From Polyangium mundeleinium (lineage in GTDB: Bacteria; Myxococcota_A; Polyangia; Polyangiales; Polyangiaceae), in NCBI RefSeq assembly GCF_028369105.1, contig NZ_JAQNDO010000001.1, forward strand, positions 7,534,501-7,598,500: a DNA stretch of 64,000 nt, written 5' to 3'. Under the pieces are notes generated by a model that saw only the letters and a list, made by a program, of their open reading frames with translations, was not told the DNA's origin and made no database searches. Positions 1 through 64,000 of the stretch are shown in pieces. The stretch's first letter is position 1. Each line of letters starts with the position of its first letter. A program made the position numbers and the translations under genes.

Positions 1-448
1 CTCCGCGCGGACAACCCGAGCTACGCCCCAACCCTTTGCAGCGGAAGCACGACTGTCCCGCAGCGTGACAGGCCACCAAGCAGGCTGTGCGTTCCCTGCT
101 CGCACGTCGTCCGCGCGGATCGCGATTGCCCCCGGCCGTGACACCAGGGCCCACGCGCCGCGCCGCATCTCGCGTCGCCCGCGCGGCAAGGATGACGCTC
201 CCGACGAAGCCACCCCGAAGGCTCGATTCTCCCGAACAACACGCGCAAAACGAGCCTTCCCACGCGTCAAAGCGCGCGCGTCACGAGGCGATTGAGCGCG
301 CGCACGGGGGTCGCGAAGGGCACGGCACGACCCTTGCCGACGAGCACGCACGTCACCGCGCCCTTCGCTCGCAAGAGGCGACGGCGGAGGAAACGCGTGG
401 TCCGACGACCGGATCGCGTTCAATCCCGCGGCGGCAGAGGGACGAACC
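1..448. other. Gene-poor left edge; no gene recognised
   Basis: No reading frame here has recognisable domains; the open frames are GC-driven and Arg-rich on both strands. The last ~120 bases probably hold the promoter and leader of the histone-like gene at 449, but I cannot point to a convincing -35/-10 pair. The part before that may be the 3' flank of a gene outside the window. Confidence 0.4.
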
Positions 449-874
449 ATGGCTTCCAAGACGACGACGACGCGCACGAAGAGCGCAGCCAAGCGCGGAG
501 CGACAACCACGGCGCGCAAAGCCTCCAACGCGGCCAAGGGCGCGGCGAAGAGGACGACGAAGAGCGCCAGCAAGCGCGCCGCGGCGACGAAGGCGACTAC
601 GCGAACGGAAACGGCCGGACGCGCGACGGCGCGCAAGGCCGCCCCCGCGAAGCGCACGGCTGCGAAGAAGACGACGCGCAGCGCCGCCGGACAACGCACG
701 ACGGCGTCCAAGGCGGCCCCGGCGCGGGCGCCCCGGAAGAGCGCCTCGACGTCGCGCAAGTCGGCGGCGGGAAGCCAGGCCCGCCCGAGCAGCACCCGCA
801 GGACGGGCGCTCGCTCGGGTGCGAGCCAAGCTCGACGCGGCAGCGCTGCGGCGCCTGTGTCGTCGAGCGGTTGA
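449..874 (+). CDS. Histone H1-like Lys/Ala/Arg-rich DNA-binding protein
   Basis: A 141-residue protein made almost entirely of Ala, Lys, Arg, Thr and Ser, with repeated AAKR/ARKA/AKKT-type segments and no hydrophobic core. This composition matches the C-terminal tails of histone H1 and bacterial H1-like proteins (Hc1/AlgP type), which bind DNA through charge. The ATG at 449 follows GAGGG at good spacing. The frame ends 3 bases before a tRNA on the opposite strand. The role inferred is nucleoid compaction or chromatin regulation. The class is fairly sure from composition; there is no folded domain that would allow a specific family assignment. Lys residues are abundant and would be natural modification sites, but none can be seen as such. 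Confidence 0.8.
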   Translation: MASKTTTTRTKSAAKRGATTTARKASNAAKGAAKRTTKSASKRAAATKATTRTETAGRATARKAAPAKRTAAKKTTRSAAGQRTTASKAAPARAPRKSASTSRKSAAGSQARPSSTRRTGARSGASQARRGSAAAPVSSSG

Positions 875-877
875 AGC

Positions 878-954
878 TGGTGCCGAAGGAGGGAATCGAA
901 CCCCCGACCCGGCGCGTATGAAACGCCTGCTCTAGCCAACTGAGCTACTTCGGC
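878..954 (-). tRNA. tRNA with CAT anticodon (Met, or Ile2 read with lysidine)
   Basis: Read on the minus strand this folds into a standard cloverleaf. The acceptor arm is GCCGAAG/CTTCGGC, the D stem GCTC/GAGC, and the anticodon stem GGCGT/GCGCC (one G-U) has loop TTCATAC. The T arm has GGTTCGATTCC, and the 3' CCA is encoded. G1-C72 pairing excludes the initiator type with its 1-72 mismatch. CAT can be elongator Met or Ile2; the sequence alone does not decide which. Confidence 0.93.
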
Positions 955-1145
955 GGAAGCGGCGCGCACTATGTCGACGGCCGACGGGCCTGTCAAGCAG
1001 GCAATCCGTCGAGGGGGGCTTTCTCGCGAAGAGCGTGGGCAAACCCACGCGAAAGGCCGGTGAGGGGGAGGCCGAAGGCGCATGTCCTTCGGCCCGCCGG
1101 TCCGCCCCGGGAAGCGTTCTGAAAGCTCTCATGTTTGTCCGCGCG

Positions 1146-2468
1146 TCAGGGGCGCGCAGGATCCGGGGGGCGCACCGCGGGATTCTTCGCGACGAAGGGC
1201 ATCGACCAGGCGAAGGTAGGCCCGAGCTCGCGCGGGAGCGGCTCGAAGGGAGCGCCGCGCAGGACCGCCTGCCGGCAATTCTCGTCGAACTCGGGGATGC
1301 CGCTCGGCCGCGCCACACGCGCGCTCGCGACGCTGCCATCAGCGCGGATGACGAACGCCACGACGACCGTGCCGCCGCGCCCCTCCGCGATCGCCCAGCG
1401 CGGGAACGCGTCTTTCCAGAGGGGATGAATCCGCGCGAGGACACGACGCACGTAGTCCATGCGGCGCTTGTCGAGCGCGCTCGCGTCGAGGCCAGGTCCC
1501 TGGCCCGTGCCGAGCGGATCGGCGACGGAGCCGCGGCCCGCGCTGCCGCCCGATCCCGGCGACGTGGGTCCGTTTTGCCCACCGGTCCCGTCGCCCGGCG
1601 CGCCGCCGGCGGTGCTCGCGTGCACGATCGACTGGAGCGCGAGCGCAGCCTCTTGTTCGCTGTCGACGCGGTCCGTGGGTCGTCCCTCGTGATCCGCAGG
1701 CACGGACGGCGTTCCCGCCGTCACCCAGGGCCGCGCAAGTGGCACCTCGGCGCTCGCGCGCGCGTCCTTGCCAGGCGCCCCATCCCGCGCGCCGATCCCC
1801 TCGGAAGGCGCGTCGACGCCCTCCTCCGCGCCGCCGACGGGCCGCGCCACCTCGATGCCGTCGGGCGGGAGCGCCGCAGCGCCGAGCGCTCCTCCACGCC
1901 GCGTGGCGCGTCCGGCGCGGAGTCCGCCCGAGGACGGATCGTGCACGGCGTACGTGCGTCGCTCGGGTCGACTGCCGGAGCGACCACTCGCGAGGAAGGT
2001 GAGCTCCATCGGCTCACGGCTCGCGCGCCGATCCTCGCGGGACGCGCGCTCCTCGCCCGCGTCGATGCGCTGCACCTGCGTGCGATCGATCCGCGACGGG
2101 ACCTCCGTGACGAGCGCGCGATCGTCCTGCCGATCGGCGAGGTTCGTCGCGCGCGCAGAAGCCGTGTCCGTGCCACCGCGACCCCGCTCGCCCGTATCCG
2201 GACGCGGCTCGGCCTCCCCTCCCCCGCGCGGAACGGCGACCGCCGGCAGCTCGAGGAGCTCGCCGGCGATCGATCCTTCGCTCAGCGTCGGCAGCTCGAT
2301 CTCGACGACCTCGTCACGAAGCGGCGCGCGCAGACCTCGAAGCGCGAGGCCTGGTTCCGCGCGGGAAGCGCGAACGAGCAGGGCGCCGCCGGTCGCGAGC
2401 AGGGCAAGGTGCACCGCGAGCGAGAAAAAACTCGCGGAGACGAGCCTGCGTCCGTCGATGCCCCGCAC
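1146..2468 (-). CDS. TonB family C-terminal domain protein
   Basis: A 440-residue protein with an N-terminal anchor helix at about residues 11-31, a long Pro/Arg/Gly/Ala-rich periplasmic spacer, and a TonB/TolA-type C-terminal domain over the last ~110 residues. In that domain GGTVVVAFVIRADGSVASAR, then PSGIPEFDENCRQAVLRGAP, match the family pattern of a basic amphipathic start, two strands and the S/A-G-x-P-x-FD region. Members span the periplasm to energise outer-membrane receptors or act as AgmX-like gliding or envelope proteins in myxobacteria. It lies 39 bases downstream of the tatD gene, in the same direction, and is probably co-transcribed. No exbB/exbD is in the window. The receptor partner is unknown. 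Confidence 0.8.
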   Translation of the reverse strand: MRGIDGRRLVSASFFSLAVHLALLATGGALLVRASRAEPGLALRGLRAPLRDEVVEIELPTLSEGSIAGELLELPAVAVPRGGGEAEPRPDTGERGRGGTDTASARATNLADRQDDRALVTEVPSRIDRTQVQRIDAGEERASREDRRASREPMELTFLASGRSGSRPERRTYAVHDPSSGGLRAGRATRRGGALGAAALPPDGIEVARPVGGAEEGVDAPSEGIGARDGAPGKDARASAEVPLARPWVTAGTPSVPADHEGRPTDRVDSEQEAALALQSIVHASTAGGAPGDGTGGQNGPTSPGSGGSAGRGSVADPLGTGQGPGLDASALDKRRMDYVRRVLARIHPLWKDAFPRWAIAEGRGGTVVVAFVIRADGSVASARVARPSGIPEFDENCRQAVLRGAPFEPLPRELGPTFAWSMPFVAKNPAVRPPDPARP

Positions 2469-2507
2469 GCCTCCAGTATGCCTCGTCTCCGCGCGCTTGC
2501 GGGCGCT

Positions 2508-3281
2508 TCAGGCGAGGCCGAAGCGGCGGCGCGCGTTCTCCGTCGTGCGCGTCGCCAGGGTGTCGAAGCTCTCGCCGCGGAGCTCCGCGACGCGCCGCGC
2601 CGTGTGCACCACATACGCGGGCTCGCAGCGCTTGCCGCGCAGCGGGATGGGCGCGAGGTACGGGCTGTCCGTCTCGACGAGGATCCGATCGGGCGGCGCC
2701 CACGCGGCGACCTCGTGGATGGCGCGCGCATTCTTGAACGTCACGATCCCCGAGAACGAGAGGTCGAAGCCGAGCGCGAGCGCCCGCTCGGCGAAGGGCC
2801 GATCCTCGGAGAAGCAGTGGATGATGCCGCCGACCTCACGCGCGCCTTCTTCTTCGAGCACCCGGATCGTGTCCTCGGCCGCCTCGCGCGTGTGCACGAC
2901 GATGGGCTTCTGGACGCGCCGCGCGAGCGCGATCATGCGCCGGAAGACCTCCTGCTGCGTCTCGCGCGGCGAGTGCATGTAGTGGTAGTCGAGCCCGACC
3001 TCGCCCACGGCCTGGACACGTGGCGCCCGGGCGAGGCGCTCGAGCTCGTCTTCCATCGCGCCGTCGAGGACACGCGCGTCGTGCGGGTGCAGGCCGACGG
3101 AGGCCCACACGTCGGGGCGCCGCGCGGCGAGGGCCGCGGCGAAGCGCGCCGGACCGAGGTCCTCGCCGACGCCGATCACGACGAACGCCTCGACGCCGGC
3201 CGCGCGCGCTCGCTCGAGGACGGCGTCTTCGCCTTCGGGAAAGTAGCTGGGATCGAGGTGGCAGTGGGTGTCGATCAACAT
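2508..3281 (-). CDS. tatD: TatD family metal-dependent hydrolase
   Basis: A TIM-barrel TatD-type hydrolase of about 257 residues. The N-terminal MLIDTHCHLD carries the HxH metal ligands. Further on are VGLHPHD, a GEVGLDYHY segment with the bridging Glu, IVVHTREA, IIHCFSED and ILVETDSPYLAP with the metal Asp. These are the signature positions of bacterial TatD, a 3'-5' DNase/phosphodiesterase that acts in the cytoplasm. I chose the ATG at 3281 because the family begins right at the metal motif; a GTG at 3296 is in frame and would add five residues. The gene starts 25 bases after the end of the PrkA-like gene, so it is probably in the same operon. Confidence 0.9.
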   Translation of the reverse strand: MLIDTHCHLDPSYFPEGEDAVLERARAAGVEAFVVIGVGEDLGPARFAAALAARRPDVWASVGLHPHDARVLDGAMEDELERLARAPRVQAVGEVGLDYHYMHSPRETQQEVFRRMIALARRVQKPIVVHTREAAEDTIRVLEEEGAREVGGIIHCFSEDRPFAERALALGFDLSFSGIVTFKNARAIHEVAAWAPPDRILVETDSPYLAPIPLRGKRCEPAYVVHTARRVAELRGESFDTLATRTTENARRRFGLA

Positions 3282-3306
3282 CGCATTCGGACCCACGACG
3301 CGCCCG

Positions 3307-5661
3307 TCAGGTGACGAGCTCGGAGAACCGCGCGCGGAGGAGCGCGCTGCCCGCGTCGAGGGCGCAGCTCTCGCAATACCCCATCGCGATGAGCCGATCG
3401 AGCGCGGCGAGCGCGTTCTTGCGTTGCTCGTCGCGCAGGCCGCCGAAGAGGGGCTCGTCGCGTACGCCCTGCGCGGCGTGGTTCGCGCGATCGCGCAGGA
3501 TGGCCACGAGGTCCCGGCAGAGCAGCGCCACGGCCTTGCGCCGCTCCGTGAACACGGCCTCGCGCAGCTTGCGGATCTGCTGCGGGAAGACCACGGCGTT
3601 GACGACCCGCTCGCCAGGGTGATCGATGGCCCAGGCCGCGATCATCGCGATGAGCCCGCGGCGGTGATCGTCGTGCTTGCCGCGCACGCCGAGCAAGCCC
3701 TCGATCTCGCGCATCATGCGCTCGTCGGCGCCCTCGAAGTCCCCCGTGTGCGGGTTTCGAATCTTCTCGCCCTTCACCCACGCGCCGACGTGCTGCACGT
3801 ACCGATCGAAGAGCTCGCCGTAGCGCGTCTCGTCGACGAGCCCGCTCGCCGAGCGCATCTCCTCCTCGAGTGTGTCGAACAGCCGTGCGCGCACGACGTC
3901 GCGGAAGAGTTTGTGGTCGTGGTAGCCGCCCGCGAGCGCGCGCTCCTTGAGCCAGTCGTACTCCGAGGTCCGCTTGCAAAGCTCGTCGAGCTCGGTGAGG
4001 ACGGCGAACGGCGACAGGCAGCCGTGATCCCGGTTTTGCGCGGCGTCGAGGAGGAGCGAGCGGATCTCGCGCGGCGAGACACCCGAGCGCCCCTCGAAGT
4101 CGACGGTGGCATCGGTCTCCTGGTAGAGCGCGCGGATGTTCGCGCGGAGCAGCTTCTGCGAGTCGCCGTCAAGCCGCTCCGGCGGTGTCCCCGTCGCGTA
4201 CGCCTCCATCTTCTCGGCCGCCGTCAGCGACGAGACGATCGGCGCGAGCGCCTCGGGATACCGTTTCGCCTCCGGCTGCCGCATGCGCGTGAGCACGGCG
4301 AACTGAGCCGCCACGCGCGTCGCGTGCGGCGCGACGTGCCGCGTGACGAACGGCGCGATCTGCGCGTCGTAGATGTGTTGCTCGTCGAGGTAGCTCCGCA
4401 GGTAGGGCGCGCGGAGCAGCTCGAAACGACCGCGGAAGCTCGGGAACTCGGGGTGCTCGCGGAAGGCGTTCAGGTGAATGTCGTTCGCGCTGCCGATCAT
4501 GACCACGTTCGTCTGGATCGTCTGCTGCGGCAGGCTCACCTCGCCCGTCTCCAGCGTGAGCTGCAGGTAACGGAACGCGTCGAGCGGCCTCTTCAGCAAA
4601 TCGCTGAACTCGAGCACGCCGCCCGAGGCCTCGACGAGATCCCCGTGCGCCTCGAAGAGGGTCCGCGCCTGGAGCGCCGTGGGCAGCGCGGCGAGCGAGC
4701 GATCGGCCGTGATCTGCCGTTCGCCCGCGTCGACGCTGAGCTCGGGGCCGATGGTGACCGCGCCCGTGCGGTACCGCCGCGAGATGAACCAACGCTCGAC
4801 TTGAACGTGCCGCAGCACATCGGCGAGCGAGCCCTCGTAGGAGACGAGCAGCGCCTCGATGATCTGCTGGTTCTTGTGCGAGAGTTTGCCGCTCATGAGC
4901 CAGTCGGGCGGCGCGTCTGCAATCCCGGCTTCCTCGTAGAGCTTCTTCAAGAGCTCGCGACGCTCCGGCACGGGGATCAAGAAGAGCGGATGATCCCGCA
5001 GCTCGCTCACGAGGCGCGCGTCGATCTGCGTGTCTTCGAGGTGCGCGAAGCTGCCGCCGATCGGAGCAGCGGCCCCCTCGCCGCCGAAGCCGATCGCCCC
5101 GCGTGTCGTCTTGCGGCTCGGGAACACCCAGTGAAACCGGTAGACCGCGCCCTCGTCGAGCGTCGAGTAATGCTCGAGCGCGCGCAGGATGCAGCCGGCG
5201 ATCGTGCTCTTGGCCGATCCATTCGGGCCGTGCATCAGGACGAGCCGATTCGCCCTCCCCTCCTGCACGAAGTTCGAGAGCGCGCGGTAAATCTCGCCCT
5301 GCAGCTCCTCGTGCCCGATGAGCGCCGCGTCGCGCCCGTGGTACGGCGCCCGGCGCGCGCTCGTCGCCGGCGACCGGAGCGGCTCGGGCTCCCAGGGCAG
5401 ATCAAAGAGGCGGTAGCGCGTGCACTCGCCCCAGGGACGCTTGACCGGGTACGTCCCGAAGTGGTCGAACATGTCGCGCACGTACCGGGCTGAATCACGC
5501 CCGTGGCGCGCGGGATCCGATGCGAAGAGCTCCAGGTACTCCTGGAAAGAAAGCAAGCGCCGTCCCGTTTGGAAGCGGCGCTGCATCGAAATGACCAGGT
5601 TGGAAAGCTCGGCCAGCGCGAGCTCGGACCTGCGGCTTGCCCGGGCGTCGGACTCTTTCAC
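3307..5661 (-). CDS. PrkA-like serine protein kinase (AAA+ domain)
   Basis: 784 residues. The N-terminal region (about 30-400) is the AAA+ module of the PrkA/YeaG family. It has RYVRDMFDHFG near residues 59-69, the Walker A GPNGSAKST at 145-153, and an HEEL...RALSNFV segment before it. The C-terminal ~300 residues contain PRNAR-like and YDWL/DKLFRDVVRARL patterns typical of the PrkA C-terminal domain. Enterobacterial PrkA is about 640 residues, so this one is longer. PrkA usually sits with yeaH (DUF444/VWA) and ycgB (SpoVR); neither is here, and the neighbours are a lipoprotein, tatD and tonB. I infer a stress or starvation kinase. Family is fairly sure, substrate unknown. Confidence 0.8.
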   Translation of the reverse strand: MKESDARASRRSELALAELSNLVISMQRRFQTGRRLLSFQEYLELFASDPARHGRDSARYVRDMFDHFGTYPVKRPWGECTRYRLFDLPWEPEPLRSPATSARRAPYHGRDAALIGHEELQGEIYRALSNFVQEGRANRLVLMHGPNGSAKSTIAGCILRALEHYSTLDEGAVYRFHWVFPSRKTTRGAIGFGGEGAAAPIGGSFAHLEDTQIDARLVSELRDHPLFLIPVPERRELLKKLYEEAGIADAPPDWLMSGKLSHKNQQIIEALLVSYEGSLADVLRHVQVERWFISRRYRTGAVTIGPELSVDAGERQITADRSLAALPTALQARTLFEAHGDLVEASGGVLEFSDLLKRPLDAFRYLQLTLETGEVSLPQQTIQTNVVMIGSANDIHLNAFREHPEFPSFRGRFELLRAPYLRSYLDEQHIYDAQIAPFVTRHVAPHATRVAAQFAVLTRMRQPEAKRYPEALAPIVSSLTAAEKMEAYATGTPPERLDGDSQKLLRANIRALYQETDATVDFEGRSGVSPREIRSLLLDAAQNRDHGCLSPFAVLTELDELCKRTSEYDWLKERALAGGYHDHKLFRDVVRARLFDTLEEEMRSASGLVDETRYGELFDRYVQHVGAWVKGEKIRNPHTGDFEGADERMMREIEGLLGVRGKHDDHRRGLIAMIAAWAIDHPGERVVNAVVFPQQIRKLREAVFTERRKAVALLCRDLVAILRDRANHAAQGVRDEPLFGGLRDEQRKNALAALDRLIAMGYCESCALDAGSALLRARFSELVT

Positions 5662-5682
5662 CCCGGGAGTTTAGCCCCCGGC

Positions 5683-6195
5683 TTACTTCACGTCGACGTC
5701 GACCTCGAGCTCCACCTTCTCCATCACGCAGTTCGCCGCGCTGCAAACGCTCATCGAGAGCGTGCCGGCGATCTTCGCCTTGCCCGCCCGGGACGCCACG
5801 AACGGCACCTTGAACGATCCCTTCTTCTCGTCGAACGTCCCGTCCTCGCGCTTGAGCAAGGGCTTCGGATACGTGACGCCCTCGGGCGCGGGATCGACGA
5901 GCTTGAACTTGTACGGGTACTGATCGTTCATGTGATACGCGCCCTTCGGCACGATCGTGATCTCGAGCGTCCCTTCCTTGCCCGCTGCGTACGGGCCCGT
6001 CGCCTTCATCTCGACCGCGTAGGTATCGCTCTCGGCCTTGGGGCCCTTGGCGACGGCCGCAACGTTCGTCTCTTCGCCGCGCTGCGTGGCGGCTTCACTC
6101 CGGCCACATCCGGAGGCGAGCACGAACGAGAGGCCCGAGAGGGCCACGAGGCACGCGAGGGTGGAGAGAGGACGGCGCATCGAGGGCTTGTTCAT
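5683..6195 (-). CDS. Small lipoprotein with DsbD-N-like pattern
   Basis: 170 residues from the ATG at 6195 (MNKPSMRRP), chosen because a clear signal peptide follows and ends in the lipobox-like LASGC. The mature part has GAYHMNDQYPYKFKLV and a late pair of cysteines in SVCSAANCVME. This resembles the ligand-binding N-terminal domain of DsbD/ScsB thiol-disulfide proteins, which have a Y-H-x-N-x-x-YP region and a C-x4-C near the end. The similarity is by eye and partial. It is likely periplasm-facing. It ends 21 bases before the PrkA-like gene and may be co-transcribed. Function unknown. Confidence 0.75.
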   Translation of the reverse strand: MNKPSMRRPLSTLACLVALSGLSFVLASGCGRSEAATQRGEETNVAAVAKGPKAESDTYAVEMKATGPYAAGKEGTLEITIVPKGAYHMNDQYPYKFKLVDPAPEGVTYPKPLLKREDGTFDEKKGSFKVPFVASRAGKAKIAGTLSMSVCSAANCVMEKVELEVDVDVK

Positions 6196-6311
6196 GAGGG
6201 CTCGGAATACCACGGCGGTTTGCTCCTGACCACGGGCGGAGGGTCGACGGAAACACCCGAACGGCACGGGTTCGACGGAAGGGCCGCCCAAGCCATGCAC
6301 GAGCCCGGTGT

Positions 6312-7553
6312 TCAGCGCGCGCCGAGCACCACAATCAGCAAGGCGACGAGGACGACGAACACGATGACAGGAAAAAACCAGCGTGGTCGTGTGGTCGGGA
6401 CCGAGACGGTGTCCTCCGGGAACGCACCTTGCCCCGTCGCCGCGGCAGCGCCCGCAAAGGCCGCATCCATCGCGCTCAGATCCCCAGCCGCGCCCTGCTC
6501 CTCTTCGAGCCGCGCGAGCAGCCCGGGGAGGCCCACGCGGATGCGCTCGCCGAGCTCGGCCTGTGTCGTCCGTGCCCACGCCGCGTGGCTGCCTTCGAGC
6601 CCGTACGCATGGCCGATCCGATCCGCCAGCGCGCCGACCGTGGGGATGCGGTCATCGGGCTCCTTCGCGAACGCATGATCCATCACCGCGTCGAGCGTGC
6701 GCGGGACGCCGTGCGCGCGGCCCACCTCGCTCGGCGGGCGGTGCGGCCGCGTCATGATGCTGAGCAGGATCTGCGGGCCTGATTTGCCCTCGTACGGGAC
6801 CTTGCCCGTGAGGCATTCGTAGGTGATCGCCGCGAGCGACCAGACGTCGGCGCGATGATCGAGCGAGACGAGCCCCTGCGCTTGCTCGGGCGACATGTAG
6901 AAGGGCGAGCCGATCGTCGTGCCGACCGCGGTGATCTTCTTCGCGCCCACGGAGTTGTCGCGGACGCTGCCGAAGTCGAGGAGTTTGACCTCGTCGCCGC
7001 CGCAGAGAAAGACGTTGTCGGGCTTGAGGTCGCGGTGGACGGTCTTGCGCTCGTGCGCGGCTGCGAGGCCAAGCGCGACCTGCGAGACGAACCGCACGAC
7101 ACGCTCGGGCGACAGCACCTTTTCGCGGCGCATGAGCACGCGGAGCTCCTCGCCTTCGAGGTACTCCATCACGATCACGTAGTTGTTCTCGGCGTCGTGC
7201 TCGAACGCGTGGACACGCACGACATGCTCGTGCGGCAGGACCGCGCTGACCTCGAACTCGCGCTTGAACCGCTCGATCGCCACCGGATCCTGCGCGACCT
7301 CCTCGTGCAGGATCTTCAGCGCGACCGAGCTCTTCTCCTCGCGGTCGAGCGCCTGGTAGACGCGGCCCATGCCGCCCTCGGCGATGACGCGCCAGATCTG
7401 GTAGCGCCCGCCGCACACCGCGCCGCCGACGCGCGGATCGCTCGGATCCGGCTTCGGCGAGACCTCGTCGGTCCCCGCGAGCTTCTGCCCTTCGAGCGGG
7501 CAGAAGTCCGCGTCATCTTCGTAGAGGCGATGGCAGGTGGTGCAGGCTTTCAC
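6312..7553 (-). CDS. Membrane-anchored Ser/Thr protein kinase with N-terminal zinc ribbon
   Basis: 413 residues. It opens with a short zinc-ribbon-like segment (C4, C7, C18), common at the start of myxobacterial kinases. The Hanks kinase domain runs over ~50-310, with the glycine loop AEGGMGRVYQ, the VAIK-type lysine in VALKIL, the catalytic HRDLKPDN, DFG and the activation-segment SPEQ. The last ~20 residues are a single transmembrane helix with almost nothing after it, so the kinase is tail-anchored and faces the cytoplasm without an external sensor. It lies between the coiled-coil zinc-ribbon gene (41 bases upstream) and the lipoprotein gene downstream. Active residues are intact. Substrate unknown. 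Confidence 0.93.
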   Translation of the reverse strand: MKACTTCHRLYEDDADFCPLEGQKLAGTDEVSPKPDPSDPRVGGAVCGGRYQIWRVIAEGGMGRVYQALDREEKSSVALKILHEEVAQDPVAIERFKREFEVSAVLPHEHVVRVHAFEHDAENNYVIVMEYLEGEELRVLMRREKVLSPERVVRFVSQVALGLAAAHERKTVHRDLKPDNVFLCGGDEVKLLDFGSVRDNSVGAKKITAVGTTIGSPFYMSPEQAQGLVSLDHRADVWSLAAITYECLTGKVPYEGKSGPQILLSIMTRPHRPPSEVGRAHGVPRTLDAVMDHAFAKEPDDRIPTVGALADRIGHAYGLEGSHAAWARTTQAELGERIRVGLPGLLARLEEEQGAAGDLSAMDAAFAGAAAATGQGAFPEDTVSVPTTRPRWFFPVIVFVVLVALLIVVLGAR

Positions 7554-7593
7554 GCGCCGCGAGGGGATCGGACGAGACCGACGAATCGGAGGA

Positions 7594-8364
7594 TCAGGCG
7601 CGTGACGAAGTCGAGCTGCCCTCGGCGGCGGCGTCGCCCTCCGGGGCCCTCACCGGCGCGGGCGTGTAGTAGAGGATGCGGCGGCAGTGCGGGCACTGCT
7701 CGAACTCGGCCTGGCGCAGCATCTTCTGAAACATCATCGGCGGGATGGTCAGATGGCAGCCGAGGCAGGTGCCGTCGTGCGTGGCTGCGATCGGATGCGG
7801 GCGCCGCGTGCGGACCGACTCGTAACGACGGTAGAGCATCGTCGGCAGCTTCTTCACGGCGAGCTCGCGCTCCTTCACCCGCGTCGCGCGCTGCGACTCG
7901 GCGTCGTCGAGCTGCCGCGTCGTGCCCTCCACCGTGCCTTCGATCTGCTGCACGATGTTGCGGTGCTTGGCGTCGGTCGCGTCGATCGACTTCTTCGCCG
8001 CTTCGGTCGCGGTGTTCAGGCGCTCGATCTCTTCCTCGCGATCGCGGTGCAGCTTGCGCAGCTCCTCGATCTCGCGTTGCGCCGCGTTGCTCTCGCGCTC
8101 GTTCCTCGACCGCGCGAGCTTCTCGCGCGACCGCTCGATCTGCTGCGTCATCTGGCGCAGCTCGACGCTGAGCTCGCTCCGCGTCTTCTCCATCTGCGAG
8201 AGCATCTCTCGGTCCGAACGGAGGCGTTCCTCGAGAACCTTCGCCTCCGCCCGCATCCCCTCCAGGCTTCCCCGCTGCTTGCCGATCTGCTCCTCCAGCC
8301 TCCGCAGATCGTCGTCGATGGTCGCGAGCTCTTCGAGGGGTGCGATCTGGTCGCGGATACTCAC
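7594..8364 (-). CDS. Coiled-coil protein with C4 zinc ribbon (CT398/zf-RING_7 type)
   Basis: 256 residues. Residues ~10-175 are a long antiparallel coiled coil rich in Glu, Arg and Lys (for example ELRQMTQQIERSREKLARSR). A C-terminal zinc ribbon follows, with CLGCHLTIP and CPHCRRILYY forming the two CxxC knuckles. This is the architecture of the bacterial CT398 family, some members of which have been linked to flagellar or secretion functions and RNase-associated factors; no single function is agreed. The tail after the ribbon is Ala/Ser-rich and disordered. The gene begins 29 bases from a tRNA on the same strand. Confidence 0.88.
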   Translation of the reverse strand: MSIRDQIAPLEELATIDDDLRRLEEQIGKQRGSLEGMRAEAKVLEERLRSDREMLSQMEKTRSELSVELRQMTQQIERSREKLARSRNERESNAAQREIEELRKLHRDREEEIERLNTATEAAKKSIDATDAKHRNIVQQIEGTVEGTTRQLDDAESQRATRVKERELAVKKLPTMLYRRYESVRTRRPHPIAATHDGTCLGCHLTIPPMMFQKMLRQAEFEQCPHCRRILYYTPAPVRAPEGDAAAEGSSTSSRA

Positions 8365-8393
8365 GTGGATGCTCTGCTCCTTGCGAAAAGGGA

Positions 8394-8467
8394 TAGGCCC
8401 ACCTGGACTCGAACCAGGAACAGCCCGGTTATGAGCCGGGGGCTCTGACCGATTGAGCTATGGGCCC
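8394..8467 (-). tRNA. tRNA with CAT anticodon, CCA not encoded
   Basis: The minus strand gives an acceptor GGGCCCA/TGGGCCT (first pair G-U), D stem GCTC/GAGC, anticodon stem CCCGG/CCGGG with loop CTCATAA, and T stem CCTGG/CCAGG with TTCGAGT loop. The discriminator A is followed by TCC, so CCA must be added by the nucleotidyltransferase, unlike the tRNA at 878-954. The GGGCCCATAGCTC start resembles many Ile2 (lysidine) or elongator Met genes; which of the two this is stays open. Confidence 0.93.
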
Positions 8468-8633
8468 GTGTTCGCCGAATCGCCCGGAGGCGACCCGGGG
8501 GACAAGCTAGTCCAACATCGAGGCCGTTGGAAGGGGAGCGCCGCGTCATCGTTCACTTTGGGCTTGCTCCCCGGAAAGAGCCGTGCGGGCCCCGCGCGAG
8601 CGCCGGCGCGCCCGACCTCGAAGCATCGAACTT

Positions 8634-9644
8634 TCAAGGACTTTCCGGCGCAGGCTTCGAACGCTCGGGGACGTTCCGTGGCGGAAGGTTCATCCGGCCG
8701 AGCCGCGGCCGCTTGCCAGCGGGCGCCGGACCTGCCCGCCCCCCGTCCTTCGGGTCGCCGCAGCACCGGAAGCCGACCTGGTAGAAGCTGAACCACTCGT
8801 TGTGCGTCGAGGTGATCGGTCGGCAACGCGCGCGGATCGGCCCCCAGTAGCCGCCCTTCAAGGACGAGCGGTACGGCGCTTCGAGGCGCTTGCCCTGGGG
8901 GTTGTCGACCCACTCGTCGACGTTGCCCGTCATGTCGTGCACGCCAAAGGGGCTGACGCATCGGTGCAGCTCGCCTGACGCGACGCGGCGATCGAGCCTG
9001 TCGACCTCAGCCGAGACGCGGCGCGGATCCGAGAAGGCGTCGAAGTCTGGCGGCTCGACGGGCTTGTCGATGTTGCAGGCCTCGGCGTCACGCTCGGCGC
9101 CGTACGGATAGGGCCACATCCCCGGGCCCTCGCAGGCGAACTCCCACTCCTCGACCGTGCAGAGGCGCTTGTCCTCGACCTCGCACGCGCGCCGCGCCTC
9201 GTTCCAGTCGGCCATGACCGCTGGCTTGACGCCTTCCATGTTGGGGTACTCGTAAACGTCGATGCAAAAGCGCCGGCGTTCGAGCCGGCCCTCGCAAAGG
9301 ACCTCGGGGCCGAAGCGCTCGCACACGTCCTTCACGTCTTCGCGATACTTGAGGCATCGATGCCCGACGAACGGGCAGTAGATGCCGTCGACGAGGACCA
9401 TGCCCGGCCCACACGCGGTCGCGCTCTCCGGGCTCACCTGCACGTACGAAGGAGGAGGCGGTTTTTCCTTCGGCGCGGGCGCGAGCAGCGGCGGAGGAGG
9501 CGGCGGCGCTTCGATCGAGGCGGCGGCGGAAGCCGACGGCTGCGCCTCGCGTCGCTCGGCCGCGCGGGGCGAGAGGAGGAGCGCCGCGAGCGCGAGCGAA
9601 CCCGCGAGCACGAGCGGAAAGACGACGGCCTCGCGTGATCTCAC
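8634..9644 (-). CDS. Membrane-anchored FGE-sulfatase (SUMF1-like) domain protein A
   Basis: 336 residues. An N-terminal membrane helix (about 8-26) and a Pro-rich linker are followed by a SUMF1/FGE-type fold. Visible elements are GMVLVDGIYCPFVGHRC, RFCIDVYEYPN, LCTVEEWEFACEG, the GNVDEW segment, SLKGGYWGP and VGFRCCGD at the end. FGE-like domains include formylglycine-generating enzymes and many non-enzymatic or EgtB-like relatives. The active-site Cys pair of true FGE (a CxxxxC just before the last third) is not seen, although the protein has many other cysteines, which fits disulfides outside the cytoplasm. Its start overlaps the stop of the paralogue upstream (ATGA), so the two are translationally coupled. 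Confidence 0.85.
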   Translation of the reverse strand: MRSREAVVFPLVLAGSLALAALLLSPRAAERREAQPSASAAASIEAPPPPPPLLAPAPKEKPPPPSYVQVSPESATACGPGMVLVDGIYCPFVGHRCLKYREDVKDVCERFGPEVLCEGRLERRRFCIDVYEYPNMEGVKPAVMADWNEARRACEVEDKRLCTVEEWEFACEGPGMWPYPYGAERDAEACNIDKPVEPPDFDAFSDPRRVSAEVDRLDRRVASGELHRCVSPFGVHDMTGNVDEWVDNPQGKRLEAPYRSSLKGGYWGPIRARCRPITSTHNEWFSFYQVGFRCCGDPKDGGRAGPAPAGKRPRLGRMNLPPRNVPERSKPAPESP

Positions 9645-10615
9645 CCGTCCTCGTGGGCCGCGCGATCACCGGGCGAGGCAGGCTCACGCTCGCGGTCGAG
9701 GAACGGCTTCGGCGGCGGGGTCTCGACGCCGTCGATCGTGTCCCCGCAGCAGCGGAAGCCTACCTGGTAAAACGCGAACTTCGGGCCGTGCGTCTTCGTC
9801 GTGAGCCGACAGGTGTTGCGCACCGGGCCCCAGTAGCCGCCGTTCAGCGTCGAGGGCTGGTTCGTCTCGGGATCGTCGGCGAGGTTGTCCGTCCACTCGT
9901 CGACATTGCCGGATAGGTCGTACGCGCCGAACGCGCTGATGCACGCGGGATGCGAGCCGATCGGATCGGCCTGCCAGAGCCGCGCGATCTCGGCCTCGCG
10001 GGTGCGCTCGTCGACCATCGCGTTCACGTCGAAGGGGATGGCCGCACGATCGACGTTGCACGGGCTCGGCTGGCGCACGAAGCCCCATGGATACGGCAGC
10101 CGCTTCGGCCCCTCGCACGCGAGGATCCACTCGGAGCGGCGGCACAGCCGTTTGCCCACCGACTGACAAAGTTCTTTGGCCTCAAACCAGTTCACATAGA
10201 CGCGCGGGCTCTCACCGACGCGGTTCGGCCACTCGTGACGATCGATGCAGTACCTGCGTGGATCGGGCTCGCCGCGGCACGGCACCCCGCGGACGTACTC
10301 GGCGCAGCCGTGGCCGAGCTCGCTCGATCGACGGCCGCAGCGGTACGCGAGCTTGGGGCAGAAGTCGCCCTCGACGAGCGCCATGTCGGGCGGGCAAGCG
10401 GCGCGTACGGCAGGGTCTTCGGAGAAACGATCGGCCGGCGTGAACAAGGGCGCCGCAGAAGTCGCGGGTTCGTCGGGTTCGCGGGGGAGCCGCGCTTCGG
10501 GGGAAGGCAGCGCGGGCGCGGGCGCGACGCGCGCGGCCGCGCGGAAGGACACGGCCGAGGTACGTGCGAACAAAGCGAGTCCGCCGACCACGAGGCCGAC
10601 GCCCACCGAGATCAT
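9641..10615 (-). CDS. Membrane-anchored FGE-sulfatase (SUMF1-like) domain protein B
   Basis: 324 residues from the ATG at 10615, chosen because an AGGAG lies just upstream and a membrane helix (about 1-20) starts immediately. A longer in-frame start at 10822 would add 69 residues without any domain. The fold elements parallel protein A: DMALVEGDFCPKLAYRC, YCIDRHEWPN, LCRRSEWILACEG, YDLSGNVDEWTDN, TLNGGYWGPV, VGFRCCGD. It is a tandem paralogue of protein A and shares the same absence of the classical FGE Cys pair. Role unknown; the two may act together on the periplasmic side. Confidence 0.85.
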   Translation of the reverse strand: MISVGVGLVVGGLALFARTSAVSFRAAARVAPAPALPSPEARLPREPDEPATSAAPLFTPADRFSEDPAVRAACPPDMALVEGDFCPKLAYRCGRRSSELGHGCAEYVRGVPCRGEPDPRRYCIDRHEWPNRVGESPRVYVNWFEAKELCQSVGKRLCRRSEWILACEGPKRLPYPWGFVRQPSPCNVDRAAIPFDVNAMVDERTREAEIARLWQADPIGSHPACISAFGAYDLSGNVDEWTDNLADDPETNQPSTLNGGYWGPVRNTCRLTTKTHGPKFAFYQVGFRCCGDTIDGVETPPPKPFLDREREPASPGDRAAHEDG

Positions 10616-10863
10616 CACGCTCCTCGTCGTCGTACCCACGAGCTCCGCAGGGCTTCTCGATCGTCGCCCGTCATGCAAGTAGAACCGAGGAACCGCGAGG
10701 GGGAAAATTTTCGAGCGAGCAGGCGCGGCGCATCCATCGCGTGCCGTTGAAACGAGGGGGTGCCCACGGAAGGGGTTGGTCCTCGTGCGTCGGTCGGAGA
10801 GCCGGGAAGCCGTGGACAACACGGGAGCCCGAGCACGATGAGCGTGCTAGGTGTCGCGGGTCC

Positions 10864-13752
10864 ATGGATCGCCTGGTCATACGCGGCGCTCGCCAGCACA
10901 ACCTCAAGGACGTCAGCCTCTCCCTCCCGCGAGATCGCTTGGTCGTCATCACCGGCCCGAGCGGCTCGGGGAAGTCGTCGCTCGCGTTCGACACGATCTA
11001 CGCCGAGGGACAAAGGCGGTACGTCGAGTCCCTCTCGGCGTACGCGCGCCAGTTCCTCGAACAGCTCGCCAAGCCAGACGTCGAGTCGATCGAGGGGCTC
11101 TCGCCCGCGATCGCCATCGAGCAACGCGCGCTCGCGAAGAGCCCACGCTCCACGGTCGGGACCGTCACGGAAATCTCGGACTACCTGCGCCTGCTCTTCG
11201 CGCGCGTGGGCACGCCGCACTGCCCGAGCTGTGGCGCGCGGATCGAGGCGCAGACGGTGCAGCAGATCGTCGACCGCATCCTCGGCCTCGGCGAAGGCGC
11301 GCGCGTCACCGTGCTCGCCCCGATCGCCCGCGCCCGCCGCGGCGAGCTCAAGCTGGAGCTCGATCGCCTCCGCCGCGAAGGCTTCGTTCGCGCGCGGATC
11401 GATGGAGAGGTCGTCGATCTCGGCGACGAAATCGTCCTCGATCGGACGAAGGCGCACGACCTCGACGTGGTGATCGACCGCATCGTGGTGAAGGAGGGCG
11501 TGAAGGGCCGGGTCACAGACTCGGTCGAGCTCGCGTTGAAGCTCGGCGAAGGGCGGCTGCTCGCGGATCCGTCGACCGAGCGATCCCGCGCCGAGCCGAT
11601 CTGGATGAGCGAGCGCTTTGCCTGCATCGCCTGCGGCATCTCGCTGCCGCCGATCGAGCCGCGGATGTTCTCGTTCAACGGGCCGCACGGCGCCTGCCCT
11701 GCATGCGACGGCATCGGCTTCCGCACGCGGATCGATCCGGAGCGCGTTGTGCCGGATCCGAAGCGCACGCTGCGCGAGGGGGCGATCGTCGCGTGGGGGC
11801 GGCGCGGCTCGCTCGCGCTCTCGACGGAGACCGAGCGGGCGGTGAGCTCGCTCGGCGTGAACCCGGACGTGCCGTTCCGCGATCTCTCGGAGGCCGATCG
11901 CAAGGCGCTCCTCTTCGGGGCGGAGGCGACCGCGGCGAAGGGGCGGAAGAAGGCGAAGGAGGGCTACGAGGGGATCGTACCGCGGCTCGAGCGGCAGCTC
12001 GAACAGGGCGAGGGCGTCATCTCCGGCGAGGACGACGACGATCTCGACGACGACATCGCGGGCTCCGAGGACATCGGTCGGTACGCGGTCACGCGCGTGT
12101 GCGACGTCTGCAAGGGCAAGCGCCTGCGGGCCGAGGCGCTCGCGGTGAAGATCGCCGACAAGAACATCGCGGACATCGGCACGATGGCCCTGCGCACGGT
12201 GCGCTCGTTCCTGGAGACGATCGCGCACAAGGACGGGCCGCTGCAGCCGCGAGAGCGGGCGATCGCCGAGCCGCTCTTGCGCGCGGTGATCGCGCGGCTC
12301 GGCTTCCTCATCGACGTGGGCATCGACTACCTCACGCTCGATCGATCCGCGCAGACGCTCTCCGGCGGCGAGGGACAACGCATCCGGCTGGCGACGCAGA
12401 TCGGCGCGGCGCTCGTGGGCGTGCTGTACGTGCTCGACGAGCCGAGCGTGGGCCTGCACGCGAGGGACAACGCGCGGCTGCTCGAAGCGCTGCGCCGGCT
12501 CGTGGATCTTGGCAACAGCGTGGTCGTGGTCGAGCACGACAGGGACGCGATCCTCGCAGCCGATCACGTGGTCGACATGGGGCCGGGGGCTGGCTTGCAC
12601 GGCGGCAAGGTCGTGGCCGAGGGGACGCCGGCGGAGATCGCGAAGAACCCGGCGTCGGTCACCGGGCCCTGGCTCTCGGGCGACAAACACCTGCCGATCC
12701 CGACGAAACGACGCAAGGGCGACGGGCGCGTGATCAAGCTCGTCGGCGCGCGCGCGCACAACCTCACGGGCGTCAACGTGGAGATCCCGGTCGGCGTGCT
12801 CTGCGCGGTCACGGGCGTCTCCGGCTCGGGCAAGTCGAGCCTCATCGTGGACACGCTCCTGCCTGCGGCGCGCGCCGCGCTCTACCGCACGAGCGCGCCG
12901 ATCGGCGAGTGCGACGGCATCGAGGGCCTCTCGCACATCGACAAGGTCATCTCCATCGATCAGGCGCCCATCGGGCGGACGCCTCGGTCGAACCCGGCCA
13001 CGTACACCGGCGTCTTCAGCTTGCTGCGCGAGATCTACGCGGGTTTGCCCGAGTCACGCGCGCGCGGCTACAAGGCGGGACGCTTCTCGTTCAACGTGAA
13101 GGGCGGGCGCTGCGAGTCGTGTCAAGGCGATGGCGTTCTCCGCGTCGAGATGCACTTCCTGCCGGACGTGTTCGTCACGTGCGAGACCTGCGGCGGCAAA
13201 CGATACAACCGCGAGACGCTGGAGGTGCTCTACCGCGGCATGTCGATCGCCGACGCGCTCGAGCTCACGGTGGATCAGGCGATCGAGCAGTTCGAGGCGA
13301 TCCCGCGCGTGCGGGAGCGGCTCCTCGCCCTCGCGCGCGTGGGGCTCGGCTACATCCGGCTCGGACAACCGGCGACGACGATCTCCGGCGGCGAGGCGCA
13401 GCGCGTCAAGCTCGCCCGCGAGCTCGCGCGCAAGGCCACGGGGCGCACGCTGTATGTCCTCGACGAACCCACGACGGGCCTGCATTTCTCGGACATCGAG
13501 GTGCTCATCGGGGCGCTGTCGAGCTTGCGGGATGCGGGGAACACGGTCGTGGTGATCGAGCACAACCTCGACGTGGTCGCGTGCAGCGACTGGGTGATCG
13601 ACATGGGGCCGGAGGGAGGCGAGCGCGGCGGGTTCGTCGTGGCGTGCGGGCCGCCGGAGCACGTGGCCGGCGTCCCGGAATCGCATACCGGGCGGTACCT
13701 GCGCGAGGTCCTCGAGGTCGGGCGCAAGCGGCCGGGAAAACGCGCCAAATAA
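10864..13752 (+). CDS. uvrA: Excinuclease ABC subunit A
   Basis: 962 residues, the size of bacterial UvrA. It has Walker A GPSGSGKSS at 31-39 and a first zinc finger (CPSCG and later CIACG ... CPACD). The first signature is TLSGGEGQRIRLATQ, the second Walker A GVSGSGKSS, and the damage-binding zinc module has CESCQGDG ... CETCGG. The second signature is TISGGEAQRVKLAREL and Walker B is TLYVLDEPTTGLHF. UvrA recognises bulky DNA lesions and loads UvrB in nucleotide excision repair. The start is the ATG at 10864 (MDRLVIRGARQHNL), the normal family start. A run of acidic residues (EDDDDLDDD) sits after the first half's signature-proximal region, a lineage insertion. No uvrB or uvrC in the window. 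Confidence 0.97.
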   Translation: MDRLVIRGARQHNLKDVSLSLPRDRLVVITGPSGSGKSSLAFDTIYAEGQRRYVESLSAYARQFLEQLAKPDVESIEGLSPAIAIEQRALAKSPRSTVGTVTEISDYLRLLFARVGTPHCPSCGARIEAQTVQQIVDRILGLGEGARVTVLAPIARARRGELKLELDRLRREGFVRARIDGEVVDLGDEIVLDRTKAHDLDVVIDRIVVKEGVKGRVTDSVELALKLGEGRLLADPSTERSRAEPIWMSERFACIACGISLPPIEPRMFSFNGPHGACPACDGIGFRTRIDPERVVPDPKRTLREGAIVAWGRRGSLALSTETERAVSSLGVNPDVPFRDLSEADRKALLFGAEATAAKGRKKAKEGYEGIVPRLERQLEQGEGVISGEDDDDLDDDIAGSEDIGRYAVTRVCDVCKGKRLRAEALAVKIADKNIADIGTMALRTVRSFLETIAHKDGPLQPRERAIAEPLLRAVIARLGFLIDVGIDYLTLDRSAQTLSGGEGQRIRLATQIGAALVGVLYVLDEPSVGLHARDNARLLEALRRLVDLGNSVVVVEHDRDAILAADHVVDMGPGAGLHGGKVVAEGTPAEIAKNPASVTGPWLSGDKHLPIPTKRRKGDGRVIKLVGARAHNLTGVNVEIPVGVLCAVTGVSGSGKSSLIVDTLLPAARAALYRTSAPIGECDGIEGLSHIDKVISIDQAPIGRTPRSNPATYTGVFSLLREIYAGLPESRARGYKAGRFSFNVKGGRCESCQGDGVLRVEMHFLPDVFVTCETCGGKRYNRETLEVLYRGMSIADALELTVDQAIEQFEAIPRVRERLLALARVGLGYIRLGQPATTISGGEAQRVKLARELARKATGRTLYVLDEPTTGLHFSDIEVLIGALSSLRDAGNTVVVIEHNLDVVACSDWVIDMGPEGGERGGFVVACGPPEHVAGVPESHTGRYLREVLEVGRKRPGKRAK

Positions 13753-13821
13753 CCGAGGACGTCCCGACGAGAGACAGCAGCGACGAACCCGGGGTCGTGC
13801 CCCGCCCGAGCGGGGCGCTCA

Positions 13822-13905
13822 GGGGTTGGGCTTGGCCCAACCCCTGGAACACGAGGGTTGGGCTTGACCCAACCCCCGGCGCAAGAGGGTTGGCTCAGCC
13901 AACCC
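13822..13905. repeat. Three consecutive GGGTTGG-type palindromes
   Basis: Between the convergent uvrA and dksA-like genes lie three hairpins. 13822-13844 has a 9-bp stem GGGGTTGGG/CCCAACCCC, 13855-13875 an 8-bp stem GGGTTGGG/CCCAACCC, and 13887-13905 an 8-bp stem GGGTTGGC/GCCAACCC. Loops are 5, 5 and 3 nt. The third differs from the others at one stem pair, with both arms changed so pairing is kept. They may act as a bidirectional transcription barrier or belong to a dispersed palindromic repeat family. There is no long T-run beside them. Confidence 0.8.
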
Positions 13906-13914
13906 CCGCCCCAA

Positions 13915-14277
13915 TCAACCGAAATCCTTTTCGGCGCGCTCTTGATCCTCTTTGCAGCGGATGCAGAGGCTCGTCTCGGGGCGGGCTTCGAGGCGCTTCT
14001 GCGCGATCTCTTCCTCGCACTCCTCGCACTGACCGAAGGTCCCGTCCTCGATCTTGATCAGAGCCTTCTCGATCTTGTCGAGGAACGACTTCTCCCGGCC
14101 GCGGAGCCGGAATGTGAAGGATTGCAGATACTCGCTCGAAGCGAGGTCCATCTCATCGGGGAGATCACTCGCATCGAGGGCCATGTCCTCACTCAGCGTC
14201 TGCTTTGCTTTCTTGACGATCTCGTCCCGCTTCGCCTCGAGCAAAGCCTTGAACTTCTTGAGCTGGGCCTTGTTCAT
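13915..14277 (-). CDS. DksA/TraR family C4 zinc-finger regulator
   Basis: 120 residues from the ATG at 14277, chosen because GAGGG precedes it by about ten bases and because family members begin MNKxxLxxF. The N-terminal half is a charged coiled coil (KKFKALLEAKRDEIVKKAKQ). The C-terminal zinc finger is CEECEEEI ... SLCIRC. DksA-type proteins insert the coiled coil into the RNA polymerase secondary channel and, with ppGpp, tune promoters. The coiled-coil tip Asp pair of E. coli DksA cannot be confirmed by eye, although DASDLPDEMD sits near the tip. It is convergent with uvrA across a cluster of hairpins. Confidence 0.9.
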   Translation of the reverse strand: MNKAQLKKFKALLEAKRDEIVKKAKQTLSEDMALDASDLPDEMDLASSEYLQSFTFRLRGREKSFLDKIEKALIKIEDGTFGQCEECEEEIAQKRLEARPETSLCIRCKEDQERAEKDFG

Positions 14278-14464
14278 TGTGCAATTCCCTCGACGTGTCG
14301 CCCTCTCGGTGCCCCCCGCTTCATGCAATCCGGGCACCTCGACGAAGTACGGCCACCGACGGACGAATGCCGTCCATTTCCGGCCCTCCCGTGAGGAGGG
14401 GGCGGAAGGCTAGGCGACGGTTTCCCTGACGTCAACCACGGTCGAGACCGGCCGAGATGCAGGT

Positions 14465-15457
14465 TTGACGACTTCCTCTCGACGTGGGACAAAACCTTCC
14501 ACCTTGCTGGAATTCGACATCAACCGAAAAACGAGTGAACCTCGTGATGCCGCCACGGTCATCGTCGTGCGCGACGGATCGCAGGGGCTCGAGGTCTTCT
14601 GTGTGCGCCGTCACGCGAAGTCCGCGTTCATGGGCGGGGCGCTCGTCTTTCCCGGTGGAAAGGTCGATCCGTCAGACCTCGATCCGGGCTGGGAAACCAC
14701 GGCGACCGCCGTGGACGCGCGGGTCCTGTCGATGGCCACGGAGCGGCCACACGCCCTCGGGCTTTGCGTCGCGGCTTGCCGGGAGACGCTCGAAGAGGGG
14801 CGGATCCTGCCGGTGACGCCTGGCGTGGCGGGCGCGGAGCTCGACGCCCTCGCGGCCGAGCTCGTCGCCGGGACGCGGCTGCTCGACGCGCTCGTCCGCC
14901 GCGGCAAGCGCCTCGTGCTGGATACACTCGTCCCGTTCGCGCGATGGGTGACGCCTGTGGCCGAGTCCCGTCGGTTTGATGCTCGTTTTTTCCTGCTCCC
15001 TTTGCCCGAGGGACAGGAGGGACGGCACGACGACCACGAGACCACGATGAGCCTGTGGGCGCGTCCGTCGGATGTCCTCGACGCCGCGGCGGAAGGGCGT
15101 TTCTTTCTCGCGCCGCCGACGTCGCGCACCCTGGAAATGCTCGCGGGCGAGCGAGACGTGCACGGTGCGCTCGCGCTCGCCAGGCGGCAGACGCTCCTGC
15201 CGATCTGCCCGGAGTTCGTCCCGGGCGACGGCGATGCTCCGCCTTTCATTGCTTTGCCCGGTGATCCTGCACACTCTGTGCAGGAGCGGCGGATGGACGG
15301 GCCCAGCCGCTACGTCCTGCGTGACGGCCGTTTTGCTGCCGAGGACGCGCCCGAGTTCGGCAAAGGATTCGCTTCTCCCGATGTGCCGGGGGTCAAGACG
15401 AGCCTCGACGAGCGGGACGTTGCGACTTCGGTGGACGATGGGGGTTCGGGGACTTAG
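14465..15457 (+). CDS. Nudix hydrolase, NUDT19-like
   Basis: 330 residues with start TTG at 14465. An ATG start would be far inside the fold, and the start remains the least certain part. The early part has AATVIVVRDGSQGLEVFCVR and GGALVFPGGKVDP; the helix of the Nudix box is CVAACRETLEEGRIL, giving the REx2EE metal ligands. The gap between the Gly-rich part and the helix is larger than in the basic Nudix box, as in NUDT7/NUDT19-like enzymes that cleave CoA or acyl-CoA diphosphates. The long C-terminal part (after ~150) fits that group. Substrate is inferred only. A hairpin overlaps the stop codon. Confidence 0.8.
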   Translation: MTTSSRRGTKPSTLLEFDINRKTSEPRDAATVIVVRDGSQGLEVFCVRRHAKSAFMGGALVFPGGKVDPSDLDPGWETTATAVDARVLSMATERPHALGLCVAACRETLEEGRILPVTPGVAGAELDALAAELVAGTRLLDALVRRGKRLVLDTLVPFARWVTPVAESRRFDARFFLLPLPEGQEGRHDDHETTMSLWARPSDVLDAAAEGRFFLAPPTSRTLEMLAGERDVHGALALARRQTLLPICPEFVPGDGDAPPFIALPGDPAHSVQERRMDGPSRYVLRDGRFAAEDAPEFGKGFASPDVPGVKTSLDERDVATSVDDGGSGT

Positions 15458-15484
15458 CTCCCTTTTGTGGGAGCGAAGCCCCCG
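15447..15484 (+). terminator. Stem-loop overlapping the Nudix stop codon
   Basis: A long imperfect hairpin spans the TAG of the Nudix gene. GCTCCC/GGGAGC closes a TTTTGT loop, continued by CTT/AAG and GGGG/CCCC with one mismatch and one bulge. It lies 18 bases before the AGGAGG of the next gene. It lacks a trailing U-run, so it may be an attenuator or mRNA-stability element rather than a classical terminator. Confidence 0.5.
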
Positions 15485-15515
15485 AGAGTGGACTGGGCCG
15501 AGGAGGCCGGAAGTC

Positions 15516-16127
15516 ATGGAAGCCAAAGAAAACACGACGCCGACCACGACCACGACGACGACGACGAATCAGCCGGAGCTGTTCACCGCGAGCGACGTGG
15601 CGCGGTTTTGCCAGGTGGACCTGAAGACCATCCACAACTGGGCGGACAAGGGGGAAATCCGGCATTTCCGGACGCCGGGCAGGCACCTGCGCTTCCGGAG
15701 GCTCGACGTCCTCGATTTCCTGCGGAAGTACGGCTACCCGATCCCCGAGGTGCTCCGCCTCGGCAAGCCCAAGGTCGTGGCCGTCGACGACGATCCGCAG
15801 GTGCTCGCCTCGCTCCGCAAGGCGCTGAGCAAGCGCTTCGAGCTGACCACGTTCCAGGATCCCTTCGACGCGCTCGTGGCCGTCGGCAGCATCCAGCCCG
15901 ACGCCATGGTCTTCGACGTGCGGATGCCCGGGCTCGACGGCGTGAAGTGCCTCGAACGGCTGCGGTCGATCGACACGACCTCCCACATCCGCTGCATCGT
16001 CTACTCGGACGCCGAGGAGATGAAGAAAAACGCGACGGAGGCCGGGGCCTACGACTTCATCAAGAAGGGCGAGGCCGCGGAGCTGCGCGACTCCCTGGAG
16101 CGGCTGATGGGCCTCGAAAGGGAGTGA
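15516..16127 (+). CDS. Excisionase-type HTH fused to a response-regulator receiver
   Basis: 203 residues. After a Thr-rich leader (about 7-17), residues ~21-72 form a MerR/excisionase-like winged HTH (FTASDVARFCQVDLKTIHNW ... HLRFRRLDVLDFLRK). Residues ~85-200 form a CheY-like receiver: VVAVDDDPQVL with the acidic pocket, MVFDVRMPGLDG with the likely phospho-Asp near 134, a Ser/Thr position in VYSDAEE, and the conserved Lys in DFIKKGEA. DNA-binding first and receiver last is the reverse of ordinary response regulators. No histidine kinase lies next to it. AGGAGG precedes the ATG. It likely switches transcription of unknown targets upon phosphorylation. It ends 10 bases from the convergent amidase gene. 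Confidence 0.88.
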   Translation: MEAKENTTPTTTTTTTTNQPELFTASDVARFCQVDLKTIHNWADKGEIRHFRTPGRHLRFRRLDVLDFLRKYGYPIPEVLRLGKPKVVAVDDDPQVLASLRKALSKRFELTTFQDPFDALVAVGSIQPDAMVFDVRMPGLDGVKCLERLRSIDTTSHIRCIVYSDAEEMKKNATEAGAYDFIKKGEAAELRDSLERLMGLERE

Positions 16128-16137
16128 GGCGGGCGGT

Positions 16138-18048
16138 TCATTTGCCTTCGCGGTAGGCGCGGATCGCGTTCGCCACGGCATCGGCGAGCTTCTGCCGATA
16201 GTCGGCCGTGGCGAGGCGGGCCTCGTCGTCCGGGTTCGAGATGAACGACGTCTCGAACAGGACCGCGGGCATGTCCGCGCCGACGAGCACGAAGAAGCCC
16301 GCGGTCTTCGTGCCCTGATCCTTCGTGTCGGGCCAGCGCACGCCGAGCGACGCGAGCGCGGAGCGCTGGACCAGATCGGCGACATGGCGCGACCGGGCCA
16401 TGAGGTCGCCGACGTCGAGGTTCGACGCGATGAGCGCCATCTCCTCGTCGATGGAGCGCGCGTCGCCCTCTTCGCCGGTCTTGCGCGGGCGGGAGGCATT
16501 TTCCCGGGCAGCGACGCGCATGGCGAGGCCCTCGGGATCCCGCACGCGATCGAGCGAGAACGTCATGGGCCCACGCGCCTGGCCGTTCTCGGACGCGTTG
16601 CAGTGGACGGAGACGAAGAGGTCCGCGTGGAACGCATTGGCCCGCGCGGTACGGAGGTCGAGGGGGACGTACGTGTCGTCGTCGCGCGTGAGCAGGGTCT
16701 CGATGCCGAGCTCGCGTGAGACGATGGTCGCGGCGCGGTGCGCGATGTCCAGCGTGACGTCCTTCTCCTTGAGGCCCGTGGGCCCGACGGCGCCGGTGTC
16801 GTTGCCGCCGTGGCCGGGATCGATGACGATGCGGCGCACCTCGCGTTTGCCCGAGGCGTCCTGTTCGTCCTTCCGAACCGGCGGGCGCGTGCTCACGTCG
16901 ACGACGATGCGGAACGGGTCAGGCAGGTAGAAGACGCGGCGATACAACGAGGCGGCGAGGTCGAGGACGACGCGGGTGCCGCCGCCCTCCTGGGCGCCGA
17001 GGCGGACGCGACGCACGACGCCGCCGACCTCGGTCTCGCGCCGGACGCCCTTGGCGCTCGCGCGGGCGATGTCGACGAACACACGCGCGTCCTTGCCCGC
17101 GGCCGCGTCGGCGCCGAGGGTGCCGACCTGAAAGGTGGTCGGGCCACTCAGGTGGATGACCACGCGGCCGCCCTTCTCGGAGCCGAAGGGCTCGAGCGAG
17201 ACGATCTTCACCGGCTCCTTCGCCGCGGTCGCGTCGCGCGGAGTCACGACGACCTGCCCCTCGGGCGCGACCTGCGCCGAGGAAGTGGTGGAGGGAGGCG
17301 CGGACTCGGGGGAGACGGCGCCGGAGGGCGGCGGAGAGGCGGCGAAGGCCGACGGGGACGGCGCGCCGCGCGAGGCCGCTTCCGAGGCGAGGTCACCTTC
17401 CCGTTCGAGGGCGCGGAGCGCGCCTCCGCGCGGCCGATAGGCGGACGACATCACGAGGGTGCGTTCGAGCGCGACGTGGCAAGGCGTGCGCGGGGCGAGG
17501 ACGGCCTGGCGGCGCGAGGCGAGGTAGGTCTCGCGGTAGGAGACGGCGGCGTCGCGGGCGAGCTCGCCGGCGAGCAGGGCGCGGCGGCGATCGGCCTCGC
17601 AGCCCTGAAGGGTGCTGGCGGCGGCGCTCGCGGAGGCGGCGTAGAGCTCGAGGGCCTCGCGGGCGTCGGCCTCGGCCTGGTCGAGGCGGAAGGAGCGGGT
17701 GCGCAGGTCGCCCGCGAGCATGGCGAGGGCGGCGCCGCGCTCGGTGCGGCCGGCACGGGAAGAGGCGATGGCGACGGCGTCGGCGAGGGCCACGACCTCC
17801 GCGCGGGGAGGGAGCGCCGCAGCGGGGTCGAGGAGGGCCAGGGCGCGCTGTTCGTCGCTCGGGGGCGGCGCGGGTGGGCTCGACGCACCCGTGCCGCAGC
17901 CAAGGAGCGGCGCCCCAAACGCAAAAAGGATCGCCGCGGCGCGGAGGGCGGAGATACGATGGCAGCGCTGCACCGCGGTACGCCGGTGGACCGCGAACGA
18001 CGGGGCAGCGACCGCGGCGACCCCCCTCGTCGCGGGGCCCGAGCACAT
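16138..18048 (-). CDS. N-acetylmuramoyl-L-alanine amidase with AMIN domain
   Basis: The C-terminal ~230 residues are an amidase_3 zinc hydrolase: RRIVIDPGHGGNDTGAVG (first His), GLKEKDVTLDIA (Glu), FVSVHCNASENG (second His) and MPAVLFETSFISN (catalytic Glu). Upstream is an AMIN domain (VKIVSLEPF ... GGRVVIHLSG), which targets septal or envelope sites. The N-terminal third has helical tetratricopeptide-like segments. The signal ends in a lipobox-like PLLGC. The enzyme cleaves the glycan-peptide bond of peptidoglycan during cell separation. The start is uncertain: ATG 18048 avoids overlapping the divergent gene, GTG 17973 gives the neatest signal peptide, and GTG 18084 is also open. Confidence 0.9.
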   Translation of the reverse strand: MCSGPATRGVAAVAAPSFAVHRRTAVQRCHRISALRAAAILFAFGAPLLGCGTGASSPPAPPPSDEQRALALLDPAAALPPRAEVVALADAVAIASSRAGRTERGAALAMLAGDLRTRSFRLDQAEADAREALELYAASASAAASTLQGCEADRRRALLAGELARDAAVSYRETYLASRRQAVLAPRTPCHVALERTLVMSSAYRPRGGALRALEREGDLASEAASRGAPSPSAFAASPPPSGAVSPESAPPSTTSSAQVAPEGQVVVTPRDATAAKEPVKIVSLEPFGSEKGGRVVIHLSGPTTFQVGTLGADAAAGKDARVFVDIARASAKGVRRETEVGGVVRRVRLGAQEGGGTRVVLDLAASLYRRVFYLPDPFRIVVDVSTRPPVRKDEQDASGKREVRRIVIDPGHGGNDTGAVGPTGLKEKDVTLDIAHRAATIVSRELGIETLLTRDDDTYVPLDLRTARANAFHADLFVSVHCNASENGQARGPMTFSLDRVRDPEGLAMRVAARENASRPRKTGEEGDARSIDEEMALIASNLDVGDLMARSRHVADLVQRSALASLGVRWPDTKDQGTKTAGFFVLVGADMPAVLFETSFISNPDDEARLATADYRQKLADAVANAIRAYREGK

Positions 18049-18064
18049 CTTCCGGAGGATCCCC

Positions 18065-18580
18065 GTGTCCGACTCCACGCCCACCTCGATCCCTATCTAC
18101 GCCGACCGGCTCTCCGGCGAGAACTTTGCCGACGCGACTGCGATGGTCAACGCGTATCTCCGACGCTACGTCGCGAAATACCTCCCGGCGAGCGACGCGG
18201 GTCACGAGGGGCACGTGCTCGACGACGGCGGATACGCCCACGTGCAACGCGGCGCGGTCACGATCGGGATCAACGTGCTCGAACGGCAGGGCGTCCTGAT
18301 GATCTTCGCGCCCATCATGGCAGTGCCGCCGCGGGGGCGGGAGGGCTTCTACCGGAAGCTGCTCGAGCTCTCGTTCGTGCGCACGAGCGACGCGGCGTTC
18401 GCGATCGACGCGGCGCGCGACGACGTGGTGGTGCGGTGCCTGCGGCGCCTGTCCGCGCTCGACTACGAGGAGTTCGAGGACATCGTGACGACCGTGGGGG
18501 ACGTGGCGGACGAATGGCAGAACAAGCTCGTCGAGGAGTTCGGGGGGAACGAAAAGGCTGCCTCCGCGTTCGGCGACTGA
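18065..18580 (+). CDS. YbjN-like / CesT-fold protein
   Basis: 171 residues beginning at GTG 18065 with GGAGG six bases upstream. The pattern is VNAYLRRYVAKYL, then GYAHVQRGAVTIGINVL, VLMIFAPIMAVPP, YRKLLELSFVRTSDAAFAID and DDVVVRCLRRLSALDYEEFE. These alternate strands and long helices like YbjN and type III chaperone (CesT/Tir) folds, which have small alpha/beta dimers. YbjN proteins are often linked to stress or to partner binding; no catalytic residues are seen. It is divergent from the amidase, with start codons close together, so the promoters must overlap the genes. Confidence 0.7.
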   Translation: MSDSTPTSIPIYADRLSGENFADATAMVNAYLRRYVAKYLPASDAGHEGHVLDDGGYAHVQRGAVTIGINVLERQGVLMIFAPIMAVPPRGREGFYRKLLELSFVRTSDAAFAIDAARDDVVVRCLRRLSALDYEEFEDIVTTVGDVADEWQNKLVEEFGGNEKAASAFGD

Positions 18581-18658
18581 CGCTCTGCGCCCTGCCTCCA
18601 CGATCGACGTCGCTGCGTTGCCGCTCGCACGCGACGGGTGATACGTTCTCGTCTGGTC

Positions 18659-19831
18659 ATGACTGTCCAAGAACCCCAAGCGAAGCCGCCCGTCCCCACG
18701 CCGGACGAGCTGGATCGGCTCGCCTTGCAGTACAAGCCGTCCTGGGAGCAAGACGATCCGCCCGTGGCCCTCGTGCCCGAGATCGCGGCGCGTCCGGTCG
18801 TGGCCCCGCCGCCCGAGCCGACACGCGCGGCCGAACCGCCTGCACCGCCGGTGGTGAACGGCGCCGCGAAGACGAATGGCGCATCCGCGCCGCTCGTGAA
18901 CGGAGCCGCGAAGATCGAGGCAGCGAAGGCCGACGAAGCGAAGGTCGACCCGCCGAAGGTCGACGAAGCGAAGGTCGACGAAGCGAAAGTTGACGCGCCG
19001 AAGGCCGATGCGGTCAAAGCGGACGAAGCAAACGCCGACGCGCCGAACGTCGACGAAGCGAAGGTCGACGCGCCGAAGGCCGAAGACGCAAACGAGCCGA
19101 AGCTCGAAGAAGCGAAGGCCGACGAAGCGAAGGCCGACGAAGCGAAGGCCGACGAAGCGAAGGCCGACGAAACGAAGGCTGACGACGCGCAGCCGGCCGC
19201 GGAGCAGGCCGACGACGACGTGCCCGCGATCGCGGCAGCACCTCCCGCGGCAGCGCCTCCCGTGGACGACGCGAGCCTCGCGCGCATGGACGCCGCGATG
19301 GCCGACGAGCCGCCCGAGATCCCCGTGAGCGGCCCGCCCAAGGGGATCTTCGTGAAGGTCGCGGTCGCGCTCATCGGGCTCGGCGGGCTCGCGTTCGCCG
19401 CGAAGGGCTTGCTCGGTGACGCGGACAAACCCACGCCGCCGCCGGTCACGACAAACGCGGCCGAGGCGCCGAAGCCTGCGCCGAGCCCGACGCAAAACGC
19501 AGCGCCCGCGCCGACGGAGACCGTGGAAGCGCGTCCCGTGGAGACCGCCGCCGCGCCTCCCACGCCGGAGCCCCCTGCCCCGACGCCCACGCAGGCCGCG
19601 ACGACGACGCCCACGAGCGAGCCCGCTGCTGCCGCAACGGCGCCGAAGGTCGAACCTCCGAAGGTCGAACCTCCGAAGGTCGAACCTCCGAAGCCTGTCG
19701 AGACGGCTACCGCCACCGCGAAAAAACCCGCTGCGTCTGCACCAACGACGGCAAAAACTGCGGCGCCCAAGCCCCCCGCGACAACCCCCCCGAAGCCCGG
19801 CGGCGGCATCATCCGCGAGACGCCGTTCTGA
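18659..19831 (+). CDS. Low-complexity membrane protein with KADEA/KVDAP repeats
   Basis: 390 residues from the ATG at 18659. The first ~210 residues carry many copies of a five-residue repeat related to ADEAK and VDEAK/VDAPK, encoded by near-identical 15-bp units. A single membrane helix (VALIGLGGLAFAAKGLL) follows at about 229-251, then a Pro/Ala/Thr-rich tail with three PPKVE copies and Lys/Pro repeats. There is no signal peptide, so the repeat region is probably cytoplasmic and the tail periplasmic, or the reverse. This resembles spacer-type envelope proteins such as TonB/TolA without their C-terminal domain. Function unknown. Confidence 0.7.
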   Translation: MTVQEPQAKPPVPTPDELDRLALQYKPSWEQDDPPVALVPEIAARPVVAPPPEPTRAAEPPAPPVVNGAAKTNGASAPLVNGAAKIEAAKADEAKVDPPKVDEAKVDEAKVDAPKADAVKADEANADAPNVDEAKVDAPKAEDANEPKLEEAKADEAKADEAKADEAKADETKADDAQPAAEQADDDVPAIAAAPPAAAPPVDDASLARMDAAMADEPPEIPVSGPPKGIFVKVAVALIGLGGLAFAAKGLLGDADKPTPPPVTTNAAEAPKPAPSPTQNAAPAPTETVEARPVETAAAPPTPEPPAPTPTQAATTTPTSEPAAAATAPKVEPPKVEPPKVEPPKPVETATATAKKPAASAPTTAKTAAPKPPATTPPKPGGGIIRETPF

Positions 19832-19926
19832 GCGCGCGCTAATCGCTTGCCCGTGCCCTCCTCGGGGTGCGAAGAATGCCGACACGAAGACCGCATCGCT
19901 GCGCACCGCGATGCACCGAGGGTTCG

Positions 19927-21249
19927 ATGAAGACACGCGCTTGCGCCACCGCCTTGTTCCTTTCGCTCACGGTCCCTGCCCTCCTCGGCGAGGCCGGGAT
20001 CGCACCCGACCTCATGGAAGCACGTGCCTTCGCGCAGGCGGACGCCGTGACCGAGGTCGCTCGACAACGCTACGAAGAGGGCGTGAAGGCGTTCGACGCC
20101 GGTCGCTTCGAGGACGCGCGCTCCGCGTTCCTGCAGGCCTACGCGCTGAAGCGTCACCCCGCCGTGCTGCTCAACCTCGGCCAGAGCGAGCTGCGCTCGA
20201 ACCACCCCGAGGACGCCGGCATGCACCTGCAGCAGTTCCTCCGCGACATGCCCTCGGCCTCGCCCGATCAGAAGACCGCCGCCGAGAAGGGCATCAACGA
20301 GGCGAAGAAGAAGACCGGGCACATCGTGGTGATCGTCGACGCGAACGGCGCCGACGTGTCCGTCGACGGCACGAGCTACGGCAAGTCGCCGCTGCTCAAC
20401 GTGATCTTCGTCAAGCCGGGCGCGCACACGGTCACGGCGACGTACGGCGGCAAGACCGCCACCACGAAGGTCGACGCGAAACAAGGCTCGGCCACCGCGG
20501 CGAACCTCGTGCTCGGCGTCGGCGGTGCTGCTTCGCCGCCGCCTCCGCCGCCGCCCCCGCCGCCTCCGCCGCCCCCGCCGGCCGCATCGCCCACGCCGGC
20601 GCCCGCGCAGTCGCCGACGCCCGCTGCGAACCCGTACGGCACGCCGTCGAGCGCGCCGCCCGCGACCAGCGCGAACGCGAGCTCCGGCCTCCCGCCGGTC
20701 GACGCGCCCGTGCTCACGCCGCAGGGCCCGGACGGCAGCGGCGACACGACGACGGGCACGCGGGAGCCGTTCCTGAAGTGGTACACGCACAAGCCGCTCG
20801 CGTGGGTCGGCTCGGGCGTCGCGGTCATCGGCCTCGGCCTCGGCATCGGCTTCTCGATCGGCGCGAGCGTCGCGAGCGGCAAGGCCGACCAGCATGCCGC
20901 CGAGATCCGCACGTTCGCGTCGACCGATCCGAGCACGAACTTCGGCAAGAACCCGCCCTGCGGATCGACCGAGACGTCCGGCAGCGATCTGCCGAACTAC
21001 GAGCAGGCCTGCGGCGTGCTGCGCAAGGATCTCTCCGACTACGACACGAACGTCGCCGTGGCCACGACGGGCTGGGTGCTCTTCGGCGTCGGCGCGATCG
21101 GCACGGGCGTCTACGCGCTGCTCGACTGGTACCTGCCCAAGAAGGGCTCGACCTCGACGACCGCGTCGAACGACGGCCCGCGTGTCCTCGCGGTCTCGCC
21201 CAGCGTCTCGTCCACGTATCAAGGGCTCGGCGTCGTCGGCACGTTCTGA
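19927..21249 (+). CDS. Secreted/envelope protein with TPR and PEGA domains
   Basis: 440 residues from the ATG at 19927. A signal peptide ends near AFAQA (~38). A TPR unit follows (ARQRYEEGVKAFDAGRFEDA with LKRHPAVLLNLGQSE). A PEGA domain at about 138-190 has VVIVDANGADVSVDGTSYGK and VKPGAHTVTATYGG. Then comes a run of about 17 prolines, and two membrane helices flank a cysteine-containing loop. TPR-PEGA proteins are common in myxobacteria and bind partners or surface layers; no enzyme activity is expected. The last 31 bases overlap the 3' end of the convergent sigma-54 activator. Confidence 0.8.
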   Translation: MKTRACATALFLSLTVPALLGEAGIAPDLMEARAFAQADAVTEVARQRYEEGVKAFDAGRFEDARSAFLQAYALKRHPAVLLNLGQSELRSNHPEDAGMHLQQFLRDMPSASPDQKTAAEKGINEAKKKTGHIVVIVDANGADVSVDGTSYGKSPLLNVIFVKPGAHTVTATYGGKTATTKVDAKQGSATAANLVLGVGGAASPPPPPPPPPPPPPPPAASPTPAPAQSPTPAANPYGTPSSAPPATSANASSGLPPVDAPVLTPQGPDGSGDTTTGTREPFLKWYTHKPLAWVGSGVAVIGLGLGIGFSIGASVASGKADQHAAEIRTFASTDPSTNFGKNPPCGSTETSGSDLPNYEQACGVLRKDLSDYDTNVAVATTGWVLFGVGAIGTGVYALLDWYLPKKGSTSTTASNDGPRVLAVSPSVSSTYQGLGVVGTF

Positions 21250-22523
21250 GACGACCTCGTCGCGGCTCCCGCGGCGCGCAGCAGATCCCGCATCGTCGAT
21301 CGCGGGACCGCCGCGCGCCGCGCCGCTTCACTCGTATTCCTCCCTGCCTCCTCGAAAATCCGTCGCGCGTCGTCGGGACGAAGCTTGACGTGCCGTCCGC
21401 CTCGCTCCGCGAGCACCGACGTGACGTGCTCGGCCTGGATCACACCTGGCGTGCGTACCGCCGCCTGCACGATCACGTTCCGGAGCTCGCGCACGTTGCC
21501 CGGCCACTTCTCTGCGCGCAGCGCTGCGAGCGCGCCGGGCGAGAGCTCGCGCGGGCCGATCTCCGAGGTCGCGAGGAGGTGCATGCAAATCGCCGCGATG
21601 TCCTCCGTGCGCTCGCGCAGCGCCGGCACGCGCACGAGGCACACCGCGAGCCGCTCGTACAGATCCGCCCGGAAGCGCCGCGCTGCCACCATCTGCTCGA
21701 GCGGCTCGCACGTCGCCACCACGAGCCGCACGTCGACGGGCATGGCCGTCTCCGCCCCGAGCGGCCGCACGAGCCCCTCTTCGACGACGCGCAGGAGCTT
21801 CGCTTGCACGTCGAGCGGCAGCGCCGCGATCTCGTCGAGGAACAGCGTGCCTTGATGCGCCTCCCGAAACGCGCCGCGTCGATCGCGAAGCGCGCCCGTG
21901 AACGCGCCGCGCTGGTGGCCGAAGAGCTCCGACTCTGCGAGCTCGCGCGAGATCGTCGCTGCGTTCAGCACGACGAACGGTTTGTCCTTGCGCGCGCTCT
22001 CGTCGTGCAGCGCGCGCGCCACGAGGTCCTTGCCCGTCCCCGACTCGCCACGGATCATCACCGGCAGCTTGAGCGGCGCGAGCCTGCGCACCGCGCCGCC
22101 GAGCCTTCGCATCGGGGCGCTCCGCCCCACGAGGTGCGGGAGCGGCGCGCCCCGATGCGCCTCGACCGCGCGTGTGCTGCCCTCGACGCGCACCACGGCG
22201 CGGCCGAGCTCCACCGCGCTCCCCGTCGAGAGAAACGCCCGCGCCACGCGCGTCCCCGCGACCCGCATCCCGTTGCGTGATCCGAGATCGACCGCCTCGA
22301 TCACGCTGCCTCGATGCACGAGCGCCACGTGACGCGCGCTCACCGTGCGCTCGACGAGCTGCACGTCCACGCCCTCGCCCGAGCCGAGGACGATCTCCTC
22401 GCCGGGACCGAGCCGCGCCATGCGCTCGTTCCCGCCGTCGTCCACGCAGATCCATGCAGCGCCGAGCGCCACCTCGCCGCCGCCGATCTCCACCGTCGTA
22501 TCCCGCGCACGTTCGTTCCTCAC
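21219..22523 (-). CDS. FHA-domain sigma-54-dependent transcriptional activator
   Basis: 434 residues in three parts. An FHA domain (~30-115) has VSARHVALVHRG and VDLGSRNGMRV, the phosphothreonine-binding loops. The AAA+ core has Walker A GESGTGK at 159-165, the sigma-54-contacting GAFTGA at 206-211, Walker B FLDE near 228-231 and a WPGNVRELRN sensor region. The Fis-type HTH is at the C-terminus (NTSEAARRAAVPRSTMRDLL). FHA-bEBPs are a hallmark of myxobacteria and respond to Ser/Thr kinases, several of which are in this window. It is convergent with the TPR-PEGA gene (31-base overlap) and divergent from nothing close. Confidence 0.94.
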   Translation of the reverse strand: MRNERARDTTVEIGGGEVALGAAWICVDDGGNERMARLGPGEEIVLGSGEGVDVQLVERTVSARHVALVHRGSVIEAVDLGSRNGMRVAGTRVARAFLSTGSAVELGRAVVRVEGSTRAVEAHRGAPLPHLVGRSAPMRRLGGAVRRLAPLKLPVMIRGESGTGKDLVARALHDESARKDKPFVVLNAATISRELAESELFGHQRGAFTGALRDRRGAFREAHQGTLFLDEIAALPLDVQAKLLRVVEEGLVRPLGAETAMPVDVRLVVATCEPLEQMVAARRFRADLYERLAVCLVRVPALRERTEDIAAICMHLLATSEIGPRELSPGALAALRAEKWPGNVRELRNVIVQAAVRTPGVIQAEHVTSVLAERGGRHVKLRPDDARRIFEEAGRNTSEAARRAAVPRSTMRDLLRAAGAATRSSQNVPTTPSP

Positions 22524-22578
22524 GAACGCTTCATCGACACGACACGGGCCGTGGTTGCGTAAAAACGTCGCGCTCGGC

Positions 22579-23331
22579 TCAGAAGGCCGCGGCGACCGTC
22601 GCCGGCGTGCGCACCTTTCCGCCGCGGAGCGGGTCGAACGTCACGCGCAGGCCCACCTGGAAAAACCCGTAGACGCTCGGCGACGTCCCCGGATCCGGGC
22701 GCAGCCGGTACGAGCCGACCGTCCCTTCCAGAAACGGCCCGAAGCCGAAGACCGGATGCGGGTAGAACGTGCCGCCGAGCGTGATGCGCGCGAAATCGAT
22801 GCCCTGCGAGCGGCCGATGCCGAATTCCGGGGCCGCGCCGGTCTCGGGCGCTTCGACGAGCGAGGTACGGAAGCCCACGCCGTAACTCGCCCAGGGATCA
22901 AAGGCGATGCCCTGCGCGAGGTGGTAGACGAGGCGCATCCCCACGCCGAGGGTGCTGCCCGAGCACCCCGTGCAGGCCTCGCCGCCGCCGAGCATGCCGT
23001 AGTTCCCATCGAGCTCGAAGGACACGTGCCGGCTCAGGCCGAAGCCGAGCCCGACCGAGACCCCGGGCCCGCCGGACACGAGGTCGCTCGCCGTGACGCC
23101 CGAGGCGATGCTGCCGAGGGGCACGACGTAGCTGCCCCCCACGGACAGGAGGAAGGCCCCTTTGCGCCAGTCGGGCGCGTAGGCCCTCGGCGTCCCGGCC
23201 CCCGGCTCCGGCGGCTCTTCGACCTCGGCGGGCTCTTCCCGGGCCGGATCGGGCGTCTGCGCGAGGGCGGGCAAGGGGGCCACGACGAGCGCGGCGGCGA
23301 CGAACGCGCGAAAGGAGCGGGGGAACGTCAC
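22579..23331 (-). CDS. Outer-membrane beta-barrel candidate
   Basis: 250 residues. A signal peptide ends at ALAQT (~25). After a Pro/Glu-rich segment the protein alternates aromatic and Gly-rich strands (GAFLLSVGGSYVVPLGS, VSVGLGFGLSRHVSFELDGN, LGVGMRLVYHLAQGIAFDPW, FGPFLEGTVGSYRL, FFQVGLRVTFDP), typical of an 8-stranded OmpA/OmpW-like barrel. Two cysteines (ACTGCSG) lie in a loop. No ligand-binding feature is visible. It ends 55 bases downstream of the start of the FHA activator, in the same direction. Confidence 0.65.
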   Translation of the reverse strand: MTFPRSFRAFVAAALVVAPLPALAQTPDPAREEPAEVEEPPEPGAGTPRAYAPDWRKGAFLLSVGGSYVVPLGSIASGVTASDLVSGGPGVSVGLGFGLSRHVSFELDGNYGMLGGGEACTGCSGSTLGVGMRLVYHLAQGIAFDPWASYGVGFRTSLVEAPETGAAPEFGIGRSQGIDFARITLGGTFYPHPVFGFGPFLEGTVGSYRLRPDPGTSPSVYGFFQVGLRVTFDPLRGGKVRTPATVAAAF

Positions 23332-23515
23332 GGCAGGGCTCTAGAACGACCACGGCCCGCGCGCAAAGCGCAAAGCGCACGGCCCTCGGGAACCTTGTTC
23401 GACCGCCGCGTATGAGCGCGCCCACGACGGAGGGGGGGACGGAGGGCCCCCCCGCGGGAGACGACACGAGGAACTAGCCGAGGACCAGGGATCGGCCGCT
23501 ATAATCGCGTGTCGC

Positions 23516-24670
23516 ATGTCCAAGACTCAGCCGCGCCACGCCCTTCGCCTCGTGGCCGCGGGCATGACCGACGTAGGCCGCCAGCGCAGGCACAACGAAG
23601 ACAACGTGCTCGTGGCGCAGAGCCTCGACCTCTTCGTGGTGGCCGACGGCATGGGCGGACATTCCACGGGGCACGTCGCGAGCGCCCTCACCGCGACGTC
23701 GATGCAGAACTTCTTCGAGGCGACGTTGCAAGGGGATCTCCCCTTGGCCACGCCGAACGACGAGGTCGATCTGCCGCGCCACGCCGAGCGACTCGTGCAG
23801 GCCGTACGCAAGGCCAACCGCGACGTCTACGAGATCTCGTCGACGCACAAAGAGCACCGCGGCATGGGCTCGACGATCGTCGCGATCCACTTCGACGGCG
23901 GCGAGAGCCTGCACATCGCGCACGTCGGCGACAGCCGCTGCTACCGCATGCGCGACGGCGGGATCGAGCAGCTCACGCGCGACCACTCGCTCATCAACGA
24001 CGCGCTCGCGCTCAAGCCCGATCTCACCGAGGAGGAGCTCGCGCGCTTGCCGAAGAACGTGATCACCCGCGCGCTCGGCATGAAGGACGTGGTGAAGGTC
24101 GACGTGCAGACCGTGAAGATCGAGCCGGGCGACATGTTCCTGCTCTGCTCGGATGGTCTAAGTGGTATGATCTCCAACGATCAGATCCTCGAGGTCTTTG
24201 ACCTGACGGGGGATCTGTCGGAGGCCTGCGAGCTGCTCATCGCGATGGCGAACGAGGCGGGCGGCGTCGACAACATCTCGGCGCTGCTCGTCCGCGCCGA
24301 CGACACGCTGCCGCCCTCGGAGGCGCATATCTCCGCGACGGAGGTCGACGCGCCGGAGCTCGCCGTCGAGGAGGTCGCCGCGTCGATCCCGTTCTCGCAG
24401 CGGTACCGCGACATCCAGGACATGCGCTCGTACCGCCCGCCGCCCGGCGATCCCATCGACGAGGTGGTCGTCGGGACCGACCTCCATGGGCTGCGCGAGG
24501 TGATGACCCCGGACGATCTCGCCATGCTCGCGGCCGGCGGCGACGTCGAGACGGACGGCCCCCGCTCGATCGACGAGATCCGCGTGGCGCGCTGCAGGCG
24601 CTGCGATCACGAGCTCTACGTCGGCAACACCTTCTGCACCGAGTGCGGCACGAAGATCGAAAGCGAGTGA
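23516..24670 (+). CDS. PP2C-type Ser/Thr protein phosphatase with C-terminal zinc ribbon
   Basis: 384 residues. The PP2C fold has GQRRHNEDN at 21-30 region, FVVADGMGGHSTGH with the metal Asp around 44, GMGSTIVAIHF, HVGDSRCYRM, LTRDHSLINDAL and LLCSDGLSGM. It reverses Hanks-type kinase phosphorylation in the cytoplasm. After a linker, a C-terminal zinc ribbon CRRCDH ... CTECGTKI is added, an arrangement often seen for recruitment. Its stop overlaps the start of the next gene (TGATG), so a subtilase is co-translated with it. It may balance the kinases at 6.3, 41.1 and 46.0 kb. Confidence 0.95.
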   Translation: MSKTQPRHALRLVAAGMTDVGRQRRHNEDNVLVAQSLDLFVVADGMGGHSTGHVASALTATSMQNFFEATLQGDLPLATPNDEVDLPRHAERLVQAVRKANRDVYEISSTHKEHRGMGSTIVAIHFDGGESLHIAHVGDSRCYRMRDGGIEQLTRDHSLINDALALKPDLTEEELARLPKNVITRALGMKDVVKVDVQTVKIEPGDMFLLCSDGLSGMISNDQILEVFDLTGDLSEACELLIAMANEAGGVDNISALLVRADDTLPPSEAHISATEVDAPELAVEEVAASIPFSQRYRDIQDMRSYRPPPGDPIDEVVVGTDLHGLREVMTPDDLAMLAAGGDVETDGPRSIDEIRVARCRRCDHELYVGNTFCTECGTKIESE

Positions 24671-25812
24671 TGCCCGAGAGCGGCCCCTCGAGCACACGCA
24701 CGCGCGTCCTGCCGATCGCCGAGCGCCTCGACGCAGACACGCAGTACGCGGGGCGCGGCGTCACGATCGCGTTCCTCGACTCGGGCTTTTACGCGCACCC
24801 CGATCTTACGACGCCGTACAATCGCATCGCCGCCTACCACGACCTCTTCGCGCCGCGCGCGGGGCTCGAAGCGCTCGAGCGCTCGGACGTCTCGTCGTGG
24901 CACGGCATGATGACGAGCGTCGTCGCCGCGGGGAACGGCGCGCTCTCGGCGGGGCAGTTCCGCGGCCTCGCCTGGGAAGCGAACGTCGTGCTCGTGAAGG
25001 TCGGCTCCGCGCACCGCATCGTGCACGACGACATCCGGCGTGGCCTCGACTGGGTCCTCGCGAACCGCGAGCGTTACGGCATCCGCGTCCTCAACATCTC
25101 GTGCGGCGGCGACTACGAAGAATCGTTCCTCACCGATCCGCTCTCGCGCGCGGCCGACGAAGCCTCACGACAAGGCATCGTCGTCGTCGCGGCGGCCGGC
25201 AACGCGGGGCACCTCGCCGATCACCAGGTCCTGCCGCCGGCCAGCGCGCCGAGCGTGATCGCGGTCGGCGGGCTCGACGACGGCGGCGCGGGGCAGCGAT
25301 CCCAGCACTATCACTCGTCGTACGGGCTCACCATCGACGGCTTGCAGAAGCCCGAGCTCATCGCGCCGGCGATGTGGGTCGCGGCGCCGATCCTCCCCGG
25401 CACGACCACGGCGGCCGAGGCGCGGCTCCTCAAGCGGCTCGACGAAGCCTCGGACGACAAGCTCTTCGATCGGCTCGCCGCGCACGCGGGCGCGGACGCC
25501 GATCTCGACGCGATCGCGGGCCGCCGCGAGCCGTACCTCGTGCGCCAGATCGTCGCGGCGAAGCTCCGCGATCGGAAGGTCCTCTCGGGCCACTACAAAC
25601 ACGTCGACGGCACGAGCTTCGCGGCGCCGATCGTGGCGAGCGTGGTCGCGCAGATGCTCGAAGCGAACCCCGCGCTGCGCCCGCACCAGGTGCGGCGTAT
25701 CCTCATGACGACGGCGCGCGGCACGCCGGGGATCGCGCTCGAACGGCAGGGCTGGGGTGTGGTGCAGCCGCGCGCCGCGGTGGAAGCGGCGCGCGGCATG
25801 CGCGCGGGCTAG
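24670..25812 (+). CDS. Cytoplasmic subtilisin-family (S8) serine protease
   Basis: 380 residues with the full S8 triad: Asp37 in AFLDSGFYAHPD, His78 in SSWHGMMTSVVAAGNG and Ser316 in GTSFAAPIVASV. The oxyanion region is VVVAAAGNAGH. There is no signal peptide or propeptide, so it should act inside the cell. A ~60-residue acidic/charged insertion separates the N- and C-terminal parts before the Ser motif (KRLDEASDDKLFDRL). The ATG at 24670 shares a base with the stop of the phosphatase, indicating coupling. Target unknown; regulation through phosphorylation state is an inference from context. Confidence 0.93.
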   Translation: MPESGPSSTRTRVLPIAERLDADTQYAGRGVTIAFLDSGFYAHPDLTTPYNRIAAYHDLFAPRAGLEALERSDVSSWHGMMTSVVAAGNGALSAGQFRGLAWEANVVLVKVGSAHRIVHDDIRRGLDWVLANRERYGIRVLNISCGGDYEESFLTDPLSRAADEASRQGIVVVAAAGNAGHLADHQVLPPASAPSVIAVGGLDDGGAGQRSQHYHSSYGLTIDGLQKPELIAPAMWVAAPILPGTTTAAEARLLKRLDEASDDKLFDRLAAHAGADADLDAIAGRREPYLVRQIVAAKLRDRKVLSGHYKHVDGTSFAAPIVASVVAQMLEANPALRPHQVRRILMTTARGTPGIALERQGWGVVQPRAAVEAARGMRAG

Positions 25813-25818
25813 CGCTCG

Positions 25819-27057
25819 TTACTGACCGAAGAGACCCCCAAACGGGTTCGGCGCGCCGCCCGTCATGCGCCACGAGTTCGCCGTCTGCTGCACGATCGGC
25901 AGGCGCACCATCGGGTGCGGGTGCGTGCGCTCGAAGTTGAAGACGATCGTCGCGGGCGTGAGCTGATCGAGGTTCGCGAAGAACTGCAGCGTGAGCACCG
26001 CGCCGCCCTCGGTCATGCGGTAGCCGTTCTGGCGACGCGCGCCCGCGGAGAGGAGGTTGTTCGTCCCGGCGACGTCGGCGGCGATCTCGTTCGGCTGGTT
26101 GAACGCGGGGAGCGTGCGCGAGAGCAGCCTGCCGAGATCGGCGGGGTTCACGCCGCGGCTGCCGCCCTGGTTCGCTGTGCAGCCGAGGTGCCCGAGGTGA
26201 TGGTGACCGAGCTCGTGGCCGAGCACGAAGCCGACCTGCTCGTCGAAGAGCTGGTGCTGGCGCTGCACCTTGCGCGCGTCGATCTGCTGCACGGGATCCA
26301 CGAAGCCCACGGGCGGCTTCACCATGGCGCCCTTCTGTGCGAGCAATCGGAGGTACTCGTCGAGCTTGCGCGTGCCGAAGATCTCGTCGTTCGCCTTGTA
26401 CTGCGCGATGTACGCCTCGATCTCGAGCAGGCCGTCGGTGATGGCCATGAGCGGCAGCCCCTGATCGTCACACGCGGCGAACGCGTTCACCTCGCCGGGC
26501 GTGGGATCGGCGACGAAGGGGATGTCGCGGACGATGGACTGCTTGTTCGCGGGCAACGCGGCGATGAGCTCGCCCATCACGACGCCGGCCTGGCTGCGCA
26601 GCCAGTTGATGTCGCCGAGGTTGATCGGATCGTTCAGCGGCGTGGTCGGGATCCCGCCGGTCGTCGGCGTGCCCGTCGTCGGCGTGCCCGTCGTCGGCGT
26701 CCCGGTCGTGGGGAACGGCCAGGGAAAACCGGGGAATGGGCTCGTGGTGGGCTGGGGCGCGGGTTGCTGCGGCGTCGTCTGCGGCGGCTGCTGGGGATAC
26801 CCTTGCTGGGGATAGCCCTGCTGCGGGTAGCCCTGCTGCGGGTAACCTTGCTGCGGGTAGCCTTGCTGCGGGTAGCCTTGCTGCGGGTAGCCTTGCTGCG
26901 GCGGGTACTGCCCTGCCGGGGGCTGCGCCTGGCCGTAGGTCGGCTGCCGGGATTCGCGCTGGCAACCTGCGACGAGCGCCGAGGACAGGGCAAGCGCCGA
27001 GGCGCAGAGCGTCAGGATCGGAAGGGGGCCGCGGGGTCGCGACGCGAACGAAGGCAT
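25819..27057 (-). CDS. M48-type metalloprotease lipoprotein with PQQGY repeats
   Basis: About 412 residues from ATG 27057 (27069 is also possible). A lipoprotein signal ends in LVAGC. A disordered region carries seven YPQQG-type pentapeptides and four GTPTT units, then a globular part with the metal motif [11 protein letters not shown] and a downstream Glu in [12 protein letters not shown] as third ligand. That spacing is as in M48 peptidases, which remove damaged or unfolded envelope proteins. Late in the protein [12 protein letters not shown] resembles the family's H-P-x-x-x-R segment. It is likely anchored in the outer membrane. It lies 7 bases from the convergent S8 gene. Confidence 0.85.
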
Positions 27058-27256
27058 ACGGACGAGCATAACCCATGGACGGACATCGAGCCAAACGAGC
27101 CAAAGGAGGCACGTTTGCAACCGATCGAAGGGGGCTCGGGGGGTCCGATCGGGGAGGCGAACGCGTCCGGGGTCGAGAGCCCCCGCAACCGGCGCAAGGC
27201 GTGGGCCGCGCGACGGCCCCGGGCGAGCCTCACGAGGGAGCGCGGAAGCGCCTCGT

Positions 27257-27928
27257 TCACTCTGTGACGATGCACGTGACGAAGAAGTGGCCGTTCGCGT
27301 CCTTCATGCATTCCGGCAGCCCTGGCGCGGCCCCGCAGAGCACATCGTCCAGGCATCCGCACATCGCGTCCGGCGACTGGCAGGCCGCAGGGAGCGGCTT
27401 GCACCGGTGAGAAAAATTGATGCGCTCGCAATACTCGGTTCCGTTCTCGCAGAGGACCGGACCGCATGCGAAGGGATCCGCGGGCGCCTGACAGCCGTCC
27501 TGCGAGCCCACGTCGACGCCCGACCGGTACACCTCACACGCGTTGATGTAGACCTGGCCGTTGCAGCCGCACGTGATCGCCATCGACGCACCGGCGCAAT
27601 CCTTGGGCCTCGGCGTGCAGGTTCCGAGCACGCCGCCGCCCGGACAGGTGCCCTCCGGGGCATCACAATACACGTTGTTGCCGCACCACGTCGCGTACGT
27701 GCCGTCGCAGGACTTCGGGCCCCCGGCTCCCCCTTGCCCGCCCGAGGAGGACGACGACGCACTGCCGCCGCCCGCGCCCCCGCCGGCGGCGCCCCCCTCG
27801 CCGCCGCCCCCGCTGGAGGCCCCGGTCGAGGTGGATGAGGGGGAATCTCCTGCGCTCTCGGTGCAGGCCGGAGCGGCGCAGGTGAGGAGGAGGAAGAAGA
27901 GACCTACGGTGCATGCGGTGATGCGCAT
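27257..27928 (-). CDS. Secreted lipoprotein with Kazal-like cysteine domain
   Basis: 223 residues. The signal peptide ends at the Cys in CAAPAC; a Ser/Gly-rich linker follows. A cysteine-rich module has [18 protein letters not shown], the pattern of Kazal inhibitors and follistatin-like repeats (C-x-C-x-G-x-x-Y-x-N-x-C). Another cysteine-rich part follows, [16 protein letters not shown] and [15 protein letters not shown]. Myxobacteria have many such Kazal-containing lipoproteins of unknown role. It might inhibit proteases or only be structural. The gene is divergent from the Cys/Pro-rich gene at 28312. Confidence 0.7.
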
Positions 27929-28311
27929 TTCTGATGAATATCAACCGCTGGGGTAATGTCCACACCGCCCTTGCTTTCCAGTCGGTATGGGCGGACTTGC
28001 AATGTGAGGGTCGAACCGCAACGTCCAGGGACGGTCGTGCGCCGTTCCTCGCGCAATGCTCCGCTTCCGAAAAGGATGTCTCCCGCGAATCACCTCGTTC
28101 GCATGCGCCTACCCTCTCCTCGCCTTGCCCATATCCCACCTCCAGCTACACTGGTCCTCATCATTCCTCACCGAGGCGTCGCCCGCAGGCGCGCACGGTC
28201 TGAGGGTGGAACGAAACCGTGAGCGGCGGACGGTGCCGGCGCCGAGGGGCGAGGTGTGCGCTCGTCGGACGGCGCCGTCCGCTGTGAGCAGGGAATTGGG
28301 GGAGGTCCATC
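27929..28311. promoter_or_regulatory. 383-base divergent intergenic region, candidate promoter at 28125-28152
   Basis: This stretch separates two divergent lipoprotein genes and is less GC-rich than its surroundings. A -35-like TTGCCC (28125-28130) and a -10-like TACACT (28147-28152), spaced by 16 bases, point rightward. Its distance to the ATG at 28312 (about 150 bases) would leave a long leader. I see no other conserved site, so this is a candidate only. Confidence 0.35.
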
Positions 28312-29097
28312 ATGACGAAGCGATGGAACGTGATTTGGGTGATCTTTGGCAGCTTGGCGGCGATGGGCGTTGGCTGCGATGCAAACGATCCGGCCGACGA
28401 GGGCACGGTGCGCAGCACGAGTGATGAGGTGGGCGAGGCCTGGGGGGGGACGCCCATTGGCGACGTGCCTGGTCCGCCCCGGGGGGGGTGTCGGGGGTTC
28501 CATTGCGCCTCCGAGCTTCCGCCGGGCCGCTGCATCTACGACAGGGACTGCCCGTTCGCGTGCGTGTTTCCCGCGGACGGCTGCGATGCGGGGCTCGACG
28601 AGTGCCTCGGATATTGCCTCGCGGGCGACCAATGCATCAGCGACCTGTCCTGCGCGGGCGGCCAGCGCTGCCTCGATTGTGCGGTCTCGCCGTACAGCGC
28701 GGCTTGCGTCGAGGTCTGCGAGCCGATCGTGCCGCTGCCGCCGCCGCCGCCGATCGAGCCCCCGCCGCCTCCGCCGCCGGTCGAGCCCCCGCCGGTGGTG
28801 GTGGTGGAGCCTCCGCCGCCGCCGGTCGAGCCGCCGCCGGTCGTGGTGGAGCCCCCGGTGCAGGAGCCCCCGGTGCAAGAGCCTCCGGTGCAAGAGCCTC
28901 CCGTGCAGGCGCCGCCCGTGCAGGAGCCTCCGGTGCAGGCGCCTCCGCCGCCTCCGCCGCCGAAGGATGATTGCCCCAACGACAAGCCGCCCAAGACCGG
29001 CACCGGTGGCAATGGCACCGGGCAGCAGAGCCAACTGCCGCCTGCGCCTCCGCCTCCGCCTCCGGCGAGCGGCTCGGATCTCCAGATCCCGCGCTGA
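28312..29097 (+). CDS. Cysteine-rich, proline-rich lipoprotein
   Basis: 261 residues. The signal ends at the lipobox GVGC (residue ~22). About 130 residues follow with 16 or more cysteines in spacings that suggest disulfide knots (FHCASELPPGRCIYDRDCPF, CLGYCLAGDQC, CAGGQRCLDC). A long Pro-rich stalk then holds five-residue repeats of PPVQE/PPVQA and PPVV and ends in Gly/Pro. This looks like a surface or matrix protein projected by a rigid stalk. The 15-base units of the stalk are almost identical and could change in copy number. A strong hairpin terminator follows the stop. Function unknown. Confidence 0.7.
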   Translation: MTKRWNVIWVIFGSLAAMGVGCDANDPADEGTVRSTSDEVGEAWGGTPIGDVPGPPRGGCRGFHCASELPPGRCIYDRDCPFACVFPADGCDAGLDECLGYCLAGDQCISDLSCAGGQRCLDCAVSPYSAACVEVCEPIVPLPPPPPIEPPPPPPPVEPPPVVVVEPPPPPVEPPPVVVEPPVQEPPVQEPPVQEPPVQAPPVQEPPVQAPPPPPPPKDDCPNDKPPKTGTGGNGTGQQSQLPPAPPPPPPASGSDLQIPR

Positions 29098-29110
29098 TGC
29101 ATTGAAATGA

Positions 29111-29145
29111 AAAAGGGCGCGAGGGATTCGTCCCCGCGCCCTTTT
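29111..29145. terminator. Bidirectional intrinsic terminator, TTCG loop
   Basis: A 15-pair stem with one bulge (AAAAGGGCGCG pairs with CGCGCCCTTTT, then GGGA/TCCC) closes a TTCG tetraloop. A-runs and T-runs at the ends serve both strands. It sits between the convergent Cys/Pro-rich gene (ends 29097) and the M15 peptidase gene (ends 29167). Confidence 0.9.
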
Positions 29146-29166
29146 CGTTCTCGCCTTCCCCGTGAA

Positions 29167-30114
29167 TCAGTGCGCGTGGTCCGAGCAGGCCTCGTGCTCG
29201 AGCTCCGGCTGCGCCTCGACCGCGTCGATCGGCAGCGGCACGAAGAACTCCGGATCGTTCGGGTCACGCGAGAAGGCCTCGGCCGCGCCCTCGATCTCGC
29301 CGTCCTTCCCGTCGTACATGATGGCCGAGCCGCACGTCGCGCCCTTCGCGAAGCCGGCCGCGGGCGACTTCTTCATGCGCGCCTCCGTCTGCGGGCCCCA
29401 CGCGCCGTCGACCGAGATCGTATCGGCCGGGTTGTTGCGGTTCCACAATCGCTGGAAGGCCTTCACGTCGAGGCCCTTGTAGCTCACCGCGCCCGCGCCC
29501 GCGTAATCGAAATGCACCGCGTCGCTCGACCCGAGCCACTTGAAGCCCTTGTTCGTCAGAATGGTCTTCCACGCGCTGTATTCGCTCACGTCGAGCGCGA
29601 GGCCCGTCTCGTGATTGCTCGCGCCGGGCTTCGCGGCGAGGCTGATGCTGCAGCGGCCCGTCTGGTACCAGTTGTACAGCATGTATTGCTGCGCCACGGT
29701 CCGGAGCGCCGAGTTGATCGTCATCGACTTGCTCGGGTTCGCATTGAGCGCCGCCACGAGCTTATCGGCCGCGGGCTTCTCCAGATACGCGAACGTCGCG
29801 CTGCCGAACGTCACGTTCGACGTCTTCGTGATCGGCACGTACGCGTCGGGGTTCAGGCACCGCGCCTCGGCGATGATCTGGAGCGAGAGCCCCTTCACGC
29901 TCGAGGTCGAGCAGCTCGACGCCGCCGCCTGCGCGACGGTGCTGCCGGCCACGGCCTCGTCCGCGGTATCGGTCGGCTCGGGGGATTCCGCCCCATCGGC
30001 CTCCGCGCCGAGCTCCTCGGGAGGAGCTTCGGCAATGCAGCCCGCAAACACGGGCGTGGCGACAAGGGCAGCGGCGAGGGCAAGAACACGGAATTGGGTC
30101 GGGCGAGCGTTCAT
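29167..30114 (-). CDS. M15-type D,D-peptidase with peptidoglycan-binding domain
   Basis: 315 residues from ATG 30114, which follows a GAGAGG. A signal peptide/lipoprotein leader (VFAGC) and an acidic linker come first. The M15/VanY-like peptidase domain has GASNHETGLALDVSEYSAW (H-x6-D zinc ligands) and SSDAVHFDYAGAG (third His). A PG_binding_1 helix bundle follows: VKAFQRLWNRNN and VDGAWGPQTEARM. It probably cleaves or trims D-Ala-containing peptides in the envelope or of other cells. The order is peptidase first, wall-binding last. It shares the terminator at 29111-29145 with the convergent gene. Confidence 0.9.
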   Translation of the reverse strand: MNARPTQFRVLALAAALVATPVFAGCIAEAPPEELGAEADGAESPEPTDTADEAVAGSTVAQAAASSCSTSSVKGLSLQIIAEARCLNPDAYVPITKTSNVTFGSATFAYLEKPAADKLVAALNANPSKSMTINSALRTVAQQYMLYNWYQTGRCSISLAAKPGASNHETGLALDVSEYSAWKTILTNKGFKWLGSSDAVHFDYAGAGAVSYKGLDVKAFQRLWNRNNPADTISVDGAWGPQTEARMKKSPAAGFAKGATCGSAIMYDGKDGEIEGAAEAFSRDPNDPEFFVPLPIDAVEAQPELEHEACSDHAH

Positions 30115-30351
30115 GCCAGCCTCTCCAGCATGAGGCGTGCCGGACGCACGCGAGGCCTTTTCTCGTCCCATCGCCTCGAATGGACGCGGCAATGAGGTGG
30201 ATCGACGATGTACCAGGTGGAAAAAGGATCCACATTCCCGCCCGCGCCGACGCAATCGCGCGCACCTTGGCGGCGTTCGAAAAAAACTTCACACCGGCGG
30301 AGCTTCCGCGTAGAGGTGGGCCGGCGGGCCTGAAAGGCTCGCCATCTCGCG

Positions 30352-31023
30352 ATGCTCCCCCTCCCCTTGCCGTTCCCGCGCGTAAAGATTTGCTGCATCG
30401 CCTCCGAGGAAGAGGCGTGGATGGCCATTCGCGCGGGCGCCTCCGCCCTCGGCCTCGTCGGTCCCGTCCCGAGCGGGCCGGGCGCCATCACCGAGGAGCA
30501 GATCACGGCCATCGCGACCCGCGTCCCGCCCGGCGTCGCCACCTTCCTCCTCACGAGCCACCAGGACGCCGGCGCCATCATCGAGCAGCAGAAGCGCTGC
30601 CGCACGAGCGTCGTGCAGATCCTCGATCGGCTGGTCTCGGGCACGTACGAGGAGCTTCGCGCGGCGATGCCCGGCATCGGCATCGTGCAGGCCGTGCACG
30701 TGATGGGCGACGAGGCCATCGACGAGGCGATCGGCCTCGAAGGCAAGGTCGACGCGGTCCTGCTCGACTCGGGCAACCCGAACCTGCCCGTCAAGGAGCT
30801 CGGCGGCACGGGGCGCACGCACGATTGGCAGATCAGCGCGCGGCTCTGCGAGCGCGTGCGGCTGCCGGTCTACCTCGCGGGCGGCCTCCGATCGGACAAC
30901 CTCGCGACCGCGATCCGCACCGTGCGGCCCTTCGGCGTGGACCTCTGCAACGGCGTGCGCACCGACGGCAAGCTCGACCCGGCCAAGCTCGAAGGCTTCT
31001 TCGCGGCCCTGCGCGCCGGCTGA
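30352..31023 (+). CDS. TrpF-like (phosphoribosylanthranilate isomerase family) protein
   Basis: 223 residues in a TIM-barrel with TrpF landmarks: VKICCIAS at 11-18 with the catalytic-type Cys14, LLDSGNPNLPV with the catalytic-type Asp139, the phosphate loops LGGTGRTHDW and LAGGLRSDNLATAI, and PFGVDLCNGV. TrpF converts N-(5'-phosphoribosyl)anthranilate in tryptophan synthesis. The SPR segment that normally carries an Arg contacting substrate is here VPSGPGAI, and the usual VQLHG is VQILD. No other trp genes are present. So it may be an active variant or a paralogue with another substrate. Confidence 0.72.
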   Translation: MLPLPLPFPRVKICCIASEEEAWMAIRAGASALGLVGPVPSGPGAITEEQITAIATRVPPGVATFLLTSHQDAGAIIEQQKRCRTSVVQILDRLVSGTYEELRAAMPGIGIVQAVHVMGDEAIDEAIGLEGKVDAVLLDSGNPNLPVKELGGTGRTHDWQISARLCERVRLPVYLAGGLRSDNLATAIRTVRPFGVDLCNGVRTDGKLDPAKLEGFFAALRAG

Positions 31024-31026
31024 GCG

Positions 31027-32508
31027 TCAGTCGTCGGCGCCCGGATTCTTGATCCGCCGCACGAGCCCGCGCACCGTGTTCATGCCGAGCAGGCGCGTGA
31101 ACAGGACGAAGCCGACGACGGCCGAGAGCACGGTCAGCCACAAGGGCACGTGGAACAGGAGCTTGCTCCACGTCGCCCACGCCTCGTTTCCGACGAGATC
31201 CCGCCACGCGAAATCGAACGAGGGGAGCGTCTCCCGCTCGAAGATCCCGATCACGAGCCCGACCGGCGTGAGGACGAGGGTCAAGAACGCGAGCACCTGG
31301 TTCAAGAGATCGGCGCGTTTGTCCGAGAGGTACTCGTCGATCTCGGTGATCTCGCCCTTCACCTCCTCGAAGAGACCGCCCACGTCGAGCGCGCTCCGCA
31401 GCCCGCAGTAGAACCGGTCGTGCCGCTCCTCCGAGCTGATGTGGCCGAAGCTGAACTTCGCCGTGTACTGCAGGAGCGCGAGCCGCAAGCGCCCGAAGAT
31501 GCGGCCGTCGGGGCGGTTCGACATGCTCGCGCAGGCCGACGAGAGCTCCAGCAAGAAGAGCCGCTCGTGCTCGATGAGCACCCATTTGTAGATGTACCGA
31601 TCGAGCATCGTGGACTCGAACTGCGAGAGCAGGCCCTTCGCGTCGATCGGCCAGATCATCCACGTCACGCCGACGGGCGAGAACACGCAGAGCTCGCGCG
31701 CCGAGGGCTCCCACATCGCCGGGTGCCCCTCGATGCGGCAGTCGGCCGCGGACGGGTCGATCGGCTGATCGCTGCCGTGCGCGAGCCGCAGCCGATGCCG
31801 GGACGGCGCGTCGGGCAGGCCCTCCGTGTAGATCACGTTCACGCTCATCGGGTTCGGCCAGCTCCCGATCGGCGCGTCGAGCATCACATCGGGGATGAAG
31901 AGCTTCAGCCAGTGCCGGATCGTCGTGTCCTCGAGCGCGGCCTCCTCGCCCATCGCGACGAGCGGATGCGGCTTCATCTCGCCCTCTTTGCCTGCCTTCT
32001 TGCGCGGCATGCTCTCCGGCAGGAGGTGCGTCATGCCGCGGCGCACCACGGCCGCGTAGAGGTCCTGGAACGCCGTCAACGTGGGCGACGTCGGCTTGAT
32101 GCCGACCACGACGAACACGTAGCCCGTCTCGATCACGAAGAGCCGTGGCGGCGTGGTGATCTTGCACGGCATCCCGCCGTTCTTGTCCTTGCGTGCCTCC
32201 TTCGACGCGGGCGCGGCGGCGTCGGGTTTGTCCGCGTCCTGCTTGCCCGCCTCGGCCTCGGGTTTTGCCTTCTTCGGCGCGCGCTCGAAGATCCACGTCG
32301 CGCGTGGATCGAAGAGGTTCGCGAGCTTGCCCGTGGGCTCGTAGGCGCGCAAAAGCCGCCCGTCGCGCACGTGGATGTTGAGGTGCGGCAAGAGCGCCGG
32401 ATCGTCGATCTTCCTCGGCTTGAAGTCGCCCCGCGCGAGGAGCTTCTTCTCGTAGGCCTCCAGGTCGAACGTGCCGTCGAGCCCGTCCGGGTGGCGGTAC
32501 GAGACCAC
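31027..32508 (-). CDS. Large cytoplasmic domain with two C-terminal membrane helices
   Basis: 493 residues from the only in-frame standard start seen, GTG 32508. A large soluble part with no motif I can name precedes a charged coiled helix (VKGEITEIDEYLSDKRADLL) and two membrane helices at ~400-425 and ~455-480. This CorA-like topology ends with a basic tail. A GMNT string occurs after the second helix, not at the end of the first as in CorA, so ion transport is not supported. The frame stays open upstream of 32508 with Pro/Glu/Lys-rich codons to the end of the neighbouring gene, and no RBS is evident. Function unknown. Confidence 0.6.
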   Translation of the reverse strand: MVSYRHPDGLDGTFDLEAYEKKLLARGDFKPRKIDDPALLPHLNIHVRDGRLLRAYEPTGKLANLFDPRATWIFERAPKKAKPEAEAGKQDADKPDAAAPASKEARKDKNGGMPCKITTPPRLFVIETGYVFVVVGIKPTSPTLTAFQDLYAAVVRRGMTHLLPESMPRKKAGKEGEMKPHPLVAMGEEAALEDTTIRHWLKLFIPDVMLDAPIGSWPNPMSVNVIYTEGLPDAPSRHRLRLAHGSDQPIDPSAADCRIEGHPAMWEPSARELCVFSPVGVTWMIWPIDAKGLLSQFESTMLDRYIYKWVLIEHERLFLLELSSACASMSNRPDGRIFGRLRLALLQYTAKFSFGHISSEERHDRFYCGLRSALDVGGLFEEVKGEITEIDEYLSDKRADLLNQVLAFLTLVLTPVGLVIGIFERETLPSFDFAWRDLVGNEAWATWSKLLFHVPLWLTVLSAVVGFVLFTRLLGMNTVRGLVRRIKNPGADD

Positions 32509-32674
32509 GAGGTAGAGCGTCGACTTCGGCCCGATCGGGGCCTCCTTCGCCTGCGGCTCCGCGGGCGCCTTGGACTCCCTCGGCTCCTTCCGCTCTTTGG
32601 GCTCCTTCGAAGGCCTCGGGCCCGGCTCGGGCGCGATGGAGGGGGCCGTCGCGCGGGCCGGAACCTCGGCGTCG

Positions 32675-33373
32675 TCACTGGATTTCGTACGTCCTCCGCA
32701 GGTAGTCCACGATGTCGGCCGACTCGAACATGTCCACGCCCGTGTTCGGGTCGTGGAGGAAGGGCACCTGCATCTTGCCCGACCGCGCGAGGAAGGCCTG
32801 ACGGCTCGGGCTGCCCTTCGCCACGTTGTGCAGCCGGTACGGGATCTCCAGCGTGGAGAGCACTTCCCGCGTGATGCGGCAGAACGGCGAGGCCTCGAAG
32901 CTCCAGAGCTCGAGCGGCTTTTCGGGCGCGCGCGAGGGGCGCGCGAAACCGCCGAACCCCGGGCGCCAGGCTGACGCCAGCATCGCCGTCGCGTCCGTGA
33001 GCGGGCCGAGGCGCAGGGAGATCGGCACCTCGCCGTCGCCGTAGACGCGGAAGAGATACGCGAGGATGTCGTTCGACTCGTACATCGCGACGCCCGTGTT
33101 CGGGTCGACGAGGAACGGGAACTGGTGCTTGCCGCCGCGCTCCTTGACGATCGGGCGGAAACGGCTTCCGCCGCGCGGGCACGGGTAGATCATCGCCTCG
33201 AGGTCGAGGATGCTGAGGCCTTCGCGCACCTTGCGGCAGTACGGACAGCCTTCGAACTCGTAGAGCTCGAGCAATTTGTCCGGACGCTCGCCGAGGTGTC
33301 CGGAACGCAAGCCCCCGCCGAGGCGCGCCAGCGTGGCGGCGAGCGAGGTCACGACGTCGAGGGTTCGATTCAT
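32675..33373 (-). CDS. Protein with two tandem glutaredoxin/GST-N-like domains
   Basis: 232 residues from ATG 33373, with AGGAG close upstream. The sequence holds two copies of a thioredoxin-like half. Copy one has LYEFEGCPYCRKVREGLSIL and later FPFLVDPNTGVAMYESNDIL. Copy two has LWSFEASPFCRITREVLSTL and VPFLHDPNTGVDMFESADIV. The first keeps a CxxC, the second has only the second Cys. Such tandem GST_N proteins occur in bacteria and plants; they are probably thiol-redox or glutathione-binding, with unknown partners. No GST C-terminal helical domain is present. Confidence 0.85.
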   Translation of the reverse strand: MNRTLDVVTSLAATLARLGGGLRSGHLGERPDKLLELYEFEGCPYCRKVREGLSILDLEAMIYPCPRGGSRFRPIVKERGGKHQFPFLVDPNTGVAMYESNDILAYLFRVYGDGEVPISLRLGPLTDATAMLASAWRPGFGGFARPSRAPEKPLELWSFEASPFCRITREVLSTLEIPYRLHNVAKGSPSRQAFLARSGKMQVPFLHDPNTGVDMFESADIVDYLRRTYEIQ

Positions 33374-33447
33374 GGACTCCTGGTTACGTGATTCCGGGGC
33401 AGAATTGAAGTGCCGAGGGCGCATGCGCGGTCCAAGCTGCGGGCGCC

Positions 33448-35688
33448 GTGCGCTCCGGAAATCGACCGAAGACCCTTCTGCTCCTGCCCTCCCTGCTCGT
33501 GTCCATGGCCTGTTCTGGAAACCCCCCTCCGCCCGCCGCCCCCCACCCGAACCAGCCCGAAGGCGCGCTCGCGCCCGCCCCGAGCGCCACCGCCGCGCCC
33601 GCGCCTGCGCCCCGCGCGCCGGACGTGCCCACGCGGCGCGAGGACGTCGTCGAGACGCTGCACGGCAAGGAGGTCCACGACCCCTACCGCTGGCTCGAAG
33701 ACGGCGACAGCGACGAGGTGAAGGACTGGCAAGCCGCGCAGAACGAGCGCACGGCGAAGGCCTTGTCCTCGCTGCCGGGCCGCGCTGCGCTCACGCGCCG
33801 CATCGAGTCGCTCTTGCGGATCGGGTCCGTCGGCACGCCCGCCGTGTATGGCTCGAAGAAAGGCAAAGGCCGTTATTTCTCGACGCGCCAGGCGCCGTCC
33901 GAGGATCAGCCGGTCCTCTACGTGCGCGACGGCGTGGACGGCGCGGATCGCAAGCTCGTCGACCCGAACACGCGGGGCTCGGACGGGCTCGTCTCGCTCG
34001 ATTTCTGGGTGCCGTCGCAGGACGGCAAGAAGCTCGCGTACGGCCTTTCCTCGGGCGGCGACGAGCAAAGCACGCTCTACGTGATGGACGTGGAGACCGG
34101 CAAGGACCTGCCCGAGACCGAGGTGATCCCGCGCGCGCGGTACGCCTCCGTCGCGTGGCTGCCCGACGGGAAGTCGTTTTATTACACGCGTTACCCGAAG
34201 AAGGGCGACGTGCCCGCGGGCGAAGAGCATTACCACCGCAAGGTCTACCTCCACCAGATCGGGCGCTCGTGGGAGAAGGACCCGCTCGTCTTCGGCGAGG
34301 GCCGCGCGATGACGGACTCGCCGAGCGTCGTGATCTCGCCGAACGGCCGCTGGCTCGTGGCGAGCGTGCACATGGGCTGGAGCCGGGTCGAGGCGTACCT
34401 GCTCGATCGAACGGCCGGGCCGAAAGCCCCGTTCGTGCCGATCGCGGTGCCGAAGGAGAACGCGATCTACGACGTCGACGTGTACGACGACTTCCTCCTC
34501 GTCCGGACGAACGACGGCGCGCCGACGTACGAGCTTTATCGTGTCGACCCGAAGAAACCTGCGCGCGAGCACTGGCAGAAGATCCTGCCGGCGACGAAGG
34601 ACGTGCTGCAGGCCGTGACCTCGATCGGCGGGCAGATCTTCGCGACGTACATCGTCGACGCGCACTCGGTGGTGAAGCGCTTCTCGGCGGCGGGCGAGCC
34701 GAAGGGCGAGATCACGCTCCCGACGATCGGCACGACGGGCGGCGCGAGTGGCGAGTGGGACGGGCACGAGGCGTTCCTCGGCTTCACCTCGTTCGCGGTG
34801 CCGAGCGCGGTGCTGCGTTTTGATCTGACGACGGAAAAACTCGGCACCTGGGCCGAGATCAAGCCGCCCGTGGACGCGTCCGAGTTCGTGGTGACGCAGG
34901 AGAAGGCGCGTTCGAAGGACGGGACGATGGTGCCGTACTTCCTCGTGCACAAGAAGGGCGTGGCCCGGGACGGCAAGGCGCCGGCGGTGCTCACGGGGTA
35001 TGGCGGGTTCAACATCGCGCAGATGCCGGCGTTCGCGGGCTCGCGCTACGTGATGCTGGAGCAGGGCGGCGTGGTGGCGGTGGCGAACCTGCGCGGCGGC
35101 GGCGAATACGGCGAGGCGTGGCACCGCGCGGGGATGCTCGGGTCGAAGCAAAACGTGTTCGACGATCTGTATGCGGTCGCCGAGGAGCTGGTGGCCGATC
35201 GGGTGACCTCGTCGGATCGGCTCGCGGTGATGGGCGGCTCGAACGGGGGATTGCTCGTCGGGGCGGCGATCACGCAGCGGCCGGATCTCTTCCGCGCGGC
35301 GGTGTGCGCGGTGCCGTTGCTCGACATGATTCGCTACCACAAGTTCTTGATCGCCAAGCTCTGGATCCCCGAGTACGGCTCGGCCGAGGACGCGGCGCAA
35401 TTCGAGTGGCTGCGAGCGTATTCGCCTTATCACAACGTGAAGCAGGGGACGCCCTACCCCGCCGTGCTCTTCGCGACGGCGGAGGGCGACAGCCGCGTGG
35501 ATCCGCTGCACGCGCGGAAGATGGCGGCATTGCTCCAGGCGGAGGCGGGCGGGGACAAGCCGATTTTGTTGCGCGTCGAGGGGAAGGCCGGGCACGGCGC
35601 GGGGAAGCCGATTTCCAAGCGGATCGAGGAGGCGACGGACGTGTATTCGTTCCTCTTCTGGCAGCTCGGGATGACGCCGCCGGGCTGA
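33448..35688 (+). CDS. Prolyl oligopeptidase family serine peptidase (S9A)
   Basis: 746 residues. A lipoprotein signal ends in SMAC. After a Pro/Ala linker, DPYRWLEDGDSDEVKDW starts the S9A N-terminal region, followed by a seven-bladed propeller with many YTRYP/VAWLPDGKS-like strands. The C-terminal alpha/beta hydrolase has the catalytic Ser598 in MGGSNGGLLVGAA, Asp681 in AEGDSRVDP and His716 in GKAGHGAGK. Prolyl oligopeptidases cut short Pro-containing peptides. The export signal suggests a periplasmic or surface location, useful for a predatory or proteolytic lifestyle. GTG start at 33448. A strong inverted repeat follows 62 bases after the stop. Confidence 0.95.
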   Translation: MRSGNRPKTLLLLPSLLVSMACSGNPPPPAAPHPNQPEGALAPAPSATAAPAPAPRAPDVPTRREDVVETLHGKEVHDPYRWLEDGDSDEVKDWQAAQNERTAKALSSLPGRAALTRRIESLLRIGSVGTPAVYGSKKGKGRYFSTRQAPSEDQPVLYVRDGVDGADRKLVDPNTRGSDGLVSLDFWVPSQDGKKLAYGLSSGGDEQSTLYVMDVETGKDLPETEVIPRARYASVAWLPDGKSFYYTRYPKKGDVPAGEEHYHRKVYLHQIGRSWEKDPLVFGEGRAMTDSPSVVISPNGRWLVASVHMGWSRVEAYLLDRTAGPKAPFVPIAVPKENAIYDVDVYDDFLLVRTNDGAPTYELYRVDPKKPAREHWQKILPATKDVLQAVTSIGGQIFATYIVDAHSVVKRFSAAGEPKGEITLPTIGTTGGASGEWDGHEAFLGFTSFAVPSAVLRFDLTTEKLGTWAEIKPPVDASEFVVTQEKARSKDGTMVPYFLVHKKGVARDGKAPAVLTGYGGFNIAQMPAFAGSRYVMLEQGGVVAVANLRGGGEYGEAWHRAGMLGSKQNVFDDLYAVAEELVADRVTSSDRLAVMGGSNGGLLVGAAITQRPDLFRAAVCAVPLLDMIRYHKFLIAKLWIPEYGSAEDAAQFEWLRAYSPYHNVKQGTPYPAVLFATAEGDSRVDPLHARKMAALLQAEAGGDKPILLRVEGKAGHGAGKPISKRIEEATDVYSFLFWQLGMTPPG

Positions 35689-35750
35689 CGGTTCCCTGCG
35701 GGACGGGGGTTCTGCACCTACATCTCGGTACAACGTAAGTTCACCCGAGT

Positions 35751-35809
35751 GCGTGGTCGACGAGACCCCCGACGGGGTCCGATATGGGCGGGGGTCTCGT
35801 CGACCACGC
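35751..35809. repeat. 20-bp perfect inverted repeat
   Basis: The arms are 35751-35770 (GCGTGGTCGACGAGACCCCC) and 35790-35809, its exact reverse complement, with a 19-base centre. It lies 62 bases after the prolyl oligopeptidase gene and is continuous with a 43-bp tandem array. It could be a strong terminator-like hairpin (no U-run) or a product of the array's arm turning over. Confidence 0.9.
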
Positions 35810-36022
35810 CCGGACGGGGTCGGATTAGGGCCGGGGTCTCGCCGACGAGGCAGGCGACGGGGTCGGATGAGGGCGGGGGTCTCGCCGACCAGGCAGGCGA
35901 CGGGGTCGGACCAGGGCGGGGGTCTCGCCGACCAGGCAGGCGACGGGGTCCGACCAGGGCGGGGGGCTCGGCCGCGAAGCAGGCGACGGGGTCGGACCAG
36001 GGCGGGGGGCTCGACGGCGAGG
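35771..36022. repeat. 43-bp tandem repeat array, about six units
   Basis: Units begin GACGGGGTC at 35771, 35813, 35856, 35899, 35942 and 35985; the first is 42 bases, the next four are 43 each, and the last is partial. The units share GGGCGGGGGTCTCG near their middle and vary most in the 3' half. There are no unique spacers, so it is not a CRISPR. No gene with convincing features covers it; the region 35689-36117 otherwise appears non-coding. Confidence 0.9.
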
Positions 36023-36117
36023 TGTGTGCAGTTCCGGGTTCCCCTTGGATGTTCGCTCAGGAGGCCGGGGCATGCCCAGGAAGCCCAGCAAGAGAAGGGT
36101 CCCCCGCTCCCGAGCCT

Positions 36118-37710
36118 CTATTCCGGAGCGACGCGCAGCCGCACGTTGAAGTATTCTGCGAACGGCGCTGCCGGTGCACCGAGGTGCAATACGGTGCCGG
36201 GTTCGAACGTCTGTTTCGATCGGACGCGACTCCCCTTCACGGTGTCCAATGTGATGATTTCACAATTGCTGGTGTCCAGCGGACACGGCTCCGAGCAAAT
36301 GTAAAGCTCGCCTGGGGAGGTATTGGCCTCGTTGTTCACGACGACAGCCTGCGCCTCCAGCGCTCCTCCCGTCATTCCGATCGACACGTCCCAGCTTTGC
36401 CCCGGGCACCACGGTCCATTGCATGACCGTTCGTTCCATCGGCTGGTGAGTATCGTCTGATGCTTGTCGTCCAGAGCGAGCGGCTCTTCCGCCACTTGGC
36501 AGGTCGCATTCCTCATCGGGCTGCCCCGCTCCTCGACGTCGACCTGAATCCGAGCTTCATCAGGTGTCGAGAACCATGCTACGTATTCACCCGGCGGCAC
36601 GTCCAGCGCAAAAGCCCTCGCCGGTTGCGCGGGATCGAGGTGAACGTTGAGGTCTGCGTCCACGAGAAACCCACCGGCTCTCTCAGGCTTGCCGATAGCA
36701 TTTCCGTCAGCGCAGTGATAAAAGCTGACGAACGACAGAGCCTGCGGCTCCGTTGCGACTGGCTCCGTCGCGATACGGAGCGTGCGTTCCGTCGGTACCT
36801 CGAACCGAAAAAGCGTCTCCCCATAGCCGCCTGACGGTCCACAGCCCATGGCCACCTCGGCGTCGATCAGCGGCGGCATGCTCGGATCGCAATCCATGAG
36901 TCGGAGACAGAGCTCACTGCCATACGGAAGTGGTTTCGTCCGCCAATCCGAAAACGCGTCATCGAGGCTGCTCCCCATCGAAGCCTGGAAGATGGCTTCG
37001 ATTTCTTCACGGGAATCCCCTCGCTGTGCACGTTCATAAAACGACAAGAAGCTCGACGCGCCGAACGTATCGATGAGGTATCGCACGAAGCTTGCGCTCG
37101 CTCCGTAAACGCTATAGCCGTTGGCAGCAACCCAATCCGTGAAGGCTGCTGATTCCACCAACGTCTCGAGGGGTTCAGGCAACTCGGCGGGCCCGCCGAG
37201 ATCCCCGATCTCTTGGCAGCCCATGATCTCGGCAAGGCCTTCTTGAAAAAGGTACGGCGGGTCTCCCAAAAGAGAAGCATTTGCATGCACGATCTCGTGA
37301 GGGTGCACTGCACCAACGGAGTGGATTGTTGTCCCCGCGGCGCAGCCACTGCTCGTCGGAGGGCATCCGAACAACGGCAGCGAGGCATTGCTTTTATGAC
37401 GATAGAATTCTATCCTTTCGCCAGGTGGAAGCGCTGCTCCTAGAAATTTAGCGTTCGCACGGTAGTAGCGCTCGAGCCACTGATCGGTACCGTCGCACGG
37501 GGGCGTGTGTCCCTCTTCCGAATAGTACACGAAGTGCTCGGTCGTGAAGAGCTTCGTGAAGACGGGTTCCTCGCCGCCGCACGCTGCAAGGGACAGGAGG
37601 GCTGCACCTAGAAGAAGCCGGGCAGGGTCCTCCAGCGAGAGCCCCTCTATCCGTGCGGAAAGGTGGCCTCGTGAACCGATGAAGTCGCGTACCGTTGGCA
37701 TTTGGGTCAT
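36118..37710 (-). CDS. Lipoprotein with HEXXH metallopeptidase-like domain
   Basis: 530 residues from ATG 37710 (37701 and 37782 are also in frame). A signal ends at a lipobox-like SLAAC. Residues ~130-190 include VHPHEIVHANASLLG, the HEXXH, and about 20 residues on FQEGLAEIMG, a plausible Glu ligand as in gluzincin-type peptidases. The rest is strand-rich with several cysteines and no recognised domain. Base use is visibly more AT-rich than in its neighbours, suggesting transfer. It sits between a repeat array and a broken toxin-type gene. Protease activity is a likely inference, not established. Confidence 0.7.
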   Translation of the reverse strand: MTQMPTVRDFIGSRGHLSARIEGLSLEDPARLLLGAALLSLAACGGEEPVFTKLFTTEHFVYYSEEGHTPPCDGTDQWLERYYRANAKFLGAALPPGERIEFYRHKSNASLPLFGCPPTSSGCAAGTTIHSVGAVHPHEIVHANASLLGDPPYLFQEGLAEIMGCQEIGDLGGPAELPEPLETLVESAAFTDWVAANGYSVYGASASFVRYLIDTFGASSFLSFYERAQRGDSREEIEAIFQASMGSSLDDAFSDWRTKPLPYGSELCLRLMDCDPSMPPLIDAEVAMGCGPSGGYGETLFRFEVPTERTLRIATEPVATEPQALSFVSFYHCADGNAIGKPERAGGFLVDADLNVHLDPAQPARAFALDVPPGEYVAWFSTPDEARIQVDVEERGSPMRNATCQVAEEPLALDDKHQTILTSRWNERSCNGPWCPGQSWDVSIGMTGGALEAQAVVVNNEANTSPGELYICSEPCPLDTSNCEIITLDTVKGSRVRSKQTFEPGTVLHLGAPAAPFAEYFNVRLRVAPE

Positions 37711-37859
37711 CCTGAATCTTGCATTCGTTACGGGATGGGTGTTCCGCAGGCTGCGAAACGGGTCGATGCGTCGGTCGACCACGGCAGCGTACGATGTACG
37801 CTCCCGCGGCCTTCCTGGCCTCGACCCGCTCGCGCGCCCGTGAAACCCCCTCTACGTTC

Positions 37860-38378
37860 TGCCGGGTCAGGGGGGATGGAACCGTACTCGGAGATCACCT
37901 GCAGTTCGAGGCGATCCCCCACCCTCGCCATCCCACCATCGAAGGCGACGGGAGCACGAGCGACGACTTCTTCCACTTCGCCGGCTTGCCCCCGACCACG
38001 ATCCGCGCCTACGCCCGCGAGGTGCACCTCGCCGAGAAAGTGCACGCGTACACGCTGCCTCGCCCGCGGGAAAACTCACGCGTCAAGGACCTCCCCGACA
38101 TGGCCCTGCTCGCCACGACAGGCCCCTTCGACGGCGCGACGCTCCGGCGCACCCTCGCGGCAACCTTCACGTTCCGTGCCGTGCATCCGATCCCTGCCGT
38201 GTTGCCCGCGCCGCCCCCGAGCTGGAGCGTCCCCTACGCCGACATGGCCCGCGAAAACGCGCTCCCCTGGCCGACGCTCGAAGCCGTGTTCTCCCAAGCG
38301 CGCGCCTTCCTCGATCCGATCCTCGCCGGCCACGACGGGACCTGGGATCCCGTCGCGTGGACCTGGCGATCACGCTGA
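37860..38378 (+). pseudogene. 5'-truncated AbiEii/AbiGii-type nucleotidyltransferase toxin remnant
   Basis: The last ~170 codons resemble the C-terminal half of AbiEii toxins: GDHLQFEAIPHP, FFHFAGLPPTTIRAY, VHLAEKVHAYTLPRP, NSRVKDLPDMALL and a final helical part. The N-terminal nucleotidyltransferase core with the GG..D-x-D-type catalytic motif is absent upstream. The frame before ~37860 contains Arg/Ser-rich sequence with no homology that I can see. No AbiEi antitoxin gene accompanies it. I infer a decayed fragment; it might also be expressed as a short helical protein. It abuts the AT-richer peptidase-like gene. Confidence 0.7.
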
Positions 38379-38385
38379 ACACCGC

Positions 38386-39261
38386 TCAATGCGGGACCGG
38401 CTCCGTCGGCCCGACGTCGTGCGCAAAAAACAGCCGCTCGTCCCCATACCTCGACGCAACGAACGTACTGTCGAGCCAGAGCTCGCCCATCGGCTGCGTC
38501 GGCTGGTCGATCTTCGGCGCGACGTGCACGTCGCAGAGCTTGATCCCCGCGGGCACGCGGCCGAGCGAGAGCCGGAAGTCCAACGCGTCCGGGCAGGCGC
38601 GTTTCGCCTCTTCCGTCGGGTGGAACTCGATGCGGTCGGGGACGACGGGGTTGTCCGCAGACGCGCCGTCCAGGTGCATGCCCGCAAGGTGGTGGAGCGG
38701 CAGATAGACGCTGTAGAGCCGCGTGCCGCCGAGCGCCTTCGCGGCCTTCTGGAACGCGCCCTGCACGAGCTTCGAATCGAACTCCTTCGCCGGCACGGTG
38801 GAGTTGCAATAGACGCTGGAGAAGCAGCGCAAGTCGCCCTTCTCGCGATGGTCGGTCGGCAGCGTGAGCAAGTTCAGCGAGGGCTTGCCGTTCACGAAGA
38901 ACTTCAGCGCGATCGAGGGCGCGAAGCTGCCTCCGCCCTTCGCATCCGAGAAGCGGAGGAGCGCAGCGCCGCCCTTCGCAAAGACGCCCGTGTACGGGTG
39001 GGGCGCCGTGACCTTCAGGGTCACGCGCGCGCACGTGCCGTACGTGTGCACGAGCTTCGGGCGATCCGGCGGGAGCTCGTCCCCCGGCAGCTCGAACGAG
39101 CCGCGGTTGAATGCCGTGCTGAAGAGCTTGCGCCGCCCCCAGGGGCCCGGGACGCTCGTGGGGAGCGCGTTTTCCGGGTACGGATCGGAGCTCACGCGAG
39201 CCCATAACGCGTCGAGTTTCTCCTCGGCGCGGAGCGACGAATAACCATCGGGCAAGGACAT
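38386..39261 (-). CDS. Catalase-like fold protein
   Basis: 291 residues from ATG 39261. A stretch resembles the catalase core: KLVHTYGTCARVTLKV (with the distal-type His), then GVFAKGGAALLRFSDAKG and PSIALKFFVNGKPSLNLLTL, echoing the catalase H-x-G...RFS and AlKF segments. Length is nearer to mini-catalases and catalase-related allene oxide synthases than to full catalases (about 480). The proximal heme Tyr motif is not recognised, so heme binding is not shown. It converges with the AbiEii-like remnant with only 7 bases between. Confidence 0.5.
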   Translation of the reverse strand: MSLPDGYSSLRAEEKLDALWARVSSDPYPENALPTSVPGPWGRRKLFSTAFNRGSFELPGDELPPDRPKLVHTYGTCARVTLKVTAPHPYTGVFAKGGAALLRFSDAKGGGSFAPSIALKFFVNGKPSLNLLTLPTDHREKGDLRCFSSVYCNSTVPAKEFDSKLVQGAFQKAAKALGGTRLYSVYLPLHHLAGMHLDGASADNPVVPDRIEFHPTEEAKRACPDALDFRLSLGRVPAGIKLCDVHVAPKIDQPTQPMGELWLDSTFVASRYGDERLFFAHDVGPTEPVPH

Positions 39262-39329
39262 GACCGGCGAGCCTATCGTAGGCCTGTCGCGCTTGCCATT
39301 TCCTTCAGCGTCGTGCTTCCTTCCTCCCG

Positions 39330-40070
39330 ATGACGCGAATCCCGATGCGCCTGTCCCCCCTGCTCCTCGCGCTCGTCGCCCTCGGCTGCAAGGGGACACA
39401 AGAGAACCAGGCCAAGGATCAAGCCCCGCCCGCCGCGTCGACGACGAGCCCCAGCGAAAAGAAGAGCGCGCGCGCTCCGCGCGAGTACCCAGCCGCCGAG
39501 GCCTTCACGCGGAAGCCGCTCGCCGTGGGGCAGTGGATCCGCATCGCCATCGAGCCGAAGGGCTCGCCGCCGTCCCAGGTCTTCGTACGGATCGTGGGAA
39601 AGGAAGGCGACGCATTCTGGTACGAGGTGGAGGCAAACACGCCCTCCCACACGTCGCTCGTCCAGTTCCTGGTGGAGGGCGCCGCGGAGAAGGGCTTCGA
39701 CAAGAACGCAGTCCGCAAGCTGCGCCAGAAGCCGATGGACGGCCCCGTGCGGGAGACGTCCGAGCCACGTGAGGTGCTCATCGCCGCCGAGCAGGTGGAG
39801 GAGTACGTCGCGCCCCTGAATCCGCCGGACTTCACGAAGACAGAGCGCAAGGACACGAAGGTGACAGCCGGCGTGTTCCAGGGCTGCTTCGTCTACGACG
39901 CCGAGTTCGCCGCCCTCGACGTCAAGAAGAAGGCGACCCTCTTCCGTCACCCCGCCGTGCCCATCACCGGGTTCGTCCGGGCCGAGGGCACAGCGGTCGG
40001 CGGCCCTACCTACACGACCGAGCTGCTCGAGATGCACGAGACCGGCGCCCGGGCCGTCATGGGGCTGTAA
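39330..40070 (+). CDS. Lipoprotein of unknown function
   Basis: 246 residues. A signal peptide of about 20 residues ends in LVALGC, a good lipobox. A linker of Pro/Ala/Lys follows, then a compact domain (~60-245) with alternating strands such as QWIRIAIEPKGSPPSQVFVR and AFWYEVEAN, and a Cys in FQGCFVYDA. No family is recognised. A second ATG at 39345 is possible. The gene is divergent from the catalase-like gene and is followed by another lipoprotein in the same direction at 88 bases. Confidence 0.7.
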   Translation: MTRIPMRLSPLLLALVALGCKGTQENQAKDQAPPAASTTSPSEKKSARAPREYPAAEAFTRKPLAVGQWIRIAIEPKGSPPSQVFVRIVGKEGDAFWYEVEANTPSHTSLVQFLVEGAAEKGFDKNAVRKLRQKPMDGPVRETSEPREVLIAAEQVEEYVAPLNPPDFTKTERKDTKVTAGVFQGCFVYDAEFAALDVKKKATLFRHPAVPITGFVRAEGTAVGGPTYTTELLEMHETGARAVMGL

Positions 40071-40158
40071 GGTCCCAAGGGCTCGCGCGTTCCCCGGCCG
40101 AGGCCAACCAGGCTGGTGAGCCGTATCCAGCGCGCCGAACGTCCACCGTGGAGACTGC

Positions 40159-40728
40159 ATGAAACGCAAGCCCCGCCGCGCCACGCGGATTGTCGCTCTC
40201 GCCCTGGTCTCAATCGCCGCCCCCGTGCTCGTCTCAGGCTGCGGCGGCGGCATGGCCTCACCCCAGGCCGGAGGCGCAGCCGAAGCACGGTCCGACGACC
40301 CGGTGGCCGCACTCGATCAGGCCGAGCGCGAGGTGCAGCTCGCACTCGGTCTCTCCCCAGCCCGGCCCGCACAAGCAATGGCGCAGCAGCCCTTCGGCGC
40401 AACGCAGGCGCAGTCCCCCCAGCAGCCGACCTACGCCACGCCGCCCCCCACGCCCACAGCCACCATGCCCGCACCAGCCCCAGGCGAGGCGAAAGCCGAA
40501 GCCGAAGCAAAGCGCGCCGAGGCCGGGGCGCCCGCCTCGGACGAAGCCGCACCCGTCTCGTCAGACCCATGCATGACAGCATGCCGCGCCCTCGAATCGA
40601 TGGGCCGCGCCGCCACGCACCTCTGCGACCTCACCGGCGACGACGACACGCGCTGCGCAAACGCAAAGGATCGCGTACGCAGAGCCGAAGACCTCGTACG
40701 CCAGCGGTGCCCCGGCTGCGCAGGTTGA
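40159..40728 (+). CDS. Lipoprotein with C-terminal Cys pairs
   Basis: 189 residues. The signal ends at SGC after a hydrophobic core. The middle is low complexity (Ala/Pro/Gln). The last ~60 residues hold CMTACRALESMGRAATHLCD and RCANAKDRVRRAEDLVRQRC, probably a small disulfide-bonded helical hairpin. This C-x3-C pattern recurs in short myxobacterial lipoproteins. Function unknown. Confidence 0.7.
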   Translation: MKRKPRRATRIVALALVSIAAPVLVSGCGGGMASPQAGGAAEARSDDPVAALDQAEREVQLALGLSPARPAQAMAQQPFGATQAQSPQQPTYATPPPTPTATMPAPAPGEAKAEAEAKRAEAGAPASDEAAPVSSDPCMTACRALESMGRAATHLCDLTGDDDTRCANAKDRVRRAEDLVRQRCPGCAG

Positions 40729-40859
40729 GCGCAGCTCCGTGACAGTTTGAGCCGCAACGACCCTTCTTGGCGAAGGCGCCGCGCCGGGGTTTCACCCCGG
40801 ACCCCGACCAGGGGTTGTCCACCCCTGGACCCGGACCAGCGCAAGCGCTGGACGCGGGG

Positions 40860-40890
40860 TCGATGAACTGCGCTCCGCGCAGTTCATCGA
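40860..40890. repeat. Palindromic element A (GAACTGCG core)
   Basis: A 13-bp stem with the arms TCGATGAACTGCG and CGCAGTTCATCGA closes a 5-base CTCCG loop. It shares the GAACTGCG core and the form of element B at 41011-41041; where the outer arm bases differ, both arms have changed together. Confidence 0.8.
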
Positions 40891-41010
40891 ACAGCCAGGG
40901 TCAAGACCAGCGACGGGCCTGCCCACCCAGGCCACAGCGCTGCAGGCTCAGCCGGCAGCGTGCGCGTCGCCGGCTTGGAACCCACCTCCATGGTCTTGCC
41001 ACCGGCCCGT

Positions 41011-41041
41011 TGGAAGAACTGCGCACCGCGCAGTTCTTCCA
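41011..41041. repeat. Palindromic element B (GAACTGCG core)
   Basis: A 13-bp stem with the arms TGGAAGAACTGCG and CGCAGTTCTTCCA closes a 5-base CACCG loop. Relative to element A the outer arm has changed at two positions, and the opposite arm is changed to match, while the core is the same. Confidence 0.8.
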
Positions 41042-41136
41042 CCCTCGGTCCAGGCCGTGCCTGGTTCGGGTCGAGGGGCGAACAGCCCCCGCGGGGTCCG
41101 GGGCAGCGCCCCGGCACAGCGGCCCCAGGCACGAAC

Positions 41137-42540
41137 CTACCGCGCCACCACGAACGCCACGAACGCCACGAGCGCCACGAACGCGAGCCCGGCGGCGGCG
41201 TAGACGCCGAGCCGACGCTTTGGTGCTGCTTCCGCGAGTGTAGCTACGAGCGAACCGCTCTCGGATGTGGCGGACGGCGCGTCGGGGACTTCCTCGGACT
41301 TCTTGCGGAGGTAGTCGTCCCAGAGCACGACGGGCACTGCGCCTGACGATGAGGCGGCTTCTTCTGCGGCTGCTGCGATGAGCCCGGCGGGGATCGAGTC
41401 GGCGTGCGTCACGTCTTGCTCGTCGGGGGGCGCGGAGTCGCGCCCGAGGATGGGCAGACCGTGTGCGCCGGATGGGGGCATGCTGATCGGTGCTGGGCGC
41501 ACGGTGTCGCGCATGTCGAGCGGCACGGCGTAGGCCGAGGTCGTGTCGTCGATCATCGGCGGCGGCGCGAACTCGGTCGAGGTCACCTCGTCGGCGACGG
41601 CGTTCACCCCGGTGATGACGGGCAGGGGCGGAGGTGCGGGCGCGATCGATGACCGCTGCACCTTCACTGCGGCTGCGGGGGTCAGACCTGGCCGGTCGTC
41701 GCCGAGCAGCGGCGTCAGGGCTTCGAGCAGCTCGTCGGCGGTGCTCCATCGCTTGTCGACGTCGCGCTGGAGACAGCGGTCGACGACGGCGGCGATGCGC
41801 GGGTCGGCGTCGGGCATCAGGTCTGACAAACCGCGGATGCGGCCGGAGAGCACCTCGGCTGCGGCGCCGTAGGGGGTGAGACCCTGGAACACGCGGCGAC
41901 CGCTCAGCAGCTCGGCGAGCACCACGCCGACGGACCAGAGGTCGGTGCGGTGATCGACCGTCTTGAGCCCGCGCACCTGCTCGGGGCTCATGTATGCGGG
42001 CGACCCCATCGTCTTGCCGGTGGCCGTGAAGTCGGCGCCTTGCTGGAGCGTCTTGCTGACGCCGAAGTCGAGGATCTTGAGCACGGGGGCCTCGCCGCCG
42101 GGCTCCTCGTGGAGGAACAGGTTCGAGGGCTTCAGGTCGCGGTGCATCACGCGCGCTGCGTGCGCGGCCTTGAGGCCTCGTGCGGTCTCGGCGGCGATGC
42201 GCAGCGCGACGGCGGGGACGATCTTGCGCTCGCGATGGAGCTTCTCGCCCACGGTCTCGCCGCTCAGCATCTCCATCACCAGGAACGGATCGCCTGCGTC
42301 GGTTTGTCCGACGTCGTAGATCTCGACGACGTTGCGGTGGACGATGCGGCCGCAGGCGCGGGCCTCGCGGAGGAGCCTGAGGCGCGCGTCTTCGGAGGCG
42401 TCGAGGCCGCGGAGGAGCTTCAGCGCGACCTCGCGCTCGGTCAGCTCGTTGATTGCAGCCCATACGACGCCCATCCCCCCCTCCCCGAGGGGGCGCACGA
42501 GGCGGTATTTTCCACCAATCCTGGTGCCGGCTTTCATCAA
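41137..42540 (-). CDS. Membrane-anchored Ser/Thr protein kinase
   Basis: 467 residues. The kinase domain (~10-280) has GEGGMGVVWAA, VALKLL, HRDLKPSN, ILDFGVSK and GSPAYMSPEQ, with all catalytic residues visible. After it comes a Ser/Ala/Asp-rich linker and, at the extreme C-terminus, a single membrane helix (AAAGLAFVALVAFVAFVV), so the kinase faces the cytoplasm and has no large external domain. It is convergent with the lipoprotein at 40728 across the palindrome cluster. Targets might include the FHA activator and the phosphatase in this window, which is inference. Confidence 0.94.
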   Translation of the reverse strand: MMKAGTRIGGKYRLVRPLGEGGMGVVWAAINELTEREVALKLLRGLDASEDARLRLLREARACGRIVHRNVVEIYDVGQTDAGDPFLVMEMLSGETVGEKLHRERKIVPAVALRIAAETARGLKAAHAARVMHRDLKPSNLFLHEEPGGEAPVLKILDFGVSKTLQQGADFTATGKTMGSPAYMSPEQVRGLKTVDHRTDLWSVGVVLAELLSGRRVFQGLTPYGAAAEVLSGRIRGLSDLMPDADPRIAAVVDRCLQRDVDKRWSTADELLEALTPLLGDDRPGLTPAAAVKVQRSSIAPAPPPLPVITGVNAVADEVTSTEFAPPPMIDDTTSAYAVPLDMRDTVRPAPISMPPSGAHGLPILGRDSAPPDEQDVTHADSIPAGLIAAAAEEAASSSGAVPVVLWDDYLRKKSEEVPDAPSATSESGSLVATLAEAAPKRRLGVYAAAGLAFVALVAFVAFVVAR

Positions 42541-42625
42541 CGTTTCGCTCGCGTCGGAAAGGTTACGCTTACCGCCCGCGCGAGCCTAGAACAACCCGCC
42601 CCGAGCAGCCGTTCGTCGCTGGCAA

Positions 42626-42688
42626 ATTCCCTCACCACCTGGCTCGATTCCCTTACCACCTGGCTTGATTCCCTCACGACCCTGCCCC
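42626..42688. repeat. Three 21-bp direct repeats
   Basis: ATTCCCTCACCACCTGGCTC and close variants are repeated three times without gaps. The position, about 90 bases downstream of the kinase start and before the candidate promoter at 42750, suggests a possible regulator-binding array, but equally a slippage product. Confidence 0.7.
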
Positions 42689-42749
42689 GCTTCCTCGCGA
42701 CAGAGGGGTGATTTGCGTGTGTTCTACCGTCTCCGGTGACGGAGAGAGG

Positions 42750-42779
42750 TTGGGGCGGAGGGCTGAAATCGTCTATAAG
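42750..42779 (+). promoter_or_regulatory. Candidate promoter for the 42.8-44.5 kb genes
   Basis: TTGGGG (42750-42755) and TATAAG (42774-42779) are separated by 18 bases and lie 64 bases before the ATG at 42843. They match sigma-70-type hexamers moderately. Rightward, this would drive the small protein gene and the two membrane protein genes that follow. Confidence 0.45.
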
Positions 42780-42842
42780 CAGAGAGGGTGCAGCCTGGGC
42801 CCGCGCACCCGTGCTTGGCTTTGGCCCGATGAGGGGTTGTCG

Positions 42843-43043
42843 ATGAAGGCTTCTTTCTTGCGGATGGCTTCGCGCCTGAGCTTCTTCGCGTTCGTGGGCG
42901 CCGGGTTCGGCGCGCGTGACATGTGCCTCGGCAACGACGGTCCGCCGCCGCCTCCGCCTCCGGCGCCTGCCGACGCTGGCGAGGATGGGGCCATGAGCAA
43001 GCGGCCGGCGCTCCCCCTGCAGGAGGGCGCGCGCGCCATCTGA
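42843..43043 (+). CDS. Small exported/anchored protein of 66 residues
   Basis: A predicted 66-residue protein begins at ATG 42843 with GAGGGG seven bases upstream. It has a short basic start, a hydrophobic stretch (LSFFAFVGAGFG) and a single Cys, then a run of seven prolines and a charged tail. The gene lies just before the polytopic membrane protein at 43062. Function unknown. Small genes of this type are easily missed, and this one could also be spurious. Confidence 0.5.
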   Translation: MKASFLRMASRLSFFAFVGAGFGARDMCLGNDGPPPPPPPAPADAGEDGAMSKRPALPLQEGARAI

Positions 43044-43061
43044 GGCGCGCCGAGGCGTCGC

Positions 43062-44144
43062 ATGGAAGGGGAAGGACGGCTTCACAGGCTGTTCGGTTCG
43101 GTCGGCGCGATCCCGGCGCCGCCGCTCGACGCCCCGCTCGCGGGCCTCGATCACCTGCGCCGCCTCGGCCTGCGTCTGCTCGGCCCGTTCCTCTCGCGCT
43201 CGCTCCTCACCGATCGCGAGCGCCGTGTCGCCGTCCTCGGCTCGGTCCTCCTCGTCGCTGCGTTTCTCCTGGCCTCGTCGTGGCCTGTGGTGATGCTCGT
43301 GCTCGGGCCGCTCGTCTGGGGCATCCCGCACGTGCTCGCGGACGTGCGTTACCTCGTGGCGCGGCCGGGCCTGCATCGGCGGCCGCTCGTGCTCGCGGCG
43401 ATCGGCGTGGGCATCCTCGCCGCGGGCCTTGGCTTCGGGGTGCGCGGGGGCCTCGCCGGCGCGGCGCTCGCGCTCTGCGTGGCGCGGACGTCGTGGTCGC
43501 GCAGGCTCATCGGGCTCTCGGTGGTGGGCGCGCTCTTCCTGGTCGCGCAGCGCGCGGGGTGGTTCGCCGACCTCGCGTTCGCGCACCTGCACAACCTCGT
43601 CGCCGTCGTGATCTGGTGGGCCTGGCGGCCACGAACGACGCGCCTGCACCTCGTGCCGATCGCGCTCTTCGTGGCGGGCACGGCGGCGCTGCTGCTTGGC
43701 GCGGCGCAGCCCTTGCTCGCGTGGAGCGGGGGCGCGGAGGCGCCCTGGACCGGGCTCGGGATGCGGTACCTCACGTGGACGTTGAGCCCCCAGCCGACGA
43801 GCCCGCTCGCCGTGCGGTTCGTGGTGCTCTACGCGTTCGCGCAGGCGGCGCACTACATCGTCTGGCTCCGGCTCATGCCCGAGGACGATCGTCCGAGCAA
43901 GACGCCGCGCTCCTACCGGCAGAGCTTCCGCGCGCTCGCGGGGGACATCGGCGGCTGGATCCTGTGGCTCTCGGCGATCGGCGCGCTCGCGCTCATCGTG
44001 TGGGCGTTCTTCGGCCCGGGCGCCGCGCGGGATGGCTACCTGCGGTTCGCGTTTTTCCACGGCCACCTGGAGCTCGCCGCGGGCGCGCTTCTCTGGGCCG
44101 AGGGCTTCCGCCCCGCGTCCTCGAACCAAGCCTCCACCCCCTGA
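43062..44144 (+). CDS. His-rich polytopic membrane protein, Brp/Blh-like
   Basis: 360 residues with about nine membrane helices. Histidines line up as H90 in GIPHVLADVRY, H175/H177 in FAHLHNLV, H264 in QAAHYIVW and H333/H335 in FFHGHLELA. This recalls the iron-binding His clusters of bacterial Brp/Blh beta-carotene 15,15'-dioxygenases, which cleave carotene to retinal. The match is by pattern only, and no rhodopsin gene is seen here. It could be a related oxygenase or an unrelated transporter. It lies 18 bases after the small protein gene and 5 bases before the next gene, so probably an operon. Confidence 0.55.
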   Translation: MEGEGRLHRLFGSVGAIPAPPLDAPLAGLDHLRRLGLRLLGPFLSRSLLTDRERRVAVLGSVLLVAAFLLASSWPVVMLVLGPLVWGIPHVLADVRYLVARPGLHRRPLVLAAIGVGILAAGLGFGVRGGLAGAALALCVARTSWSRRLIGLSVVGALFLVAQRAGWFADLAFAHLHNLVAVVIWWAWRPRTTRLHLVPIALFVAGTAALLLGAAQPLLAWSGGAEAPWTGLGMRYLTWTLSPQPTSPLAVRFVVLYAFAQAAHYIVWLRLMPEDDRPSKTPRSYRQSFRALAGDIGGWILWLSAIGALALIVWAFFGPGAARDGYLRFAFFHGHLELAAGALLWAEGFRPASSNQASTP

Positions 44145-44149
44145 CGCGG

Positions 44150-44545
44150 ATGTCGACCGGGGAGGCGCTCGCCCGGTACGTGGTGGCGTTCGTCCTGACG
44201 CAGGCGATCGAGGTGCCGATCTACCGGCGCGCGCTCGGCGTGCGCCCGCTCGTCGCGTTCGGCGCGAGCGCGATCACGCATCCGGTCGTGTGGTTCGTCC
44301 TGCCCGCCGTGTGGCGATCGCTGTACGTGGCTGCGATCCACGCCGATCGGCGGTTCGTGCTGGGGGAGCTCGGGTACTACCTCGGCTACGGCGTGCTCGC
44401 GGAGGGGTTCGCCGTGGCCGTGGAGGCGGCGTACTTCTGGAAGGCGGGGATCAGGGCGCGGAGGGCGTTCGGGTGGGCGCTCGCGGCGAATGCGGTGAGC
44501 TCGCTCCTCGGGCAAGCGCTGCGGGCGGCGACGGGGTGGCCTTGA
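44150..44545 (+). CDS. Small membrane protein
   Basis: 131 residues with 3-4 hydrophobic helices (RYVVAFVLTQAIEVPIYRR, LVAFGASAITHPVVWFVLP, LGYGVLAEGFAVAVEAAYFW). No domain is recognised. It begins 5 bases after the His-rich membrane protein and probably belongs to the same unit. Its last 95 bases overlap the 3' end of the convergent Lgt-like gene; both frames look coding, and the overlap itself is notable. Confidence 0.65.
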   Translation: MSTGEALARYVVAFVLTQAIEVPIYRRALGVRPLVAFGASAITHPVVWFVLPAVWRSLYVAAIHADRRFVLGELGYYLGYGVLAEGFAVAVEAAYFWKAGIRARRAFGWALAANAVSSLLGQALRAATGWP

Positions 44546-45233
44546 GCAGGAGCAAGGTGATGCCGGCCGGGATCAGCACCCCGAGGCAAACCCCCTGCGC
44601 CGCGGTGAGCCCTTGCCACCGGGGATCCGAGAAGCGACCGTCCTCCGCGCGCAAGAAATCCAGGCCCAGACGCAAGGCGCCGTAAGCGAGCGCGAGCGCG
44701 CCCGTCACGACCCCCGGCCGCGACGCGCGGCGCGAAGCGAGCACGACGATCCCGACGAGCAGCGGCGTCGCCATCCCTTCGAGCAAGCCAAGGTCGAAGC
44801 GCGCGCCGCCCGGGTACTGCACGGCGAGGACGGACGAGGAGAGCCGGCCCGGATGATCGTGCGCGAAGGCGCAGGCCGCGCGCGCAAAGATCCACCCGAA
44901 CGGGAAGGCGTACGTGGTCGCGTCCGCCGCGGCGAGCACGGGCATCCGGAGCACCCGCGCGAGGCCCACGAGGCCCACGATCGCGCCCAGGCAACCGCCC
45001 GCCGACGAGAGCGTCCCGCCTCCGCCCACGAGCCTCCCCACGCCGTACGCGCCGCCGATCGCCGCCGCCACCGTGCCGATCGCCAGCGCCTCGATCGCCC
45101 CCTTCGAGCCAAGCGCGAGCGCACGCGCGCGCCGCACGAGGACGAGGTGGTTCACGATCACCGAGAGCGTGAGCAGGAGGCCGAACGCGTGGAGGCCGAA
45201 CGGCAAGGCGGGAAACGTGAACCAGGGAATCAC
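44451..45233 (-). CDS. Lgt-like prolipoprotein diacylglyceryl transferase family protein
   Basis: 260 residues, about 7 membrane helices. Lgt-family features are seen: GWIFARAACAFAHDHPGRL in the place of the family GRxxNF...GR region, and YGALRLGLDFLRAEDGRFSD followed by GLTAAQGV, like the R-x-F-x-R-x-x-DG region and the terminal Q. Lgt puts the lipid on lipoprotein cysteines. The signature is weaker than in housekeeping Lgt, so it may be a second Lgt-like enzyme, fitting a genome with many lipoproteins. The start is 24 bases from the divergent CPBP gene. Confidence 0.75.
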   Translation of the reverse strand: MIPWFTFPALPFGLHAFGLLLTLSVIVNHLVLVRRARALALGSKGAIEALAIGTVAAAIGGAYGVGRLVGGGGTLSSAGGCLGAIVGLVGLARVLRMPVLAAADATTYAFPFGWIFARAACAFAHDHPGRLSSSVLAVQYPGGARFDLGLLEGMATPLLVGIVVLASRRASRPGVVTGALALAYGALRLGLDFLRAEDGRFSDPRWQGLTAAQGVCLGVLIPAGITLLLLKATPSPPAALARGASSPHSPRAPTRTPSAP

Positions 45234-45257
45234 GCGGGGCTGCTACGATGCCACGGC

Positions 45258-45992
45258 ATGCAAGGCGATGGCACGAGCTCGCGAGTGTCATCCATCCCGC
45301 GCGCGATCCTCGTCTTCGCCGTGGCCTGCGCGCTCCTCGCGCTCCTCCGGTTCGAAGGCATGGCGATCGGCGGCGTGCTCGTCCGGCCGATCGCGCCGCT
45401 GCTCGATCCGCGGATGCACAGGCACGCCGGCTGGGTCCTCTCCCACGTGGTGCTGCTCTTCGCCGTGCCGCTCGTCCTCGCGCGGATCGGGCTCACCCAG
45501 AAACCTGAACACCTCGGGCTCGGGATCGGGGACACGCGGCGCTGGGGGAAGGTCACGCTCGGGCTTTTGCCCCTCGTGGTGCTCGGCGCCGCGATCCTCT
45601 CCCGCGTGCCCGGGGTCGCCGCGCACTACCGAGCCCACACCGCGGGGATCTCCGGGATCGGAGGGTGGATCGGGTGGATCGCCCTGTGGGGCGCCGCGTT
45701 TTTCGCCTGGGAGTTCTTCTTCCGGGGCCTGCTCGTCGTGGGCCTCGCGCAAGACCTCGGCGGGCCGGCCGCCGTCGTGCTGCACCTCGTGCCCTTCACC
45801 CTCGTCCACGTGGGCAAGCCCGCTCTGGAGGTCCTCCTGACCGTTCCGGGGGGCCTCGTCTTCGGCGCCCTCGCCTTCCGCGGTCGCTCGATGCTCGGGC
45901 CCTTCCTGCTTCACTGGGCGCTCGGCGCGAGCCTCGATCTGTTCGTCGCTCGAAGCGTATCCGCCCTTCCCTCGCTCGCCTCTGGCGGCTAA
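45258..45992 (+). CDS. CPBP family intramembrane metalloprotease (CAAX/Rce1-like)
   Basis: 244 residues with about 7 helices. The metal motifs are FAWEFFFRGLLVVGL (EExxxR-like with the first Glu replaced by the W-E-F-F-F-R-G variant), VHVGKPALEVLL (H-x-x-x) and PFLLHWALG. CPBP/Abi proteins are membrane proteases related to Rce1, some with roles in bacteriocin immunity. It is the first gene of an apparent operon; the kinase gene follows by 13 bases. Confidence 0.85.
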   Translation: MQGDGTSSRVSSIPRAILVFAVACALLALLRFEGMAIGGVLVRPIAPLLDPRMHRHAGWVLSHVVLLFAVPLVLARIGLTQKPEHLGLGIGDTRRWGKVTLGLLPLVVLGAAILSRVPGVAAHYRAHTAGISGIGGWIGWIALWGAAFFAWEFFFRGLLVVGLAQDLGGPAAVVLHLVPFTLVHVGKPALEVLLTVPGGLVFGALAFRGRSMLGPFLLHWALGASLDLFVARSVSALPSLASGG

Positions 45993-46005
45993 AACCGACG
46001 AACGC

Positions 46006-47421
46006 GTGCCCGAGCCCCAACCCTCCCAGCCCGATCTCGAGCTGCCCAGGATCATCGGGCGTTACGAGGTCTTACGCCTCGTCGGCGAAGGCGCGATGGG
46101 CCGCGTGCTCTGCGCCCACGATCCGGTGCTCGGCCGCGACGTCGCGGTGAAGCTCCTGCGCTCCGATCTGCTGATCCCGCGTGACGTGCGGGAGGGCCTG
46201 CTCGCCCGCATGCGGCACGAGGCCCGCGCCGCCGCGCGCGTCACGCACCCGAACCTCGTGACGCTGCACGACATGGGCGAGGACGGGCAGCTCGGGCTCT
46301 ACCTCGTGTTCGAGTACGTCGAAGGGCCGACGCTCAAGCAACGCCTGAAGGCCGGCGCGATGCCAGCCGGCGAGGCGTCGCGGCTCGCGCGCGAGCTCGG
46401 GAGCGCGCTGACGTTCGCCCACGGCGAGGGCATCCTCCACCGCGACATCAAGCCCGAGAACATCATCCTCTCGCGCACCGGCGGAAAGATCGCCGACTTC
46501 GGCATCGCCAAGCTCCCCGACTCGACGCTCACGCACGCAGGCGGCCTCATGGGGACGCCCGCCTACAGCGCGCCCGAGACGTTCGGCGGGAAAAATTTCT
46601 CCCCCGCGAGTGATCAGTTCTCGCTCGCGGCATCGCTGTACGAAGCGATCTGCGGCGAGCGCGCCTTCCCCGGCGATGACGCCGTCGAGGTCGCGGGGCG
46701 AATCGCCCGGGATCCGCCGAACCGCTTCGCCACGCGCCGCGGCCTGCCCGCCGCCGTGGACGACGTGTTCGCCGTGGCGATGGCGAAGGCCCCGCACGAT
46801 CGCTTCGAGAGCTGCGCGGCGTTCGGCGAGGCCCTCGCCGAGGCGCTCGCGCCCGCCGTGGAGCTGCCGCCGCCGCGCGCGACCGCGCCGAGCGGGCCCG
46901 GCCGCGCGACGGCCGCGTCCATCCACCACGAGGCGCCGCTCGTCGCAGCCGACGCGCTGCCGTCCGAGCGCAAGCGCGGGCAAGTGCTGCTCGGCATGGC
47001 CGTCGTCACGCTCACGGCCCTCTTGCTCGTGCGCCTGGCGCTCCACGACGAAGGCGAGTCCACGGACGGTCGCGCCCTGCCCTCGGCGAGCACGTCGGCC
47101 GACGTCCCGCCGCCCGCCTCGGCGGACAAACCTCGCCCGACCGTGTCCACGCCGCAGCCGCGCACTTCACGCCCGCGCGTCGAGCCGGCGAGCTCCGCGA
47201 ACGATGACGATCCTCCTCCGGAGGAGGCCGACGCGGGCCCGCCGAGCGAGATGGACGCGGGCCTCGACGCGAGCGCGCCTGCGCCTTCCGCGTCGGCCGC
47301 GCCCTCGGCGTCGTCCATGAGCGTCCCGTCGGCGAGCCCCACGAGCGCGCCGTCCGCCCTTCCCTCTTCCCCGGCGCCGCCGGCCGCCTCCCAGGCCGCA
47401 CCCACGCCGGCCAAACCGTAG
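46006..47421 (+). CDS. Membrane-anchored Ser/Thr protein kinase
   Basis: 471 residues from GTG 46006. The kinase domain (~17-270) has GEGAMGRVLCAHD, VAVKLL, HRDIKPEN, KIADFGIAKL and GTPAYSAPE. It is followed by a Pro/Ala linker, a membrane helix (MAVVTLTALLLVRLAL) at ~330-345, and a disordered Ser/Pro/Ala-rich outer tail with no sensor domain. It sits in an operon with a CPBP protease, a MopE-like surface protein and a Cys-rich lipoprotein. It may regulate them. Confidence 0.93.
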   Translation: MPEPQPSQPDLELPRIIGRYEVLRLVGEGAMGRVLCAHDPVLGRDVAVKLLRSDLLIPRDVREGLLARMRHEARAAARVTHPNLVTLHDMGEDGQLGLYLVFEYVEGPTLKQRLKAGAMPAGEASRLARELGSALTFAHGEGILHRDIKPENIILSRTGGKIADFGIAKLPDSTLTHAGGLMGTPAYSAPETFGGKNFSPASDQFSLAASLYEAICGERAFPGDDAVEVAGRIARDPPNRFATRRGLPAAVDDVFAVAMAKAPHDRFESCAAFGEALAEALAPAVELPPPRATAPSGPGRATAASIHHEAPLVAADALPSERKRGQVLLGMAVVTLTALLLVRLALHDEGESTDGRALPSASTSADVPPPASADKPRPTVSTPQPRTSRPRVEPASSANDDDPPPEEADAGPPSEMDAGLDASAPAPSASAAPSASSMSVPSASPTSAPSALPSSPAPPAASQAAPTPAKP

Positions 47422-47433
47422 AGGCCCTTCGCC

Positions 47434-48720
47434 ATGATCATGCGCCCACGCCGTTCACTTGCTTCTCTCGCCCGAGCCGCGGCCTCCGCGGCTCTGCTCC
47501 TCGGCACCTCGAGCGCCGCCTACGCGGCGCAGTCGCTCACCGTGGGGAACACGGGCCAGCCGGCGACGTTGCCCGGCGACGTCACGAACGACTTCAACGT
47601 CCTGACCATCAAGAGCGGCGCCGTGCTCCGCGTGCTCGCCAAGGGCTCGGGGCCCTCGACGGGTCGGCTGCACATCCGCGCCAACCGCATCGTCATCGAG
47701 TCCGACGCCCTGATCGACGCCACGGGATCGGGTCATCCCGGCAAGGCGGGCCAGCCCGGCGAGGGCATGGGCGGCGGCCAGGTGAACGGCAACAGCGCGG
47801 GCGGCGGCGGCGCCTACTTCGGCGGCGGCGGCGACGGGACGACCCAGGCGCCCGCGTGCGGCGGGCCATTTGGCCTCGGCGGCTCGTCGTACGGCACCCC
47901 CTTGATGCTCGACCTCGGCAGCGCGGGCGGCTCGGGCAGCGCGACGCCCGGCATGGGCGCGAGCGGCGGCAACGGCGGCGGCGGCGTCTGGCTGCAAGCC
48001 GCGCGCATCGAGATCAACGGGACGATCGCGGCGAACGGCGCGAACGGCAACGTGCTCGCGAACATCGGCGCGGGCGGCGGCGCGGGCGGCCACGTGATCC
48101 TCGACGCGTACGTCATCGACTGGGGGCCGAAGGCGAAGATCACGGCGAGGGGCGCCGCGGGCGGGATCGGCACGATCGGCGTCGGCGGCTCGGGCGGCGG
48201 CGGCATCGTGCGCATCCACGCGAGCACCGTCTCGGCGCCGCCGGTGGGCGTGATCGACGTGAGCGGCGGGCCGTCGCCGATGGACTGCTCCACGGGCGCG
48301 GGGGATCAGGGGACGAACGAGTTCGACGATCAGAACGTCGAGTGCTTCGACCTCGACGGCGACGGCGCGCGCTCGGTCCTCTGCGGCGACACCGACTGCG
48401 ACGACACGGATGCAGAGGTCGCGCCGGGCCTGCCCGAGCTCTGCAACAACAAGGACGACAACTGCGACGGCCAGATCGACGAGGGCGAGACGGACTGCGC
48501 GCAGGGCCTGATCTGCAAGGCGGGCAAGTGCGGCTCCGAGGTGAACCCCGACGCGGGCACGACCGACGGCGGCGACGCGCCGGCGGCGCCCGTGACTGTC
48601 GAGTACCGCGGCGGCTGCTCGCTCGCGCCGGCGACCCAGGGAAGCTTCGCGCTCGCGGGCCTCGGGGTCTCGGCCGCGCTCGCGGGGCTGCTCGCGCGAA
48701 GGGCGAAGAGGACGCGATGA
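47434..48720 (+). CDS. MopE-like, Gly-rich surface protein with MYXO-CTERM-like tail
   Basis: 428 residues. A signal peptide ends at AYAAQ. The middle is Gly-rich with short strand-turn repeats (ASGGNGGGGVWLQAARIEI and similar). A MopE-type metal-binding module follows: DLDGDGARS, CGDTDCDDTDAEVAPGLPE, CNNKDDNCDGQIDEG. The end (GCSLAPATQG, a hydrophobic span, RRAKRTR) is a MYXO-CTERM-like sorting signal. It likely sits on the cell surface. The stop overlaps the start of the next gene (ATGA), and the operon includes the kinase. Confidence 0.85.
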   Translation: MIMRPRRSLASLARAAASAALLLGTSSAAYAAQSLTVGNTGQPATLPGDVTNDFNVLTIKSGAVLRVLAKGSGPSTGRLHIRANRIVIESDALIDATGSGHPGKAGQPGEGMGGGQVNGNSAGGGGAYFGGGGDGTTQAPACGGPFGLGGSSYGTPLMLDLGSAGGSGSATPGMGASGGNGGGGVWLQAARIEINGTIAANGANGNVLANIGAGGGAGGHVILDAYVIDWGPKAKITARGAAGGIGTIGVGGSGGGGIVRIHASTVSAPPVGVIDVSGGPSPMDCSTGAGDQGTNEFDDQNVECFDLDGDGARSVLCGDTDCDDTDAEVAPGLPELCNNKDDNCDGQIDEGETDCAQGLICKAGKCGSEVNPDAGTTDGGDAPAAPVTVEYRGGCSLAPATQGSFALAGLGVSAALAGLLARRAKRTR

Positions 48721-49208
48721 AACACGGGACGAGGCGCGTGACGCGCAAGGCGAGCTGGCTCTTGTTCTCCGTGGCTCTCGCGGCCGCCCTGCCCTACGGC
48801 TGCGGCTCCGAGGAAGAGGGTCCGCTCTTCCCCAGCGCGAGCGGCACCGGGGGTGAGGGCGGCGCAGGGGGCAGCGGCGGAGCGGGCGGCGAAGGCGGCC
48901 AGGGCGGCGAAGGCGGTCAGGGCGGCGTGGGGGGTGGCTCGGCGTGTGATCCGGGCATGGGCGCGACCACGTGCGACACGTGCGTCTACGGGCAGTGTTG
49001 CGCGGCGGCGGTCACGTGTGACGTCGGGACGCCGTGCGACGCGCTCTGGGACTGCGCGCGTTCGGCCGGGTGTCTCTCCCCCACGGAGGCGGACTTCGAC
49101 GGCTGCGCCGTCAAGGCCTGTCCCAAGGAGGCGACGGCCGAGGCCGTCTCCGACCTCGAATCCCTGGCCGGGTGCATCCGCACGAGTTGCGGGGGGACGT
49201 GCGGATGA
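48717..49208 (+). CDS. Gly-rich, Cys-rich lipoprotein
   Basis: 163 residues. The signal ends at PYGC (lipobox-like). A Gly/Glu-rich linker (GGEGGAGGSGG-type) follows, then about 90 residues with ten or more cysteines (CDTCVYGQCCAAAVTC, CDALWDCARSAGC, CAVKAC). This Gly-linker plus Cys-domain design recurs in many myxobacterial lipoproteins. It is translationally coupled to the MopE-like gene. Function unknown. Confidence 0.75.
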   Translation: MKHGTRRVTRKASWLLFSVALAAALPYGCGSEEEGPLFPSASGTGGEGGAGGSGGAGGEGGQGGEGGQGGVGGGSACDPGMGATTCDTCVYGQCCAAAVTCDVGTPCDALWDCARSAGCLSPTEADFDGCAVKACPKEATAEAVSDLESLAGCIRTSCGGTCG

Positions 49209-49287
49209 TGCAGACGGGAAAGCCGGGACTTGACAGAATCACGCCCGCGGAGGACACGCACACGGGCCGGGAGGCTGCGATCACCTC

Positions 49288-50264
<977 letters not shown>

Positions 50265-50268
<4 letters not shown>

Positions 50269-51251
50269 GCGTCATGCGCTACAGGGAGGCGGTTCGCGCC
50301 GCCATGATCGAGGAAATGGAGCGCGACGAGCGCGTCTACCTCATCGGCGAGGAAGTCGGCGCGTACCAGGGCGCGTACAAGGTGAGCGAGGGCATGCTCG
50401 AGCGCTTCGGCCCGAAGCGCGTGATCGACGCCCCGATCACGGAGAGCGGCTTCACGGGCATCTCGATCGGCGCGGCGATGGTCGGGCTCCGGCCGATCGT
50501 CGAGTACATGACGTGGAACTTCTCGGCCGTCGCGTTTGATCAGATCCTGAACAACGCGGCGAAGATCCGGCAGATGTCGGGCGGCCAGCTCCACGTGCCC
50601 ATCGTGCTGCGCGCGCCGAACGGCTCGGCGCGGCAGGTGGGCTCGCAGCACTCGCACGCGATGGAGCATTTTTACGCGCACGTGCCCGGGCTCAAGGTGC
50701 TCGCGCCCGCGACACCCGCCGACGCGAAGGGGCTGCTCAAGGCGGCGATCCGTGACGACGATCCGGTGCTCTTCATGGAGAGCGAGACGCTCTACAACGT
50801 GAAGGGCGAGGTGCCGGACGATCCGGATGTCGTCGTGCCGATGGGCCAGGCGCGGATCGCGCGCGAGGGCAAGGACGTGTCGATCATCGCGTACGGTCGC
50901 CCCGTGCACCTCGCGCTCGAAGCGGCGGCGCAGCTCGAAAAGGAGGGCATCGACGCGGAGGTCGTGGACCTCCGGTCGCTGCGGCCGCTCGACGAGCAGG
51001 CGCTCGTGCGGACGGTGCAGAAGACGCACCGCGCGGTGCTCACGTACGAGGGCTGGCCGTACGGCGGCGTGGGCGGCGAGATCGTCGACCGCATCCAGCG
51101 CCTCGCCTTCGACGAGCTCGACGCGCCGATCCTGCGCGTCACGTTCCGCGACGTACCCATGCCGTACAACGCGAAGCTCGAGCAGTACGTCCTGCCGCAA
51201 CCCGATCGGATCGCCGACGCGGTCCGCGAGGTGCTGTACCGGAAGGGCTGA
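50265..51251 (+). CDS. pdhB: Pyruvate dehydrogenase E1 component, beta subunit
   Basis: 328 residues; the transketolase-like pyrimidine domain is at the start (YREAVRAAMIEEMERDERVY, GEEVGAYQGAYKVSEGM, DAPITESGFTGISIGAAM) and the C-terminal transketolase domain at the end (ALVRTVQKTHRAVLTYEGW). It forms E1 with PdhA. The start codon overlaps the pdhA stop; pdhC follows 27 bases later. E1 beta is also used in branched-chain complexes, but the operon with a lipoyl E2 fits pyruvate dehydrogenase best. Confidence 0.96.
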
Positions 51252-51278
51252 ACGTCACACGCCGATCGGAGACGTCAC

Positions 51279-52646
51279 ATGGCCAAGGTTCTCGATATGC
51301 CGAAGCTGTCCCCCACGATGGAGGAGGGACAGATCAGCGTCTGGCACAAGAAGGAAGGGGACACGATCGGCGTCGACGATCTGCTCGCCGAGGTGGAAAC
51401 CGACAAGGCGACGATGGAGTATCGGTCCTTCGACAAGGGCACGATCCTCAAGATCCTGACGCCCGCAGGCAGCGTCGTGCGCCTCGGACAACCCGTGGCG
51501 ATCATCGGCGCGCCCGGCGAGGACGTCGCCGCCCTCGTCGCGAAGGTGGGCGGCGGCGAAGCGCCGACCGCGGCGCCGGCCCCGAAGGCCGAAGCCGCGC
51601 CCGCGCCCGCGCCTGCCCCCGCAGCCGCGCCTGCCCCCGCTCCCGCGGCCGCTGCCCCCGCTCCCGCAGCCGCTCCTGCTCCCGCTCCCGCAGCCGCTCC
51701 CGCTCCCGCTCCCGCGCCCGCGGGCGAGCCTGGGCGGGTCAAAGCCTCGCCGTACGTCCGCAAGCTCGCCCGGGAGCGGGACCTGAGCCTCGCGGGCGTC
51801 ACGGGCTCGGGCCCGGGCGGCCGTATCGTCGCGCGGGACCTCGACGCGCTCCCGAAGGCCGCGCCCGCCCCGGCAGAGGCCCCCGCGGCCGCGCCCGCGC
51901 CGGCACAGGCCCCCGCGGCCGCGCCGGGCGAGCTCGCCGCGCCCGAGGTGCGCCCGCTCAGCATGATGCGCAAGGCCATCGCGCGGAGGCTCGTCGAGTC
52001 GAAGCAGACGGTCCCGCATTTCTATCTGACGATCGACGTCGACGCAGATCCGTTGAATGCGCTGCGCGAGCAGATCAACGCAGAGCTCGCCGCCGCGGCC
52101 GAGCCCGGCAAGGACGCGTCGAAGATCTCCCTCAACGATCTGATCGTCAAGGCCTGCGCCATTGCCTTGCGCCGCGTCCCCGAGTGCAACGCGCAATATA
52201 CGCCCGACGCCATTCTCGTGCACCGCCGCGTCGACATCTCGGTCGCCGTCGCCGTCTCCGAGGGCCTCGTCACGCCCGTCGTGCGCGACGCCGACAAGAA
52301 GAGCATCACCGCCATCGGCGCGGAGATCCGCGATCTCGCGGGCCGCGCGAAGGCGAAGAAGCTCAAGCCGGAGGAAATGGCGAACGGCACGTTCTCCATC
52401 TCGAACCTCGGCATGTACGGGATCGACGAGTTCTCCGCGGTCATCAACCCGCCCGAGGGCGCGATCCTGGCCGTCGGCCAGGTGCGGCGCGAGCCCGTCG
52501 TGAAGGGCGACGCCGTGGTCCCCGGTCGCCGCCTCGCGATGACGCTCTCCTGCGATCACCGCGTCATCGACGGCGCCGTCGGCGCGGCCTTCCTGAAGGC
52601 GCTGCGGGCGCTGCTCGAGCGCCCGATGCAGATCCTCGTCTCCTGA
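51279..52646 (+). CDS. pdhC: Dihydrolipoamide acetyltransferase, E2 component
   Basis: 455 residues. The lipoyl domain (~1-80) carries the attachment lysine in VETDKATMEY. An Ala/Pro linker of several short repeats (PAPAPAAAPAPA) follows. The E1/E3-binding domain is KASPYVRKLARERD ... GSGPGGRIVARD. The catalytic core has SCDHRVIDGAVGAAFL with the active His. It forms the core of the complex and transfers acetyl to CoA. The E3 gene (lpd) is not in the window. A bidirectional hairpin follows the stop. Confidence 0.96.
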   Translation: MAKVLDMPKLSPTMEEGQISVWHKKEGDTIGVDDLLAEVETDKATMEYRSFDKGTILKILTPAGSVVRLGQPVAIIGAPGEDVAALVAKVGGGEAPTAAPAPKAEAAPAPAPAPAAAPAPAPAAAAPAPAAAPAPAPAAAPAPAPAPAGEPGRVKASPYVRKLARERDLSLAGVTGSGPGGRIVARDLDALPKAAPAPAEAPAAAPAPAQAPAAAPGELAAPEVRPLSMMRKAIARRLVESKQTVPHFYLTIDVDADPLNALREQINAELAAAAEPGKDASKISLNDLIVKACAIALRRVPECNAQYTPDAILVHRRVDISVAVAVSEGLVTPVVRDADKKSITAIGAEIRDLAGRAKAKKLKPEEMANGTFSISNLGMYGIDEFSAVINPPEGAILAVGQVRREPVVKGDAVVPGRRLAMTLSCDHRVIDGAVGAAFLKALRALLERPMQILVS

Positions 52647-52655
52647 CGAGAAAAA

Positions 52656-52684
52656 GGGTGCGCCCCCGTTCGCGGGGCGCACCC
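52656..52684. terminator. Bidirectional hairpin after pdhC and the VWA-type gene
   Basis: GGGTGCGCCCC pairs with GGGGCGCACCC (11 bp) around a CGTTCGC loop, with AAAAA just before it. It lies between the convergent pdhC (ends 52646) and the VWA lipoprotein gene (ends 52699). An identical hairpin occurs at 54730-54758 inside the tandem duplication. Confidence 0.85.
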
Positions 52685-52698
52685 TCGCACCTATCCCC

Positions 52699-54645
52699 TC
52701 ACGGGTTGTTCGGGCAGTTGCGGCGCGTGAGCCACTCGACCACGGACCGCACCATCGGCCGATAGCCGTACGACGGCGACGCGAGGTCGTCCAGGTTCGC
52801 CGGACAAACCGAGCCGACGACCGCCTGATCGCCGAGCGACTGCAACAACGCGAGCGGCCGGAGGCCCGGGTACGCCTTCGCCCGGACCTGGAGCGTGCGC
52901 GCATGGTTGTTCGCGGGATCGGGCTCGCAGAGCGGGTTGTCGCTCGACGGCGTGCGGCAATCGCAGGCCGTGAGGTTCGGGTCCGTGCAGTCGCGCGCCT
53001 CGCCCGGCGGGAGCGGCAGGATGCACGCGTACTGGAGGTCGTTGTTGGGGATGGTCCACTCGTGCCCGTTGATCGGGTTCGCGTTCGGCGTCGCCGCGTC
53101 CACGAGGAGGTCGCCGGTGATCGGGTTCGTGCCGACGCGCTTCTTGACCGACTCGATCATGAGCGGATCGAGCGGCTTGAACTTGAAGTTCGTCAAGCTG
53201 CTGCCGACGATGACGTCCCAGGTCGAGAAGTCGGTCGCGCCGATCGGCGCTGCGAGCTCGGCCGCGGACTTGAAGCCCTTCGAAGCGTCGTTCTTATCTC
53301 GCGCCACGTCCTGCCAGGGCACGCCCACGAGGCCGGTGACGAGGACCTTCGCGGGCCCGCGGATGTTCGTGAGGTCGTCGGTCGGGTCGAGGTCGGAGAA
53401 GAGCGGGTTCGGCACGAGATCACCGGCGCGATTCGGGATCATGTGCTTGGTGAAGGCCTGCGTGTACCGGTCGATCGGATAGAGGAAATCGATGCCGAAG
53501 CGGCGCTTTTGATCCCAGCAGCGCAGGTTGATGTCGTCCTCCTCGGCGTCGTAGAGCGCCGGCTGGCCGTCCGGGTTCTGGCACGACAGATCGGGCGCGC
53601 ACTCCCCCGGATCCTGGCCACACGATTTGCAGCACGGATCGTCCGAGTAGAGCACGCATTCCTGCCGCGCGCGTGGCATCCGTACGTTGCTTGCGCCGAC
53701 GCGGATCTGGTTCACGTAATAGAACTGTCCGTACTCCTTCGTCGAGCAATCGTTTTCGTCGGTCAACATGAGCACGGTGAGCAGCGAATCCGGCCGCAGG
53801 AACTGCGCGCGTTGCTGCAAGAGCACCGTATCGATGCCCTGCGGCGTCGCCCTGTTGTTCACGATCGAAATGGTCTCGTAGGGCTCCGGATCGACGAGGA
53901 AGCGGTAGATGCTCTCGAGCTGCGACTCGTAGCCGCAGCCGATCTGCCCGACGCCGATGACCATGTCGCGCAGCGTCGGCACGAGGCCGCCGCCCATCCC
54001 GTCGTCGACCTCGGCCTCGCCCGGCGGCTCGAGCTGCTGCTGGGGATCCCAGGCCAGGAAGTTCTTGTTCTGGTACGTGGGCGCCTGCGCGCTGCCGCAT
54101 GGGTCGAGGCGCGAGAGCAGGTGGCCCCTGTCGTTGTTCGTCGGGTTCGGGTTCGGCGAGCACTCCTTGCTGTTCGCATCCACGTCCGGACACGCATCGG
54201 ACCCGTGGCCGCCGATGCTGGAGGTGATGACGCCGATGTGGATGTCCGTCATCGGCTCGAAGGCGCGGAACGTGCCGGCGGGACAGGCCACGCCTGGACC
54301 GCTCGGCTGCGTGGCCACGGGCGCGGGCACGCCCATCTCGTCGATGCACGGCGGATTCACGACGCCCTGCACGATGTCCGGGATCGCCCGGGCCAGGATG
54401 TTCTGCTTGTCGGCCATGCTGCGCGAATTGTCGATCGCGAAGAGCAGGTCGAGCCGCTCGGCCGAGATGCAGCCCACGGGGCCGCCGCCCGTGCCGCCGC
54501 TGCCGCCGTTGCCGCTGCCGCCCGTGCCGCTGCCCGCGCCGCCCACGCCGCCCGTGCCGCCGCCCGTCACCTGATCAGGACACCCGACGAGCGCGAGGAG
54601 CGCCACCAGACCGAATCCGAAGCTCGTCCCACGTCGACCGATCAT
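52699..54645 (-). CDS. VWA-type lipoprotein, tandem copy A
   Basis: 648 residues from ATG 54645 (GGGAGGC precedes it). The signal ends in the lipobox LVGC; a Gly-rich linker follows. A von Willebrand A-type region begins with LDLLFAIDNSRSMADKQN, the MIDAS D-x-S-x-S, and continues with GVITSSIGGHGSDAC and LTVLMLTDENDCST. The rest is a long strand-rich region with at least twenty cysteines and conserved blocks also seen in copy B. The proteins are probably surface adhesins or assembly factors. A longer in-frame start at 54756 lies in duplicated marC tail and is unlikely. Confidence 0.88.
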   Translation of the reverse strand: MIGRRGTSFGFGLVALLALVGCPDQVTGGGTGGVGGAGSGTGGSGNGGSGGTGGGPVGCISAERLDLLFAIDNSRSMADKQNILARAIPDIVQGVVNPPCIDEMGVPAPVATQPSGPGVACPAGTFRAFEPMTDIHIGVITSSIGGHGSDACPDVDANSKECSPNPNPTNNDRGHLLSRLDPCGSAQAPTYQNKNFLAWDPQQQLEPPGEAEVDDGMGGGLVPTLRDMVIGVGQIGCGYESQLESIYRFLVDPEPYETISIVNNRATPQGIDTVLLQQRAQFLRPDSLLTVLMLTDENDCSTKEYGQFYYVNQIRVGASNVRMPRARQECVLYSDDPCCKSCGQDPGECAPDLSCQNPDGQPALYDAEEDDINLRCWDQKRRFGIDFLYPIDRYTQAFTKHMIPNRAGDLVPNPLFSDLDPTDDLTNIRGPAKVLVTGLVGVPWQDVARDKNDASKGFKSAAELAAPIGATDFSTWDVIVGSSLTNFKFKPLDPLMIESVKKRVGTNPITGDLLVDAATPNANPINGHEWTIPNNDLQYACILPLPPGEARDCTDPNLTACDCRTPSSDNPLCEPDPANNHARTLQVRAKAYPGLRPLALLQSLGDQAVVGSVCPANLDDLASPSYGYRPMVRSVVEWLTRRNCPNNP

Positions 54646-54729
54646 GCCATGCCTCCCTGCAAGGATAAGGGCCTCGCGAGGAGACCTGGCCCCCAAGGCG
54701 ATCGTCAAGGGGAGCGCAGCAAATAAAAA

Positions 54730-54758
54730 GGGTGCGCCCCCGTTCGCGGGGCGCACCC
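54730..54758. terminator. Duplicated hairpin between the VWA-type copies
   Basis: This is the same 11-bp stem and CGTTCGC loop as at 52656-52684. Here it sits downstream of copy B's gene (minus strand) and upstream of copy A's gene, so it may stop read-through between the copies. Confidence 0.85.
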
Positions 54759-54772
54759 TCGCACCTATCCCC

Positions 54773-56740
54773 TCACGGGTTGTTCGGGCAGTTGCGGCGC
54801 GTGAGCCACTCGACCACGGACCGCACCATCGGCCGATAGCCGAACGACGGCGACGCGATGTCGCTCAGGTTCGCCGGACAAACCGAGCCGACGACCGCCT
54901 GATCGCCGAGCGCCTGGAACAACGCGAGCGGCCGGAGGCCCGGGTACGCCTTCGCGCGGACCTGGAGCGTGTGCCCGCCGTTCGCGGGGTCGGCCGCGCA
55001 GAGCGGGTTGTCGTTGTTCGGCTCGAAGCAATCGCACGCCGTGAGGTTCGTGTTCGTGCAGTCGCGCTGCTCGCCCGGCAAGAGCGGCAGGATGCACGCG
55101 TACTGGAGATCGTCGTTGTTGATCGTGTACTCGTGCCCGTTGATCGGGTTCGCGTTCGGCGTCGACGCGTCCACGAGGGCGTCGCCCGTGATCGGGTTCG
55201 TCCCGGTGCGCTTCTGGATCGACTCGATCATGAGCGGATCGAGCGGCTTCACCTGGCCCGCGGGGTCGCCGAGGATGACGTCCCAGGTCGTGGCGCCGCT
55301 CGCGTCGAGGGGCGCCGCGAGCTCGGCCGCGGACTTGAAGCCCTTCGAGGCGTCGTTCTTGTCCCGCGCAATGTCCTCCCAGGGCACGCCCACGAGGCCC
55401 GTGATGAGGACCTTCTCGGGCCCACGAATGGCCGTGAGGTTGTCGGTCGGGTCGAGGTCGGAGAAGAGCGGGTTCGGAACGAGCTCGCCGAACCGGTTCG
55501 CGATCACGGGCTGGCTGAAGGCCTGCGCGTACCGGTCGATCGGGTACATGAAATCGATGCCGAAGCGGCGCTTCTGCTCCCAGCAGCGGAGGTTGATGCT
55601 GTCCTCGTCGGCGGTGTAGAGCGCTGGCCCGCCCTGCGGATTGGTACACGTCGGATCGGCCGGGCACTGCCCGGGATCCTGGCCGCACGATTTGCAGCAA
55701 GGATCGTTCGGATTGACCGCGCATTCCTGTCGCGCGCGCGGCAGGCGCACGTTCGTCGCGCCGACGCGGAGCTGGTTCACGTAATAGAACTGCCCGTACT
55801 CCTTCGTCGAGCAATCGTTCTCGTCGGTCAGCATGAGCACGGTGAGCAGCGAATCCGGTCGCAGGAACTCCGCGCGTTGCTGCAAGAGCACCGTGTCGAC
55901 GCCCTGCGGCGTCGCCTTGTTGTCCACGACCGAGATGGTCTCGTGGGGCTCCGGATCGACGAGGAAGCGGTAGATGCTCTCGAGCTGCGACTCGTAGCCG
56001 CAGCCGATCTGCCCGACGCCGATGACCATGTCGCGCAGCGTCGGCACGAGGCCGCCGCCCATCCCGTCGTCGACCTGGTCCTCGCCCGGCGGCTCGAGCT
56101 GCTGCTGGGGATCCCAGGCCAGGAAGTTCTTGTTCTGGTAGGTGGGCGCATTCACGCCGCCACATTGGTCGAGGCGCGAGAGCAGGTGGGCCTTGTCGTT
56201 GTTCGTCGTGTTCGGGTTCGGCGAGCACTCCTTGCTGTTCGCATCCACGTCCGGACACGCATCGGACCCGTGGCCGCCGATGCTGGAGGTGATGACGCCG
56301 ATGTGGATGTCCGTCATCGGCTCGAAGGCGCGGTGCGTGCCGCTGGGACAGGCCACCTCCGGACCGCTCGGCTGCATGGACGCGGGCACGCCCATCGCGT
56401 CGATGCACGGCGGATTCACGACGCCCTGCACGATGTCCGGGATCGCCCGGGCCAGGATGTTCTGCTTGTCGGCCATGCTGCGCGAATTGTCGATCGCGAA
56501 GAGCAGGTCGAGCCGCTCGGCCGCGACGCAGGCCGCGGGGCCGCCGCCTTGGCCGCCGCTCCCGCCGTTGCCCCCATTGCCGCTGCCGCCCGTGCCGCCG
56601 CCCGCGCCGCCCGTGCCGCCCGTGCCGCCCGTGCCGCCCGTGCCACCGTTGCCGCCGCCAGTCACCTGGTCGGGGCACCCCGCGAGCGCGAAGAGCGCCA
56701 CCAGGCCGAATCCAAACATCGTCCCACGTCGACCGATCAT
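54773..56740 (-). CDS. VWA-type lipoprotein, tandem copy B
   Basis: 655 residues from ATG 56740, which follows an AAGGAGG. It is a close paralogue of copy A, with lipobox LAGC, an even longer Gly-rich linker (GGTGGTGGTGGT-type), the MIDAS motif AIDNSRSMAD, and the same cysteine blocks. Differences are scattered and are more frequent in the linker and the region around residues 480-560. The tandem arrangement suggests recent duplication followed by divergence. Function unknown. Confidence 0.88.
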   Translation of the reverse strand: MIGRRGTMFGFGLVALFALAGCPDQVTGGGNGGTGGTGGTGGTGGAGGGTGGSGNGGNGGSGGQGGGPAACVAAERLDLLFAIDNSRSMADKQNILARAIPDIVQGVVNPPCIDAMGVPASMQPSGPEVACPSGTHRAFEPMTDIHIGVITSSIGGHGSDACPDVDANSKECSPNPNTTNNDKAHLLSRLDQCGGVNAPTYQNKNFLAWDPQQQLEPPGEDQVDDGMGGGLVPTLRDMVIGVGQIGCGYESQLESIYRFLVDPEPHETISVVDNKATPQGVDTVLLQQRAEFLRPDSLLTVLMLTDENDCSTKEYGQFYYVNQLRVGATNVRLPRARQECAVNPNDPCCKSCGQDPGQCPADPTCTNPQGGPALYTADEDSINLRCWEQKRRFGIDFMYPIDRYAQAFSQPVIANRFGELVPNPLFSDLDPTDNLTAIRGPEKVLITGLVGVPWEDIARDKNDASKGFKSAAELAAPLDASGATTWDVILGDPAGQVKPLDPLMIESIQKRTGTNPITGDALVDASTPNANPINGHEYTINNDDLQYACILPLLPGEQRDCTNTNLTACDCFEPNNDNPLCAADPANGGHTLQVRAKAYPGLRPLALFQALGDQAVVGSVCPANLSDIASPSFGYRPMVRSVVEWLTRRNCPNNP

Positions 56741-56798
56741 GTCATGCCTCCTTGTAAGGGTAAGGACTCCGCGAGGAGACATGGCCGGGAGGCGATCG

Positions 56799-57437
56799 TC
56801 AAGGGGTGCGCAGCAAATCGCGCGCGCCGTCGGCGACGAATTGCACGGCGATCGCGGCGAGGATGAGGCCCATCACGCGCTCGAGGATCGCCACGCCGCT
56901 CTGCCCGAGGACACGCTGCACGAGCGAGGCCGCGCGCAGGATGTAATAGGCCGCGACAAACGTGATCGTGACGGCAAGCAGGACGGGCACGGCGAAGAGG
57001 AGGCTCCGCGTGTTGCCCTGGGACATGAGCACCATCACGCTGGCGATGGAGCCCGGGCCAGCGAGCAGGGGCATGGCGAGGGGCACGAGGGCCACGTCCT
57101 CCTTGCGGGCGCTCTCCTCGGTCTCCTCGGGCGAGGTGCGGGTCCCCGCACGCTTGGCGCGCAGCATGTCCAGCGCGGTGAGCATGAGCAGGAGCCCGCC
57201 CGCCACGCGGAAGGCGCCGAGGCTGATGCCGAAGATCTTGAAAATGACGCCACCGAAGATCGCGAACGTCATCAGGATGAAGTACCCCGTGACGCAGGCG
57301 CGGCGCGCCATCTGCCGGATCTTATCGGGCGCATCGTTCGACGTGATGGCGAGGAAAATCGGCACGACGCCGATCGGGTCGACCACGAAAAACACCGCCG
57401 AAAGGGCGACGAAGAAAAACGTCACGAGCTCGGTCAA
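56799..57437 (-). CDS. MarC family integral membrane protein
   Basis: About 212 residues from TTG 57437 (LTELVTFFFV), the start that gives the usual MarC length; the frame is open to 57551, which would overlap the divergent gene. It has six membrane helices with VFFVVDPIGVVPIFLAIT near the start and VPLAMPLLAGPGSIASVMVL later, the classic MarC segments. MarC proteins are of unknown function and not confirmed as antibiotic exporters. The stop lies at the duplication border. Confidence 0.88.
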   Translation of the reverse strand: MTELVTFFFVALSAVFFVVDPIGVVPIFLAITSNDAPDKIRQMARRACVTGYFILMTFAIFGGVIFKIFGISLGAFRVAGGLLLMLTALDMLRAKRAGTRTSPEETEESARKEDVALVPLAMPLLAGPGSIASVMVLMSQGNTRSLLFAVPVLLAVTITFVAAYYILRAASLVQRVLGQSGVAILERVMGLILAAIAVQFVADGARDLLRTP

Positions 57438-57549
57438 GGGCGCATCCCCGGATGCGCTCGCTATAGCCCGGAACGGGCGAGAAGCCAGGCACATCGGTCC
57501 GGCGAGGTGGGTTGACGTGGGGCGGACGCCGCGGTATCTCGCCTTCCGC

Positions 57550-57954
57550 ATGTTCCGCGTGACCGAAGAAGTGCGGTTTTGTTATGGCCACCGCCTGCTG
57601 GACTACGAGGGCCCTTGCGCCCGCATCCACGGCCACAACGCCCGCGTCGAGATCGAGCTCTCGGCGCCCACGCTCGACCGCAAAGGGTTCGTCGCGGACT
57701 TCTTCGACATCGAGAAGGCCGGCAAGGAGTGGATCCTCGCGCAGTTCGACCACCGCCTGATCCTGCGGGAGGACGATCCCGTCATTCCCTTCCTGAAGCA
57801 GGCGGGCGAGGCGTTCCTCACGCTGCCGGTGAATCCGAGCGCCGAGAATTTCGCGAAGCTCATTTTCGACCACCTGCGCGCGCACGGCGTGCCCGTCACG
57901 GCCGTGTCGTTCTATGAGACGGATACGGCCGTCGCGACGTACGACGAGCGCTGA
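57550..57954 (+). CDS. QueD/PTPS-like 6-carboxy- or 6-pyruvoyl-tetrahydropterin synthase
   Basis: 134 residues. The zinc and catalytic pattern is CYGHRL, CARIHGHNARVEIEL (the CxxxHGH form of QueD class), FDHRLILRED, and a closing YETDTAVATY. QueD makes 6-carboxytetrahydropterin for queuosine and 7-deazaguanine; PTPS makes a biopterin precursor. No queC or queE is adjacent. Instead a pteridine-reductase-like SDR follows by 9 bases, which makes a pterin pathway more likely. ATG at 57550, divergent from marC. Confidence 0.88.
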   Translation: MFRVTEEVRFCYGHRLLDYEGPCARIHGHNARVEIELSAPTLDRKGFVADFFDIEKAGKEWILAQFDHRLILREDDPVIPFLKQAGEAFLTLPVNPSAENFAKLIFDHLRAHGVPVTAVSFYETDTAVATYDER

Positions 57955-57963
57955 GAGGTTTTG

Positions 57964-58716
57964 ATGAGCAAGGCAGCCCTCGTCACCGGCGCCGGCAAGC
58001 GAATCGGCCGCGCGATTGCGATGATGCTCGCGCGGGACGGTTTTTCGGTGGCGGTTCATTACCACCGTTCGCGGGAAGAAGCGGAGAGCCTCGTCGCCGC
58101 GATCGAATCGGCGGGCGGGCGCGCGGCGGCGGTCGCGGCGGACCTCGCGGACGAGGCGGAGACGGCGTCGCTCGTGGAGCGCGCGGCGGGCCTCGTGGGT
58201 CCGCTCGTGGCGCTCGTGAACAACGCCTCGACGTTCGAGTACGACACGCCGGAGACGGCCACGCGCGAGAGCTGGGACCTGCACATGGAGGCGAACCTCC
58301 GGGCGCCTTTCGTGCTCACGCAGCAATTCGCGCGGCGCCTGCCCGAAGGGGCGGAGGGCGCGGTCGTGAATGTCCTCGATCAGCGCGTGTGGAATTTGAG
58401 CCCGCATTACACGACGTATACCGTGAGCAAGGCCGGGCTCTGGGCGCTCACGCGGACGCTCTCCCTCGCGCTCGCGCCGCGCATCCGGGTGAACGCGGTG
58501 GGCCCGGGGCCGACGCTGCCGAGCGCGCAGCAAACGCCCGAGCAGTTCGCCGCGCAATGCGCCGGTACACCGCTCGGCCGCGGGGCGACGCCCGAGGACG
58601 TTTGTGACGCCGTGCGGTACCTGCTCTCGGCGCGCGCGGTGACGGGGCAGATGATCGCGGTGGATGGCGGCCAGCACCTCGGCTGGGCCACGCCGCCGGA
58701 TTCGATGCCCGATTGA
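57964..58716 (+). CDS. SDR-family oxidoreductase, pteridine-reductase-like
   Basis: 250 residues from ATG 57964. The coenzyme loop is TGAGKRIGRAIAMML, with the KRIG form typical of pteridine reductases and FolM. Then come HYHRSREEAE (NADP-type Arg), NNASTFEYDT, a YTTYTVSKAGL catalytic tyrosine-lysine region and a final GGQHLGWATP. The probable reaction is NADPH-dependent reduction of a dihydropterin. Together with the QueD-like enzyme it suggests a tetrahydropterin pathway. A cytochrome P450 follows. Substrate unproven. Confidence 0.88.
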   Translation: MSKAALVTGAGKRIGRAIAMMLARDGFSVAVHYHRSREEAESLVAAIESAGGRAAAVAADLADEAETASLVERAAGLVGPLVALVNNASTFEYDTPETATRESWDLHMEANLRAPFVLTQQFARRLPEGAEGAVVNVLDQRVWNLSPHYTTYTVSKAGLWALTRTLSLALAPRIRVNAVGPGPTLPSAQQTPEQFAAQCAGTPLGRGATPEDVCDAVRYLLSARAVTGQMIAVDGGQHLGWATPPDSMPD

Positions 58717-58774
58717 GGGGCGGAGGCCCCGCGCTGCGGCTGCCGTCGCGCCGGCGGATGTGTTATCGGGGGGT

Positions 58775-60214
58775 ATGACCCCGACGGCGATCCCCGTGGC
58801 CCCCGGCGACAACCTGCTCGGGCACGGCCATCTCTTCCAGGACGACCGATTGCCCTTCTTCCGGCGCGTCACCGACCAGGGTGACATCGTCGCGGCCCGG
58901 ATGCTCCATCGCAGCTTCTATTTCGTGAACGGGCCCCAGGCCGCGCACGAGATGCTCGTGGAGAAGGCCCGGAGCTTCGAAAAATCTCCCGGGATCCGGA
59001 TCCTGCTCCACGACCTCGCAGGCCAGGGTCTCTTCACGAGCGAGGGCGATCTCTGGCGGCGCCAGCGTCGCTTGCTCTCGCCGCTCTTTCATCCGACGCA
59101 GCTCCAGACCTACGTGGGCGCGATGAACGGCGAGGCCCTGCGCGCCCGCGAGCGGCTGAAGGAGGGAGAGCGCACGGACCTCGCCGCCGAGATGACGCGG
59201 ATCGCGATGAGCGTCGTCGGCCGTGCCCTTTTCGACGCGCGGACCTTCGACGAGGCCGACGAGCTCGGCGAGGCGCTCACAGTCGCGCTCCGCTGGGTGA
59301 ACGACCGCATGGCGACGCCGTACATGACGCTGCAGGTCTCGGCGCTGGAGATGACCGAGTTCCTCGACGGAAAGCTCCCGCCGTGGCTCGAGGACGTCCG
59401 CGCCCGCGCCCGCGCCGCGCTCGACGCGCCGATCTTGATGCCCGGCCGGAGCGATCCCACCGTCGTGCGGGCGCTCGAGGTCCTCGACAAACGTATTCAG
59501 GCGATGATCGACGATCGGCGCGCGAGCCACGCAGACCGAAAAGACCTGCTCACGCGATTGTTGTATGCGCGCGACGCCGATCTCGGCGGCGAGGGCATGA
59601 GCGACAAGCAGGTCCGCGACGAGGCCAATACGCTCTTCATCGCGGGGCACGAGACCACGGCGACCGCGCTCGCCTGGTCGTTTTACCTGCTCTCGCGCGA
59701 CCCGGCCGCGCGGGCGAAGGTGCAGGCCGAGGCCGATGCGTTCGGCCCCGAGGGCCCCACGTCGTACGACCCGGAAAAACTCGCCTACACGACGCGGGTC
59801 TTCAAGGAGGCATTGCGCCTCTATCCGCCGGTCATCGTGCTGCCGCGGCGCTCGCTCGAGCGCGTCGAGCTCGGCGGCCATACCTTCCCCGAGCGGACGA
59901 TTCTTTTCGTGAACGTCTACGGCATGCACCACCGTAAGGACCTCTTCGCCGATCCCGAGCGGTTCGATCCGGACCGTTTTTCCCCGGAGAACGAGGCGAA
60001 GCGCCACAAATCGGCCTGGATCCCGTTCGGCGTGGGGCCCCGCGTGTGCATCGGCAACCATTTCGCCCTGATGGAAGGGCCCGTCGTGCTCGCCACGCTG
60101 ATGCGGGGTTTGTCCTTCGAGGTCGAGCCTCAGGACGTCGAGCCCGAGACGTTCACCACGCTCCGCCCGAAAGGCGGAATCTGGGCCCGCGTCCGCCGCC
60201 GCAGCGCGCCCTGA
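58775..60214 (+). CDS. Cytochrome P450
   Basis: 479 residues from ATG 58775. Motifs in order: RRLLSPLFHPTQLQ (C-helix WR-like region), AGHETTATALAW (I-helix), KEALRLYPP (ExxR), and the heme loop FGVGPRVCIGNHFALME with Cys425 as ligand. No membrane anchor, so a soluble class I type enzyme. It lies 58 bases after the SDR gene and may share its pathway. No ferredoxin gene is adjacent. Substrate unknown. Confidence 0.95.
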   Translation: MTPTAIPVAPGDNLLGHGHLFQDDRLPFFRRVTDQGDIVAARMLHRSFYFVNGPQAAHEMLVEKARSFEKSPGIRILLHDLAGQGLFTSEGDLWRRQRRLLSPLFHPTQLQTYVGAMNGEALRARERLKEGERTDLAAEMTRIAMSVVGRALFDARTFDEADELGEALTVALRWVNDRMATPYMTLQVSALEMTEFLDGKLPPWLEDVRARARAALDAPILMPGRSDPTVVRALEVLDKRIQAMIDDRRASHADRKDLLTRLLYARDADLGGEGMSDKQVRDEANTLFIAGHETTATALAWSFYLLSRDPAARAKVQAEADAFGPEGPTSYDPEKLAYTTRVFKEALRLYPPVIVLPRRSLERVELGGHTFPERTILFVNVYGMHHRKDLFADPERFDPDRFSPENEAKRHKSAWIPFGVGPRVCIGNHFALMEGPVVLATLMRGLSFEVEPQDVEPETFTTLRPKGGIWARVRRRSAP

Positions 60215-60444
60215 CGCCCTCCCCGCCCGTCACCTCGCCTCCGCCCCCCTAGCTTCCTAGCTCCCCTCCACCGTGCCGCCGCCTGGACACGAACGTGTCC
60301 TTTATCACTTCGTGTGTACAAAAGTTTAGACAAAGTTTGCACACTCCATGAACAAACGATATTACATAGAACGTTCGCTGCACAAAACAGCGAGCAAGAC
60401 CACATCCACCCTTCGTTCGAAGGCCAGGTTCAGGAGTACCGACC
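60215..60444 (+). promoter_or_regulatory. AT-rich upstream region with paired direct repeats and a candidate promoter
   Basis: This gap is much more AT-rich than its neighbours. AAAGTTT occurs at 60321-60327 and 60332-60338, 11 bases apart, about one helical turn, which could be an activator site. A -35-like TTTGCA (60336-60341) and a -10-like TATTAC (60360-60365) have an 18-base spacer. A short TCGCTG/CAGCGA stem is at 60375-60393. All point to the gene at 60445. Confidence 0.5.
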
Positions 60445-61866
60445 GTGAAACAAGAGCTCCTCCGTTCTCCGCACGTGATGCTGGGCGCAGCGCTGCTCGT
60501 TTCGTCCCTCGGAGGGCTCGGCGCCTGTCAGAAGGCCGAGGAGAAGGCCGGGCCGGGCCCGGAGCCCGCCGCCGCGGCGCCGGGTCGTTGCGTCTACACG
60601 AGCCCCTTCACCCAGGCCGAAGAGTGCCGCGATTACACCGGCAAAGGCTGGTCCGCAGAGACCGCGGAGGCCGATTGCAAGGCGCAGGGAAAGTCGACCT
60701 TCACGAAAGCGGAGCGCTGTACCTATCCGACGACGCTCGGCCGGTGCGTGCTCGACGGCGGGACGGACGACGAAACCAGCATCGTCTTCCCCGGCGGAGA
60801 CACGACGCAATGCACCTCGACCCAGCGCGGCTGCGAGCTCTTCGGCGGCGGCAAGTTCGTGCCCGACGCGTGCGAGGGCGTGGTCGATGACCCGGGCGAC
60901 CCCGATCCGGCGGGTTCGGTGTTTCAATGGCCCACCGAGGTGTGCGTGGACCCGAAAGCCGGCGAGCCCGCGGGCCAGAGCGGCGGCAAGGTCTGCACGT
61001 TCGGCGCGATCTCGGGCTGCACCGAGCCCGGCCGCAACTTCGCGGAGTACGCGTCCTGCGAGCAGGTCCTCACGCAACGCCCTTACTGGCCGGCCCCGCC
61101 CTCCGATTTCAAGACGCCCGAGGGCGATCCGCGCCTTTCGGACCCGCAATGGCTCGGCGAGCTCGCGTGGGTGACCGAGCAAGTCGAGGCCTGCGGCTGC
61201 GTCTGTTGCCACTCGCAGAAGGCCGCGCCTGCCGAAGGTCCGTCGAACTGGTACATCGAGGCCGGCCCGATCTGGACCGACAGCTTTTATCCGACGGGCC
61301 TCGCGCTCGCGGCCGGCTGGGTCTCCTCGGACGCGCTCGGCGCCTATCCGCCGGACCAGAACAACGGTTTTTCCCGCGACGTCGCCGGCCTGCCGACCAC
61401 GGACCCGGCAAGGATGGTCGCGTTTTTCGAGGGCGAGCTTCTCCGCCGCGGATTCGAGAAGGAGGATTTTGCGAACGAAACCCCGTTCGGCGGGCCGCTG
61501 TATGAACAGAGCCTTTACGTGCCGAGCGATTGCGACGCCGGCCAGGGCGTGGACGCCGCCGGCAAGATCACCTGGACCGGCGGAGACGCCCGTTACGTTT
61601 ACGTCTTATCGGCGGACGCGAAGAACCCGGGCGTGCCGCCGAACCTCGACCTGCCCGAGGGGACGATGTGGCGCCTCGACGTGGCCTCGAACGCCGCACC
61701 TGTGAAGAGCGGTATCACCTACGGCGAGGTTCTGCCGAATACGAAGCAGAGCTACCCCGCAGACGGCAGCCCCGAGAAGCTCGTCCCGGGCACGAAATAT
61801 TATCTGTATGTGTGGGCGGACGTCGGCGTCCCGATCACGCGGTGCCTGTTCGATTCCCCGCTCTGA
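60445..61866 (+). CDS. Lipoprotein with a CxxCH motif
   Basis: 473 residues. The lipobox is LGAC with Cys28. Many cysteines fall in the first 210 residues. A CVCCH string at 252-256 fits the CxxCH heme-c attachment motif, followed by WYIEAGPIWTDSFYPTG. The rest is strand-rich. Whether heme is attached cannot be told, because the motif is unusually crowded with cysteines. The upstream region is AT-rich with a candidate promoter. Function unknown. Confidence 0.75.
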   Translation: MKQELLRSPHVMLGAALLVSSLGGLGACQKAEEKAGPGPEPAAAAPGRCVYTSPFTQAEECRDYTGKGWSAETAEADCKAQGKSTFTKAERCTYPTTLGRCVLDGGTDDETSIVFPGGDTTQCTSTQRGCELFGGGKFVPDACEGVVDDPGDPDPAGSVFQWPTEVCVDPKAGEPAGQSGGKVCTFGAISGCTEPGRNFAEYASCEQVLTQRPYWPAPPSDFKTPEGDPRLSDPQWLGELAWVTEQVEACGCVCCHSQKAAPAEGPSNWYIEAGPIWTDSFYPTGLALAAGWVSSDALGAYPPDQNNGFSRDVAGLPTTDPARMVAFFEGELLRRGFEKEDFANETPFGGPLYEQSLYVPSDCDAGQGVDAAGKITWTGGDARYVYVLSADAKNPGVPPNLDLPEGTMWRLDVASNAAPVKSGITYGEVLPNTKQSYPADGSPEKLVPGTKYYLYVWADVGVPITRCLFDSPL

Positions 61867-61872
61867 GCAGGG

Positions 61873-62412
61873 TTACGCCCGGACAACCTCGATGACCACC
61901 GGCGGCCGGGGCCGCGCCGCAGGGCGCTGCGCGGTCTTCGCCTCGTGCAGCGCTTGCAGCGCCAGCATCGCGTTTTTCGGCCCGACCGAATCCACGAAGG
62001 CGCGCGCCGCGCCGAACGCCGACCAATCGCGCTCCCGATGCGTCACGGCGTAGGGGCCACGCTCATCGAGCCCGCCCTCGTCGAACGCCTGGAACACCTC
62101 GATCATCCGGCCGTCACGAACGCTCTTGCACCCGAACTTCGCGAGCTCCTCGCCTGTCGGCAGAGGCCCCACGAGGTAGGTCTCCGTGACGAGCGTCGCG
62201 CCACAGAGAATCGCCCCCGACACCTTCGAGATCGCGTCGAGCCACGCTGCCGAGGCTGCCGCCATCTCGTCCACTTCGTCGCCCCCTTCGAGCTCTGCCA
62301 CGAGTGCCTCGAGGTCGTCCCGCTCGATCCGGCCCCACCGCCGTACCCACTTCTCACGACCACGGCGGGGCCTGCGTTGACCATCGGTCGGATCGGCTGT
62401 TTTGGATCGCAT
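61873..62412 (-). CDS. Hypothetical cytoplasmic protein
   Basis: 179 residues from ATG 62412. It starts with a basic tail (QRRPRRGREKWVRRWGRIER), followed by an Asp/Glu-rich helix and a mixed region with VFQAFDEGGLDERGPYAVTH. No family is recognised. It is convergent with the CxxCH lipoprotein gene, 6 bases apart. The frame is open further upstream with Ala/Gly-rich codons that look non-coding, so I take the start at MRSKT. Confidence 0.55.
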   Translation of the reverse strand: MRSKTADPTDGQRRPRRGREKWVRRWGRIERDDLEALVAELEGGDEVDEMAAASAAWLDAISKVSGAILCGATLVTETYLVGPLPTGEELAKFGCKSVRDGRMIEVFQAFDEGGLDERGPYAVTHRERDWSAFGAARAFVDSVGPKNAMLALQALHEAKTAQRPAARPRPPVVIEVVRA

Positions 62413-62625
62413 CGCGGGGTCTACCTGCTCCTCTGCACGATCCGAGCCCCCGGGGGTCGGGGCGCAAGCACCCCACGGGGACGAGCTCGGAAGATCGGGC
62501 GGGCGTGCCTCTACCGGGAAATCCTGACCACCGCAAGTGTTCTTTCGCGGACGTGACGTTCTCGCCTCGGACACACAGGTTCTTCCCATCCGCCCGAGAC
62601 CATGTGTAGAACGGCCGCCGCCCGC

Positions 62626-63561
62626 ATGCGTACCTCCTCGTTCGAATGGATCGCCGACGACGGCAAGCCGATCTTCGTGCACGTCTTCTCCCCCGACGAA
62701 GGCACGGAAGTCCGCGGCGTCGTCCACGTGTCGCACGGCATGAGCGAGCACGGCGCCCGCTACACGCGCCTCGCCGAGGCCCTCACCACGCGCGGCCTCG
62801 TCGTCGAGGCCCACGACCACCGCGGTCACGGGAGCACCGCGAAGTCCGACGACGAGCTCGGCTACTTCGGCCCCGGCGACGGCTTCGGCCGCGTCGTCGC
62901 CGACCTGCGCGGCCTGATCGCCCGCGCCCGCACCGCCTACCCGGGCCTCAAGCAGGCGCTCCTCGGTCATTCGATGGGCTCGCTCATCGCGCAGGGCGTG
63001 CTGCCCGCGGAGGGCGGCAAGCTCGGCGCCGTGCTCCTTTCGGGGACGAACGGACCGCCGAGCCTCATGGCGCGGGCGGGCGTGCTCGTGGCGAAGGCGG
63101 AGCGCGCGCGGCTCGGCGAGCGCGGCAAGAGCGTGGTGATCCAGGGGATGTCGTTCGACGCGTGGAACCGGACCTTCAGCCCGAACCGCACGCCCTACGA
63201 CTGGCTTTCCCGCGACGCGGCCGAGGTCGACAAGTACGTCGCCGACGCGCGATGCGGCTTCTCGGCCACGACGACGTTATGGGTGCAGCTCCTCGGCGCG
63301 ATGGGCACGCTCGCGCGCCCGGACGCGCTCGCTCGTCTTCCGAAGGACCTGCCGATCTGCGTGGTCGCCGGCTCCGAGGACCCGGTCCACGAGCGGACGA
63401 AGAACCTGCGCGGGCTGCTCGACGCGTACGCGAAGGCGGGCCTCTCCGACGTGACGTACCGCGTCTACCCGGGCGCGCGCCACGAGCTGTTCAACGAGAC
63501 GAACCGGGACGAGGTGATCCGCGAAGCTTCGGAGTGGCTCGTCCGCAAGCTCGCGCGCTAA
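62626..63561 (+). CDS. Alpha/beta hydrolase, monoacylglycerol lipase-like
   Basis: 311 residues from ATG 62626 (an upstream ATG at 62602 is also in frame). Fold markers are VVHVSHGMSEHGARY (oxyanion HG), AHDHRGHGST, the nucleophile LLGHSMGSLIA, the Asp in VVAGSEDPVHE and His in GARHELFNE. This order matches bacterial monoglyceride lipases and serine aminopeptidase (S33) relatives. It probably hydrolyses short glycerides or esters in the cytoplasm. It is convergent with mtnC, with no gap between the stops. Confidence 0.9.
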   Translation: MRTSSFEWIADDGKPIFVHVFSPDEGTEVRGVVHVSHGMSEHGARYTRLAEALTTRGLVVEAHDHRGHGSTAKSDDELGYFGPGDGFGRVVADLRGLIARARTAYPGLKQALLGHSMGSLIAQGVLPAEGGKLGAVLLSGTNGPPSLMARAGVLVAKAERARLGERGKSVVIQGMSFDAWNRTFSPNRTPYDWLSRDAAEVDKYVADARCGFSATTTLWVQLLGAMGTLARPDALARLPKDLPICVVAGSEDPVHERTKNLRGLLDAYAKAGLSDVTYRVYPGARHELFNETNRDEVIREASEWLVRKLAR

Positions 63562-64000
63562 TCAGCCCACGAGCACGGAATCCCCTTCGATCACGATGTC
63601 GTCGAAGCTTCGCGCCGTCGGGTGATCCACGAGGGGCGGAGCGCCGTCCCGCGCGAGCCCGACGCGCAGGAGCCCGGCCGCGCGCGCGGCGTCGAGCTCG
63701 GCCTTCACGTCCGACAGGAAAAGCACCTCGTGCGGCGCGACCTCGAGCGCGGCCGCGATGCGCGCGTACGACGCGGGATCGGCCTTCTTGCCGGTCGTCG
63801 TGTCGAACCACCCGTCGAAGAGGCCCGCGAGATCCCCCTCGATCGTGTGCCCGAAGAGGAGCCGTTGCGCGAGCACCGATCCGGACGAGAACACGGCGAG
63901 CCCGATCCCCCGCGCCTTCCACCGCGCGAGCGCGCCGGGGACGTCCGCGTACACGTGGGATCGATACGCCCCCGCGTGATAACCCTCCTCCCAGATCATG
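63562..64000 (-). CDS. mtnC: Acireductone synthase (enolase-phosphatase), partial at window edge
   Basis: The C-terminal ~145 residues of a HAD-type phosphatase. FSSGSVLAQRLLFGHT gives motif II, GKKADPASYARI motif III with its Lys, and FLSDVKAELDAARAAG motif IV. The WEEGYHAGAYRSHVYADVPG segment fits MtnC, which converts 2,3-diketo-5-methylthiopentyl-1-phosphate in methionine salvage. The first Asp motif lies beyond 64000, so the gene is cut by the window end. It is convergent with the hydrolase gene. Confidence 0.88.
   Translation of the reverse strand, partial: MIWEEGYHAGAYRSHVYADVPGALARWKARGIGLAVFSSGSVLAQRLLFGHTIEGDLAGLFDGWFDTTTGKKADPASYARIAAALEVAPHEVLFLSDVKAELDAARAAGLLRVGLARDGAPPLVDHPTARSFDDIVIEGDSVLVG

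Follow-up and report, generated by a model that had tools for sequence, protein, structure and literature searches.

The window, i.e. the whole 64,000-nucleotide stretch of Polyangium mundeleinium DNA analysed here, contains two palindromes that share a core and differ in the outer part of their arms, with both arms of each palindrome changing together. This locus raises the question of what kind of element carries such a pattern, and whether it denotes selection on a fold. The original prediction had described two elements with 13-bp arms, lying with other short stems in a span of 40784-41064 and forming a repeat family, possibly mobile or regulatory.

Anatomy of the element

Both palindromes are present and perfectly complementary (hairpins A and B; Table 1), with arms of 14+14 bp, instead of 13 bp, around a 3-nt loop. 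Their common core, GAACTGCG-N5-CGCAGTTC, has two matches in the window at up to 3 mismatches, both of them exact, against a mean of 0.83 in shuffled sequence at the same tolerance. The outer arms differ in a compensatory manner (TCGAT...ATCGA in A vs. TGGAA...TTCCA in B). A and B are, however, the left-hand and right-hand hairpin types in most of the 83 full copies found in the same genome, so the difference between them is by itself no evidence of independent compensation.

In this genome, the spacing between core sites is often exactly 151 bp, or a close value such as 145 bp, and A and B are therefore parts of one element. The alignment of the 30 best copies gives sharp borders with unrelated DNA beyond them, at about 40771 and 41124, and the span first proposed was thus too short. 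The shorter stems noticed beside A and B do exist; they are not separate neighbours, all of them belonging to a single element of eight hairpins in mirrored order (H1-H2-H3-H4 and H4'-H3'-H2'-H1', on either side of a centre of about 120 bp).

Table 1. Features of the window copy and its two flanking genes (window positions)
Feature	Position	Strand	Basis
Flanking ORF, stop 42 bp before the core	40159..40728	+	ORF list, script gene model
Whole core, 354 bp, two inverted four-hairpin halves around a centre	40771..41124	+	30 aligned copies, nhmmer matches
Hairpin H1, CCGGGG-TTTCA-CCCCGG	40784..40800	+	sequence, 83 copies
Hairpin H2, CCAGGGGT-TGTCC-ACCCCTGG	40808..40828	+	sequence, 83 copies
Hairpin H3, CCAGCG-CAAG-CGCTGG	40836..40851	+	83 copies
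Hairpin H4 (element A), 14-bp stem, loop TCC	40860..40890	+	sequence, 83 copies
Variable centre with GCAGCGCTGC	40891..41010	+	14.9% mean divergence from majority base
Hairpin H4' (element B), 14-bp stem, loop ACC	41011..41041	+	sequence, 83 copies
Hairpin H3', CCAGGC-CGT-GCCTGG	41050..41064	+	83 copies
Hairpin H2', GGGGC-GAACA-GCCCC	41075..41089	+	83 copies
Hairpin H1', CCGGGGC-AGC-GCCCCGG	41098..41114	+	83 copies
Convergent flanking ORF, stop 12 bp after the core	41137..42540	-	ORF list, script gene model

Compared with its own reverse complement, the window copy shows 71% identity; with the opposite strands of other full copies, identity is about 68-74%. Among the 83 full copies, the H4 loops are mainly TCC (42), GAT (25) and GGT (8), and the H4' loops GGA (38), ACC (27) and ATC (8). 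The right-side loop variants are the reverse complements of the left-side ones, which also holds for H1, H2 (whose loops mirror those of H2') and H3; the element therefore consists of two inverted copies of a four-hairpin half. Flipping of the loop within single hairpins was considered and rejected, the left loops being nearly all TCC, GAT or GGT and the right ones mostly their reverse complements. Loops of the flipped kind are so few (ATC 1 and GGA 1 on the left, TCC 1 on the right) that a fixed polarity of the two halves is favoured. The stems vary by whole pairs: the second pair of H1, whose commonest form elsewhere is CTGGGG-CTTTG-CCCCAG, is T-A in 64 copies, C-G in 18 and T-G in 1; the loop-closing pair of H2 is C-G in 63, T-A in 19 and C-A in 1; two outer pairs of H4' are G-C in 62 and T-A in 20, and G-C in 62 and A-T in 20.

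Other forms accompany this long type. Half elements also occur, and long variants (in L211, L215, L251 and L254) carry tandem repeats in the centre; by eye, these include a GGTACGAGGCCGTGCCTTGGA-like minisatellite (L211:9100-9300, and in the other three). Short type S elements (L285:4224, L263:601, L252:6819, L289:11914) have H1-H3 in common with the long type and a different H4 (GCATCGACCGC...), and the one in L285 has other terminal repeats (GAGGGTGTTCCAC). L243, L244, L248, L252, L253 and L285 contain composites in which two hairpin elements, a half and a full or two full ones, enclose a similar spacer (about 286-358 bp). A possible in-frame reading through the element was noted by eye; the 7-nt insertion of the L016 copy would break such a frame. 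At the window locus, the tail of the convergent gene adjoining the element contains a nine-base tandem repeat, CCACGAACG (41148-41183).

Copy number and distribution

The element is repeated, as had been predicted. The 13.25-Mb genome contains 177 exact core sites, while the reversed control pattern has 0; the core pattern equals its own reverse complement, and each site was counted on both strands. We analysed 90 stretches around 164 of these 177 sites and three further matches, together with 10 control stretches. A profile built from 30 seeds gave 158 matches in the 90 chosen stretches and 0 in the 10 controls.

Copies were also found in related genomes. A search limited to the exact core in 59 genomes, including that of P. 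mundeleinium, gave matches in 7 and none in 52. All five other Polyangium genomes (G001 to G005) were positive, with 37, 434, 250, 183 and 481 core sites, whereas the 53 relatives outside the genus had one core site in total, in one genome of another genus. In addition, a multi-taxon scan gave at least 120 stretches; among the 80 matches listed, 63 were from Polyangium and 17 from scattered taxa with one site each. Single chance-like sites aside, matches to the exact core came from Polyangium only. In a literature search based on titles and the beginnings of abstracts, with most subscription journals outside its range, we found no palindromic repeat from Polyangium or other myxobacteria, and neither Polyangium nor Sorangium, nor any word starting with myxo, occurs in the main text of a study on REPs (PMC3733652).

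Among the sites listed, clusters are spread over 1.3-10.0 Mb, with the highest density at 5-8 Mb of contig C1; the other 13 of the 177 sites all lie beyond 8.02 Mb, which partly accounts for the lower density in that part. The GC skew of the sampled stretches changes sign, most values being positive up to 4.5 Mb and most being negative from about 7.8 Mb on. From this switch, the dense zone probably lies around the terminus, opposite the presumed origin.

A resident insertion sequence with similar ends

At L215:8255-9265, a long variant forms a unit of 1011 bp whose terminal repeats (CTGAGCATGGGTCTCATC) are perfect and which is flanked by a 9-bp target duplication (CCTGGCCGG); the terminal repeats are close to the ends of a resident IS. 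The latter measures 1504 bp, ends in CTGAGCACTGGTCTCATCT and CTGAGCATTGGTTCCATCT, and encodes a 475-aa transposase that scores above the cut-off for NF033590 (IS4 family) and has Tn5-type Pfam domains. Four near-identical copies are present in the genome (L286:5321-6824, L235:7472-8975, L251:9656-11159, L402:1485-2988), three of them inside hairpin arrays and the fourth elsewhere. Two array-borne copies sit in H3-type hairpins, with the duplication GGCACGGCC or its complement; in L235, the IS is inserted at H3' with the duplication GGCCGTGCC. The L251 copy is bordered by H3' sequence on the left and by H2' sequence on the right, the two flanks (CCCCTGGC and CCCCTCGC) differing at one base. A related IS copy also interrupts a hairpin array in G002, and partial relatives occur in G001, G003 and G005. 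Moreover, a 2090-bp unit (L253:5037-7126) has IS-like ends, the same 9-bp target and, in place of the transposase, a 537-aa ORF for which no Pfam match was found.

Larger units with hairpin ends were seen at L256:6270-9130 and L262:4140-7260, with a common stretch beside their left hairpins; in L256, which has IS-like termini at both ends, this stretch falls within a Phage_integrase ORF. The presence of an integrase stretch beside a hairpin end, seen in just these two units, led us to consider an origin from a tyrosine recombinase.

Among the 83 full copies, 11 left and 11 right ends carry degenerate termini (at least 12 of 18 positions), against 0 of 166 control windows, and termini are recognisable at both ends in one copy. 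The element at L245:12144-12539 (396 bp) has two degenerate termini, and the best-ended copy of ordinary size, about 395 bp long, has an 18-bp terminal inverted repeat outside the core of about 350 bp. In the few copies of ordinary size that have two termini, we found no target duplication. The element shares, via L215, terminal inverted repeats with a transposase-bearing IS; it is small, lacks a transposase gene, and has many dispersed copies and empty sites in relatives, all of which are features of a MITE. Since one of 83 copies is two-ended and the sole clean duplication is on a long variant, we infer the transposition route of the ordinary copies, whose termini may never have existed. The family would have been mobilised in trans by the IS transposase, most copies then losing their termini and keeping the core beside gene tails. 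Of the two possibilities first raised, mobile or regulatory, a mobile origin was supported; any role at gene 3' ends is putative.

Same sites, different occupants

Full or nearly full copies at nine sites were compared with their counterparts in the sister species (18 comparisons, two of them ending early, at profile positions 290 and 315). G002, G003, G004 and G005 carry the element at the window site, and G001 lacks it. The element is inverted in G005 and G002, with an identity to the P. mundeleinium copy of 0.83 when flipped vs. 0.74 or 0.72 as is. At this site, the G003 element has 79% identity with its counterpart and 94% with another P. mundeleinium copy, while flanking genes are 89% and 95% identical between these two genomes at two sites. 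In 17 of the 18 comparisons, another P. mundeleinium copy matches the sister's element better than the same-site copy does, the number of such better-matching copies ranging from 5 to 80 of 83; three of the 17 are weak, since fewer than ten copies beat the ortholog. The exception, G003 at L234:18683, corresponds to plain vertical inheritance. Orientation is kept in 12 comparisons, including all six with G003 (the closest genome), clearly inverted in five, and ambiguous in one (L234:18683 in G005, 0.73 flipped vs. 0.75 as is).

Some sites are empty in part of the genus. At L264:11202, a single base separates two convergent stop codons in the empty G001 and G004, G002 has the long type inverted, G005 a shorter, type-S-like element, and G003 a copy that has lost its left terminus and whose intact core abuts a stop codon. 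L283:18009 is occupied in G003 and empty in G001, G002, G004 and G005, and L264:8926 is empty in G001. At five other loci (L283:7122, L245:6203, L245:12165, L234:2517, L234:10965), emptiness is unscorable in most species, the flank being rearranged or filled. Unexpectedly, the sites are common to the species and their occupants are not. One G003 copy coincides with two contig ends; such repeats may break draft assemblies.

Homologous recombination between sites may have rewritten the copies; since the element nearly equals its own reverse complement, this could take place in either orientation. The alternative would be repeated insertion at a few permissive gaps: shared occupancy would result from independent insertions, in either orientation, at permissive or preferred gaps between gene tails. 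The single nucleotide separating the convergent stops at L264:11202 in the empty genomes, and the variety of states at this site (type-S-like, long in G000, i.e. P. mundeleinium, and in G003, inverted long, empty), speak for such insertions. However, occupancy of the window site in four of five sister species is high for repeated hits, and all six G003 comparisons are in the same orientation, one of them with its sequence kept. We therefore regard independent insertion as a possible, although less probable, account of these sites.

Position relative to genes

The original prediction had named an enrichment at the 3' ends of genes as a point to check, and this was found. Gene neighbourhoods were taken from a home-made gene model (1334 genes) in which at least one call is wrong: at L264:11202, the model gives co-directional genes, but the ORF list contains a convergent 413-aa ORF ending at 11585; the context counts were kept as computed. 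Read by eye, this 413-aa ORF resembles an ABC-transporter ATPase. The 83 full copies are distributed as 36 between convergent genes, 24 and 13 in the two co-directional arrangements and 10 between divergent genes, while the 1234 gaps of the same stretches, element-bearing ones included, comprise 271 convergent, 671 co-directional and 292 divergent gaps. Where an element end has a neighbour in range, that neighbour presents its tail in 95 cases and its head in 43; at distances of up to 25 bp, the counts are 76 and 16. The left ends are clearly biased (54 tails vs. 15 heads), the right ends not significantly (41 vs. 28, p = 0.15). For half elements, a class that includes pieces split by the IS, the outer ends face tails in 30 of 36 scored cases and the inner ends in 17 of 26, a weaker trend in the same direction. 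Such a location can arise through the removal of insertions elsewhere.

Pairing and divergence of the stems

The covariation suggested by A and B was searched for in the 83 full copies (5336 pair cells). The stems are 99.1% Watson-Crick paired. Among 189 departures from the commonest pair, 142 are two-sided and still paired, and 47 are broken or one-sided; the arm changes are thus mostly compensated, as predicted. When the 3' partners were shuffled (500 trials, a test that ignores the relatedness of the copies), two-sided cells averaged 25 with a maximum of 39, and sliding the partners by 1-3 columns gave 3-17. For stems, the divergence from the majority base amounts to 3.3%; for linkers, centre and loops, it is about 4 to 6 times higher (11.8%, 14.9% and 18.6%, respectively). 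The constraint on the stems is real. The two results named beforehand as contrary to a conserved fold, a lack of further copies and uncompensated arm changes, were not obtained, copies being many and changes mostly compensated.

We also surveyed hairpins with the inner CTGCGC-N3-GCGCAG as the only query, the eight outer pairs playing no part in the search. This gave 417 hairpins, 225 in the P. mundeleinium stretches and 192 in the multi-taxon loci, which are mostly but not only from Polyangium. All eight outer pairs are perfect in 192 of the 225 and in 165 of the 192, respectively, while a ninth position pairs in just 14 and 5, so the stem stops at the eighth outer pair. The distinct perfect outer arms number only 7 in the former set and 13 in the latter, which implies few change events, later copied. 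Whole hairpins appear to be copied from one site to another. The formation and upkeep of perfect stems are ascribed to template switching in PMC8794818. As both processes can keep arms complementary, compensation alone is no proof of selection on the fold: the stems are indeed held paired, as the original prediction implied, but its reading of paired arms as a signature of selection went too far. The constraint may come from selection for termination or RNA protection, or from correction of the arms by template switching. Selection, possibly aided by such correction, is what we infer.

It could also be that the copies are neutral MITE debris without any role, those at gene tails being kept since other insertions were removed, and the stems staying paired via template-switch correction and paired masters. 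The few distinct outer arms would fit few masters, the process required is the one described in PMC8794818, and the wobble pairs give no RNA signal. On the other hand, simple copying is insufficient for the low divergence of the stems relative to the rest of the element, although arm correction might suffice; G003 keeps an intact core against the stop codon at L264:11202 despite the loss of one terminus; and the outer ends of half elements face tails, the inner ends less strongly so. Purely neutral debris is therefore rather unlikely, although not far behind independent insertion.

A structured non-coding RNA family is improbable. Besides the strong covariation, RNA folding gives a z-score of -12.4, with 0 of 100 shuffles as good, but DNA folding gives -11.2 and the best fold is one long hairpin, as the inverted halves impose. 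Among the 5336 cells, G.T occurs in 9 and A.C in 13, and no strand-specific RNA signal was found in these wobble pairs; with both intermediates rare, nothing points to RNA in particular. Furthermore, the Rfam search gave no match near a gathering score (4 matches at E up to 5, all far below, the best with 19.4 bits vs. 72).

Proposed origin and role

The reading that we favour, with a probability of about 60%, is that of a non-autonomous MITE-like repeat, mobilised by the IS, retained at gene tails and rewritten by ectopic gene conversion, which likely serves as a 3'-end cassette. The inverted arrangement of the halves means that transcription arriving from either flank runs into H1-H2-H3-H4 in the same order, which is consistent with a putative bidirectional 3'-end function; between convergent genes, such a cassette may act in termination or in the protection of mRNA. 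A scan of window positions 40600-41300 for intrinsic terminators, i.e. a GC hairpin with a T run behind it, gave none, so any termination at this copy would be of another kind. More tentatively, the copies could be interchangeable, direction-neutral 3'-end cassettes: the slots at gene tails would be inherited, while their transposon-derived occupants would be continually replaced and flipped through recombination between hundreds of copies, pairing and function being kept without sequence identity.

When repeat copies differ by compensatory changes, selection on a fold is the usual explanation. With hundreds of copies spread over six related genomes, selection, gene conversion and template switching can be told apart, and the pattern of same sites with different occupants is a direct handle on that separation. 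If the 3'-end role is true, a transposon became a genome-wide part for convergent transcription in very large and GC-rich genomes.

Comparison with known systems

The family resembles IS-mobilised MITEs and mobile insertion cassettes in its IS-like terminal repeats, its 9-bp duplication, the absence of a transposase inside, and the 2090-bp unit of L253 with IS-like ends and another ORF. Unlike IS-mobilised MITEs, most copies here have no recognisable termini and yet keep the core, which has eight mirrored hairpins, and related hairpins occur with other ends in the type S element of L285. The length of the duplication can be compared with that of IS4 family elements, which give duplications of about one helix turn according to PMC2266710.

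Descriptions of BOX, RUP, SPRITE and ERIC in an excerpt of PMC10969869 also concern small intergenic elements, some of them proposed as terminators or riboswitches; set alongside by description only, our family differs in its mirrored four-hairpin halves and the changing occupants at shared sites. The family differs from REPs in having no G.T excess. Correia-type elements are likewise small and intergenic.

The original prediction had also evoked a REP-associated transposase, and many extragenic copies, opposed hairpins, positions in convergent and co-directional gaps and use as IS targets are indeed properties of REPs, BIMEs and REPINs according to PMC3733652, PMC1525189 and PMC3116915. That this is a REP/REPIN family moved by a RAYT, the REP-associated tyrosine transposase, is nevertheless very improbable, since PF01797 has 0 matches in three genomes with 177 (P. 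mundeleinium), 183 (G004) and 434 (G002) core hairpins, and 1-2 matches each in G001, G003 and G005 only (three of the six genomes of the genus), no GTAG or CGTC is present at the 328 feet of H4 and H4', and the unit of about 350 bp is some ten times longer than one of 20-40 bp. REP/RAYT membership was rejected on two of these points, the absence of PF01797 from the P. mundeleinium genome and the lack of a 20-40 bp palindrome with a tagged foot. The frequency of GT pairing is named as support for an RNA role of REPs in PMC3733652.

The repeated entry of the IS into a hairpin repeat recalls the REP-targeting ISPsy8, ISPpu9 and ISRm19 described in PMC1525189. Here, in contrast, the IS is of the IS4/Tn5 type and enters H3-type hairpins. 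Bridge-RNA work on IS110/IS621 reportedly provides a link to REPs. A further difference from REP-targeting IS is that the terminal repeats of the Polyangium IS resemble those of the best-ended copies of the repeat.
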